From the NCBI GenBank assembly GCA_009192285.1, contig CM018604.1, positions 5,613,746 to 5,677,745 on the forward strand: a stretch of 64,000 nt of DNA, in the 5' to 3' direction. Below the pieces are notes generated by a model. The model had not been told where the DNA came from. It ran no database searches and was given only the letters and a program-made list of their open reading frames with translations. Positions within the stretch are counted from its first letter, which is position 1; each line of letters begins with the position of its first letter. A program made the position numbers and the translations under genes. This document shows positions 1 to 64,000 of this stretch, in pieces. The stretch is from Morchella semilibera. Taxonomy: Eukaryota; Ascomycota; Pezizomycetes; Pezizales; Morchellaceae.

Positions 1-887
1 GACGTTTGGCGGGACCCTGTAGGGAGGTCAATATCTTGCGGGCTACTTATCGTTGGGGGGGGGGGGTGGAAGGGGGGCCAGTGATACCATGAGGGCTGGA
101 TGGGCGAGATGTCGGTTCCAATCACCTGGGCGGAGGGATATCGTCTATAGTTATGATAAGTTTTTGTCTTATTTGACGTAGAGAGGGGGGGGGGTGTAGG
201 ACTTACTCCCCCACATCGATGGCCCAGATGCCGGTGCCCGTGCCAATATCGAGGATCTTTTGCGGGTGGGGATCTATGGGGGCGAGTTGCAGCTTGTCGT
301 CTAGCAGGAGGAGGTAGATGTGGTGGATGATGTCGAGCCTGGCACGTCAATATTACTGAACGGGATATACATAATATGGACTCCTCACCTCTCTTGCTCG
401 GCCTGGTCCACAATGATCACACTAGTCAATAAAAACTCAACACCACCGGGTCAATGTATATACGGTACCTCGTCATTCGGGAGGGTATATTTCCTGTATA
501 CAACCATTATATTAGCACCAGCTTGCATCAGAACGGTGATATACCCCTACCCTTCCTTCTTTGCGGAGTATCGTCTCCCGTTCTCGTAGCGGTAGCTGTA
601 CGCATCCTGTTAAGAACTATATCTGATTGGTTGGGTGTAGAGGGCATACTGGTAGATGCTCGAGGTCAGTGACTCGGTCGAGTATTTGCTCCTGGGACCG
701 TTAGTTTACACACTCGATATTCCTAGGTGGTGGGTATCACGTACGAAGCAGCATCGGTGTCGGAGTCTGAGGAGCGGTCCTACACGGCAGTGGAATATTA
801 TTAGCAAGGCAAGAGGAGAATTAAGCAGGGGGCAGCTCAGAAACGGACATAGTCGGAGTCGGCGACGAGGTCTGGGAACGTCGACAT
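1..887 (-). CDS. LaeA-like SAM-dependent methyltransferase, partial (C-terminus beyond window)
   Basis: Putative class I methyltransferase of the LaeA/UMTA-like fungal family, which uses S-adenosylmethionine; members act in secondary-metabolism regulation or in natural-product pathways, and the substrate here is unknown. The gene is invisible as a long ORF because it is split into at least nine exons on the minus strand: 887-849, 779-745, 691-650, 595-551, 493-469, 402-389, 338-207, 144-88 and 16-1. Joined, they read in one frame through the family signatures [21 protein letters not shown], the SAM-binding loop [13 protein letters not shown], and [17 protein letters not shown]. Every junction from exon 2 on has GT..AG ends and preserves phase; the first donor (GTCCGT) is weak, so the first 13 codons are the least certain. 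About 135 residues are visible; the C-terminal half of the domain lies outside. The last complete intron carries a run of G on the plus strand near 51-66. Confidence 0.85.
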
Positions 888-3800
888 TGTGGTGTTTTTT
901 CGTATAAAAATAATAATAATAATAGTAATGATGATAATGAATCCAGGGTGGCAGTGAAGGTTATAAAATCACGACTGCCCTCGGTTTATATAAAAGGCCA
1001 GATGTAAATGTATGTATAGTAGTGTGACAGGTCACTCTGTCCAGTCTGTGCAGCTATTGCATGGGAAGCTCTCTCCACACACAGGAGGACAGCTCTGATG
1101 TAGGTATGTACTATAGCTACATAGTACATGTACATGTACGTATAGTACTCTACATACATGTACTCTATAGTATGCGGCACGGACCGTAGTGCTGTCTCAT
1201 GTGAGCTGCAGGCAGTGGAGGAGAAAAAAAAGTACGAACACACACAGGTGATTGGCTGTATACGTGCAGAGTTGTGCTTCTCGCACCGAACTCCGGTGTT
1301 TTCACATATCTTGACATCATAATATCACTGGTCTCATCCCATCGACACTCACACTCACAACCGAGCACTCGGCACTCGGCACTCGGGATTAATACCTCCA
1401 ACTCTCGAGTCTCTCTCTCCTCAAGGCAAGTCTCTCGGACTCTCTCCTCCCGTGCGGTGTCTGAGACAATCCTCACGTGTGTGTAGGTAGGTACTCTATA
1501 CCGGTGCATGCGCATACCACATAAGTAGAGTTTGTGTCCCTAAGCGCGTGTCGGGAGCGAACCGGCGGGGTGGTGTAACCTTCTGTCTATATTTCCAGCG
1601 GGGAGTTCCCTTGCTATTTGACGGGCGTGTGTGTAAGAGCGTGGGGGCTGTACATATGTACTTTATCGCACATGCTTTACACGTAGAGCAACAGGGAGGG
1701 CCGTCCAGTTCAAAATAATACCATCTCTACCTCTCAGGTGTCGATTGGCCGGCGGGGGTCCTAAATGTAGCTCACGACAGGAGCGGGCGGCGGGCGGCGT
1801 TGCATGCTTCTTGGGGCGGGTTATATTATATTTATGTCGCGTGCGACGTTTCAACACAAGAAACAACTCCAAGTGTCGTTATATAATTATTCGTCGCTCC
1901 TAGTATCAGTAGTCAGTCTCCTCCCTCTCAACCCAGCCCTCTTCTTACTATAATTCCTGTACGTACTTCTTCCCCTATGCTCATATCACCACTCCTGCCA
2001 CTGTGCCCAAAGTTCTATTGCAACTAAGTGTACTGTGACAAGACGATTCGGCGGGCATAAAAACAGAATAAACAAAAAAAACAATGATAACCCAGAATTA
2101 ATAAGAGAACGAGAGCCTTCCAGCCTTACGGACACATCAACAGAAGTAATACTCTGTATAGTATCATACAGTTGCGCTGACAGACGTTAATGCTGCAGGG
2201 GCTGTATATAAGGAATATCGAAACCTACAGGTTGGGGGCTGCCAGTACGAGCGAACCTACGGGGAAGCTGGGCTGGGCAGGCGGTTCGATGTCTCTACAG
2301 CTAGTGTAGGTTGATTAGGACCGTGTCTTATGACAATCCCGGCAAGAGGGGCCATATATATACACTCCAGAAGCCGTATTATCTACTCTGTTTCTCATTT
2401 CGTAGTTGGAGTACTTGTCGTTGTCTTTTGAGGAGGCTATGCAAGCTTTGTTTTATCACTTTGGTGATTCCACAATCATACGGGGATGAACTCCCACACA
2501 AGGTAGAAAAAGTCCGTCGCCAATGCCTTTCTGCTGGATCTTTTATTGCGACATCTTGCCTGGAACGTTCTGCACTTGGAGTCTGAATAATTAGCTTCAT
2601 CTTGTTGTACACTCTGGCAATTACAGCTAGTCGGACGGAGGTAATAATATTGAAAATCAGTTCTGGCTAGGTGAGCTCGGGGCCGGTGTGGTGGTCTTTG
2701 TCGGCCGGGGTCGTTTTATTTTTTGGAACGAGAAACTTTTTAGCCCTATATACACAGCGGACCATAAAAAAGACCCTAAGGGAAGGCTTTTCAGTGATCA
2801 CTCATCTTTTTTATATACGGATCATAATCCACAGCTGCATGGATACTGCGCACAGTAAATTATAAAACTAAATCATCAACACTTTTAATTTTTCTGAGTA
2901 GCTGTATGTAACGTCTCCACTCTAGCGTACGTCAAGTATATAGATCTTGATATTCGTCGGTTCCAGTCGAGGGGGTTATGTTAGGATCTCAGTGTTAACG
3001 TTAACGTTCGACGCAGTATCTCAAGCTGTCAATGATCGATCCCGATATGCCAACGCCTTGGCAGCGTCTAGTAGGTCGCCGGAAAACACTGTGGATGGCT
3101 TTCTGGATTGCTATGTCGTGCTATTCTTCTAGGATATTGTATACATATAAGTTTCGTCTTTCTCATAATGCGATAATTATAAGACATACGTACGGGGAAT
3201 GTGGGGGTTACCTTTGTAACTGTGGCAACGGCGCTTGATATGTGTATATATAGCTGGCTGAACGCCTTTTTTACAGAACCAGTGCCGACCTTGGTAGCTT
3301 GAATACAAGTGCCAAGCAGGGTATCTACGACTTTTTTCTTTTTCTTTTTGTTTACTTCATAGGGTATCTACGACTAGCTACGTGTCTGGTATATATGATG
3401 CCACAGTACGTCTTCTCAATCACAATATCGGGCCTATCTGCACATGCAACCTTGAATATCCGCCTCACACCCTCTGCTCCACCCTCCCCGGGGGTTCAGA
3501 CAACAAAAACCAGGCACGGTAGAAGCCGAGTGATAGCTCATGATGCTGCATTGACCACCGATATGGGAGACGGGTGTTGTGGGGAGTTGATTCTGCGCTA
3601 TTGGGGGGAGGAATTAGTAACTGGAAGACTGGGAGCACCGAGAGCCCAGGAGGTGGGGGGCGTCTAGCTGGTGCTGTAAACATCGACACACAGGTTAAGT
3701 GCGTAGGTAGGTGGGGAGGTCGTGGCCACAATTATATTGCTAGAACAGAAAATCATTCATGTCTTTTTCATTTCCTTATATGTACCTATTTATGTATATG

Positions 3801-4178
3801 TGGCTCCTACGTGCAATGTCCTACTCTAACATATATAGTCCCTCCCGTGCAGAATGTGGTCGAAGGTTTGCTTCATTTGTCGAATACCTATATCTATAAG
3901 GTCACTGTCTCTTGACGCCGTACAACTATCCCGTGATCCTCTTTTCTCCCAAAATTTGCGAAACATAGGCGTCATCCTCGCACGATTTGTTACAGGGGAT
4001 AATGTGTACATTAAAAAACTTAATTTAGGTCCACAAAAACACTGCATTCCAACAATGAACATCACGAATCCTACACCCAGAGTTCCCCCCGTTGACACAA
4101 ACATCCCAGGTTTCTTGTACATGTCTCTTAATCGAAGGTGGCAGATATCGTTTCCGTCTAACTACTGAAATAGGGGTT
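888..4178. other. Intergenic region, no convincing gene
   Basis: This stretch is AT-rich with stop codons in all frames and only short open frames of no recognisable family. It contains many TATA-like runs and repeated ACATGT/GTACATGTAC palindromes (for example around 1120-1165). A minus-strand open frame at 3826-4122 lies just downstream of the ankyrin gene, but no known domain or coding bias is apparent. Confidence 0.6.
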
Positions 4179-5936
4179 CTAAATAAACTTGGCTCCAGCT
4201 TTCGAAAGTATTTCCTTAATGGAGGAAACTAATCCAACAGAATAAATCCCCCTAGGTTGATAGTGGTTGGGTTCTGTGTTCACTTCGGCCCCCGCAAGCA
4301 GAAGTCTGTCGGTAATACGTAGGTTACAATCGAATGCAGCACTAAAAAGTGGGGTCTCTCCCTCAAAATTTTTGGTGTTAACTTCGGCGCCCGCCTGCAG
4401 AAGTTTGTTGACAAGAGACAGATAACCACGGCGCACAGCCCTACTAAGTGGAGTGTCTCCCTTATCATCTTTTGCATCAACTTCGGCGCCCGCCTGTAGA
4501 AGTCTGTCGATAATAGGTAGATTATATTGTGCAGCCATAATAAGTGGGGTCTCCGCACTATTATTTCTGGCATTAACGTCTGCACCCGCTTGTAGAAGTC
4601 TGTTGACAATATCTAGATCATCAAGGCCCGCAGCCTTATAAAGAGGAGTCTCTCCATCCTTATCTTTAGCGTTAACTTCGGCGCCCGCCTGCAGAAGTCT
4701 GTCGACAAGAGGTAGGCAACCATTGTGCGCAGCCTGAATAAGTGGAGTTTCTGCTCTATTATTTTTTGCATTAACGTCGGCGCCCGCCTGTAGAAGTTTA
4801 TCGACAAAAGGCAGATCGTTTTTGCCCGCAGCCTTAAAAAGTGAGGTCTCCCCCTTATTATTTTTCGCATCAACGTTGGCGCCCGCCTGTAGAAGTCTAT
4901 CGACAAAAGGTAGATCACGACCGCGCGCGGCCTTAAAAAATGACGTCTCTTCCTGATTATCTTTAGCATTAACTTCAGCACCCGCCTGCAGAAGCCTGTT
5001 AACAACGGACAGATTTTTATTTGATACAGCCTTGATAAGTGGCGTGTATCCTTCGGGATCCTTTGCTTCAATTTCAGCGCCCGCCTCTAGAAGGGTGCTG
5101 ATAAGAGGTAAATGACCATCATGGGTGGCCATAATAAGCGGTGTGTCTCCATAGAAACTCTTTGACTCAATTTCAGCGCCCGCCTCGAGAAGTCTCCTGA
5201 CAATAGGCAGTTTGTTGTAGCGTGTGGCGAAGGTAAGAGCTGTTTCTCCGGTGTAATATTGCTTTGCATCAACTGCGGCCCCCGCCTCCAGTAGGCTGTG
5301 CACTATAGGCAGGTGCCCCTGAATCGTGGCGCACAAAAGTGGTATATCTTCTGATCCAGTGCTACGGACTAACTTATTCAAAATGCCCATCTCCAGAAAT
5401 GCGTTGACGATATTGAGATGGCCCTGAGATATTGATTGTAGAAATGCCAATTGGCGCATTAAGCCCCAATCGCCGCCGCTCACCTGGTCTAGTTCTAATA
5501 ACCAGAGTCTTATAAGAGGTACATGACCTCCACTAACGGCGCCAGATATACTACTCCACATGTCCTTCTCATTTAAGGTCACTAATATCCCTTTAAATTC
5601 CAAGACTAGGATTAAGATATCGTATTGGTGGGCACTCAGCGCCCAAAGGAAAATGGACTTAGTTTCAAGTTCAGGATTGGGATGCTTTGAAAGGGTTTGT
5701 CCTATACTCCGAGCTAACTGACGAGCTCGAGGCGGGAAGCTTTGTTTAGAAGAGCAATTTTTGATCTCATCTTGCCCATCTGGCATCTCCTCGGGCATGC
5801 TTTCAATGACAGGTCGATACCCGAACTTTACGGCGAAGAGTGCAGAAAAAGCTATCACTTCATCCATGTTCCTATCACATAGGGGGCACCGCCAGACATA
5901 GTCGCTCAAGGCTTCTATGATAACATGTAGAGTCAT
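4179..5936 (-). CDS. Ankyrin-repeat protein
   Basis: Single-exon gene of 585 residues. From about residue 190 to 553 it carries eleven consecutive 33-residue ankyrin repeats with the consensus GETPLxxAA..LPxVDRLLQAGAEVNAK; repeat 9 is one residue short. Ankyrin arrays are protein-binding scaffolds; the partner is unknown. The first 190 residues have no clear domain: there is one CPLC pair near residues 18-21, too little for a RING finger, then helical sequence that may hold degenerate ankyrin-like units. Repeats 4-9 are unusually similar to each other also at DNA level, so the array probably grows and shrinks by recombination. The start at 5936 is the first ATG of the open frame. The same-strand gene upstream (6520-7996) encodes a fungal N-terminal domain often found on NLR-like proteins, but an in-frame stop and about 580 bases without an open frame separate them, so they are treated as two genes. 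Confidence 0.85.
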   Translation of the reverse strand: MTLHVIIEALSDYVWRCPLCDRNMDEVIAFSALFAVKFGYRPVIESMPEEMPDGQDEIKNCSSKQSFPPRARQLARSIGQTLSKHPNPELETKSIFLWALSAHQYDILILVLEFKGILVTLNEKDMWSSISGAVSGGHVPLIRLWLLELDQVSGGDWGLMRQLAFLQSISQGHLNIVNAFLEMGILNKLVRSTGSEDIPLLCATIQGHLPIVHSLLEAGAAVDAKQYYTGETALTFATRYNKLPIVRRLLEAGAEIESKSFYGDTPLIMATHDGHLPLISTLLEAGAEIEAKDPEGYTPLIKAVSNKNLSVVNRLLQAGAEVNAKDNQEETSFFKAARGRDLPFVDRLLQAGANVDAKNNKGETSLFKAAGKNDLPFVDKLLQAGADVNAKNNRAETPLIQAAHNGCLPLVDRLLQAGAEVNAKDKDGETPLYKAAGLDDLDIVNRLLQAGADVNARNNSAETPLIMAAQYNLPIIDRLLQAGAEVDAKDDKGDTPLSRAVRRGYLSLVNKLLQAGAEVNTKNFEGETPLFSAAFDCNLRITDRLLLAGAEVNTEPNHYQPRGIYSVGLVSSIKEILSKAGAKFI

Positions 5937-6519
5937 TGCATCTAGTCTTTCGATCAGTCTATGAATCGAGTACTAGCTTAGAGTATTCGGGTGGATGAAT
6001 TAAACGCAAGTGCCAAAAAGATTAGGGAAGGTATCTGCTTCCTTACCATGTGGGGTCGAGAGATAGATTTCCTGATTACTGACGAAAAACACACTGTCTT
6101 CAACTTTGATATGCATATCATCGGCCACTGTACCCAGTATTTATTAGTTACTTGCCCTTTGGCGGGTTAATCAGTTGATAGATTGGATTACAACCAGGAA
6201 GTGAACATCGAGCAACCCAGTTCTGATCCGTTAACAGAATTCTTCCACGTCTCTCCTTCTTATGTAATAATAAGAGGATAACGCAGGGGACTGTCGCTCC
6301 ATGTTGGCTCGCCCGGTATTGCGCAAATCTAACGGCAAACGCGATTAGGGGTCAATATATGTAAGTTCTCAGTCTAGGATTGAAAGGAGATCAACAATGG
6401 TAGCATTTGTGACAGGACCCTAAAGGGATCCCTAATGGCCATTGATACGACAGCTTTTTACCATGCGCGGCAAGAGAGATGAAAAAGGCATTCATAGCCT
6501 CAAGAAAAAGATCGTGTAC
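5937..6519. other. Intergenic region between the two minus-strand genes
   Basis: No open frame of significance is seen here on the minus strand. It presumably holds the 3' end of the 6520-7996 gene and the promoter of the ankyrin gene. Nothing else is recognised. Confidence 0.5.
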
Positions 6520-7996
6520 CTACTGCTGGAACATGATGTGCTCGTCTTCAACGGCCCATCCCGACCTTGATCGGCTATCACCTCCATTGGGCCGCAAAGC
6601 CGGAACTTTACCCGTACTTTCCCAGATAACTAAATCGCAGGCTTGGATCTGCTCGAAGTTCGGCTTCGTAAGTCCTAGTGAATCGACCCTCTGAAGCTCG
6701 TCTTTAATGACCTAGTACAGCGTTAGCGTACTTATTTACTTAGTGCGGTGAAGTTGATTGATCTAAATCCGACATCTAAGGAACTATCATATATATATAT
6801 ATACCGTTATTAGAGGAAACAGTATAGCCTAACCTCTACAAGTATATCCACACGAATCGCTGTGCCCGGGTCGAGAAAGTCAAGTTGAGGGTGTCGTGAA
6901 ATGATGTCAATCAAAATCCATGCTGCTTTAATCAGGTCAGTATACCACTGAAACTGATTATCAACAGCGGGAGCTGATGAAGATAAACGCCTCTGGGTGC
7001 TTGCTTGTGACTGTAAGAATTAGCCTTGTAAAGTGTATACTTAATTGGTGAGAAACCGTGAGGATGGAACTGGGGATCGATGGAAATGTTTAAAAAAGAA
7101 TGAGGGTGAAGCCTTTTAGAGTAATAACAGGTATATATATAATGAACAAACCTTCAAAAGCCACCATGTACCTGCAGAGATCCACTGATCGACTCCAATG
7201 GCGGACCAGCTCAGTTGAGATTCCGCATGCTCTATAAATTTCTCGCTGAGGGACAGGGCAAAGATTCGATCGTTCTCAATCGCAGAGATCGTCGGAACGG
7301 TGGCCTGTGATTTCCTAATCATTCCTTTGATGTCGCTGACACCCTGTTCCACCTTTTGAGATATTGATTGAATACGTTGCAAGGATGAACTAACAGAAGT
7401 GGTAAGTCTCCTTCCAACATTAATTACGCATGAGTCTTACTTTCCGGAAGAGATGAGGACCAAGCCAAGAATCCCGTTGAGATAAACTAACTGTAAGAAC
7501 CTCCCGTTAGCTAAGTTTATAGAAATAGGAAATAGGCATTGCCGGGATAGGGGGTATTATGTGGGGAATACATTGGTTTAGGGGTCTACATGTATCTTGG
7601 AGCCGGTGTACATACCTTATTTCTCAGGACATCCAGATCAGCTGCTTCAGTCGACCACTTTATCCCATCCCAGAACTTTTTCAACGCCGACCGACTTTTA
7701 TCACCGAGCTTTTCATACTTCTTCGAGTGTTTATTTAAAGCATTTAGCACATCCTGATATTGTGCAACTAGGCCATTAAGCGTGTCGATACGATTGGCGG
7801 CTGATGATAAAGTTGAGTGTGAGTTTGCACATTCCTCACTTAAGATCATCAGGGAGCTGTGAGTATTTGCCAGCTCTTGCTTTAGTGATTTGAACGCCTG
7901 GGGAGCATCGCGTGCGACTTGGAAGCAGTTCTTGTATAGATGCCATGCAAGTAGGATTGTGCCGGAAATATCGCCGATACCGAAGCCGAATGACAT
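6520..7996 (-). CDS. Fungal N-terminal-domain protein (STAND/NLR-associated type), five exons
   Basis: The start MSFGFGIGD is typical of a large ascomycete family whose N-terminal helical domain is also found on NACHT/STAND proteins involved in signalling and non-self recognition; the molecular function is unknown. Exons I infer on the minus strand: 7996-7616, 7490-7441, 7389 to about 7152, about 6999-6827 and about 6694-6520. Each join keeps frame, and the merged protein (about 305 residues) has family-like segments: LRNKLVYLNGILGL across the first join, SSLQRIQSIS, WSAIGVDQWISAGTWWLL, DLIKAAWILIDIISRHPQ, and a C-terminal W-x(6)-HIMF motif close to the stop TAG at 6522-6520. The small second exon (50 bases) explains why only the first and third exons appear as open frames. 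No NACHT, kinase or repeat domain follows in frame. It lies upstream of the ankyrin gene on the same strand. Confidence 0.75.
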
Positions 7997-8252
7997 TTTT
8001 CTCTCGGTAGTGGGGGAGCTTTTGATGGAAGAGGGATTGTTAATAGTCTAGTAGGTATTGCTGGAGGTATTGTTTCGAGGTGGAGTTATCACTTTACCCC
8101 GCAGAAAACCATATACACTGATGTGCAGTTTACCTACTTACCCAATGGTAGGCGCGCAGGTGAATGCATACTTTGTATGCGGGAGAGAATCTACGATTGG
8201 ATTACACACATAAATGCCGGATCGGATATTCCTGTGGGCCTCATTTGATATT

Positions 8253-8294
8253 ATTAGGCCCTTTGCGCAAAAGACTCCAGGCAAAGGGCCTATT
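8253..8294. repeat. Truncated TTTGCGCAAA foldback element
   Basis: The arm ATTAGGCCCTTTGC is followed closely by its inverse GCAAAGGGCCTAT. It matches the arms of the much better copy at 21028-21083, so it is a shortened member of the same small inverted-repeat family. Confidence 0.7.
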
Positions 8295-8634
8295 TTTTTT
8301 TTAACGTCGCTAGTAGTATTGTTATTCATTTTTCTGTATAATTAAATTTCACAAATTAAATTGTTAAGTATTTTCGATTATATATACTCGTACTTATGTA
8401 CATACGCCTGTCTCTTAAATTGTAAAAGTACATGATAACTCCCTGCTGGATTCGCCTGGTTGAGTATAGGTTTTGGTGTCAACTTGGGCGTAGATATTAG
8501 TGTCGATTTGGGTCTAGATTTAGAGTAGTACCTGAATTTGTACTAGATCCAGTGTTCGGTACATGTACTTACATGTAGTTTAGCACTAAAGAATCGAATA
8601 TAAGGCTTATAGGACTCTCGATCCAACGTTCATG

Positions 8635-8734
8635 TACTACGGGGGGGGGTAGGAGAAAGTCTCCAGAACTATGGCCTGCTGCAACCATGGTCGTAGTTCT
8701 GGAGACTTTCCACTACCCCCCCCTCCCCCGTACT
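8635..8734. repeat. Foldback element with G/C-run arms
   Basis: Near-perfect inverted repeat: the left arm (8635-8672) and right arm (8693-8734) both contain a run of G or C followed by GAAAGTCTCCAGAACTA, separated by a loop of about 20 bases. It resembles a small non-autonomous transposon or a hairpin-forming repeat. No second copy is seen in this window. Confidence 0.75.
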
Positions 8735-9457
8735 ATAGTACTAAGATAATCTGTCTCGAGGTAAAGTAGAGTATGGTGGGCCTGAATTATTAAACTTGGT
8801 GTCAGCAATTGGCTCCCAACCTTTATTAACCGCTACTTACATACATGTAATTAAGTAACGACACTAAGCCCATTTGGGTTAGGTCTGAGATAAACTTATT
8901 TGTACCCGCGACAAAGAACCACAATTGCATCAAACAGACTTAAGTACATGTATGTAGCTACATTATTGCACCTTGATGGTGGTCCAGTGTATTGAGCTCG
9001 TTTCATGACAACTTTATTATGTAAGGACCCGGGGTACATACATGTAGGTACTTCTTAGGTTCGCTGGCTGGCCCAGTGATTACTAACATGTAATCTTTCT
9101 CTACAGCTCTTAGAAATGACATGAAGAGTAGATACATCTGCGCGCCAGGATGGACTCTGTCTTAGACCAGTGGAGTTGGCCGAGCTGGGCATTTCACTGT
9201 CAGCCTAGTACATACATACTTACTTTCTACACCCCGTACGCCCCTTGCAGGCTTGTGCGAGGAGTTGGATGCCTAAAAATACATTACTGTATAATAGCTA
9301 TATAGGCCCTAGGCCTGTGGATGCTCTCGATTAAAGGTCTTCCTTCACCCCCCCCCCCCCCCCCCCCCCACATGCCCCCAGTACCAGTTGCCATCCATCA
9401 TATTAATCTGTTCACGCAAGTCCTAAGCCAACCTAGAGGTTTCCAACTTTGAACGCT

Positions 9458-12400
9458 ATGGATCCACCACTCAAGCCGATTCCAGCTGGTCTGGAAAGAG
9501 TTCGTTCCCGTGGTTACCAGATGGAGATGCTGGACGAGAGCTTGAAGAGGAACATCATCGTTGCGGTGCGACTCAACCCTTATTTTTGCACTGATGGTAG
9601 GCTAATCTGACTTGGGCGGTGGGTAGATGGATACCGGCTCAGGAAAGACCCATATGTATGTTTAACCCGTTCATATATGCTCCTGAGGGGTGCTTATGGA
9701 AGCTTCCTAGTGGGCTGTCGCGCTCACCCGATTTACTGATGCTTGGCTGTTTACATTAGTGCTATACTTAGAATTCGCTCCTACCTTGAATCTGGTGAAG
9801 GTAAGGTATGGGTAACTCTGAACACATTTCTATCGACATCGCTTATATTGCGGTAATAGTTATGCTGGCTCCTTGTCCCGAGCGTGCCGTTGGGAAATCA
9901 GCAATTCGATGTTATTAGGTCGTCCTTGCCGCCCATGAACATTCAATTTCTGAGCGGAAGCGATAATGTGGATAAATGGAAAACGCAAGAGATATGGAAT
10001 AGGATTTTGAAACTACAAGAGAATGTATCGACGATCGTAGTTAGTACACACCAGGTGAGTACTCTTGGCTCGGAATATGAGTTGTGGGAATGGGACACCT
10101 AAGGTGACACTGGTGGGATACTAGATCTTGTTAGATGCCTTAACGCATGGATTCGTGGGTATCGACAGGATAGGCTTATTGATATTTGACGAAGGTTCGT
10201 CCCCGGGCAGTGGTGATTTTTGAGGACAGGGTGATCGACATAGAAAGCTCGGGAATAGCGATCAGATAAAGTCTAATACTGATATATACTGGTATGCTGT
10301 AGCGCACCATTGCGTCGGAAATCACCCGGCCAACCGCATCATGCAAGATTTCTACCATCCCAATCTTCACCGTCAGGTTCCTTCAATTCTGGGGCTTACA
10401 GCAAGCCCAATCGTCAAGTCAAACCCAAGGCAGCTTCAGTAAGTCATTCCGCATCTACTTTGTTCTTCTTCTAATATCTGCGAGTATAGGGTCATCGAGT
10501 CAAACTTGAATGCTATATCAAGAACACCAATTTTGAATCGGGATGAGTTAATGGAGCATGTCCATACACCAGTCATGAAGAGTGTCATGTATAAACCCGG
10601 ACTATCGATTAACCAGGTGGTCAACTCAAAGTTTCAGAGTGATGCCGGGTCTTTGGAACTAGGAGGGAAGAGAGAGAGGAGTCCCGGGTATAAAGACCTT
10701 GGGGAGCCCCCTGCAGCCAGATTAAAGGTGGCAGAGAATCAATATGTTTTCAGGTAGGGAGCATCTACTTGGCCTACTTATGTATTGCCTTTCGTTCTTG
10801 TTACCTGATTTCCAAGTATCCTCGACTACTAGAGTTGTCGTTGGCCCCTCTACCCTTTGTGTTTTGTTTCCACGCTTCCTACAATCACATCTATTTCCCA
10901 ATCGATTATAAGGGACTTCACCATTCATTAGCGCAGGTGATACGGGGGGCGCCCTGAAAAATCTGAGCTATTTCCAGGACGCCCTTTACTTTGAAATATA
11001 TTAAGCATTGACTGTGCTAAATACATGAATAATAGCGAAAGCACCCCTGAGACCTCCGAATGGAGTACACCAGCGCTCCGAAGCCTATTACAAGCCTACA
11101 ATTCCATGGATATCATGGAAGACCCCCGTGTTATCACTCTCCTCGCTACACAGCCGCCAGACCTGGAGAAAATAAGAACGACAATCGAACACAAGAAAAC
11201 TCGTTCATTCCACCAAATGCATGGGATAGTTAAAAAGGCTGAGCATATCCTCGTGGAATATGGAATTTGGGGGACGGAGTGGTACGTGTGTATGATTGTG
11301 AACAGGGCTTTAGAGTCTATGGAGGACGACTCTGAGTCAGCAGTACTGGCGGGATGGGATGAGGATGAGAAAATATATTTTTGTAATGTGTTGAGGAAGG
11401 TGACGGTGACGGCGGGGCATAGGGACATAAGATTGGGGATCACAGATAAAGTGAAACGGCTGATTGAGCTATTGGTTGTAGAATTTAACGGAAAGGGCGG
11501 GGGGAGTGAGTTTGCAGGGTTAGTATTTGTGGAGCAGAGGGTGGGGGTCTCCGTTTTGGCGGAGATCATGAGGGGGCACCCAGATACAAGGAACATATTT
11601 GATGTTGGCACGCTAGTTGGGGCAGCTGATAATTCTGCTAAAACAGGAAGACTTGTGTTTGAACTCACTACATTGAAGGAGCAAAAAGGCACAATTGAGG
11701 GCTTTAGGCAAAAGACTAAGAATATGGTCATCTCCACCAGTGTGGTCGAGGAAGGTTTGGACATACCGTCATGCCACTTGGTGGTCTGTTTCTCGCTGCC
11801 AAAGAATGTCAAGAGTTTTATTCAGCGGCGCGGAAGGGCACGACGGGAGAAAAGCACATATTATCTCATGTTTGAAGAAGGGACAGATGCAAGAGTGAAG
11901 ATCACAAGGCTGGAGCAACTTGAGCAAGAGATGATCCGGGAGTACATGGATGTTACCAGGGAGCTTGAAAAGAGATTGGAAATCGAAGAGGGCGATCCTG
12001 ATGAAGATGGAGTGATAAGTGAGGCGGAAAACAGGAAGTTTCCAGTCAAGAGTACTGGGTAGGGTTTTGTCATCTACCATCGGGTTAACATTATGCTAAC
12101 TCCTGTTTAGCGCCCTCTTGACGCTTGGGTCTGCGCTGACACACTTGCATCATTTCTGCAATACCCTACCATACACAGAGTTTACGGACCTCCGCCCGAT
12201 CTTTAACACAGAAACCCTCTACCCTGATGGTGGGCTTTTCAGAGCGGACAAAAAGCATTACCGAGCGGAAGTTGTTCTACCAAACTCCGTCCCGCAAAGC
12301 GTCCGCCGCGCAGCGAGCAAAAGATCATGGGAAACAAAGAGTTTGGCTCGACGTGACGCGGCATTTGAAGCTTATCTCGCCTTGTATAAATTGGAGGATC

Positions 12401-14769
12401 CTCTTATCAATGATCACTTACTACCGCTGGCCCCTGCTGGTCAGGATACGATGGTCAGGCCAGATATCAGGCCTCCAACTGTTCCTGTAGCGAGGAATAT
12501 TGATCCATGGGCGGATACAAACTGGGCTGAGACTTCAGTAATATACAATACCCCGATCACACTCACCATGCCGAACAGGGGCCAGGTTGAGATCAGCATA
12601 TTGACAACCATAAAGTGTCCCACAATTGAGAAATTTCCGATCTTCTGGACGGGGTCTGAGAGTGGAGAAGTTGCGGTGGGTCGATCATTCTCTCTTTCCG
12701 CTCTTTCCGTCGAGCAGGACTTTGTGGAAACGGCAAAGAAGATGACATATGAACTGCTGCACTCGGTGCATGCAGCAAAAATGGAAATCAATGTAATGGA
12801 CTTTCCGTACCTTTTCTCTGAAAGAAATGGAATCCCGTTGTGGGAGGATGGGGGTGCAAGTAAAAGCAGTGTGTACGAGGCGTACAAGAGTAATCTCCCT
12901 GTCCAAAGCATGGGTATCATACGGGAGACCGGTCAGGAGCATTCTCGGTATATATTCCTTAGGTGGAGGACCGATATATCTCCGCTGGAGGACGCGCAAA
13001 TTCTCGAAAAGTATAAAGGCAGGCCAATCGATCCAGACCAGCCAGTTATCGAGGTACAAAGACTATCCCATCGTCGCGATTTTCTACACCAAGCACTCCA
13101 TGAGGTGACCCCAGAATCACTTCACCTTCTTCCCCAGTACTGCACAGTCGATAAGATTCCGTGGCGATATTCTCAGTTTGCACTTTTCGCCCCAGGTATT
13201 ATCCACCGGATCAGTATAACCTTGCTGGCCTCAGACATCCAGAACACTCTACTTTCAAGTGTGGGATTCACCTCAGTCAATAATATTCTCACCGCACTCT
13301 GTACCTCCTCCTCGAGAGAGTTACATGACTACCAGCGGCTGGAATTTCTCGGAGACTCGGTATTGAAGCTGCTCGTTTCCCTTAATTTGCTTGACGAGCA
13401 CCCATCATGGCATGAAGGAGTCCTCTCCATGAGGAAGGCAAAGATAATTTCCAACTCCACCCTGGCAAAAGCAGCACAGGAAAAAGGATTAGCACGATGG
13501 ATCATTTCGGAGGGCTTCACGGGGGCAAAATGGAGTCCACGATACACCAACTCATCGGATGATAACTGTAATAATAGTAAGCCGAATAGTTCCTCTTCCG
13601 AGAAAGTTCTATCGACCAAGGTACTGGCAGATGTAGTCGAGGCACTCATTGGCGCAGCGTATGTTGAAGGGAGCTACGATAAGGCCATGAAATGTATTAA
13701 TGCATTTGGCCTGGATGTGGTTTTGAAGCCCATTAAAGTAAGAGCAGCCTCCTTATTTAACAAAGCGGGAAAGGCTCCACCAGTCAAAATCGCATATCTA
13801 CAGGGCTTGCAAAATCTGCTCAGGTATAAGTTTAAACACCAATCACTCCTTCTTGAAGCAATAACGCACCCCTCCTCCGAGCTATCCTCGCCATCCTATC
13901 AACGTCTCGAGTTCCTGGGTGATGCGGTACTAGACATGCTCGTAGTCGACGAGCTTTTCCAGAACCCGAAGAACCTCCCACCAGCCTCAATGCATCTCTA
14001 CAAGAGCTCAGTCGTCAACGGGGGTATCCTAGCATTTTTGTCAATGACTTGCTCCACCGAGGAAGAAATCCCCACCGTCGAGGAGTCCCATGGGCTCTTC
14101 AACGTCAAAAACGTGGGACAGCAAGCCTGCATCTGGGACTACGTCCAACTCTCCCATCCCGAGATGATCAAAGCACGAAAGCGTTTCCTCGCACAATACG
14201 AACGCTCCCGACTACAGATCCTCGAAATGCTCACACATGATGGGCGCTACCCCTGGGCCGAGATCGCGCTGCTCGAGGCTGACATCAATGGCAAATGCAA
14301 GCTGTTTGCAGACATGTTTGAGGCCATCGTCGGCGCTGTGTATGTCGACTCCGGCGGCGACTTTACGGTTGTCAGAGCGTTGGTAGAACGATTCGACATC
14401 TTCCGAGTGCTAAAGATATTCCTGGAGAGGGGGACAGACGTGATGCATCCATTCAACAAGGTGAGCGAGATGGCGGCGAGGCTGGGGAAGGGTGCGGTCG
14501 AGTATGACTGTGAGATGGAGGACGAGGTGTATGTGTATACGACTTCAATAAGGGGGATAAAGGTGGCGACAGCACAGTCGGCAAATGAGATGCAGGCAAA
14601 GGTGATGGCTGCTGAGAGGTCGCTGGAGATGCTGGAGCGCGCGGAAAGGTACACAAAGGAACCAACCCAAAAGGAGCCGGAGCCGGAGGTTGAGAGCCCT
14701 AGGGAGGATCTAATGGATGTGGACGATATGATGCCGGAAATCACGCCTCGAAAGGATCTATTTGGTTGA
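9458..14769 (+). CDS. dcl2: Dicer-like protein (DCL2 type), nine exons
   Basis: RNA-silencing endoribonuclease that cuts double-stranded RNA into small RNAs. Exons: 9458-9565, 9627-9655, 9760-9805, 9860-10054, 10125-10194, 10303-10438, 10490-10753, 11036-12058, 12111-14769; about 1509 residues. Order of domains: DExH helicase with Walker A MDTGSGKT split across introns and motif II DEAHHC; helicase C-terminal part with [16 protein letters not shown] and QRRGRARR; Dicer dimerisation domain after [14 protein letters not shown]; a weakly defined PAZ-like middle; RNase IIIa with [16 protein letters not shown] and [16 protein letters not shown]; RNase IIIb with [16 protein letters not shown] and [16 protein letters not shown]; a short C-terminal double-stranded-RNA-binding-like tail. 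Catalytic acidic residues of both RNase III domains are present. All joins keep phase; the intron at 10754-11035 and the low-complexity end of exon 7 are the least certain. DCL2 rather than DCL1 is a judgement from the N-terminus and size. Confidence 0.92.
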
Positions 14770-17628
14770 CTATGTTAGGATATATTTATTAATTAAGGTT
14801 AGGATTATATTGGTATGCCTTGGAGGATATACTGGGACCGAGAAGGATTAGATGCGATTGTAGTATCTAAAATAAACTATCTTGAATATTTTTTATTTAT
14901 AAATACATCATACATAGTACATGAAAGGTTTATGCCATAGTTTCCGACACCAACGAAGTGAGTTGGTGCGCTCCACCGGGTATCATCTAGGGTTGCATAT
15001 CTCAGCATACATGCATGTATGTATTAGTTTCGAGATGTGTCTTTAAGTTATTCCGTCAGATAAGTCGTTGCTACTGCCAGGACACTCTTTCACTGCCTGG
15101 GTGCTGTGGGTCATAGCCATAAAAATAAGTACATATATACATTCTGTGGTTTTAGGTACCGGACGTACGAGTACCCACATGTAAAAAAGCGGAAAAAGAA
15201 AAAAAACCACTTTGCTAAAAATAAATATAGAATCAATTAAAGGGAGTTTGGGGGGGGGGGGGGGGCATTTCGGGAGGGAGATATATCAATTGCTCGATAA
15301 TAACCTATTGGTACCCGTATCCACAACAGTTACCTGATATTGCGTAGAAATCTGATCTCTTTACAGATACATGTAAGGAAAAAAAGATCGCTCTAATTTA
15401 AATAATTGAGCTGAGGAGTAAAAGCAAGGTGACTATATCCAATATGTGATGTATAGAGCACATCATTACAGTGCTGGGTGGGTGGATGGGTTTAATACAA
15501 ATATTTCGAGGTAGCTCCTTGGGCGGCCGGAGACGTTGGTTGCGGGTCGAATTCTGTATTAGCAAAGTAAGGGCAGGGGCGGGGGAGTGTAAGGAAATTG
15601 GGATGTCTCCTGCACGTGAGAAGCTTTGATTTTACGCCAAGAATGTTCTGCTAGCCAGATTGACGAAGATCCCCGGACGCACTTCCTAGAGGATCGCAGC
15701 GGTAGCCGGTGCGGGTTGGCCAGTTGGTTCAGGAGCTATAGATGTCGTGTTTTGGCACTAGGGTTATGGTATTTCCACTGTTTTTCAGTCTGACCTTTAC
15801 GAACATGTAGTGAAGGCTTTCTATAAGGGTCCCCCGAGACCAAAGATTTTCCCCTTATATATAATGATTTCGTTCCTTTAGATAGCGAGGGGACCGGGGG
15901 TTTGCTATTGTGGGTGTCATGCTGTTTGACGTGTTACTTGTCTCCTATTTCTAGGAGCTGGACTGGTCCCTTTTATAAGTACACAGGCCACGAATTGATA
16001 AAAGCACATGTAGCAGGCCTAGGTGAGAGTGATGATGGTAAAATATGATTGTTGCTGGAAAACAGACCATACCAATTACATACATATAGCTATGGACCAT
16101 GGAGCGGAGCGATATTAGTTATAGGACGATAGAAAAATAAACTAGACAACCTTTCAAATACCCTAACCCAATATTTTCTATATAAGTGCGCCTACTTTCA
16201 GCAAAACATTTTGAATAGGTAAATATTTTGTGGTTAACTTACCCTTCCTGCCCACTAGAAGCAAAAGAAACTAATTAACGATACCCTCGAGCACCTCACT
16301 CATGCGTGGATGGTTTTAGCACTTGTTTTACCCTAGCGCACAAGCCAAAAAAAAAAAAAAAAAAAAAACTAGGGACCTAGCGGTAGAAAGCCCTGGCAGA
16401 GCGTCCCCCGCGGCCCCACCAACCATCCCACAACCGAATAGGCCGAACCTCCTAGAGAATTGAATCTAGAGTCGAGGCAAAATTGGACCAACAAAATCCC
16501 GCGCGGCCTCCATCGATGCGATCGATGGTTATATTGTTTACCGGCCGGTTGGTGTCTGTGCTGTAGTAGAGGATATACTGCCCGTAAATAATTGGAGGGT
16601 ATCCTGCTCAACAAAGAAGCTCTGGGCGGTTGATCTCGGTAGTGGTGGGGAGGGGGGTAGGTTTTCGGTTGACATTAGGCAGTGTCGTCTAATTGGAATA
16701 TGCCTTTGTCAGGAATTGCACTGGGAGGTAACGCACGATCGGCATCCCAGCAGGGCAACGCAGAACCTGAGACGGAGATAAACAACCGAGTGATACACTA
16801 TGACGAACAAGCTCTTCATCAACACGCAGCCCATCGCTGATATAAACTATACAACGGACAAGCATCGATGCGCTACCGTCATAGATACTCTCGTATATAT
16901 ATATCGGGTTGGTGTACAAGACAAACCACCGACATTGTGCATGTAGAGAGGCCATAGGCTCTCTTTGAAGTATAAATCAATAATAGGTCACAAGCTCTCA
17001 CTCGGCTGGGCGAGTGACAGTTCATGCCGCGACGGACAGTGGCGAATACCATTCGTAGGCTAAGGCATGAAGCACCCTCGGGGATACGGCCAGTGCAGAT
17101 GTGCGTATACAGACATCTGTCCGTCCAACAGGAGACCTAGTGCCACACTCAGCCAGGCCTGCAGTCTGTGGACAGGCGTTCGAGTTGTTCGGCGGCAAGG
17201 AGCTAGGTTGGTATCTATCCCGCCTTAATCTACTGCGGCCTTGTAATTGCGGGATCTTTATCTTTAGTCTTCAGGTAATGAATTATAGCTGTCATCAGAA
17301 ACTCGTACGTTGAGCAAACAGCATGATTGCAGGGCTCGACAAGACGTGGGTCGAGAGTTCTGTGAATTAGAGTGAGCTTATATGGGACTAGGGGCGCTTT
17401 TGGGACCCGGGATGAGAAAGTATGGGCTGAAGGTGATTTCAGATATACTGGCGGGCATCTGAATAGTTGCAAATATGTATTCAGGGCAGAGGTTTTGGAT
17501 GTGTAGTAGATGCCAATATTTCCAATTTATAAGAATTACGAAAATAGTATATTCAGTGATGTTATAAGAACCTCTACAATCTAATACTACAGAAAGCGCC
17601 GTTAAACTATCCCGCAATCCCACAACGC
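14770..17628. other. Intergenic region, no gene recognised
   Basis: AT-rich DNA between the convergent Dicer gene and the minus-strand gene ending at 17629. It contains a run of about 20 G at 15248-15266, a run of about 21 A at 16347-16368, and scattered ACATGTA motifs. Minus-strand open frames at 16369-16614 and 16689-16955 have no recognisable family and no clear splice partners. Confidence 0.55.
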
Positions 17629-20309
17629 CTACCAGTCCGGAGGCGGCGAATCCCCCGCCCAGTCCAGCTTCGGCCTACAATCCTTAGCCTTACCAGAAAG
17701 CAATTCCTGCAACCTCTCCTCATCGCTCCTGATCCTCTCATCAGTAGCACTGGCGGCAGGACAACGCTCGCTGACCGCGCTTACCGACTGCGTGATTGCT
17801 TTCTACAACACAAGCTGTAAGTTAGATATTACCGCTATGGCGGAGTGGATGGAGTATTCACGGGCCCATACCTTCATCATCGCAAACCTAACAAGCAGGC
17901 TCTTCAAGCACCCAAACTCCAAGCAATCCACGGGTACCTCCTCTATGCGCTCCCGCACCAGGACCGAAACATGCCCCTTACAGTACAGCCTGAGGAACTG
18001 GACTTTCAACCCCGCACACATGATTCCCACCACCTGTAGCTTCCCAGTAACCGCTGGGTCGAAGTTCACACGCTGATGCAGCGCGAAAAGCATATCCCGC
18101 AACGTCTTGATCAGCTTGTTGGTGTCCACCAGCAGCTTAGTGGACTTTGTGCCCACGCTTCCGAAGGACGAGGCAACCTCCATGGCACCGAATTCCTCGC
18201 TGTGGTCCTTGATGGAGCGGATGATGCCGTCCATCTTCGGGCCGCTGAGCTGTCGCTGTGTCGGGAGTGTGCGGTAGCGATTTTTCCGCCGGGCGGTTGA
18301 GCGACAGGAGCTTTCCTTGTGGACCATGTGGACACCGGCTAGCCCTAGAAGTGGGTGGTCGATTATATGTGTCCATAGACAGCTTGAGAGGGTGTCTTCG
18401 AGTTGAGTTGCCCGAAGCGGCTGGTCGGGATCTTCCCAAAGGCCAAGGATATGCTGCACCGCCAGGTCTGCGGACCATAGGTCGTAATGCTTCTCGCGGT
18501 CGTAGACTTCGCCGTCTTCTTTATACCGCGTGGTGTCGACTAGATGTCTGAATTTAGTAACTGTCTTTGCCCCATCGAATCGATCCAAGCTCTTAAATAG
18601 CGGCATCAACCCTTCACTCGACAGTGATGGAGTAGTAGCCCTGATCTCCGACAACTCCTCATTCGAAAACCAGTCCTTGCAGGTGTTGTCTTCATCGTCA
18701 CCCAAATCGAGAATAAAAGACGCCGCTAGGTTTGCGTGAAAGCCAACACCACCAGCTGCGTGGAATTGAGAGAAGAGGACGGTTTCGACATCTCGGCCGG
18801 ATGACAGTTTCCACCGGTGGCCTTTGGTCTTGTGATAGGCCTTATAGAACGCTATAATATGTGGTGAATCATTAGCGCGGTCATCGGCTTCCTTATCCGT
18901 ATCGCTCTCATCCTCGCCCTCCTGCTCTTGATCCTCCTCTTCCTCAGCTACAGTATCTGGCAGTTCCCACTCGTCTATCGCTGCCTCCCCCTCCTCCTCA
19001 CCCTCTCTACTGGATGGCACCGGCGAAGTTGGATTGCGAGCGGCGGCTTTGTTACTAGGAGGGATAGGTGTAGCGGTATCTGCAGCATGGAAAACCGGTG
19101 CGCTGCCACCATTCTGGAACAGGGGGGCGCTGCCACCATTCTGGAAAACAGGCGCATAATTGATCGTCGTAGGGTTTGGCGATGGCCGCTCTGTCGACTT
19201 CTTGAAGGAGGCCCATATTTTGGCGTACTTTCGGTCTGATGAGCTACTCTGTGGAAGTTTAGCGGGCAGCACGTCCACACCCATTGAGGCCCGGTATGCA
19301 CCAGAGCTTCAAAGGGTAGGGAAGAAAGTGGAAGGAGCATTGGACATTCTGGAGGGGCGGAGAGGAAGGGTATACTCGCCAAAATTTCAAGTCTGCCTCT
19401 TTTCTACCAAATTTTAGGTACCAGAAGGGACAGACTTGAAATTTTGGCGAGTAGATCGAATCAACCCCACCGCATCAAGACAAGCTAGCAGGTCATCTTG
19501 GGCAGTGGGCACCGACGCTGAACAAGGGCCGGACAAGCTAACAGGTCATCCGGGCCAGTCCAGCAACATGGTGTCAGTCACGGGAGCTAACAGGTCCCGC
19601 TTCTGGATTCAGGGCAGATGTTATGTAGTGAAGGGTGGAGGAGAGGGGGCTGTCGAGACAAGCTAACAGGTCATCTCGACGATCGGCACCGATGCTGGAC
19701 GAAGAGCCGGACAAGCTATCAGGTTGTCCGGGGCTTGTCCAGCAACATGGTGCCACAGAAGGGTTGACATATGTATGTATATACATACCTCTCGATAGCG
19801 ACTGAGCAACGCCTCCGCCCTTTCACGCCCCTCGTCGGTATGGCACCGGCCGTTGCAGGCCGCAATACTCTGCAGCGACTTAACCCAAGAATCGACAATC
19901 TTGCGACGAGTCGCGTCCCGGGGGTGCCGGTACTTCAAGAAGTCGATGAGATTCCATCTGCTTGGAGGAGAGTTGAAGTATTTCGAGTTATTCTTATGGA
20001 CTACCCCTACCGTTAGTGAAAGCAAGAAGAGAAGAGTGCGAGGAAGGAACTGGAGGAGGCAACAAACAGGTTTGCCTAGCTGACATTATGCGACTGATCT
20101 AAGCTAGGAAGGAGACTGTAGCAAAGCTGTGGATGAGGTTCCTGTTGGGCCATCGGTGTTGTGGTGATGATATTAAAGTTGTTAAAAGTTGTTGAAGAAA
20201 CGGGTGGCTGGGTGGCAGGGGTGGCAGGGGTGGCTGGGTAGCTTGTAGCTTGTGGCTGGGTGCCAAGAGATGATCTGTTAAGATAAGCCACACGTGATAC
20301 GCCAGGCAT
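17629..20309 (-). CDS. Fungal protein of unknown function, multi-exon, acidic linker
   Basis: Not a family I can name with a function. The firm part is an exon read on the minus strand to 17872, a 69-base intron (17871-17803) with GTATGG donor and TTGTAG acceptor, and a last exon 17802-17629 ending PPPDW. The central part has a glutamate/aspartate-rich disordered linker (about 90 residues) after three FQNGGSAP-like repeats, then a conserved-looking helical region around FDGAKTVTKFRHLVDTTRY and YDLWSADLAVQHILGLWED. Upstream, an exon ending at 19789 (before donor GTATGT) carries WNLIDFLKYRHPRDATRRK and LQSIAACNGRCH; it can join in phase to 19248 (acceptor TTCCACAG). A further upstream frame from 20309 may hold the first exon, but no good donor was found. 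If only the firm part is used, the gene starts at ATG 19284 and is about 528 residues. Confidence 0.6.
19371..19452. repeat. Inverted repeat with about 23-base arms
   Basis: The sequence TACTCGCCAAAATTTCAAG and its inverse flank a loop of about 36 bases and match perfectly over 22-23 bases. It lies between two probable exons of the 17629-20309 gene, either in an intron or in its promoter. Confidence 0.85.
19480..19757. repeat. Imperfect direct repeats of about 100 bases
   Basis: Two related copies, 19480-19577 and 19658-19757, each start with ACAAGCTARCAGGTCATC, pass through GGCACCGAYGCTG and GCCGGACAAGCTA, and end with CAGCAACATGGTG. The shorter block CTAACAGGTC also recurs between them. 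No coding meaning is seen. Confidence 0.8.
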
Positions 20310-21027
20310 ATAAATTATGGTCGCGATCGGAGAGACTCTACTGTATATAGTATATTCCTATGGCAAGTGGAATGCGGCCGGAGGCCGCATATATATATAG
20401 TTGTGTGTATTCCAGGCCGTAATGATTCGTCTCTGCCCATGACCGGCCTTTAATATAATTATAATAGCACTGTACTGTTTTGTCCATTCAGTTGAGTCTG
20501 TTTGTGAAAGCTTGAGGGATTCAGGAATCTAGAGATGATATATAAAAGATTATAGACGTACTTATCAGTGTTTGCTCATGCCCTTTGATACAGCAATGGT
20601 GAACAATGCAATCCCTCTTAATGTAGCTTCCCTTCCAATCACGGGAGCGATCTTTTTTCAGTGTTGAAGGAAGTAGTGGTTTGGTGCAGATTGTGTAAGT
20701 AACACCTCTATCTAAATAGAATAGTCAGGTATCTCTGTCACTACGAAAGGTTTCAATTGGATGGGTAGCTGCCCCAGATTTCTGTGGTCTGGCGGGCTAC
20801 AGTTGTCAGTAGACAAAGAATCGGGTGTGTTAAGGGAGACGGCATACATATACATTGGCGAACCTCGATCACTATATGTATATAATAACCCTTTGACCAA
20901 GATCAATATTTCTTCTCTTCCAAAGATGGCCCAGCATGCCACGCAGCGGCAGGTGTCCCCCACTGCGTGCGAAGATGTTTATCCCGTGAGTTTTCACAAC
21001 CGTACCTTCATATCACATAACTGATAT

Positions 21028-21083
21028 ATTAGGCCCTTTGCGCAAAAGACTCTGTAGCTATAGTCTTTTGCGCAAAGGGCCTA
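21028..21083. repeat. TTTGCGCAAA foldback element, near-perfect palindrome
   Basis: The arms ATTAGGCCCTTTGCGCAAAA and its inverse are identical over about 22 bases around a 10-base loop. Related ends occur at 8253, 21101, 41892, 43086 and 43861, so this is one member of a dispersed small-element family. Confidence 0.9.
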
Positions 21084-21100
21084 TTAGATACTACATGTAG

Positions 21101-21208
21101 CTTTGCGCAAATGGAGCCAGCGTAACCTGATTGATGCCGATCCCATAGCCTGCCGATCAGGTAATCGAAGTGTGGAGCTGGCCCGATTTGCACAAAGTCT
21201 CTATTAGC
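21101..21208. repeat. TTTGCGCAAA-family MITE, copy A
   Basis: About 105 bases, starting CTTTGCGCAAATGGAGCCAG and ending GATTTGCACAAAGTC. Its interior (CATAGCCTGCCGATCAGG) matches the reverse complement of the element at 41892-42009, which shows a mobile-element relationship and not just similar ends. Confidence 0.85.
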
Positions 21209-21630
21209 CGACAATTATTAGAGCGTATTGGCCAACAACTTCTGGGCCTAAATATTTAGTTCTTGGCGACCGGTTTTGGTGTGGATAGCCCGCCAAGAGC
21301 TCAAAATTTGAACTCAAAAATTGAAAATTAGAGTGTGGCCAACACACTCTAATAAAATAAGGCCACACTACTGTAATTGTGGCAGTACATGCAGCTGATC
21401 ACGTGGTCTCTCACGTCTTACATAACTACATCTTCATAGAACTAACCCCACCTCCAACCCTCAGGCTCCACCATCTACACGCATACTATACTACTACACT
21501 CAACAATAAACTTTCAACTTCAACCAATAATAACTTCAGATCTCGATTGCAAAGGTACCCGCCTCATAAGCCTTCCCCAGCACCTAAAACGCCTAGTAAA
21601 AAAAAAAGCCTAACTCTCCCTTTTCCTCAG

Positions 21631-22118
21631 ATGACTTTTCGACCACTCGTAGACGGCACTTATCTGATTTCAAATGACAAGCACCGTGATCATACCCTGG
21701 TTTCTATTGACAAAAGAATCATGGCTATGGAGTCGGGGTATTCCTGCTGGAGACTTAAATTTCACCCATCGGATAGTGCCTACGAAATTACACATTTGAA
21801 CTCGGGACTAGTGTTAGACCTTCATTCCGCAGATAGTAAGCCGGGGACCCAAGTTATTACCTATCCGGCACATGGCGGGTCGAACCAGAGATGGAGAATG
21901 GAAAAACTGGACCAAGGGTATCTAACTTTAAGATCCTCCATATAATCCGTTTACTCACTCGACTTCCTTCAATGATTAGGCCCATTGTGTTATCTAGCGT
22001 GGCGCAGCCTCACATCTTCATGACTGCTATCACCGACAACAAGCAGTATATCATTAACGTGACCTGCGACGAAGACAGCACTCTCTCGAGGGCGAGATGG
22101 TACTTTAAGAAGGTCTAA
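21631..22118 (+). CDS. Ricin B-type (beta-trefoil) lectin-like protein
   Basis: Two exons, 21631-21917 and 21980-22118, give a 141-residue protein, about the size of one beta-trefoil. The start MTFRPLVDGTYLISND, the QxW motif in GGSNQRWRMEK and the patterned segments GLVLDLHSADSKPGTQV are typical of the ricin B lectin fold, which binds sugars. There is no signal peptide, so it is probably cytosolic. The intron has donor GTATCT and acceptor ATTAG and restores frame to a final exon ending RARWYFKKV. An in-frame extension upstream to 21379 exists but is low-complexity and resembles leader sequence, so the ATG at 21631 is preferred. Fungal lectins of this shape often act in defence or storage; that role is inference here. 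Confidence 0.75.
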
Positions 22119-24869
22119 TCATGAGGGGATTGGGGAAGTGGTGGAGTGGTTAGCCCCCGAGAACCCCAGCTATCTTTTCCCAGCCCTTGGGACTTTCGTT
22201 AATTTAAGTTTCCACCAATGGCTCTTGGCCATGTTCGCCCCTTATCCTTTGAGGGAACTGTTTATTCTTGCTGTCCAATGGAGCGTGATTTATTCCTTTT
22301 TATGTGGGAGGGGGGCATCTCTTCTAGCTGCCTAATGGAGCCTTTTATCTAGCAAGAGATATATTATTTAGTGAGAAACACTAGCACTGATGCATGTTCC
22401 TTTACCTTGACCCGTGATCCTTCCCATCGAATCTCCTCCATTCGGGGACCTAATCAACTCATAGCAGGAAGAATCCCATTCTAAGACTCCATCCCTTCAC
22501 TCTTCCATATATATAGGCGTTAAGAATTTTCTGATCCATCATATTGAGTGGTATGACGGATTAGAACGATACATACAGCTACATGTAGTTAGAGAACGTT
22601 CTCACATTCTATCCTTGGCCCGTACCTTATCTTATCTAGCGTAGTGTGACTTTTGCACAGGGCACGTAACCCTTAACCACTTGTAATTGTAGCTAGCCGT
22701 AGATATACAATGGAAGGACGTCAGTAGAAAGTGCACAGCCGTATTCCGTCCTTATACACATCAGATGTTTATAGATACGTACATAGCATAGCATGTATTT
22801 GAGAAACTAATTAATTAATTACATGTAGAGGTGTATACGTGTAGTTAGAGAGGGCTATTGTTAAGTAATTGTTTTGGAGCGTTCTAGGCCTCAGCGACAC
22901 AAGTGAAGACTTAAGCATACAGTTATATTAGACCGTATGTACTGTGCCAAGAGTGATTTTGGCCACCACTTGCACTAAACCTGCCTAGGCACATTCTCTC
23001 GCCACAGGTGCACTCGGTCCAATGAAATTATATTCGAGTGATATTACATGACTCATGTTAACAACCCCCCCCTTTTTTTCGCTTAACTCGCGCTCTACAT
23101 GTAGTTACTGATGACCGGACCTCTGAGGAAGTGGTTGGAGTGATGAATAGGTAAAGATCCCATGACAGTGGAGTAGAATATGGGCCAGAACCTAGTGCAT
23201 ATATCTACAGCCACCCTGCAGGAGTGTTTGATTTTTTTTTTAAATGTCAGTGTGCAGTGTGGCCGTGGGGCACCCGTGAAACAACAAAAAATATGTAATT
23301 AGTTTGTGACTATATATAACAAAATGTAGGTTATCAATCGTATCCAGTGATTCCTAGAAAGCCCCAATAATATCAGGGATTTTCAATATGGTCCGCCATG
23401 CGCGGTAACATATATATATATGGAGGGGTCCCACTCCGAAGTCGGAATCACAAATACTTTTGCAGAGGGGTTGTATATATATGAGACTGCTATTGGCAAA
23501 TCTCTAAATTACTAAACCTTAATCTGGAACTTCCTGGTTAAGAGTTGGGATGATTAGTATGTCTACCAGGAGATTAGAAGGAGGCCCGAGACCTGTAATG
23601 GCTTAGTTTGGAAATCACTTATGTGATGTGATGTCTGCTATATCTTTATGTGAGTAGACGACGCTAGAAGGCGCAGCTTATAACTACATGTATATATATA
23701 ATAGCGGGAAGAGTCAATCAAATATGTAGTGTGTATTTTGAAGTTTATCACAAACTTGACCTCGAGCTCAGTATAGCTAGTACATAACAAGCATCAAGGA
23801 GTTGTGCATAATGGATTAAAATTACAGCCTCCGGATCCAGCAAAATGATACATGGTCGGGAGATCAGGGTCCAAGAGACATCCCAACACAATATATGTTT
23901 TTCACCCAACATGTTATCATCTAGCTAAGTACATTAATATGTCGTGGCAAGAAAATCCGTATTCACGTTCTCCCAAAAGACGGAGAAAGTTGCTACTCTC
24001 CCGGCCCTAGACATCTCATCCAATTCTCAGTAGATTCACTGCCTTCACCTTGCCCACCCCTACCACCCCGTCCGCTACGGCCACGATAACCCCCACGACC
24101 ACATTGATCAATATTGTGTACTCCTCTACTACTTCCACCGTCTCCTCGGCCACGACCTGGATGGTCCGTATTCTGAGAACTAGCTACCCCACCACGCCCA
24201 GCGGTGGGACCTCTCGGAACATGCATATTAACATGCAGCCTTAACTACTCTAAAGGGCCCGACCTGAGGAGGAATAACTGTGCCAGCCCGCAAGCTCAAC
24301 ATTGTTATTCACTATTATATTTGCGGGGGGGGGGGGAAGTAAGGCTCGAAGACTAGAGGTGTGGATACCGGTAGCTTCTCCCATCTCAAGTGGTTTTAAT
24401 TTTGGGTGTCCATTGTCTGTAAATCGTGGCGGACGGTCCCCTGACTCAAGGGCAAGAGGCCGGGCCCCAGCACCTTTCTTGTGACAATATTGTTGTGTGT
24501 AACTATATAGCTGTATACAGATATAGGGTGATAAGGGCACAAGGCTGGCCTACTCCCTTTCTAAATAGGACTGGGAAGTTATTGACAGATTATTGGAACA
24601 GTACATGCAGCGAGGGAGGTTGCTAGCCCTTTGCCAGTCTTGCGGAACAGTCACAGTGCAATTGCTACGCACAATTGGTTCTTTATAGATCCCCGTTGAT
24701 ATATCATCATGCACACACACCACACCCAGAGTTCCCCTAACTTCACAGGCAGCTACAAGTATTATTAAACCTTTATTCATCTCACATTACCTCCCTATTT
24801 ACTATGCCACACCAATCAAGTATAACGATCATTACCCCCCCCCCCCCAAACTCGCCCTCTCCCACAGCC
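22119..24869. other. Intergenic region; one RGG-rich open frame, otherwise empty
   Basis: Long AT-rich stretch with many ACATGTA motifs and TA runs. A minus-strand open frame at 24226-23993 is rich in RGG and RGRG motifs (GRGGYRGRSGRGGRGGQG), like tails of RNA-binding proteins, but no start, partner exon or globular domain could be joined to it with confidence. A short tract of C near 24836-24847 precedes the end of the oxidase gene. Confidence 0.5.
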
Positions 24870-26703
24870 TCACTGCTCACACTTAATCGGGATCGGGTTA
24901 TACCCGCTAAACACACATTTCGGGTCCCACTCCCTCTTGAGGTTCTGTAGCTTCGTCTGCCGCCACTTCTCATGCCCATACATCGCGCCAGGGCCCTCCA
25001 AGCCGCTGGCATAGTTCATATACACCGCGGGCCTGGGGAAGCCACTGTCGGCGTGCAGGATTGCCATCACCTCGGCCAGCCAGTCGGATGCTGCGCCGTC
25101 GAGGGCTTCGTCGGTATAGCCTGCGTTTAAGAGGCTAGGGGTCTGTTAGTATATTGTGGTTTACTGCGCCGGAGATTGAGGGAAAGGAATTAAGATTAGG
25201 GAGGGGGGGGGGGAAGAAGAGGAGTTCGAGATTAAAAGCAATAGAGGGGAACATACACAACGCCCGTTTCATCCCGCCACGGGTACGCCGTACTCGCCCT
25301 CTCCACCTGCTGCACCCCTTTCACCGAATACGACTCGAAAATCATGATGCTGCTGCCGGTCCCCGGCATCGCCGTAAACTCCTTATACTTTTCGTACGTG
25401 TCCAGTATAGACTGGATGTTGTATCGCACGGTCGAGACACCGCCAATGAGCTTTCTCGCGCGGCTGCCGCACGCAAAGTCGCCCGTGCCGGCGAGTCCGC
25501 GCCCGTTAACGGACGCCCAGGGGAGCATGGTCTCGTTGCGGGAGAGGTAGGGGATGCCGCCAAAGACGGACTCAAATTGTGCTCTGGCGGTGGCCTCGGA
25601 GGCGGAGGAGACAAAGTTCATGACCATTTGCGGCTGGGGTGTGTTAGTGTGTGTATGGGGCCAATGTTCTATAGAGACCTGAGGGAGGAGGAGGGGACAA
25701 ACCTTGCCCAGAACAGGGTCGACGAAAAAGTTGAGGAGCGCGTTGCTCTCAGCTGGTACGTCAAAGTCGTTCATGGCTTCAAACACCTCGGGGATATAGA
25801 CAGGATCATAGAACGCGTACATATTGTATTGTATCCCTCCGTTTACGGCGTCATAGATGCGGTATGTCGCCTCCGTGACGATGCCGAAATTGTGGCCTGC
25901 ACCGCGCAGGGCCCAAAACAGGTCTGGATACGACGTGTTGGAGACGGTGATGGTATCTCCGGTAGCAGTGGTCAGACGGGCAGAGAGGATGTTGTCCGCC
26001 ATGAGCCCGTGGCGGCCTTGGAGGCGTCCATGTCCGCCGCCGAGAGTGGCACCCAGAAAGCCAACACAGTCACAGATTCCGGTAGCTAGAAGAGTTAGCA
26101 GGTAAATGGATGGGACTCGCGAATTGTGCGGACCAACCTGTTTCCTTCCCGACGGCCTGCAGTGCGGGCATGACATCGCCAACGCGGACACCGCCCCCGA
26201 TAGTCACGGTGTTGGCGGTAGCGTCGATCGTGATGCTTTTAAGAGTGGAAATGTCAATCATGATCGCATCGTAGACACGGTCCAGGGTCTGGGACCAGCC
26301 ATGGCGGCGATTTGCGGCAAGGATCTCGCGGGAGTGTGTATTTGCGTATTTTACCTGCCGGCGCGAAGGTGTCACGTCAACAATCTATATCAGTCGTGGG
26401 AAGGGCCGGGCCCGGGGGTAATATAATATCCCGGGGGGGGGGGTCTCATACGATAGCGGCGACATCTTCGGCGGCGCCAACGCTGATCACGACGCTGATA
26501 TCAGGCTCGACGAGCGCATAGCGGAGCGTCACCTCGTCAAAGAGAGTGCTGTTATCGCTGCGGACATAAATGCGCGCGTTCTGAGAGAGAAGCGGAGCCA
26601 AGTCGGTGGCTATGGGATCGGACTTCTTGGTTAAGTATGCCTGGCCATGGGAGCCAGCAATGAGGGCCACAGCAGCTGTAGCAAGGACAGTCAAAAACCT
26701 CAT
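24870..26703 (-). CDS. Secreted FAD-linked oxidase (berberine-bridge-enzyme-like)
   Basis: Five exons on the minus strand: 26703-26452, 26354-26138, 26085-25703, 25633-25257 and 25134-24870; all joins keep phase and give about 497 residues. An N-terminal hydrophobic stretch (MRFLTVLATAAVALIAGSHG) is a typical signal peptide. The FAD-binding PCMH domain follows: ANRRHGWSQTL with the His that carries the flavin, IDISTLKSITID, IGGGVRVGDV, the second loop ICDCVGFLGATLGGGHGRLQ with a Cys in the bicovalent position, and DLFWALRGAGHNFGIVTEAT. The C-terminal BBE motif is near the end (NYASG, then LKREWDPKCVFSGYNPI). Such enzymes oxidise sugars, alcohols or alkaloid-like substrates with oxygen; the substrate is unknown. 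The usual Gly-Gly before His is Arg-Arg here. Confidence 0.88.
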
Positions 26704-29700
26704 GTTGGCACTCAGCTGAACGACTGTCGATATAGACGTCTGTCAATTCGAAAGGAGGGGGGAGGGGGCACAAGAATATATAGCCCTGGATTCTCCATAT
26801 TTCGCGCTCGACCTGTTCCGAGATGGGCCATGGGCCTGAGACACATGCAGCACCTGGAGTACGTGGATTGTCGCACCCGGGCAGCTATTGCTCTACTCTA
26901 CTAGGTAGACTAGGTAGAGCACCTGGCTGTGGAGAGAGATCTGGTCATGATCATGATCATGATCAAACTACCGGCAGATCATTGACAGGGGAAAGAAGTT
27001 ATGATTGGCCGACAATTGATACACACAGGCCTTGGCAAGGGATGGCCGGTTAGCATGCCCGGGTTAGGAGAGTAATTAACCTCCGTCAAAGACAAGATCA
27101 TGGTACTCCGGTCTCCATTTGAGCCACGCGCTAGGCTGTAGGGTAGAGTATACGTATAACCTACCTCTCGAGTCTCTCTCCCCCCGCAAACATCCAGACC
27201 ACGCTTTTGTCACCGAGCGAGATCTGCCGTCTATATATACATCGGCCGAGGTTATTGTACTCTAGGTACGTACATGGGAGGTGGAGCGATATATATACAT
27301 ACCTAGAGTAGGTAGAGTAGAGCTAGAGTAGAGTGCATCATGCATGCATGGATTCAGCCGGCGGGGAGATAGTTATGCTTATTGTGACTACCCTATGGAG
27401 TGCATGTACATATATACTTGCATACATAGGTCCAGGGGTGATCCGTGAGATGCCGGCATGAGCGATGCAGCATTTCTCCGGGGGTGGGCAGTATGGCCCT
27501 GTAGAGTACCTCATACTCGTAGAGTGGACGGGCATGGCTGAGAGAGTTGCCTGTTGACAGTATACTCTATATTGACCCGGTCCTCTAGCAGCTCTGGATA
27601 CTCGAGGCAAGCTGGAAGCATGGAAGCAGAGGGTTGGAGATATATCTGTAAGTATGTAGGTGCATGTGGTCATTAGCCCGATCTATAAGGCTCTGGAAGT
27701 TTGTTGATTTCAGATCGATCGATCGTCTGATCTTAAGCTTGGGCATACCTGCGTCGAGGACCGACCCGGAATTAAACGGAAAAAAGAAACAGCGAGGGAT
27801 CGATCCTGGATTCCTATAATATGTGCACATAACTACATCTGCTCTATGTAATATATATATATATATGTGTGTGTGTGTATGCGCTCTTTCCTAGCCTATA
27901 TTTACCACGCCGCCCCCCGTACATACATGCGATAGGAGGACCACTTTTCGAATTCGCCCAGACCCTTTCGAATTTCGAGCGGGCTACTAAAGTACATACT
28001 CAAAATCTCCACACAACGCTATCTATATATCCACATCTCACATCTTGTATTTCCGTGGTGGAGCAGCACAGCTAGTACCGGGGCCTATTTCCCCATATTG
28101 CATTAAGCCGGGTGGGGAGGGGGCACTAATACTCTCATCCCCACCTGGCGACCGTACGTAGTATATTGCCAGTACCTTCATATGTATATGGGCAAATACC
28201 TTATATATAGCTGACCGACCACCATCAGACAGGCCACCCTACCCCGGCCTGTACGTGTATATGTATGCGTGCAGAGCGAGTGTATAATATTGCGGACGCT
28301 GACAACAGTACGATATACATAGGCGCTACTACATTACACAGGTACTATTATATACTAGCCTCCACGTACACGGGAGGGGGTATATTAGGCCTACAGCTCC
28401 CCCGCGAGTGCCGAAGGGTGATATTAGGAAGTACTTTAGGTCGACCATCGATTTTGAAAAATGCTATTGTCTTTAGGGTTCGTTCTTGCGCTATGCATTT
28501 AACTTTAGCTATTAGGCGACACCTCGAATTTGAAAACTCTCGATAAGGGAGATACATGAGCCACCTACATATATATGTACATGTATGTTATGTAATAGCT
28601 AGTAGGGGGTAATGTCGAGAGGCAATCATACAGTCTAGGCCTGCCAGGATACGGCTATCGATCACATTGACTGTGCCTATATATATGTATCTCTTTTTGA
28701 GAGTGCACGACCCCATTCCAACATCCACTAGATAAACCTGATAGGTTAGATCGAACGTCACAATTAACTCATTACATTAATCCTCAAGCAAGAAACGAAT
28801 AACTCTGCTAACTTGTCAACGGACTAATCAACTATTCAAGGGATTGACATATGCGAAATACCAAAACTAGTTACAGCGTTGAGAACATTCAGCATATCCT
28901 TTGGCTCTCCGTGAAATTAAGCACTGTTAAAAGAAACTTGGCGAAGGTGAAGCCACGGATCAGGTGTCTGGCCGTAGATAAAGCCATATATAAGCATGGA
29001 CCGGATGCATATGTTGAACTTATAGAACCACCCCCGAATAAGGTGCAAAGGGAAGTGATTGCCCCTGTTCCCACCTCAATCTAATTCTATAGCTATATAG
29101 ATTTACTAAACTTATTAAATCTTGTATGTTAGGTTTTTAGATGTATGGGTCTCCGTGGAGGACCGCATACGCCAGTGCTCTGGCTATATACTCATAATCC
29201 AGGACACTCTAGGTACCAGCCAGACCAGCTGAATGTTTTGACATCCCTATCGTATATAAATCAAACGAGAGACTATTTGGGTATTGATGTGGCAGAACCG
29301 CTACAGGGCTCACTCCTAGTTAACCCGGCAGACAGGGAAGGGTATCATGCAACACCAATGCCAGAAATGAGGATTAAATTAGCGCCGTCACTTTTGAGAC
29401 TGTTGGAGGACTGCTGTAGCACTGCTGCAAACCTCGCTGAATTACGGAGGTAATATGGTGGACTCTTACTCTGCGCATAGGGTGGTTTCAACTTTGCTGC
29501 TAGTCCTATTAGTATAATCAACCAATCCACGAATACCTAAACTAATTTTAATGTGGAACAGGTTCCGGTGATAGTCCATAGAACAGGCCTACACTACAGA
29601 CTCTGTAATTAATCGGATTGACTGGACATGGTTGGATCTCATGATATTGATAAGAGACCCTAATTAATCCGCTTTGGCACGTTTGGTTTAGGGATGCAAT

Positions 29701-31100
29701 ATACCACAGTCAAGGATGACGGCCGGTTGGTAGTCCCCGCCCGCTACCTGCCTTGGAGAGCGCGGTGGAGTGGCCATGGGGAAGTTTCACAGAAAAAAAT
29801 AGTATTCTTCACAATGTCTATGTTAACTGTCTTATGATATAGAGTGAGGGTTAGTATTAGACATCCACTACCGGACGAGAGGGATAACAGGGTCTTTTTA
29901 CAATGACCATACACCGACACGGGTTTCCTGGGTCTAGGTTCTTGTAAGAGCTAAGGGGATGGGATATAGAAGCTGATACTGCGTCTCATATATTTATTGG
30001 TAATATGCACATATCTACTGCCAGTTCTAACATCGCGGCTAGACCTTAGCGTCTACTACGTGCCTGGTTTGTTGGTAAGCCCTCAGACCTACACGTTCAG
30101 AGCTCTCAGATCATTCTCTATCTTAGCGTTGTAATGTGCTTCAGAGATCCTTTAAATGAGACGTGGAGAAATCACGGGCCGGGTAGTATATATCTAGAGA
30201 ACACAATATCACTCGCTATTACTAGGCGTAGCTCAACGATGCGATATGATATAGCTCGAATTCGGATCTGTTGGCTAACCTGTATCTCCGACTTTTCACT
30301 CACTAATGACGTGATGCATCTTACAATTGCGCTATTTCTGTTCGATCTGCGGCGGGGGTATGTAGCACGGTAAGAAACAGATCTTTACTAACCTAAACAA
30401 GTTGTTTCCGGTAAGTTCATCCATCCACATAGCGAGCATTGGTGTCTACCCTGATCTTTCAGCACAGTGCTCCCACAAATATCACCCTTAATGCCTGACT
30501 TCCGCCGGAACATCATCCTAGGATTTCGCACATAATTGGCCAATTGGAATCAAGAAAATCGGCTCGGAAAACTTTACAGTATACTACATGTATATCTCCC
30601 TTCATTTGGGAGTTTATGAATCTATTCTCTTCATATCCCTACCGGCAAGCATGCACAAAACCGCTCTCCGACTCGCTGGTTAGACGGGCTGATGGTTTCC
30701 TCACCAGGTGTTTGAAATATTGACTCTGGCAGCGAATATAATTCTTGTCCTGTCTGCTTGCAATACAGGAGGGAATTTAATAGCCCTTTTATAACAATAA
30801 TAGCCTTGGCAAACAACAGTAATGACATAATATAAGAGTGGTCTAGACCTTGCCACAATTATTACATGGGAGGATATATTTTCCCCGGCTCGCAATGACT
30901 CAACACCAGGTATCACTCGGCCTACGAGTGAGAGTCTATGATTTGGTACCCATTGTTGCAGCATATACAGCTATGTGTAAGATTATTGTAGGAACGGGGG
31001 TCTGAGACAGGGTTTTGAAGATAGTGGTGCATATCAAAAGTGCCTTGGATTGGAGTTTTTCGAGCCAGGTCAAGGAACGCATATGACATTTAATTGAAGT
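26704..31100. other. Intergenic region, no convincing gene
   Basis: Includes the promoter side of the oxidase gene, with repeated GATCATGATCATGATC (26945-26964), CTAGGTAGAGTAG repeats (26890-27330) and a TA/TG run (27848-27877). Two plus-strand open frames at 28851-29084 and 29145-29453 could be exons of a small gene (the second is bounded by TTTTTAG and GGTAATA), but they match no known family and the first lacks a donor. The rest is stop-rich. Confidence 0.5.
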
Positions 31101-31406
31101 CTACCAATTAGTATGAACACCATTGGCCTCTATGACGGCCTCTCTTCCTCTGTAATTTTTCCCATTCCTCAAAAATAGCTGTCCTAAACTCAATTCCACC
31201 TCAGGGCCTAGGATTTCTAGCGTTGAAGCTACATTTTTAAGAGAACTAAGGAGGCCATTCAAGATAGGGTATCTGATAATAGCCTCTACAGGCTTGAGTT
31301 AACTTTGCTCTATGCACCAATGCCCCATCCTCCATAAGATATAGCAAGTAACCAGTAGCCTTTGCCCATCGCTTAACATGTTCGACATTATCTAGGAAAA
31401 GCCTTT
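31101..31406 (-). pseudogene. Decayed Tc1/mariner-type transposase fragment
   Basis: Read on the minus strand in three different frames, this fragment gives recognisable DDE_3 transposase pieces: LMEDGALVHRAKLTQACR (second catalytic Asp region), YYQIPYLEWPP, FRTAIFEEWEKL, and AVIEANGVHTNW followed by a stop at 31101. The block that normally holds the third catalytic acid (the PDLNPIEN region) is lost to stops and shifts. It is a dead remnant of the Pogo/Tc1-like type common in filamentous ascomycetes. I see no intact terminal repeats around it. Confidence 0.8.
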
Positions 31407-34400
31407 TGCGGGCTGAACTGCGGTGATAGCCTTCTTACTGTTCGCCGAATTGGTATTTTACCCTCCAGTTAAGTTGTTTATTAGTATACTATCAGATACA
31501 GATTCTAAATCTAAAAATCGTGAAACATACATGTATTAACCTATGTTAGAGTACCTATTGGCGAATACTAAGACTTCGTTTAAAGCTTTCCTGTTGTATC
31601 GATACCAACGATTTGTATTCAGAGTAGCAGTGTATAAAGATCGCCGGCGGGTAGAAGTAGCAATTTTAATTTTACGGCGGCATCGAGTTTTTCGCTGGGA
31701 TGTAGCTGGACTGTTGCAGATCCTTGCTACAGAAGAACAGGGGCAGGCTTTGATCTCTAGAAATCCGGTCATACGTCCATCCAGCTGAAAATCCCAATGC
31801 CTGGATGTAGCATTAATTCTTGCCTGTATCTAATATCTTCGGTATATAAGTACAGTAACCACTTTGATGACCGGGCCTGGAGGTCACGGCACTGGTATGC
31901 CGGCCTGCGGGAGTGGGAGCTGTTTATTGATTCTTCGGCTCTAGGGGCTTCTATTACCAACCAAGGTTGCTTCCGGCCAGTAGGAAATACCATAGTTTGT
32001 CTAGAGATGCCAGCGCTTGCCGAGTTTGAATTCATAGAAACGAGTTGGAACTAGACGCAACTAAATGCCATTGCCAAGAAGGCAACATTACCTGAAGTTG
32101 GTGTATTCGTATTTTTTGTTTCTTACAAAAGCGCCCCGTTGTTCCCCAGGATAACGCTTCTACGAAATTCTCCCGCGATTCATAAAAGATCACCAAACTC
32201 CACTGTTTTCATAGCAGAGTGGAACGAGTATGTACATAATATATACATATGTATTTCCTCACTTGCATCTTATTAGATATTTTCGCACGGCTTACCCCAC
32301 TTTTCGCCCATCCTTTGGTTCGCCAGATTTAGGTCTTGGGCAGATATAACTGCCGGAGGGAATGAGACCAGCTCACGGACGGTATCGTGGAACGAATGAG
32401 CCCACAGAAATTGGAAGATGACCTCCTAGCTGCACGAACCGAACAGAAATCCGAGCACTTTGGCGAGATATGCTCCACTAGCTTATTACTTGAGTGGTTG
32501 CAGATTTATTCATAAAATAACCAAACACCCTGCGTAACTAGCAGCGGTGCAGAAACAGAGTCTATTCGTCCCTCTGTTATCTAAGGTTGAATCACCTCCC
32601 CCCGTCGCTCCTTGGGTTTTATGAATGGGATGATTGGCGGAATTAGAGTTACTACCAGTGATGGAAGGATCGAGTAGGTGAAGTAATCAACCAATTAATC
32701 AGTCGAGGGGTTAAAGCACGACCTACTATTATAGCTCTCACCACACAACGATGAGGAAGAAGCAGAGCGGGAAAGGGGGTGCAAGCGGGGATGGGGAGGG
32801 CTTGAGAAAGAGTAATGGGGAGGGGAAATGAAGGCGGATATATCAGGGAATTTTTTTTTTTTTCCTTTGTATTTACGACTTTTCTTTATATTATCTGATG
32901 TTTTCCTTTGTTTGACGTTGGCGGCGGGGGCGGAAGTACAAGTAGTTCTGGGGCTGTGTGTTATTGTCATAGCCGGAAAGCTGCATACAATTAATGAATT
33001 AAACGATCTCATCAGACAAACGAGTAACCCTAACCCTGATACATTGGTGGTGTTGAGTACTTGAGCAAGCTGCCCAATGTTAATTAGAGATTACAGTTTA
33101 CCCATCTTGCGAGCTACTGCTTTTATCATGTATCAATATTCTTTTACTTCCCCCCAACGGCACTAAATGGGTATATAAGCCGCCCTGCTATCAATATCGA
33201 TATTGATATATAGCAGAGCTAGCTAGCTTCTAATCGATCCGATACCTTCCCCCTGTTGATGATAACTCCATATTAAGATCACTTCTTATAATACCCTACT
33301 CCAATTTAATAATTATATAAGGAGAGATACCTACCTCATTCCCGTTGTCACTGAACATTATTGAGTAGGGGTAATTTATACTTGCAATTGGTGTCGCGAT
33401 AAAGCCAAGCTTAAGGGTGAACACATATATATACATGTCTGTATTATAGCTAGGGAAAGGATAGCCACCCCAATAGCTGACTTGGTGATTTATATTCTGC
33501 AGAAAAAACTGAAATAATTCAGGACAGTGAGAGTTCGGGTCCGGCAGATTCGAGCTTTACCCCCCCCCCGGTCGCCCGAACGGACGGGGCAGACAGGGCA
33601 ATCCATAGTGATATCCAATACAGTAACTAACTATTATATTTCAAATAATCCCACTGACGTCGCTCTTAGCCAGCTCCTAAGCTATCCACCTCCCCGAGTA
33701 GAGCCTCTTTCGCCTTGGAGATACGTACTCCTCTTTCACCCTGGAGATACTTTTTCGCTGTATGTCACCTCACGACCTAGGGGGCCTAGGTTGGTGAAGG
33801 TCAGGGTTGCAGTCGCTTGCGAGAACCTGTAAGCCTGCAGGGTCGGCAGTGGGCCTATTGCAACCCAGCCAGGCGATAGTCCGGTGCCCTACCGATAGTC
33901 CGTTCCAACAGACTACCCTGCAGGCCTGGCTTATTCCACACATCGAAACGAGTAAAAGTACAGTATTGTAGTTACACTCTTCTTGATCAGACTCAACCTG
34001 CTTGTATCTATAGAATTGTTTCGATCTGGCTTTCCCATTGTATGTAGGTACATGGCCATTCCCCGTTCCCTCACAGAGTTTGTTTTGATACGCGTTCATT
34101 GCGGTATGCCAGTGTCGTTCGCTAATACCCTTCCCAACTATCCATCTATTTTTTTTGGGGGGGGAGGGGGGGAATGGGGGGGGGGGCAATACAAGGTTAG
34201 GGTTCGTCTAGTATGTCGAAGCCCTTCACAGGCCCCGGCAGCTGCGCAGAATTATTGCAATTGGAGCTGAAAAAAAAAAAAGAATTGGGAGTTTCTTACC
34301 GGCACAGCGCATCGCAATCCTCCTCCCTATGCCAGATCCTGAAGCACTTCCGGTGGGAGAATCTCAGAGATCTTCCCTTATAGCTTGCAGGCCGTCAATC

Positions 34401-34967
34401 AATTGCTTGATTCTGTTCCGAGTCCGCGTTTCTCGGCGCATAATCATATGAATCTAGAATTCCCCTTCTTCTTTTCTCTACTCTACTCATAGGCAGTCCT
34501 GTAAGAGAAATGGTCTGTAGTAATTCAAGCTCGCTAGAGTGGTCCACTTTACACCTTTACAGGACTCGGCGCATGTCTCGGCGCTGCGGGTCTGAATTGA
34601 GGACTAAAACAGTCTAAATCGTAGAGTAAAGATTTGCACGGCGTTGGACATGTTGATTCATTGCGTTGGCCGGTCCCTCCCTTGATTTGGAAGAGAGATT
34701 TCCCCTCTCTGCAAGTTGTTGATCGGAGCTGGGAAAGGCTTCTTCCCCCCTGTTGCCTTAATGCGATGCGCAGGACGCGTAAAGAGGACAGACTTGCAGA
34801 TAGCAGAGCTAGACGTCATAAATATAAGAGAATATATATCATCTCCGTATCCCTCACTCCTCAGCCAGAACCCCCCCCCCCTCTCCAACTTCCCTCTGTC
34901 CAGACTGCCCATCCAGACACTCCCTCGCTACATAGATACATATACATACATAATATATATACCTACG
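31407..34967. other. Intergenic region, no gene recognised
   Basis: Possible further transposon decay upstream of the transposase fragment. Open frames at 31543-31788 and 31797-32054 (+) have no recognised family. There is a run of T at 32852-32864, a short telomere-like TAACCCTAACCC at 33026-33037, a G-rich block at 34156-34186 and a run of A at 34270-34281. The 5' leader of the gamma-glutamyltransferase gene lies at the right end. Confidence 0.5.
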
Positions 34968-37234
34968 ATGAGCGGTTACTCGCCCCCGCCCCTCGTGCGC
35001 TTCACGAAGGTGCCACGCGCCGACTCGTCCGAAAGGGAACGCTCCTACTCGCCCGACTACTGGGGCCCGAGAGACGTCTCGGAGAAGCTGATGCTTGAGA
35101 AGCAGCTGCCGCTCAAGCCGATGCCCATAACGCGAGGGCCCCGGCGCAGCAAGACAGCGTGGATACGGCGGCCGATAATAATCATACTCATCATAACCGG
35201 GCTCATTGGGATCTGCGCTGGTTTCATAATCTCGAAGAGTGAGAAGGGGAAGGCGATCGGTGAGTGAGATGCTCTGCTATTCCTGAGAGAGAAAAAGACG
35301 ATGCTGATGTGCAGTAGAGACCGGCATCATCGTCAACGTCCAGAACGGCGTTGTGTCCTCTGAGATCGATGTGTGCTCCCAGGTTGGCGTCGGTATCCTG
35401 AAGATGGGCGGGAATGCTGTCGACGCAGTCATTGGTACTGTTTCCCCCCCTCCCCTCCCCTCCCCTCCCCTCCCCCCCCCCCCGCGCTATCAGGAGTAGA
35501 GAAAACACCCGGCAGTACTGCTGGCACTGGCAATAGTAGCTAATATAGGAAGCACCCCCTCGTAGCCACGGATATCTGCGTTGGCGCTATCAACTCCTGG
35601 GCTACCGGCATCGGCGGCGGCGGCTTCCTCGTCGCCCGCACAGTCCACGGCGATTCAAAGACCTTCAACTTCCGCGAGATGGCACCGGGTGCAGCCTCTC
35701 GTGACATGTACGGTAACGACACGGAAAAATCGCAGGTTGGCGGGCTCTCCGTCGCGATCCCGGGCGAGATACATGGCTTCGCCACGGCGCACGCCATGCT
35801 CGGAAAGCTGGCGTGGCATGAGCTGTGGGTGCCGACTATCGAGCTGTGCCGCGGGGGCTTTGTTGTCACCGATAGGCTCGCTCTCATGATTTGGATATCT
35901 AGAGATTTCTTCAGGGAGAATAGGGACACCTGGGGCTTCATGTTCTCGGAGGAGACGGGGGAGCTTCTCACCGCCGGGCAGATTATGAGGAGGCCGGCCT
36001 TTGCGGATACTTTGGAGATCATCGCGGCACCCGAAGAGGCCGGCGAGGGCGGCGATACGTACAAAGGCGTGCGCGAGTTCTACAACGGGACCATTGCGAC
36101 GAGGCTGGCGAATTTTGTGCAGGAGAACGGCGGGATCATGACAGAGGAGGACTTTTCAAAATTCTTCACCGTCGTGGAGGAGCCCTTAAAGACTACGATT
36201 GACGATCTACAGATCATCACCTGTCCGTCGCCCTCCAGGTATATGCCCTCTTCTTCATAATAGGATATATAGAGGATTATGGGACTAACTCCTCGACACA
36301 GTGGACCGGCGCTGATTACGGGCCTCAATATCGCTGAGGGTCTCAACATGCGAGACCCCAAACAACCGGTCTCCCACCACTATCTAGTGGAGTAAGTGCA
36401 TATTCGCCCCTTCGCCCCCCCACGGCCAACCCACTAACACCCCCCCCCGCCAGGTCCATGAAATGGCTCTCCGCTGCCCGCACCGAGCTCGGCGACCCCG
36501 CTGACCCCGTCGTCGCCAACAACTCCCAGCGCATCCACGAAATTACCACCAAGGAGTGGGCCGCCGCTGTGCGCGCAAATATCTCCAGCTCACGCACTTA
36601 CTCCTGGGAGCACTACAGGCCCGCCTACGAGCCTACGGAGCCCAAGGGCACCGCGCACACGTCTGTCTATGACCGCCGCGGCGGCGCCGCGGCCCTGACC
36701 TCGACCGTCAACATGGACTGGGGCTCGAGGCTGCACGACCCCGAAACCGGCATCATACTCAACAACGAGATGGACGACTTCTCGATCCCCGGTCGCCCCA
36801 ACGCCTACGGGCTCCAGCCCAGCATCTTCAACTACATCATACCGTACAAGCGCCCGCTATCGTCCAGCGCGCCGACCATCGTCATCGAGGGCGATGGCGG
36901 TGTCGGGCTTGTTGTGGGCGGCAGCGGTGGCAGTAAGATCATCACGGCCGTGTTTGAGGCCGTGGTGAGGACGTACTTTTGGGGATGGGGCCTACTCGAC
37001 ACGGTTAAGAACCCGAGGCTGCACCATCAGTTAATCCCCCAGAATCTCAGCGCCGAGCACGATACGGAGCCTTGGGTGGTGAAGGCGCTGGAGGATAGGG
37101 GGCATCAGGTGGTGGTGGTGGTTGATACGCCGGAGACGCTCAGGAGTGTGGTGCAGGCGGTGCGCGGGGTGGGGGCTAGGGTCGAGGGCGTGGCGGATTA
37201 TTGGCGGAAGGGGGGGATGGCGGCGGGGTATTAG
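34968..37234 (+). CDS. Gamma-glutamyltransferase (glutathione hydrolase), membrane-anchored
   Basis: Ntn-hydrolase that removes or transfers the gamma-glutamyl group of glutathione, usually in the vacuole in fungi. Five exons: 34968-35259, 35315-35434, 35566-36238, 36302-36391 and 36454-37234; phases agree and the protein has about 651 residues. A cytosolic N-terminal tail of about 68 residues is followed by one transmembrane helix (IIIILIITGLIGICAGFII), giving a type II topology. Family signatures follow: SSEIDVCSQVGVGILKMGGN, GIGGGGFL, and the self-cleavage site GTAHTSVYD, in which the Thr after Gly is the expected catalytic nucleophile at the start of the small subunit. The following signature deviates slightly from the usual pattern (GGAAA instead of G-[SN]-x-V), and the Thr-x-Thr of LTSTVN is kept. 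The intron at 35435-35565 contains a long C-rich tract. Confidence 0.9.
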
Positions 37235-39260
37235 TGCTCGAGTTATAGGGTATATGTATGTAATTTGGTGGTGGGGGGTTATTTATATATAGTTTAGAGC
37301 AGAAGAATATGAAAATGGATTCCCTGAGTTGTCATTGTTAGTGATAATATCTATACAGTTCAAGTGTCGTTTGAAGCGCTACAATACTTTGAGGAGAGAA
37401 GGGAAGGGGGGGGGATATGGGAAGACAAGCCCTCTCTCACTCTCTCATGATATAAACTGCAATGATGACACCCTGTTTTTATGGTGTGTGGGGTTTCTTA
37501 CTTACCTGCATTGTCCTGTTCTGTGTATTGTATTATACTGGTTGGTTAACAGTTAAATACCCAATTAGTGTACAGCGCACCCTCAACTCAGTCTAATTTA
37601 CTCCAATATAAGAAATTTTGCTATAAGAAATAATAGGGCTTAACGAACAACATCAGGCTTAACCCTTCGGTCTAGCAAAAATGAGGACAATACTCCGTCC
37701 TCAGTGGAAAAAAAGGTATATGGGAGTCACAGAAGGCGATCCTACAGTAGGAAAGACTTATAACGCCCGATCCTGAATACAGACGGAGGCCTATTCCTCT
37801 CAATCCCAATTAACGACAGAGGAGGGACATGTGTCAACTTGAACAACTACACCTATCGATAATTGAGCCGTAATCGGATCACACGTCATCTTGGTTATTT
37901 ATCAACATCATGCGAGTACTTGCCTAGCGCGGCGGGGCACAACAGCACGGCAATAAGGTGAGAGATTTCGGCCTCAATTTCGGTGCCTTTAAAGCACATA
38001 CGCATCGGAATGTGTAGTACACCCTACGGGCAGGCCTGAACACATAGTGCCTGTAACAGTGTTTCGAGTGATACATGAGTAGTGGATAAAACAAACAAGA
38101 TAAGACAATGGCAGGCATCACGAAAAAAAAAAAAAAAATAACACGAGGGTAAATGATACTAACGGAGTCATCGATGGGTACCTGAGTACGAATAGCTGGT
38201 GCGGCCGGCGAGGGGGAGACTGGTGATTCCTATGTCCTGTGATACGGAGGGTAAGGGTGAAGCAGAGGCGGGGAAAGGAGGGGGCGTATGTAGAGTAATT
38301 GATCGAGTAGATAGTCCTATATATAGCTAGCATAGTAAATATAATCTAGTTGTTTTAGGGGCGGCATTATGGGAGTGTTTTTAAATTTATGTGATGAAGC
38401 TGGGTACGGTGTTGTATATATTATAGGTCAGAATCACCGAATGTTCAACCCTAATCCTGAGATGGTGGTTTTTGGTCAGCCCGTTAGGGCGCGGTTTATG
38501 AAGTATAAATAAATGAAAATAAAGGGCGCGGTTTATATATACTATTGTACATTGTACCACCAAATACTGTAGGTACATGTAGCTTGTATACTTCTCATCC
38601 CTCTTCCTCCTTGCAACCTCGCAATACCAATCTCTGCACCGGTCACGATAAACCTACCTATATAGCCACCCAAACACCGCGACAGCTGCAGTTTCACCCT
38701 CCACAAAAAATCTATCCCCAACACCACACCACAATTGATAAAAAATTTAAAACGGACAAATGATTGGTGATTTTCTACTGATCGCCTGTCTCCATTCCTT
38801 TTAAATTTACCCCCCGAGAGATGAGATAACTTTATAAAATTGGTATGTTTTTAGCCCAGTGCATGGCTGGCCCAAAATATCGTCAAAGTATATTGTATTT
38901 TCAGGGTTAGGGCTGGAATTAGGACCAAATACCACTACTATTCACGGCTACAGAGTCATATTCATACCATTCAATACACAATTTACTGGTTTAGATTCAT
39001 TTTAAACCTACACTCAATTCAAGGGTTAGGGTTGACCTTGAATGGCCTCAAATGTAGGTTAACGGTGACCGGCGCCATATCACCTTTACCGAAGGGAACC
39101 TAAGTCTTAAACATGGTCACAAAGAGGGACTAGAGTTCTCAAGAATATACCTGACCACCCTTGAATCTGTGCTTGCCTTCTGTCTTACTTTTGATATTGC
39201 ACGAACCACTTACAACTCCTAACCCCCAGCGCGAAGGTAAGCTTTTGCTGACACGTAGGA

Positions 39261-39355
39261 GTAATGCAGGAATTGAATTTTCATGGGAGACCTCTTATTT
39301 GATATGATAAGAAAATAAGAGGATCTGTTAGTAAAGCCACCCACAATTTGATTTT
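39261..39355. repeat. Dispersed repeat family R1, copy 1
   Basis: Shares AATT-AATTTTCATGGGAG, a TATTTGATA-TGATAAGA block and GATCTGTTAGTAAAGCCAC with 59110-59200, and the central part with 41490-41560. The copies differ by many transitions, as expected of old or mutated repeats. Confidence 0.7.
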
Positions 39356-39789
39356 CCGAGGAGCGGCATTTTGCGCCGAACTGCGGGACAGCCGGCAGCG
39401 TAGATACACATCTCCAACATAGTAGAGTATCAAAGAAGCATCTGCGGAACTGTGATAACTTTATTCATTGATCATTGATCGAGAGAGAAGAGCCCTCTCG
39501 AATTACACTATCTAGTGAACAGTTTATTCATGTGGCAGCCTCTTTACCTCAGCCAAGCCTCTAGCCACAACATATTCGTCTTCTTACCGGGATATATGTA
39601 GTTACCGGGCGTACATGTTGACATTTGCGCTTGTTTTTGCTGATCTCTCATGCATGGTTGAAGCCAAAGACCTGCACGTTGGTTTCCAAGCAAATGGCTT
39701 TGTAATTAAGGCGCTGCTGAGCTTGAGAATAGTATATTCGGTGTGTTAAGGTCTATAGTTACTCCCCAGAAGTGTTTACGTTAGAGATT

Positions 39790-40170
39790 TCTCGACATGT
39801 AACTGCGGCGGACCAGCAAAACCCCCAAAGAAATACCCCTCAGTACTTGCGGTGGAGCTAGATATTGTCTCTCGCCGTAGCAACTATCGACCTTACCATT
39901 TCTATGAGCCCACAAACCACCATCATTATCAAGATATATAGTTAGAGCGGGACATGCATGTTAAAACGGCCCTGGCTGTAATACACTGTATGATTTCAAG
40001 TTGGGTCGGGGTTGAGTAGTTGCCAGCGCAACGCAATTAGGACAATACTTAATTTCACCGCAAGTACATACCAATGTACCCAGAACCAATGAAGAATGTG
40101 GTCAATAGCCTTCTTTTACATAGTCGCGAATTATATTCAATATTTTCTGTTGTTTGAGTCTCATCAATAA
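39790..40170. repeat. Dispersed repeat family R2, long copy
   Basis: Begins GGCGGACCAGCAAAACCCCC and ends with the block AATGAAGAATGTGGTCAATA followed by CATAGTCGCGAATTATATTC and a TTGTTTGAGTCTC end. The same blocks in the same order occur at 61090-61265 with the middle missing. Confidence 0.65.
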
Positions 40171-41489
40171 CAGCTTTTAGGTCTATGAGTGCGGTAATCG
40201 ATATGTAATTAATGAGATCAAGAACAGCACGGTCACTGGAGTTAGATCGAGTGATAATCTATGAGTAGCGAATATTTTTTCTTTGGGGGAGATTAATTCA
40301 TGAGTAATGGAAGTTGTAGGGTAGGCAGCCAAAGAAAAATCAGCAATGGGCCTAGCGCCGACAGTGATAGTAGTGGGATCATATATACCAGCGCTGAATC
40401 CCAAAAAGTGGCGGTATGCGAGCGGTAAGTAGTAGCCGAAATATATTAGCACTATGTTGACCGGCGGGCCCCAGCGTTGACTGAGCAATGTGCTCATTAC
40501 TGGAACATGAGAGGGGTAACTCTGGGCCACTTTGGGAGATGTCTACGTACAATGTCTTTTTTTTTTTTTTAGCTATTTATTGGAGGTCATGCTGGCGGCT
40601 CATTCATGATGTGCTGCAGGGTGATGCCGGTGGCAGGCATATATATATTAATTGGGCTCCTCGCCAGCGTTAAACTGTCTTGTCCGCGACTTTTAGAGAT
40701 CCTCGATATATACATAATTTAGAGCGCCTTCAGAAATGCCAGAGAGATTGGAGAATAAAACTAGAGTTACCATGGCGAGTGTATATAGGTCTCATCTTGC
40801 TGCAGAAGGGTTATCGAAGCAAGAGAAGGTTAAACTTGGCGCAGTTAGCACTAGTCTAGGCCCTGAAATTATCACCGACGTCGAAACCTTCTAGTCCTGG
40901 GACTATCGAGGCGGTCGGCGAGATTAGCGGTATAACAGTTCAGACGAGAGGAAATCTATCAGGGGATTCTCATTAAGTTTCGAAAAAAAAAAGGTTCGTG
41001 GCTAGGTTACTTACGACCTTAAGCTTGCGTTCTAAGTATGGCGAAAGGATACGAACCTAGCTAGTGACGATACTGCTCTTAAATTCTTAGCTAGCGTTAA
41101 CATCTCTTCATTGAGACTGTAGAAGGTCGATTCGCTCTACTACTCTTTCTGTTTTCAGAAGGAAATGTATTTTCAAGGCCCTCCAAGACTACTAGGCTGA
41201 GGCTGAGGCTACGGTATCACTACATTAAATGTCGCATCCCTACACGGTATATACACGCCCACTTTATAACAACAATAAATGTACATGTTTAATGTCATGT
41301 AAGTTTAAGATAATTCACAGTCAATCACGGGAGATCACTCGCGCTAAGACTAATGACAGGGCGAGGGTTGCAGTTGTTTGTGTCACTGCATGACGATGGT
41401 CCGATGATCGTGTTCTGCCAGATCTCGCTTATCTGTCTGGCGAGATCGCGCTATCCCTTAAGCTGTGATTTGCTGCCCCCCTATAGTAG

Positions 41490-41560
41490 TAGGGGGCGAG
41501 AATTTGTATAGGAGATTAAATATTTGATAAGGGAGATAACAAGTTACAAACTTTTGCTTT
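41490..41560. repeat. Dispersed repeat family R1, copy 2 (partial)
   Basis: Contains GGAGATTAAATATTTGATAA and GGGAGATAACAAGTTA, matching the centre of the copies at 39261-39355 and 59110-59200. Confidence 0.6.
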
Positions 41561-41891
41561 TTTCTGGGGAGGCAGTATCTACTGACAACCTAAGGAATAG
41601 TGTGGTATTATAATTACGTTTGTTGGCCCCCTCCCCAGGATAGCGATTGGTACGCATCTCTCGTCCATAACTGGCTTCGGTGTGCGAGGTCAAAACGAGT
41701 GTACCTTTTGCCAGACGAGCAGTCATGGCAGAACTTTAGACGACACTTCCGCTGGTACATTGACGTCACACCTCAATACATGCAGAAGTCATCATTTTAG
41801 GAGTCAATTTGGGCGTGGAGGTTAGCGTAGGTGCCGAAATATAGAGGCAGGGGAGATACTCGAGATGGAGATGGAGGGAGTGCCAACCTCG

Positions 41892-42009
41892 GACTTTGCG
41901 CAAATGGGGCCAGTTCTATATTTTGATTCTCTGATTGGCAGGCTATGGGATCGGCATCAATCAGGTTACCGGAAAATGGAGCCGGCTCCATTTGCGCAAA
42001 GTCTCTATT
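41892..42009. repeat. TTTGCGCAAA-family MITE, copy B (reverse orientation)
   Basis: About 118 bases bounded by GACTTTGCGCAAATGG and CCATTTGCGCAAAGTC inverted ends. The interior GGCTATGGGATCGGCATCAA is the reverse complement of the interior of copy A at 21101-21208. Confidence 0.9.
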
Positions 42010-42340
42010 CTAACGGAACAACTGAGACCCTCAGCTACTCATCTACTAATCTAGGGGGCTAGCAGTGCTCCGTGCTTTCCCCTACTTTTTTTCTTATTCT
42101 TCTGGTTGCTACACTGGGTGGAGAAGGTCTTCTTTTAGCTTCCGACATCTTATTCTGTCCCGGTATCACAATTCGGACTCGGACATCACATTTGGAGCCT
42201 CCGAACATCAGGATTTAAGTTTATTCTTCGACCCCGATATGAAGTAATGCGAGATGTTTGAGTTATAATTACTCATATCGATGATAAAAGAGGAGGGATC
42301 CGGAAGTGATTCCCGGGCCCTCTTCTCGACCAAGTACCAG

Positions 42341-42422
42341 CTAATTGAGGGCCGTGCTTGTTACTATGATTTTTACACATAGTAATATATCAAATACCCG
42401 CTGCTGGCACGGCCTGAATTAG
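42341..42422. repeat. Small foldback, CTAATTGAGGGCCGTGC arms
   Basis: Left arm CTAATTGAGGGCCGTGC and right arm GCACGGCCTGAATTAG are inverse with few mismatches around a loop of about 50 bases. A second, smaller hairpin (CCCCCACGAG / CTCGTGTGGGGG) follows at 42452-42483. Confidence 0.7.
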
Positions 42423-43085
42423 AGGAGGTTACCGGTTAATCCCCCACGAGTTTGTCGCCGGTCTTCTGTTTCTCGTGTGGGGGCGTATTCATCATCTTGC
42501 AGTGCACTGCTCGCTCAGTGACAAGGAATTAGTATGATTACCTACTCGTAGATGAAAATACCAGAGACTGTGGTGGTGCATGCAGGATATATGTCATATA
42601 TCACCTTTTAGCTACTGTGCTCAAGAATACGCTCCAAAATTATGCAATACCAGTACTTTGAAATATTCCTTGTGGGTATTTTTCATACTATTCAGGCCAA
42701 GGTCCCTTAAAAGCTTTAAAAGCCAGAATCTTCATCTACCGGGAATCTTGTGTTAGGTTTAGCTCTTCCTTTGCATTGGTCGATCTAGCGCGTAGCTCTT
42801 ACCGTTGGGTTTCATCGGTTTTAGATATGTCATATTAGGGAGTTCAGCGGTAGGTGGTGCTTGCCATGTGAAGAGTTCGAGCTGAAATTCGAAAGATGAA
42901 CGTACGGAGAGACTCTTACGGACAGGGTGTTATATTAAGTGGGTAAGGGCCCGACGCTTACGGCAAAGACTACTGGATTTATTTTTCTCTACATACCGTC
43001 GCATGATCGGATTGGAGTCTCGACCTGCCAGGGTACTTGATACCGTGCGTGGGGCGGCAGATGCATATATATATAAACTACATAC

Positions 43086-43132
43086 TATTAGGGACTTTGC
43101 GCAAAAGACTCCCTTTTGCGTAAGTCCCTATT
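43086..43132. repeat. TTTGCGCAAA foldback, compact copy
   Basis: TATTAGGGACTTTGCGCAAA pairs with TTTTGCGTAAGTCCCTATTA almost without a loop. A single related end, TTTTTGCGCAAAGGCTCTAA, occurs at 43861-43884, so 43086-43884 could be one larger nested element. Confidence 0.8.
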
Positions 43133-43557
43133 ACATCTGGTGGGCTGAAATATGATGCTTTGTAGCCTTGTAATTGGTGAATCTGGGCTAAAACCTACTG
43201 TTTGCGAGAGTTTCTTTTTTGAAGTCTCAACTGTAGCATTACGGCCTATAAGCAAGCGGCGGGCCGGGCCTGTACAATCCGCAAAGTACCAGTTTGTGGG
43301 CATATTTCGGCCCACCAGGAGATAGAGACATTGCATCAATAAAACTAGATCAGTTTTAGTAGCACATATCTAACCTGGTTATGTTGGTAGCGCCAGCTGT
43401 TGTTATGGTGGCCAAGTAGTGATCAAGTCCTTGCATGGTATAAAAAGGTTTGTATACAATAGACTCACGTGTGATGGTTACCAACACAAGGCGTTATTCT
43501 ACATTCTGCCGAGGTTCATGCGGGCAACCCAACAGCGGAAACATGTTCAGAATCTGC

Positions 43558-43665
43558 TACCGCCATTACTCGAGAAATTGGCTATGCATATGAGATCAAA
43601 ATTACCTGATCTACACAATCGTAATCCCTGGCCGGAGATAGCCAATTTTTCGACTTTTTGAGGTA
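43558..43665. repeat. Dispersed repeat family R3, copy 1
   Basis: Shares CCGCCATTACTCGA, ATTGGCTATGCATA, and GTAATCCCTGGCCGGAGATA with 47451-47546. The ends AAATTGGCTAT and ATAGCCAATTT form an inverted repeat, as in a MITE. Confidence 0.75.
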
Positions 43666-43959
43666 CTTTACATATTATGATAGCCCAAGCATTTTTTGGC
43701 CCACTAGGCGATCTACCGGAGCTTTGGAACAAACCCCGGGGGTGCGCGCACTTTTACATCATTCTTGCCTAACTAATAGACTTCAACTTCACTTCTAGCA
43801 ATTTTATTGGTGTTGATCTCCCATTAGCCAATTAGATAGTCCAAATTTACAGCTGGTGCCTTTTTGCGCAAAGGCTCTAATACCTACACTAGGGAGGGGC
43901 TCTTGCCAATCAATCGGGTGCTAGAGATCATTGTCGACTAATTGGACTAGAGGAAGAAG

Positions 43960-44090
43960 ACTGAAGCTCTTCGTATTATGTAGTTACACATGCATGAGAC
44001 GCGGGGTAATTGAATTGAAACAAGAAACGAAGGAAGAAGAAAAGATGCGAGATAGCTAGACCGGATATCCCACACACTAGGAGCCAATAT
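43960..44090 (-). repeat. Dispersed repeat family R4, copy 1
   Basis: The reverse complement contains TATCCGGTCTAGCTATC, a TCTTTTCTTCTTCCTTCGTT block and ATTACCCCGCGTCTCATGCA, which match 57545-57660 on the plus strand in the same order. Confidence 0.75.
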
Positions 44091-44217
44091 GTTTCGGGGT
44101 CCCTCGGGGGGGGGGGGAAGTCTTGCTCTATCTATCGGGAAAAGCATGAAGGCGTCAGTATGGTTGGGGGCGCGGGAGGAAGAGGAGGAATAGGTTGGAG
44201 TAGGAGGAGTATGTACT

Positions 44218-44356
44218 CGCTATCCTCCATAAGAACCTGGGAATGCAGGTGAGTATTATAAGGCAGGGATGATTTCTATGGGAGAACGGCGCCACTACAT
44301 ACAAATGATCCTTGTAACTGTCACCTTGCATTTCCAGGTTCTTATGGAGGATAGCG
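44218..44356. repeat. MITE-like element with about 30-base inverted ends
   Basis: The left end CGCTATCCTCCATAAGAACC plus TGGGAATGCAGG is the inverse of the right end (CCTTGCATTTCCAGG then TTCTTATGGAGGATAGCG) with two or three differences. The interior of about 75 bases is unique. Total about 139 bases. Confidence 0.85.
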
Positions 44357-45706
44357 GGGACCGGAGAGCAGGGAGGGAAGAAAGACTCAAACTTGTTCTG
44401 TAGACGGCGGGGCACGGCGCCCCCGCTCATCCGTGCACACAAGGCTAACTTGAAGGGACTCAGCGGAGGAGGTCCTAGCCCATCCTCCATATTGGTGTTT
44501 GTAAAACTTATTACAACTCAACATCGCATCTAAAGGTTTACGCCAAATGCGCCATTGGGGGTACGTCTTCTAGACGGGTACGATTTCTTGGCTTTATTAC
44601 GCCAGACATACCTATGAATTAACTGGGCTCTTGGCTGCCTATATTTTTTCTTCTTTGGATATGTTTAAGACAATGCCCGCTCTATCATGAAACTAAGCCT
44701 AAAATTGCACATGTCTAGGGTTCCTGGTTGGAGGTTTGCGTACTGTAATTAACCCATCCACAAAGCCGACGGGTGTGTTATCACTTTAGCCAAATAAATG
44801 CGCGACTTCACTGATTGAACTAATAGGTCCCGCAATTGCAGGTTCTACAAGCCTATCCACTTCACAGAATCTAATATGTACTGTCATTGGGCTTTCTGAG
44901 CTCTTGGGCCTTTGATTGGTCGAGAGCCGTGACCCCTAGCCCTGACTCCAGCCCACCTCATCAAAAATAAGATCTGTTTACATGTACTTAAAGTGGAGCA
45001 GTATCCTGGAGCTGGAGTGACTTGGAGTTTTGGAGGGCGGTGGGGCCAAGTGGAAGGGGTGGAGGTGAAGGTGGAAGAGGTAGAAGAGGTGGGGGTGGGG
45101 TGAGTGTGCACAACGGGGGGGGGGGGCATGGAGGCCGGCGGGGAGATGAGGAGGTAAAAGGCCAGAGTCCCAATATTGATACATCTATGTAATGCTCATA
45201 ATCCAACAACTCGCGGCCGCGAGGTGGCACATCCCTAGTATTAGGCAGGTATTCTGGGAATTACTGGTATCATCCATTCACCCAGCGCTGCAGCACTGCC
45301 AGGCCTTGACCGATCAACTTCGGTTTGTTTACGGGGGGGTCTATAGTTGTCGTAAAAACCATTACAAAATGCAAAGAAAATCAGACCGACGGAGCAGAGC
45401 AGGGCTCTTTACAGTACGTTCGAGGTCATTTATGAAGCGATACGGTCCTATGGTAGGCTGTCAAAGTATTACCGGATATCTCATCCTTCAAGATTAAGTC
45501 TCAAAGGTGGGTCTATTAAGTGATATGGGATTATAGACACACTTGTTCACCTTCATCTTTGGAATAGAACATGATATGACTATCTCTTGAGATACACCAT
45601 GTCCGGAACCCCTATACAGTACGGTGGTTACAAGATATCAAGGTCTCCACCAATCTGGGAGCACCCGACAGCACCCCAGTCCAGGCTTTCTTCCCCTTCT
45701 CCAGTC

Positions 45707-46666
45707 TCAACAATTGCCATACAGGTTCTTCCCCGTCTCCGGTCTCAAGAAGTACATTACATAAGTCCTCTTCTGCGGGGCTGGCTGCGTAAACCTATGT
45801 AAGCATGAATGCAACCTCCCGCCCGACAGCTTTTGCAGCGAATTTCCAACATTGACCAAGGTGTACCCCTCCTTTGGCTGTATAAACGCCCACTTGTCAG
45901 TCCCTGGGAATTGGAGTTCCGTGGCCCATTGCTTGCCGAACAGGATTGTCAGCGTGCCTCCATCGGTGTGCCTGTTCTCCTCAATGTCTGAGGACTCTAC
46001 GAGTGGCTCGTAGACTAGCTTCAGGCATGTGGCGCTGGGTTGGTTGTCGCGGTGGCTCTCCCCGAAAGGGATACCGAGCTCGCCGGAGAGGGTGGACAGC
46101 ATAATTTGTGAGAGGTGGTGGGAGACGGTGATGAAGTGCTTGATGACCTGGGTGTCGTCCTTGAGAATTGCGGGGAGAACCGAATCTCCCTGAACAACTT
46201 CGTCACGTGTAATCTGAGAATGTTAGCGCAAGCAACCTCAAGAGGCGGTCAGAAATTGGGGCGGGGGGTGGGTGGGAGGGGGATATTACCTCCAAGGTGC
46301 TTTCAAACCCACCAGGTTTGTATCTATCGCATGTCAGTACATGTACTTTTTGGGATTAGTGAGCGTGGGGGATGCTTACCCACGCTCCTCCGATTCCCGA
46401 TAATCCTTCATTTTGACATCGTGAGGCTGCTCAAAGTATTTATCGATGATGGGATACATGGCTTCCACGCAGGCGAGGTATGTCTCGGTGGACTTGCCCC
46501 TAAGGTCTACGTAGAAGAAGCCCGGTGATCGGGCGGCCTTGCAGAGCTTTTCGGCCTCGGCGGGCTCCTTTGAGGCGAGGCGGGCAAAGTCAATCACCTC
46601 GAGGGTGGCAACGTCGACCTGGGTGCCATTGACTGTGGCGGTGGAGGAGGATGTATTGTGAGGCAT
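45707..46666 (-). CDS. 2-oxoglutarate/Fe(II)-dependent oxygenase, IPNS-like, paralog 1
   Basis: Non-haem iron oxygenase of the isopenicillin-N-synthase-like superfamily, which hydroxylates, desaturates or cyclises small molecules using 2-oxoglutarate and oxygen. Three exons on the minus strand: 46666-46380, a micro-exon 46323-46290 (34 bases), and 46213-45707; 275 residues. The N-terminal DIOX_N-like part has VIDFARLA and SPGFFYVD. The iron ligands are expected to be the His and Asp of HTDGG and the distal His of SCLHR, followed by an Arg-containing stretch for 2-oxoglutarate. The product ends FLRPETGKNLYGNC. It is the inverted paralog of 55159-56122: the same number of residues, the same exon phases and a matching 3' flank. 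The substrate is unknown. It diverges from, and shares an upstream region with, the synthetase-like gene at 48053. Confidence 0.9.
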
Positions 46667-48052
46667 AATAGCATCGGGTGTAATGTGTATGCACAGTCAA
46701 ACGCAGAAGGTTAAATCAGCGCTTTTAGTAATTATAGATACAGGTTGGGGGTTGGGGAGTGCACTGTAGTATTTGAGATAACGTGGTTCCAGAGTATATA
46801 GATGTATGCTATAGCAAGGCACAGAAGTAACGTTTCAAACCTGTATAGAAGCAGTAGGTACATGTTAGTTTTATCTTCTGTATATAAGTGATAGTAACTT
46901 AGTGTTCTCGATATTACATCACGAGAATATGATTTTCACATCCATCCATGTAGTTGTCAGTCAGTCAAACCGGTTAGAGCATCCAGCCAGGCTTCTCACC
47001 ACTGCCATTGGGTTGGGTCGAGCAGACCGCTATCCTCTCACCTCGATCTCCACCGACGAGTGTATATGCAGAATTTTTCACTGAATGTTTGATTGTTGGG
47101 TGTCACTTCAGCTCATATACAATCATGCAATGATGTCGATCAGCATATCATGATCAGGATAGTACTCTACGAGTGTGTGTTCCTGTGTCACCGCGCGGAG
47201 GGTCAGTGCTTATGCAGGATAGAGCAGATCAAGGCTGAGTACTAGAGTACTTTCGGACTTCGACTGGTACTGGGGAGGGGGAGGGGGGGGGGGTGGGGGT
47301 GGGGGTGGGGTGGAATCGAGTACTGTCGTTCACTGCCGGTGATGATGGATTCTGGGCAACACCCAATGTCCATCAATAGTAGACTCAATACCCACTGAGC
47401 GACAGTAATAACAACCAACCAAATAAGGAGACAGGAATTATTTGAAGCGAGTACCGCCATTACTCGAAAATTGGCTATGCATACATATACGACCTCATTG
47501 TGAAGGAGGTAATCCCTGGCCGGAGATAGCCAGCTTTTGTGGTACATTACCTCATTGCACGAGGATGTAGGGTACAGCTCAATCAATGCAGGTTCCGCCA
47601 GATGCAGAGAACTCAGAGATCTGCCGGGTGCGGGGATTAATGTCTAAAGTGGGCTCTGGTTGGCCGCCTACTCTATACCCCTGCTGTCTCGCAATAAGAT
47701 AATTCGGTACCAGTGTTTGTAAAAGGAACCGCAATTGCACCATACTAAATTCTGGACTTGGCGCTTCAGTATGAAATTCCTTTTTCAACAAGCGTCAGGG
47801 TTTTACGAGTATGCCATTACATCGCGTTACACCTCGCTACGTATACTCTTGTAGGGGTAGAGTAGAGAATATGATATGTCCACTCTACAAGACTCACATG
47901 CGAGTATATATAGATGCGTATCAATCTGTTGAGATGGGCATCGGATATCTCTCTCTCTCTCTCTCTATCTATCATTTTATCTCTTCCTGTCGTCTAGACA
48001 TTCCTACTACCTCCTTCACTGCTGATACACTCAACACACAGCTCCCCCACAG
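46667..48052. other. Intergenic region between divergent genes, with repeat R3
   Basis: Bidirectional upstream region of the oxygenase (46666, minus) and the synthetase-like gene (48053, plus). It contains a G-rich block near 47275-47310, the second copy of repeat R3 (47451-47546), and a CT run (47951-47968) followed by CTATCTATC just upstream of the synthetase-like gene. A 70-codon minus-strand frame at 47791-47579 has no known family. Confidence 0.55.
47451..47546. repeat. Dispersed repeat family R3, copy 2
   Basis: Contains CCGCCATTACTCGAAAATTG, GCTATGCATA and GGTAATCCCTGGCCGGAGAT, matching 43558-43665 in the same orientation with small indels. Confidence 0.75.
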
Positions 48053-49500
48053 ATGTCCAACACCCTGAGCCCCGAGCAGAAGTTTGAGCTCATCACCCGG
48101 GGGCTGGAAGAGGTCCAAGATGGGGACTTAATCAAGGCCCTCTTGGACACCGGCAAAGACCTCAGGGGCCTCTGGTGTATGTCCATCCACTCTCCCCCGT
48201 CGCCCCGGGCATATAGAAAGTGGTATTCGTCTAATACAACCTCTTGAACAGCAACGGCACCTACAGGAAGACGTGAGTCCCACAGATAGAATCTTTGCCT
48301 TGGGTCACTCTGAGAGATGGTGCAGCACACTTAGGATACCTCATCCCGATGATAAAGATGGCCGAGTTTGCACGCGCGGGTGTACAGGTCTGTATGCTCT
48401 CCCTGAAGAAACCCATTTGGAACTGCGCTGATGTTTCCGGATAGGTCATCTTCAATATTGCGGGTAAGCCCACTCCCCCCGGGCGAGCGCTACTGCTGCC
48501 ATGAGTGAAATGCACTAAGATTTTTGCCCGTAGATATCTGGACATTTCTCGTAAAATACGTACATACCTTCGAACTTATATCCCATCGCGGAGAGATCTA
48601 CAAATTCGTCCTGGGCGCAGTATTGGAGTCGATTGGCGCCCCACTTTCAAAGATAACCTTCGTCAAGGAATCTGACCATCACCTGACGAGGGAGAATATT
48701 TTCATCAACCTTAGGATGTGGGCGCTCTCAACCCAGGGTCATGTCCAGGACACCGGAGATGATATTAAGTACACCCCAATGCTTAGCCCCATGCTCTGTC
48801 CCCCCATGGAAGTGCTTAACAAGGAGATCCACGACGTGGACTTCGAGTTTGGCGGTGTGGACCAGGTAGATGGCGCCCTCCCGTGTTCCCCCCGCTGCCG
48901 CGCTCTGGCTGACCCCCCTTGAAGCGTGGACTCTTTACCTTCGCCGATAACTATCTTCCCAAGCTCGGGTACAGGAAACGGGCGCATCTGATCAACGAGA
49001 TGCTCCCCGGACTTAACGGCGGCAAGATGTCGGCCTCCATCCCAAACTCCAAGATTGATTGCCTCGACACCCCGGAAACGATTGAGAGGAAGATCAAAAA
49101 CATTCCCTTCGAGGAGGGCGATATCGCCTGGAACGCTATCCTGGCTCTCGCCAGGCTGATCGTGATGCCTATCAGCAAACTCCGCCTTGAGATGATCCAG
49201 GATGCGGGTGGGGCACAGAATATGGCTGGTAAACTCCCGTTTAGCGGCGTAGGCGCGCCGGAAGGCACCCTGCTCACCATAGGGGCGGGCACAAAGGACG
49301 GGGGCCTCAGACATTACAAGTCATACGATGAGGTGGAGCGTGATTACGTAGAGGGGAAACTAGACCCCGAGGAACTAAAGCTTGCTATCACGGAGGCCAT
49401 CAAGCAACTGCTAGCCCCGGTTCGCAAGGCGTACGAATCGAACGAGGAGTGGCAGGCGGTGGAGAAGCTGGCCTTCCCCAACCCGGAGAGGCAGGAGTGA
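48053..49500 (+). CDS. Divergent cytosolic-type tyrosyl-tRNA-synthetase-like protein
   Basis: Class I aminoacyl-tRNA-synthetase fold of the eukaryotic TyrRS type. Six exons: 48053-48176, 48252-48272 (21 bases), 48326-48387, 48445-48463 (19 bases), 48534-48865 and 48925-49500; 377 residues if translation stops at the TGA 49498-49500. The N-terminus (SPEQKFELITRGLEEVQ), the HIGH-like site TAPTGRPHLGY, FGGVDQ, LGYRKRAHL and KMSAS (usually KMSSS) are clear. Compared from memory with ordinary cytosolic TyrRS, tyrosine-pocket residues look replaced: the Tyr before W-G-T is Leu (GLWST), the Tyr of the YTLDVYRL helix is Leu (NIFINLRM), and YPxxQALDE is changed to CPPMEVLNKE. It may therefore bind another amino acid or not charge tRNA. 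The last exon can also be spliced at 49496 into the downstream GNAT exon. It is flanked by two paralogous oxygenases. Confidence 0.85.
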
Positions 49501-49561
49501 GTTGGCCCGCCATACCTACGCAGGATTCATGAGCTGAACTGACATCCCCCCTCCCGTAAAG

Positions 49562-50431
49562 CACCCCTATAGCCCCTATTCAGGTCAACTTCTGCTACCC
49601 CGTCTGCGACCTCTCTAACGATCTGGTCAAACTAACCCCCTACAACGTGAGTCCTACTACCCCCAATTTAGCACTCCCCCCACTAATCATTGCCTTCTAC
49701 AGCCTGCCCGCCACGCTCGCTCCTACTTCACCCACACGTCCGGATCCTCCCACCCCGAGGTCTTCTATGCCCACAAGCCCCTGGGCCCCTTCTCCTCCGC
49801 CGCCGACTTCACCGTTAACTTCTTCGACCCCATATTCCACCCCGACCCTACAATGGTGTTCTACGCAGTGATTGACAAAACCCGCCCTTCCACTGAGGAC
49901 AACGACGGCGCGCTCGCTGGCATTATCGCATACGTTAACACCTCAACCGCTAACCAGTCCGCCGAGATCGGTTACCTAGTCGTCTTCCCTGCCTTTCAGC
50001 GGACACATGTCACCTCCAACGCTGTCGGGCTGCTGCTGCAGTACGCCCTGGACCCGCCTGCCAAGGGGGGCCTGGGGCTACAGAGGGTGCAGTGGCAGAC
50101 GTCCAGTGCGAACGAGATCTCTATGCGCTCGGCGGAGAACATGGGATTTAGGAAGGAGGGGGTGTTGAGGTGGGATAGGGCGTATTCTAGCGGGGGAAGC
50201 AAGAGGAAACAGGGAAATATGAAGCAAATTCCGAACGGAGATGGGAAGCAGATTGCGAACGGAGATGGGAAGCAGATTGCAAACGGAGATGGGAAGCAGA
50301 TTGCGAACGGGGGTGGGGGGGATCTAGGGAGGGACACGGTGGTGTATAGTATCTGCTGGGACGATTGGGAGGAGGGAGGGAGGGAGAAGATGGTGGAGAT
50401 TATGGAGAGCCGTAAGGATGTTTCGGATTAG
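49562..50431 (+). CDS. GNAT-family acetyltransferase lacking its own ATG; likely C-terminal part of a fusion
   Basis: GNAT N-acetyltransferase of the RimJ/RimL-like type, acting with acetyl-CoA on an unknown amine. Exons 49562-49646 and 49703-50431. Family features: VNFCYPV and LVKLTPYN at the start, HPEVFYAHKPLGPF, AGIIAYVNTSTANQSAEIGY (acetyl-CoA-binding strand region), and SMRSAENMGFRKEGVLRWDRAY. The first exon is preceded by an in-frame TAA (49558-49560) and has no ATG; where a start would be expected there is ATA (49569-49571, I-A-P-I). A 65-base intron 49497-49561, with donor GTGAGT overlapping the TGA stop of the synthetase-like gene and branch CTGAC, would join both in frame (residue 377 becomes Asp) to make a protein of 647 residues. 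The acceptor AAAG is weak. A four-unit 24-base repeat encodes KQIANGDG units near the C-terminus. Confidence 0.75.
50221..50316. repeat. Coding minisatellite, 4 x 24 bases, in the GNAT gene
   Basis: The unit GAAGCAGATTGCGAACGGAG plus ATGG is repeated four times with one to three changes per unit. It keeps frame and encodes K-Q-I-A-N-G-D-G repeats in an insert before the last strand of the GNAT domain. Confidence 0.95.
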
Positions 50432-50925
50432 GTGTATAATAGATTAGGCATAGATCCGGGAGTTTTTGTATTAGGCTGAGGACTGCTTAGGTCTCTTAGA
50501 TTGCTGCACTACTAGATGCTTTGGTGGTGGTTTGGCTAGATGATACAACATGATATTCATTAGTCGGGTCTTTTAACGCTGTGGCGCAAGATATAATACC
50601 TTAGCCAGTATGTGAAGTGATATGAATTTAAGTCCTAGAAAGCTGAGCTAGTTACTGTCAGCTAGCGCGCTGATACCGGTCCCAGTCCTGGTCCGAACGG
50701 TCCTGTCCGTTCGTTCTTCAGCAGTTGACCGAACGGACGACAGGATCGGCCCGTCTTGAGAGGCGCTCTGGAACGGACTGCGCCTTGGGACACAGGACTT
50801 AAAACGAACGTTATGACGGCCGGGCTCTTGGCGTTGTTGACAATCCACACCAGGAACAGAGGAGTTCAGCATATATATATGAGCAGGACTAGGGAGAAGT
50901 GGACTTCGAAGCATAGATCGTGATT

Positions 50926-51030
50926 CTGCAGTCAACTGCAGTCATATACGGTCATATGCAGTCATTTGCCGTCCCCTGCCGTCCCCCGCCGTCCCCGCCC
51001 ACTGCCGTCCCCGGCGGTCAGCTGCAGTCA
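50926..51030. repeat. Degenerate tandem repeat of the TGCAGTCA/TGCCGTCC motif
   Basis: About ten copies of an eight-base core, alternating TGCAGTCA at both ends and TGCCGTCC in the middle, spaced by one to three bases. The period is about 9-11 bases. No open frame runs through it. Confidence 0.8.
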
Positions 51031-51194
51031 ACTATAGCCATTACCCTATAGGCAAGTTCTTACAGGGCGCTGCAAGGCTCACCCGTCACTTGTAGTCCTC
51101 TATTTCAAGGACTGGTTGGACTACCCCTTGTCGTTCGTCCAATCTTTCCTCACATTAGAGGTTTGGGGTGGTTGGGAACACTGCTAGTAGTAGT

Positions 51195-51590
51195 CATATA
51201 CAGTTTCAAGGCACGAGGGGGGTATTATTCCATAAACCGTCGAGATAACAGAGTAATTAGTCCATCCCTGCAATCCATTATCCGGTCATATCCCCCTTGC
51301 GCTAACTGGTGTGGCGCGCGTGGCTTCTGCAGTAGAAATAAGGCAGAAATGTAGGGACTAAAATACTCTAATGCTCACACCCCTTCACAATATGGCAAGA
51401 GGTGGCTAGAGCCAATCAACCCTATCCCTTCGTTCGTGCGCAGGGTTCGCAGTATTTAACAGGCAACCGTCGTGGTGATGCTCAGAAACACAACTATAAC
51501 CGGGAGTGACTGGTCTCCCCGGGGGGGGGGGGGGGGGCGCAAACTACGGCTTGAAACCTAATGGAGCTCGCGGAGTCTGTCCCCGTTATA
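51195..51590. repeat. Dispersed repeat family R5, copy 1
   Basis: Shares ATTCCATAAACCGTCGAGA, AAGAGGTGGCTAGAGCCAAT and CCTTCGTTCGTGC, an AACCGGGAGTGACTGGTCTC block and GCGGAGTCTG with 63520-63790, in the same order and orientation but strongly diverged. Confidence 0.7.
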
Positions 51591-52185
51591 TTTACACCGA
51601 GTGAGGTCGTATGTGGAGGTGGCATAATCAATTATCCCGACCTCGACTACTTTATTTTCTGGATGTGAACTGGGCTACGACAGCTCTCTGGCATCTGAGA
51701 GCTCCCATTACCTCCGGAAAAGATCTCACCCAGAGTCGGAACGATGTAGCTCCAGCCTCTCCGGGAGGCTAGGGCTGGCCGGTAAACCCTTCCTATGCCT
51801 AGCTACGGAAGAAATATCGGTAACCATTATTTGCACCGAGTGATATTCCATGAAGATGATTCGTTTTAGTCCTTGGGTTGCCAAGGTGGGAGATGACGAC
51901 TTTTGACATGCTGGATCGGTAATATGTCTTTTAGAGAGGGGGAAGGCCATGCAATAGATATCAAACCAGTAACACATAAAACAGGCGAGTTGAATATAAT
52001 ACAGCCTGCTAGCTGTCTGGGTTAGGGTTGACACAGCAAACAAGCCGCAGAGGCTGCCTCCTCCACCCTCAACATACGAATGCTCGTGCAGTTCCTGGAT
52101 CAGGTGATAATTCTCAAGGCGACAACGTCTACTGTGGGGCCTTGGGATCGGCGAGTTTGCGGGTCTTTGTGAGATGTCGGAGCAC

Positions 52186-52386
52186 CTAACCCCCTTCCCA
52201 TGACTGGAGCACCCTAGTCCTCATCCAACGGGCAATGTTGGTGCCCTCCCAGTAGGGGCGTGGAGGTTGAGGACAGGGCTCGCTGGAAGCCCTTCCCATA
52301 GATTGGTCATCCTCACGACGCTCGTCAGAGAATGTGGTCCGGAATACTGATATCATACACACAAGACGAAAGAAGAATATCTTCAT
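52186..52386 (-). CDS. Possible small secreted protein
   Basis: Single-exon candidate of 66 residues starting at an internal ATG of a slightly longer frame. The first 20 residues (MKIFFFRLVCMISVFRTTFS) look like a signal peptide, followed by a charged mature part with a single Cys-Pro segment. There is no family and no neighbour that supports it. It may be a chance open frame. Confidence 0.2.
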   Translation of the reverse strand: MKIFFFRLVCMISVFRTTFSDERREDDQSMGRASSEPCPQPPRPYWEGTNIARWMRTRVLQSWEGG

Positions 52387-54000
52387 AGTGGCATACGACG
52401 AAGTCAATTACGGACGAAATGTTTTACAGGGTGATATTACTGATGAGGGTTAGGATTTTGCAATCCTGCAATAAACAGTATAGAAGGTCGAAGAGAGCAT
52501 TTGGGGATTTAGTTTTATGTCACAAAAAAAAAAAAAGTTAGCCGAGCATCGACTAGGACAAGATTTCCGCTCGATTGCCATTATATTTATCTATCTATCT
52601 ATCCGCCTGCCTACCTGCCTGCTTGCCTATCTCCTAGTGTAGTCACTCGTCAATTACCTGTCTTTGGGCGTCGATATGCTGTATTCTGGCGTTAATTTGC
52701 TAGTAGGGCGTCAGCAAAGCTGGCAGAATATGGAGGTGAGGTTCATTAGGAGGGTTCCGTACGGAATCTTTGTCGGTTTGATCATCAACGATTTGGGGGT
52801 TGATGAGGAGCCCAGGTGATAGGTTGACTAGGAGGAGTATGAGAGGTTGGCGGAGTCATGGTAGGGAGACCTGGGGGTGGGATTCTCAAGAACAGACGAC
52901 CAAGAGCTGGCGTGTCGCGTTTAGGGGTGCACGATGTGGCAAAAGATGAGATTTGCGCCCAGACGCGCGTATTCTCGTCTGGTCGACACCCGTTTTGTCT
53001 GCTTTTTTTTTCAGGGTATAAATGGTATAATATTGTTCCGAATCTCAAGATCTAATAGCTTCAGCAAGAACAGATATCAAGAATCTGCCCAAAGTGGCTC
53101 CATCACTAGTACATACTAAAATTATTCGGGCTCTTAACCCTTTTTTTTTTTGAAAAGTCATTAGCCAGCGACTTTCCTTCATTTTTCATGTATGTGTGTG
53201 CAAGTTCCAGGGAAGTACAGCCTGGTGCAGTACTGCATGTACTGACTTCTGCGTACATGCCATATCGCCTACACACCACACCCCCCGCACACCCCACACC
53301 CTGGCCCTAGCGTAACCTTAAGATTCAGCGGGAAACATCTCGGCCATCTCTGCATCTGGTGGAACCTGCAGGCCCACATCCTGGACACAGCTGTCGATCA
53401 GTCAACCGCAAGGGTACCCAGACAGGGCCAGACTACTCTGCATGCAGGCCACCCCCCCACCCCCCCACCCACCCCGCATGTGCCAACCACTCTCTGTTGT
53501 GCAGGGTGTGCTGAGCTATTCTCTGCTCGCGTGTAGGGATTGGCGCTAGGGCCCGTTCACAGTGTGACACGGAACATCCAACCCGCACTAACCTCCACCC
53601 TGCCCAGTAATCGTGCTCATGATACTGCTGATTGAGTGAATTCCCTGCTTGCTCGACTGATTGGGGAAGTGACACACTCGGTATCCAGGACCACACCCCG
53701 CCTAGGGACACCCATCCTGCATCTACACTCGTCGGTGGCGATCGAGATGTCGAAGATCATCAACATTGGACCCTGACGGTGATGCGTACACCGTTGATCA
53801 CAACCTGTTGACGGGAGGGTCTACTCGATCCAATGGCAATGGTGATGGCTAGAGCACGGCTGGTTGGCTGCTCTGGTTGGGCCGAGTAACTACACGTACG
53901 TAAACATCCCGATGAACCATAGTAGGTACCGGGTGCGCACCTTAAATACCGAGACAGCTGGATTGATTGGGTAAATTTGTATGGGCGCCATGTATCGCCT

Positions 54001-54171
54001 GGGCGGATGAAACTTGTCAAATTCGCGACCTGGACCGTGCGCCCTTAGTGTAAGGGCTTTTTTCCGGTTGCTAAGAAGAACAGAGCCAATCACGAATTCA
54101 CAACAATTACCATAGAAGGCTAGTGATAGCTGAAAGAGGGAAGTCGCGAATTTGACAAAAGTCATCCGTCC
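54001..54171. repeat. MITE-like element with about 29-base inverted ends
   Basis: The left end GGGCGGATGAAACTTGTCAA then ATTCGCGAC is the inverse of the right end GTCGCGAATTTGACAAAAGT then CATCCGTCC, with a few differences. The interior of about 110 bases is unique. It lies inside a 208-codon minus-strand open frame, which argues against that frame being a gene. Confidence 0.8.
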
Positions 54172-54272
54172 GAGCGGTATATACTTCATATATTTCCATT
54201 TAAAAAATGCAGATATTTCCCCAAAAATAGAATTAAAGTATGGTATATAACTGTATAAAATGTGGGTTGGGG

Positions 54273-54398
54273 TTAAGGCGGTGAAGTTGGATTTTAAGGT
54301 GGTTGAGGTTGCTTTTAAGGTAGTGTAGATGGATGTTAAGAAGGTTGGCGTAGATATCAAGGATATGAGAGTGGAGTTTAATGTGGTGGAGATTGATA
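54273..54398. repeat. Degenerate 21-base tandem repeat, six units
   Basis: Six successive 21-base units begin TTAAGG (or a close variant), with a pattern like TTAAGGTGGTTGAGGTTGCT. Read on the minus strand, each unit codes for seven residues of the type STTLKSN, giving a heptad periodicity. Confidence 0.8.
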
Positions 54399-55158
54399 GT
54401 AGGTAGCAGGGGATCGGCAGTTCCGAAGGCACAACAGGTGTTGGTAATAGCATCAGAAATTGTTGTGAGAGCGGTAGATGGGGCGGAGGGGTAGAGGAGC
54501 AGTAGATTTTGTTCAAGACAGCCTGAGAATTAATAAAGAATGGTTGCGATAACTATAGAAGGTTTCCAACAATAACAACGTTAATTAAATAAATTGACTT
54601 AAATGAAAAAAAGATTTCTCGGTGGTTAGACTTAATACAAACGAGAATAAATGGGGTATAGACGGGGCGTATGGTTGGAGGGAGTAAAGGTTTACTATCA
54701 ATACTAAGAGTCTATAAACTTCGTAGGTTGCTTTACTTTGGTTCATGATTTCCTACATAGGCTAAGCTAATACATGAGAGAGATTTCGCAAGTGTTTTGA
54801 AAGTCTGGGAGATAGAAGGTAGATGGTGGCGGACGGTGGTGGGTAAAATGGATGTCAGTGAAATTGTAACAATTATCAAGATGGGTGGAGTTTTCTATAT
54901 TAAAAGCAGTGTTTGTTCAATCCCTAAAATTTACTATATGAACTATATCCATTTGCTCTCTTCTACTATACTTCCGTTTTTATATTCAAACCGCAAAGCA
55001 ACTATTTATTCTCCAAAATTGCTAGTACTCTGCACTACCTTTCTTTAGTATAAATACGAGGCCATTCCCCCCTTAGATAGCTCTCGTTCTTTTAATCAAC
55101 ACGGTCAAATACTACACTTCTCTACAGACACTTCTCTAACACACGTACACTCCACGCA

Positions 55159-56122
55159 ATGCCTCATAGTACCTCCACCGCTACGGTCAACGGCACCAAG
55201 GTCGACACTGCTAACCTCGAGGTCATCGACTTTGTCCGCCTGGCCGCAAAGGAGCCCGACGAGATCGAAAAGCTCTACAGGGCCGCTCAATCACCCGGCT
55301 TCTTTTACCTCGACCTCTCGGGCGAGAAGGAATTCATCTCCAAGGTGAAAACCATGTATTCGGTCGGCGACATATACTTTGGCCAGCCTCTCGAGGTCAA
55401 AATGAAGGATCTCCGGGAAACAGAGGAGCGTGGGTAAGCATCTCCGCTCACGAACCAATCTCCCCTCCGCACCAAGCACGTGCAGCGTACTCACAATACG
55501 ACAGGTTTAAAAAACCTACCAAATACGATGGCGAATTCGATGTAACACCCCCCAATCTCCCACCACTAGTTCATGTTAGGATAGCTTGCACTAACAGCTT
55601 CCCCAGTTTATGCGCGACGACGTGGTCAACGATAATCTGGTTCTCCCCGCCGTCCTCAAAGACCACACCGAGTTCGTCAAGCAGTTCATAACCTTCTCCC
55701 ACCACATCTCAACCACCATACTATCCAGCCTCTCCAACAAGCTCGATATCCCCTTCGAAGAGAGCCACCGTGCCGACCAACCCAGCTCCACAATCCTCAA
55801 ACTGTGCGACGAGCCACTCAGGGAGACCCTCTCAGAGGTTGAGGAGAACAAGCACACCGATGGCGGCTCACTGACAACCATGTTCTGCGAGCAGTGGGGC
55901 ACGCAAATCCGGCTCCCAGACACGGGGAATTGGGCGTTTGTGGAGCCAAAGGATGGGTGCGCGGTGATCAATATTGCGAATTCATTGCAGAAACTATCGG
56001 GCGGGAAGTTGTATTCGTGCTTGCACAGGGTTACGCAGCCGACGGATGGCGCGCAGAAAAGGCCGTTTATATGGTACTTTTTGAGACCGGAGACGGCGAC
56101 GAACCTGTATGGTAATTCTTGA
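55159..56122 (+). CDS. 2-oxoglutarate/Fe(II)-dependent oxygenase, IPNS-like, paralog 2
   Basis: Same family as 45707-46666, about two thirds identical by eye. Three exons: 55159-55433, a micro-exon 55505-55541 (37 bases; one codon longer than in paralog 1), and 55607-56122; 275 residues. Iron ligands are HTDGG and the distal His in SCLHR; the C-terminus FLRPETATNLYGNS matches its sister. Intron phases are identical between the two. The first 110 bases after the stop also match the sister gene (TGAGACCGGAGAA, then GTGTATCTCAAGAGATA), so the duplicated block includes 3' flank. A CT/CA-rich leader and a TATA-like box precede the ATG. The substrate is unknown; acidic and polar differences between the copies (for example the segment after FFYLDL) suggest they may not be redundant. 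Confidence 0.9.
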
Positions 56123-56366
56123 GACCGGAGAAAGGAAGGGCCCGGACGCTCCTGGATGGTAAGGGGGGTTTGATATGTTTTAGTCACATTGTACATAGGT
56201 TCGGGACGTGGTGTATCTCAAGAGATACTCATGTTCTATTCCGATGACCAAGATGTGAATATAACCAAGTGTATCTAAAACCCTACATCGCCCAACGGAC
56301 AAACCATAAAACCATACATAAAGAATAGGATATCCGGTAAAAACTTTGACGCCTACTAGATGGCTG

Positions 56367-56587
56367 TCATAAGTAAGCGAACATTCGCATTGCAACAAAA
56401 TTTGTATGGGAACGTAGCTTCAAATAATTATTACTCCGCAACCACTAGGGAAATAGGGATGAAAACTTTTTAGATAGACTCCCTGGTAGTGATCATTTAA
56501 CTCAAGTGTCACATCACATCAACAGCAAATTTTCAACTTACTAGGTGGTTTTGGTGGTTGCTCTCCCAATGTTCGCTTACTTGTGAC
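56367..56587. repeat. Inverted-end element, AAGTAAGCGAACATT ends
   Basis: The left end GTCATAAGTAAGCGAACATT and right end AATGTTCGCTTACTTGTGAC are inverse with two differences, 221 bases in total. The layout is that of a non-autonomous Tc1/mariner-type element. It sits about 245 bases downstream of the stop of oxygenase paralog 2. Confidence 0.8.
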
Positions 56588-57544
56588 GCTCGAAATACCT
56601 AAACTTGGACACACAAAGCGCTCTTTGGTGATGGCTTTTTACCTTAACTGAAGACCCCCTGGAGCAGACAACGAAGAGGCCGATATCCCGCAACATGACT
56701 GATATTGCATACACACAAAAAAGTGCCAGGTCCCAACTATTTGTATGGTATGCAATATTTGTCGTGTTCGAAAACGTCATGGAGGGACGAGTATATCATT
56801 TGTTGTACCGCTCGATCTTTACGTCTTTGTTAATGGAGTATTGCGTGATTGTAATATAATTTTTATCATAGTATAGTTTATAACATCACTCTTTTGTGGA
56901 TAAAAGTTCGCATGTCCCGTGAGGTTATAATTAGTACAGGCCAATTGCAAGACTTCCCTCCTTGGTTTAGAAATACGTGCTACCAAACAGCCCCTGAGTA
57001 GCCTGTATCAGCGCTGGTCCCCCACAGTATAAACCAGGCGGACCAACAGTATACTACAACCTATGTCGAAAAAGAGGTGGGCAGCCAAGAGTTTGGTATA
57101 AAGCCTTATTAACTCGAGCAACAATGAGGATCTCTACCCGTAAAGAAGATCTCTGATAACGCATGTTGATATCAGATCATGCGTTGGTGAGAAGTAATAG
57201 ATTTTACAAACCCTATGGAGTGGGGAGGTTTACCCTTTGCATAGCCCAGGCTTTGGGATTAACACCTCCGCTCAGTTTAGCGCCTAACTATGAAAGATAT
57301 ACAAATTGGGGCTGGATAGCCAATAGCTCTTAGTGAAACTTTTAATGATGGTATGTAGAATACAAGTATTCAACGGTGCCGCGAGACATGGTGTTCCGCT
57401 GGTAGCAAGCCACCCTGGAGAACCCTGTTCACTCCTCCTCCTACTCCCGACCCACCCCCCCCCCCCCCCCCACCCTCTAGCCAACTATCTCACCATAGAC
57501 CACTTGATATAGCAAGACCTCCAACCCGGGACATGTTGGAACTT

Positions 57545-57660
57545 ACTGGGTCGGGTATCCGATCCAGCTATCCCGCGTCTCTTTTCTTCTTTTGCTTCTT
57601 GTTTCGATAGACCAATTACCCCGCGTCTCATGCATATGTGACTTTGTTTGGCTGGGTCGA
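57545..57660. repeat. Dispersed repeat family R4, copy 2
   Basis: Contains TATCCGATCCAGCTATCCCG and ATTACCCCGCGTCTCATGCA in the same order as the reverse complement of 43960-44090. Confidence 0.75.
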
Positions 57661-58565
57661 GAAAAAGGCGGCGGCTCGTATGTATTGCGAAAAATAATGA
57701 GACGCAACCGGATTGGACACAACAAACTCCCAACCAGGACCAACCAGGAAGAAGCCACAAACAAAGTAAGTAGTAATAATAAAAGATTAGCATTGGGCTC
57801 ACTGGAACTTACGGGGCCGAGTGTCGTAGTGTTCGTTGAGCCTTGTCTTCTCGATGCGTCCCATTATTTCTGACAACTCGCGATACATGCAAAAGCACAC
57901 AATTGAAGCGTTGCCTGCACTCACCGAGAATCACATTGCGCTATAAAACAATCCCTTGTGCTGATTACGTGCTTGTATATCAAGGCCCACGATCATCGAT
58001 TAGCCTGCACTGTTGAGGTATTTTTATTTTTTGTTCGGGGCGATTGTAAGTCCCGACCTTGGTCATGGTAGCTCCTTCGCCGTCTAGCAAGACACATATG
58101 AAAAAACTCGTTGCGAGACAGCAGGGGTATAGGCCAACCAGAGGCCACCTACAGACGTCAATCTGCAAGGTTTTGGTGTAAATAATCCTTGCTGCAGCGC
58201 AACGAGTTTTCTGACTGCGGTCTCAGCCCGGCCCCGTTCGTTATTGTCGAGATTTCGAATCGATACTTGTACAACAAGGTTGGGCGGCATGTACCGGGTT
58301 CACGGCATAAGCCACAGAGAGATGGTGTGGCTTACGCTGCGAACCTGCAAAGAGTGACTGGTCTTATCCAACGGACTTTTGCGATACGCTCAAGATCCTA
58401 CATAGATCTCAGTTGCAGCGGGATACTCTACTCGCGGTTTCACAGCGTTTATGAACACAAATGCTATGAAATCGTATTACCTTATATGATATGCATCCTG
58501 CATGCACCACAGTCTTTGGTATTTTCGTGCCCAGCAGGCGAAACAAAATAACAAGCAACAAACCA

Positions 58566-59016
58566 TGGAGGCCCTTCAGTTGATCCCTGTTTTCCATTTT
58601 CAAAGTGAAAAGGAAACTCATGCAGCCAAGGGTCATTGAACTATCGACAGATGCAGCAGCGGACTGAAAAATACTCGAGGGTGGAATATTTAGCATTAAG
58701 TATTTATCAGAAAGTGACATGTCCGCTGCAAAACGGACGCAATCTTAGCTGCATGGTTTGTTTCCCTTTCACCTTGAAAGCCTATTAGAGGCTTTCAGTT
58801 GACCCGAATTTCATTTTCTAATTGAAAGGGAAACTCATGCAGCTAAGATTGCGTCAGCTGCAGCTGACATGTCACCTTCTGATAAATACTTAATGCTAAA
58901 TATTCCGTCCTCGAGTATTTTTCAGTCTGCTGCTGATAGTTCAATGTGCTAAGGGCAGACCCTTGGCTGCATGAATCTTTTCATGGAAACAGGGATTAAC
59001 TGAAAGCCTCTATTAG
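58566..59016. repeat. Composite foldback of two inverted MITE-like units
   Basis: About 450 bases folding on a centre near 58775-58800 (CTATTAGAGGCTTTCAGTTG). Each half of about 210 bases is an inverted copy of the other (shared blocks TCATGCAGCCAAGGGTC, AAAAATACTCGAGG, TTTAGCATTAAGTATTTATC, TGACATGTC, CGCAATCTTAGCTGCATG). Each half itself ends in the AGGCTTTCAGTT-type sequence. It looks like two elements inserted tail to tail. Confidence 0.9.
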
Positions 59017-59109
59017 GTATCCGTACAGTGTCATTTACCTTACACTTTGGCATCCCACCCTCGGAAATAAAATCGGGTCTATCCCATGGTCCGTCCGTGC
59101 AGACCCCCC

Positions 59110-59200
59110 CTATAACAGGGGAATTAAATTTTTATGGGAGGTCTATTATTTGATAAGAGAGAGATAACAAGATCTGTTAGTAAGGCCACACTTTTTCTGG
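59110..59200. repeat. Dispersed repeat family R1, copy 3
   Basis: GGAATTAAATTTTTATGGGA and ATAACAAGATCTGTTAGTAA match 39261-39355; the block TATTTGATAAGAGAGAGATA also matches 41490-41560. Confidence 0.7.
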
Positions 59201-61089
59201 ACTATGGGATACTTGGTAGGAAACTGTGGCTCTCTTAGCCCCAAGAACCATGGCTTTCAAAGTCCACATCGACATACCCTTAACCCTATGAGCGCTCTTT
59301 GGGGCCGTCGCTCTCTTTGTCTTGACACCATTAATTATAGGATCATGTGAAGCCAGAACAAGGCAATTGTCAAGAGAAAAGGATGGAGGGCTAGAAGGCA
59401 GTCTTCCACGCAGTCTAGTAGCTAATCCTATTTCCCCTTCTAACAGAACATGTAGAAACCCTGGTGTCGGTGCCCCGGAAACATAAACATAATACTCGGG
59501 ATGGGGAACTGCAGCTCTACAAGGATCTGTATCTTAAGCTGCAACATCTTCAGTGATACCCCGAGATCCTACCGCGGTCAAGGGATCTCCTTATCTCCTT
59601 GTTCTCGGAAACCCTTGCAGAAGCATTCAGAGAAACAGACTCTGGAATCTTGTCTGTCGAGCACTATACACGGGGGAGTCTGGAACGCTTCATGCGGAGC
59701 CAAATGGCAGGATCGCGCGGGTGTGGGAGCAGTATCTCGCGAAGAAAGGCGGGCGAACGAAGATGTTCAGACAGAGAAGAAACTAGATAGTGATTCAAAC
59801 AAATCACTCCAGTCAAATAAATCGATGGCGCTTGACTAAGCTATATCAACAAGATCACGACTCCGTTCGCTCTTCGGCGGACTGTCAAGGGCGTTTTCCA
59901 GGTGCTTTCGGAAGAACTCGGCGATGGGGATCTAGCCATAATCATGTCCATGTCTACCACCAGCTCATGAAGGAAATCTGGGTTACCGGCTGGCGACAGC
60001 GGCGATTTTATACATCCACGATATCAAATGTCTTGCGGGAAACAGTTTCTCTTCTCGTAGCTGAATGTCAAAAATTGCATTTATCTAAGCCAAGGCCAAT
60101 ATGTCAGGAGTATATCGTTCAAGCAGTACTATCAGCAAATGAGTGAAGTAGGGGTGAGGGAAGCATAAATAGGCAGGCTCCCCAGTCGGGGTTGATATCT
60201 ACGTCCCCTATGTCAGACCCTTTGAGGGATGGACACCGGTACCCTCAATTCTATCCATCTACTCTGCTAGATTGGCGAACACAGATACAATATTTACCGT
60301 CAGCTCGTAACCTTGCCATTCAACCCGCCCGCCCTCCCTCCCTTGCTGCTATTGGCCCCGGAATATAAATAAAAACAAACCCTAACTGTACTAGTAAAGA
60401 CACCCCCCCACATACCTTTGTTGTTGGCGCCTCCGTTACTTGGCTGATGAGGTTTTTTTGCGTCACACTAGCCTTAGGCCTTGAGATAATGGATTCCTGT
60501 GAAATAAGTTGCGCCTGTTGAATTCAAGTTCGAGCCAAGAGACCTTGAACCGTTGGATCTGATAAGATAAGCGAGGCCAATGATCTTTTTCTCGAAAACG
60601 GATGCGCGGGCCTTCTATCCCCACTCAGATTATATTCCACGAATCGAATGTAACCGAAAAGTGCCATTAACATGTCTTAAGATACCACAAAGATAGTCCG
60701 CCCGTCTCCCTCGGCATTGATTAGTCATCATCGATAGACCTTGTGCGCGGCGATATTCCTTTCATTGTGTTGGATGCTTCAAGGGCGGAAAGTGATTGCA
60801 ATTGGTTCACCGGGACAATTCAAAGATATCGCTACAGTGTCTTCTTTCAACTCATTCCTGTATGGCGCCCGCCATCCCGTCAGGGAATCATTGGCACTCG
60901 GTCCAAAATCCACCTGCCTAGCAGCAACCGCAAAACGCCCCATAAACTCTCGTGCAGCCATTCTGCCGGAATTTCTTCACAGGGCTATATCTCAAAGCAT
61001 CAGCCAGAGAATATAGTCAGACTTGAAAAATAATACACTATCACTCAAACTACAGCGACCCTGCAAAAGTGTTCGTGATTCCGATTTCA

Positions 61090-61265
61090 GTGTGAGACAC
61101 TCCCCCGTATGTTATGTGGTGGACCATCAAAACCCCCAAGAGAAGACTGTCCCAGTTACCAATGGTCCTCGGAATCAATCAAGAATAAGATCAATAGCCT
61201 ACCCTCTTTTATAAAACCATGAATTATATTATGTATTTTTCATTGTTTTGATACTCAAAAATACC
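61090..61265. repeat. Dispersed repeat family R2, short copy
   Basis: Starts with GGTGGACCATCAAAACCCCC and ends with AATCAATCAAGAATAAGATC, AATAGCCTACC and ATGAATTATATTATGTATTT, the same order as 39790-40170 but lacking about 200 bases in the middle. Confidence 0.65.
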
Positions 61266-63519
61266 GAATAATATCATTGACTGGGGTGGCCATGTTGAAG
61301 AAAAAAGCACCCCCGGAGGCAAGTGGTAGCCCGCTCCTTTGGGTGGCCAGTTCTAATGATTCTATACATCTCCGGCCCAACTCTCTTACTGCCGTAATAT
61401 CCCTGAAGTTATAAGATTACAAGCCCATCAACGCCCAAGCGTGGAACTAGTTAAGTCCAACTCCTGCATTTATATTATGCTACAGCAGCATGCTCTTCTA
61501 CCTATGGTGAGGCCAGGGGGAAGGGGTCAAGTAAAAAAAGGCCGCCAGCGACAGCTTATGTCGGTGGGTGATATCCTATGGATCATCCTGGCGCGAGGAG
61601 TTCCACTCGCCATACTACAGCAATTTTTTTTCCGTATTTACTTGAATCTCAGCCAGGTCTGGTAGCCACAATAGAGCGCTTTGGCAACCAACCTCTGTGT
61701 CTAAATGTTGATCACATTTGGAAGTTCAGGTGTCATATGCATGTTCAAACCCCTTATAGATGTGGATTGAAGTATAGCTCACGTAGCTTACGCGGTCGAA
61801 GTATAATTTAGCGAGATAAAAGAGCTTTCCACGCCCTAGACTAATTGCTAAATAACTAATATTTCAGTAAAGCACCCTTAGTAACCCATATTCGTTATTA
61901 CCCTTTAGAAGGACTAGATTGGGGTGGTGCCTTCAATTGAATGATGTAATGTCAGTATAGAGAAATCTTTCGTGATGGGGAAGGTGGTGCGATTAGCATA
62001 TCCCGACTGAGCGAAGGCAGTTTCGTTACACCAAACCTTGGTGGTGTTTGAGCACGATTCGATCCTCCTACCTTATTCTCCCTGTAGTACATGTTCATTT
62101 GGATAGATATGGAGATACATACACGTCTATACCAGCAATCCTACGGAGATTGGAAATAGGAACTTTCGAGATCCGACTCTCTCATCATATACGACTATAC
62201 CGCCGCTATAACAAAGTAAGTATAGGGTAACGAGGTTTGATCCGTTTGCTTGTTTGAACCTGCAATAGACGCATGGTACTTATCTCCGGGCAGCCAATGC
62301 ATTCAACTAACATAATAGTTGCCCCGAAAAGCTTCGGAGATAGGACCTACCAGCACCAGCCCGAAACCGAGATGATGACTACCGTGCCTTTGGGTTTAGG
62401 ACGGCGGCCTGAAGCGTCAGATAAGCACAGGTGGTGAGCTGGCGCACCATCTGATTCATTGAGACTGGTAAACGGCTGGGAGAAGCTCGCCCTCAGCTAA
62501 AAAATGAACGGCTCCGGTTAGAACCTGTCATATCTAGGCAGGGCTGCAATATCAGCAATCCCACCCCAAAGAAAGTAAATATTGCCCAATACTCTACCGC
62601 CAATACACTAAGTTCTATCTACTTCAATTGCTATTGACCCGAATTGCTTGCTATCCCGTACAAAGTTTGGTGAATCTTGGACATCCAATGTATGAGTGGT
62701 AGAGGCCGTATCCACGGCTTGGAAAATCTGCTTGATGTTTGTAAAATCCTTTATCGAGTGCATGCCCGTTACAGTAATTGGGGTAACGAACATCGATCTC
62801 TTTAACCATAATTTCTAGGCCTCTAGTTCTAACGGATATGGTGCGGCGCGCCTTAAAGGTGACATGAATTACACTGCGAATAACTTTTCAACCAGACAGG
62901 ATATCGAAAATCTATGAAGCGAGATTGTAGATATGTACCTGCAAAATTACCACTAGATTTTTTACTTCGTTTTACCTGTACCTTTTGCCGCTAGAAAAAC
63001 CCGTCAACTAGCCCAAAGATACTTTTGCCCTAGATAACTTAGATGACATAAGACAAGGTTTTGGAGCAAAAGACGAGACCCGGTTTTTTGTTGACGTGGA
63101 TGATCTGTGGTAATGATGCAGCAGAATGGCTAGGATTGGCCCTCTTGGCCTCTGAGTCCCTATTGCAACAACAATTCCACTTGCGTATATCACCGTGTCA
63201 TCCTCAAGAGTGTGCGTACCATATGTATAGTTCTTATTCAAAAGTCCCGGGACAACGCAACCGCGAGTTGCCACGGGGGCTTGCCCCGGCATTTTTGACA
63301 TGGAGGTATATATCCGCATGTGCCCACACGCGGGTATATCAAGGTGCATGTCAATCTGGCGAGATGAGCTCCCCCAACACCACCTAGCGTCGAAAAACCG
63401 CTACCCTCTCTCGTATAGCTATTCCATCCCCCACCGCACTCACCCACCCAGCTAGCAGTCACCTCCGAGTTGGATACTATTAGTCAGCTGATTCCCGATA
63501 TATAACTACTATATCCAGG

Positions 63520-63790
63520 CCCAAAAGGAGAGGAGGAATTATCCCATAAACCGCCAAGACAATGCCGACACCACTCCACAAAGTGCCAAGAGGCGGCCAC
63601 CTAGAGCCAATAAACACTCTCTTTTCGTTAGTGCCTTAGTTTCACGTTAATTAACGAGAACAGGGGTAGTGATACTCGACAACTAACTACAGTAGGGAGT
63701 GGATAGTCTCCAGAGGGGAGGGGGTCAGCCTGTGACCTGAAGTCTAAGGGGGTTTGCCGAGTCTGGGTTAGGTGTCCTAACGACTGGAGC
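63520..63790. repeat. Dispersed repeat family R5, copy 2
   Basis: Contains ATTATCCCATAAACCGCCAA, AAGAGGCGGCCACCTAGAGC, TCTTTTCGTTAGTGC and GGAGTGGATAGTCTCC, matching 51195-51590 block by block. Confidence 0.7.
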
Positions 63791-64000
63791 TACTGGTACT
63801 GATAACGCTTTATCGTCGAGACGAACGAAGGGATGGGATACGTATATACCCGGAAGTGGCTAGGGTAATGATTTGGGGTCCCGTTGTGCAGGTTTGGGCT
63901 CTGGCCCGGCTACGCTTAGCGTAACTAAGTATTATTGCGGAGTGGCCAAACTCGGCTGGCTAAACTATGAGGAAATGTGAGACCTGTATACTGGAGTACG

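Follow-up and report, generated by a model that had tools for sequence, protein, structure and literature searches.

In the genome of Morchella semilibera, a gene encoding a synthetase-like protein related to tyrosyl-tRNA synthetases (TyrRS) has probably become fused to a downstream gene encoding a GNAT protein, the two being bridged by an intron captured from the 5' leader of the GNAT gene, whose start codon has decayed. In the stretch of 64,000 nucleotides that was analysed (the window), the joined frame is open, the intron lies at a place corresponding to that of an apparent leader intron in a standalone relative, the GNAT part lacks an ATG, and the synthetase part retains its ATP-binding motifs while its amino-acid pocket is changed. 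We hypothesize that a diverged paralog of the cytosolic TyrRS landed directly upstream of a GNAT gene of the Acetyltransf_3 type, which would already have possessed an intron in its 5' leader. The junction would have set the synthetase frame before the donor of this leader intron, and splicing would then join both coding regions into a protein of 647 residues, upon which the ATG of the GNAT, needless after the fusion, would have decayed to ATA. The joined gene is probably expressed as one protein.

Gene model and splice signals

The genome comprises 56.8 megabases in 23 contigs. In the spliced model, the synthetase-like gene has six exons encoding 377 residues up to a TGA codon, and the introns within the fusion gene measure 53-75 bases (Table 1). 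Joining position 49496 to 49562, and removing a further intron of 56 bases within the GNAT part, yields a frame of 647 residues in which Pfam (three families matched to E 0.001) places tRNA-synt_1b before Acetyltransf_3.

Table 1. Features of the synthetase-GNAT gene (window positions)
Feature	Position	Strand	Basis
TyrRS-like part	48053..49496	+	spliced model; PDB 2dlc E 2e-74; Pfam tRNA-synt_1b 100.6 bits
Exons of the TyrRS-like part	48053-48176, 48252-48272, 48326-48387, 48445-48463, 48534-48865, 48925-49496	+	spliced model
Intron 5 of the synthetase part, GAAG (AAG) acceptor	48866..48924	+	required by the conserved join of VDQ to R
Fusion intron, phase 2, GTGAGT...CTGAC...AAAG (predicted)	49497..49561	+	signals, joined frame, likeness to C21 leader
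TGA ending the 377-residue protein on intron retention	49498..49500	+	translation
GNAT exon 1, in frame with the synthetase	49562..49646	+	homology search and spliced model
ATA replacing the ATG start codon of the C21 relative	49569..49571	+	alignment with C21
GNAT intron, 56 bases, position matching the 56-base intron of C21	49647..49702	+	spliced model and comparison
GNAT exon 2 including stop TAG 50429-50431	49703..50431	+	open frame; Acetyltransf_3 34.9 bits (cut-off 25.4)

The strong donor GTGAGT (49497-49502) includes the TGA at 49498-49500, and the intron contains a CTGAC at 49539-49543, an in-frame TAA at 49557-49559 and the AG at 49560-49561. All of these elements had been described in the earlier note and are present: splicing to 49562 would remove 65 bases, skip the TAA and lead into a GNAT frame with ATA in place of ATG. 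Likewise, translation reproduces the two products proposed there, of 647 residues upon splicing and 377 upon retention of the intron. The presence of TGA within the donor is not remarkable in itself and was ruled out as such; it follows from phase 2 and GTGA, since the G completes a codon and TGA is then invariably read next. A match of frames alone would be expected for roughly one join in three and does not go beyond chance.

Two other acceptors, ATAG (ending at 49572) and TCAG (ending at 49583), have a better consensus than AAAG and lie 11 and 22 bases downstream of it; both break the frame and would yield out-of-frame products 391 and 393 residues long, the latter in agreement with the frame shift predicted in the earlier note for its TTCAG acceptor. 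For this reason, a join to 49573 or 49584 is held less likely than one to 49562. The GAAG acceptor of intron 5 in the same gene is fixed by the conserved join of VDQ to R, which suggests that this gene uses AAG-type acceptors, even if these are rare, with one case among the 11 introns inspected other than the fusion intron (five of the synthetase part, three of the TyrRS gene on contig C1, the second GNAT intron of the window and two of the C21 gene). The concern that AAAG is a weak acceptor is hence eased by intron 5, and by the conserved 7-base spacing described below, but not removed.

A standalone relative and the origin of the intron

A genome search detected one further GNAT of this type, located on contig C21 and displaying 67% identity over the main exon. 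This gene stands alone, with its own ATG and with a 56-base intron at a position matching that of the window GNAT. Upstream, a stretch GTGAGTT...CCCAG, identified as an apparent 5'-leader intron by its splice signals only, ends 7 bases before the ATG. In the window the AAAG acceptor likewise lies 7 bases before the ATA, which aligns with the ATG of C21, and the donor GTGAGTT is common to the fusion intron and the C21 leader intron. The region upstream of the C21 GNAT (locus L002, about 2850-3250) also carries an array of short repeats of the CGCCTAGGACACGCCCAAAT type.

In a first comparison, the intron region and the C21 leader region aligned with a score of 48.7, as high as none of 2000 shuffles. 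The compared intron stretches had been picked after inspection of the sequences, and repeats with other stretches and with real-intron controls were weaker than this first result: scores as high were obtained in 1/2000 shuffles of the window sequence and 2/2000 of the C21 sequence for the same region, in 1/2000 and 1/2000, respectively, for the introns alone, in 9/2000 and 15/2000 for the intron plus 7 bases, and in 0/2000 and 0/2000 for a wider stretch. When real introns were aligned with the leader intron of C21, the five from the synthetase part gave scores of 13.3-16.6, compared with 33.5 for the fusion intron. The second GNAT intron of the window, although not the counterpart, nonetheless reached 28.5, and the C-rich make-up consequently accounts for part of the likeness. 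The resemblance between the fusion intron and the C21 leader intron thus appears moderate, and position and spacing constitute firmer evidence on the origin than intron likeness. Taken together, the fusion intron and the 5'-leader intron of the C21 gene are probably related. In the simplest reading of this comparison, the leader intron is the older element and the synthetase was set in front of it later; events may also have run the other way, the C21 copy having lost the synthetase of an old fusion. A contig scan of the genome with the GNAT pair returned 14 pattern matches, none of which was confirmed.

Apparent conservation of the GNAT part and alternative explanations

In the alignment with C21, the GNAT frame of the window opens without an ATG. 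The encoded GNAT scores 34.9 bits against Acetyltransf_3, above the gathering cut-off of 25.4, and is predicted from this match to be an acetyl transferase; the C21 copy scores higher (46.9 bits). Between the two copies, dN is 0.24 and dS 0.79 over 170 core codons, with a pairwise dN/dS of 0.30 (bootstrap 0.19-0.46) which does not separate the branches, and over all 238 aligned codons dN/dS is 0.29. Relative-rate counts, which are small, assign derived residues to the window and C21 copies in ratios of 7:9 and 6:7 when the solved acetyltransferases 3pzj and 3tcv, respectively, serve as outgroup, and drift since the duplication would give an excess of derived residues in the window copy. The window GNAT accordingly looks to be under conservation in this comparison, with room for doubt on account of the small counts and of a possible, very recent decay of this copy. 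A structure prediction for the second GNAT exon gave a pLDDT of 33.6. In the C-terminal part of the GNAT (about 50220-50310) there is an in-frame 24-base tandem repeat with GDGKQIAN units, and a stretch of 24 residues in this repeat region is missing from the C21 copy.

The earlier note had raised the prospect of a start-less pseudogene, and a recent pseudogene lying behind an independent synthetase paralog of 377 residues, with the in-frame join owed to luck, would agree with the change of ATG to ATA, with a prior for such a join of about one third, with the out-of-frame position of the better-consensus acceptors and with a Pfam score under that of the C21 copy. The ATG is indeed absent, but the GNAT frame is open over 270 codons, a dN/dS of 0.29-0.30 and the lack of an excess of derived changes (7:9, 6:7) favour a conserved GNAT, and only 61 bases separate the TGA from the first base of the GNAT exon, leaving scant room for a terminator and a promoter; we consider this explanation unlikely. 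A scan for bacterial-type promoters and terminators, a model not suited to eukaryotes, found none.

Production of the GNAT alone, with ATA or ATT serving as a non-AUG start or with the start supplied by an upstream mini-exon that escaped recognition, would be in line with the standalone C21 relative, which has its own ATG and leader intron. Yet ATA and ATT are poor start codons, and between 49000 and 49545 the single donor matching the patterns used is that at 49497. Five ATGs located in 48900-49545 can be linked to the GNAT frame by a matching donor, and since all five are methionine codons of the synthetase frame, with no ATG outside that frame doing so, a GNAT started at AUG is most likely a fusion. 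A separate start is therefore very improbable. Even less credible is a switch by regulated retention of the 65-base intron, which would toggle between a synthetase-like protein of 377 residues and the fusion of 647. The frame left open upon retention fits such a switch, but the TGA, being inherent to any phase-2 intron that starts with GTGA, is no sign of one, and the intron is accounted for as a remnant of the former leader of the GNAT gene; the control of the fusion by its intron, as put forward in the earlier note, finds no support. A fusion bridged by the captured leader intron remains our preferred reading.

The synthetase part, its surroundings and known systems

Among solved structures, the best match of the synthetase part is 2dlc, a cytoplasmic TyrRS (E 2e-74) which we take to be from yeast, and the class I fold motifs PHLGY (HIGH-type) and KMSAS (KMSKS-type) are kept. 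The protein falls below both NCBIfam cut-offs for tyrosine--tRNA ligases, with 160.3 bits for PRK08560 (cut-off 220) and 52.0 for TIGR00234 (cut-off 113.8). A second TyrRS gene, located on contig C1 and encoding a basic tail, exceeds both (284.7 and 211.6 bits) and is presumed from its sequence to be the housekeeping enzyme. The two proteins have 142 of 352 aligned residues in common, and relative to the C1 TyrRS the window synthetase holds about 23 extra residues (approximately 272-294, within 48925-49496). A review lists 13 residues of human TyrRS that contact resveratrol, a tyrosine mimic (PMC6207623). At these listed positions the window protein is changed in 10 of 13 and the C1 protein in none; the ten include Y39L, H77W, Y166C, Q170E and D173N as well as two mild replacements, V152I and I191L. 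Where the human and C1 residues agree, 10/13 pocket positions and 67/149 other positions are changed in the window (Fisher p = 0.04), a modest enrichment at the pocket. Tyrosine charging has likely been lost, judging from these replacements, and a new substrate is our guess. The comparison with the standalone C21 GNAT supports the TyrRS-GNAT fusion proposed in the earlier note, but with most of the amino-acid pocket altered, TyrRS is too strong as a functional name.

Two genes for 2-oxoglutarate/iron oxygenases flank the fusion gene, one at 45710-46696 (-), transcribed away from it, and the other at about 55595-56119 (+); they look like paralogs of each other, and it is possible that they form a small pathway with the fusion gene. 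RimL-type GNAT enzymes acetylate aminoacyl-adenylate analogues. It is conceivable, if doubtful, that the synthetase activates a compound other than L-tyrosine and that the GNAT acylates the activated compound or a tRNA ester, outside translation. More speculative is a dedicated bifunctional enzyme: the synthetase, its pocket no longer suited to tyrosine, would activate a different acid, amino or aryl, and the GNAT would acylate the product or a tRNA ester, perhaps in a pathway with the flanking oxygenases. Elsewhere in the window, an open frame of 889 residues at 12100-14766 (+) contains a Dicer dimerisation domain and ribonuclease III domains, two large open frames at 35544-37231 (+) match gamma-glutamyltranspeptidase, and an open frame of 597 residues at 4182-5972 (-) has many ankyrin repeats.

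If the proposed fusion is real, this locus would represent a legible case of two genes merging, in which the downstream gene contributed a leader intron that bridged the two by splicing, followed by decay of its start codon. The fungal fusions of class II aaRS and transferase would moreover gain a class I counterpart of synthetase-GNAT architecture, and the changed pocket would raise the biochemical question of which substrate is activated. Fusions of an aaRS with a second enzyme are already known in fungi (PMC4301749, PMC9437257, PMC2922099). A TyrRS-GNAT fusion was not found in a search of open-licence papers, a scope that makes its absence weak evidence. In Cryptococcus, CNBA1270 is a fusion of TyrRS with SAICAR synthetase whose synthetase part is called prototypical in the cited text (PMC4301749). 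As in the present case, a fungal TyrRS carries an unrelated enzyme domain toward its C-terminal end; in contrast to that protein as described there, the Morchella fusion has another partner domain and a changed tyrosine pocket, and contig C1 carries a further TyrRS gene. In bacterial peptide clusters, MetRS paralogs are found beside GNAT genes (PMC2922099), and a class I aaRS paralog thus occurs together with a GNAT in both instances, but there as MetRS encoded by a neighbouring gene and here as the TyrRS-like part of one predicted protein. ErdS, a fungal AspRS fused to a DUF2156 / MprF-like transferase (PMC9437257, PMC2922099), shares with the window protein, on the description given in these sources, an N-terminal aaRS and a C-terminal domain of GNAT fold in a fungus. 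The DUF2156 / MprF-like domain is absent from the three Pfam families matched in the window protein to E 0.001, and whereas ErdS combines a class II AspRS with an aminoacyl-tRNA transferase, the Morchella gene would combine a class I TyrRS-like protein with a GNAT of the Acetyltransf_3 type.
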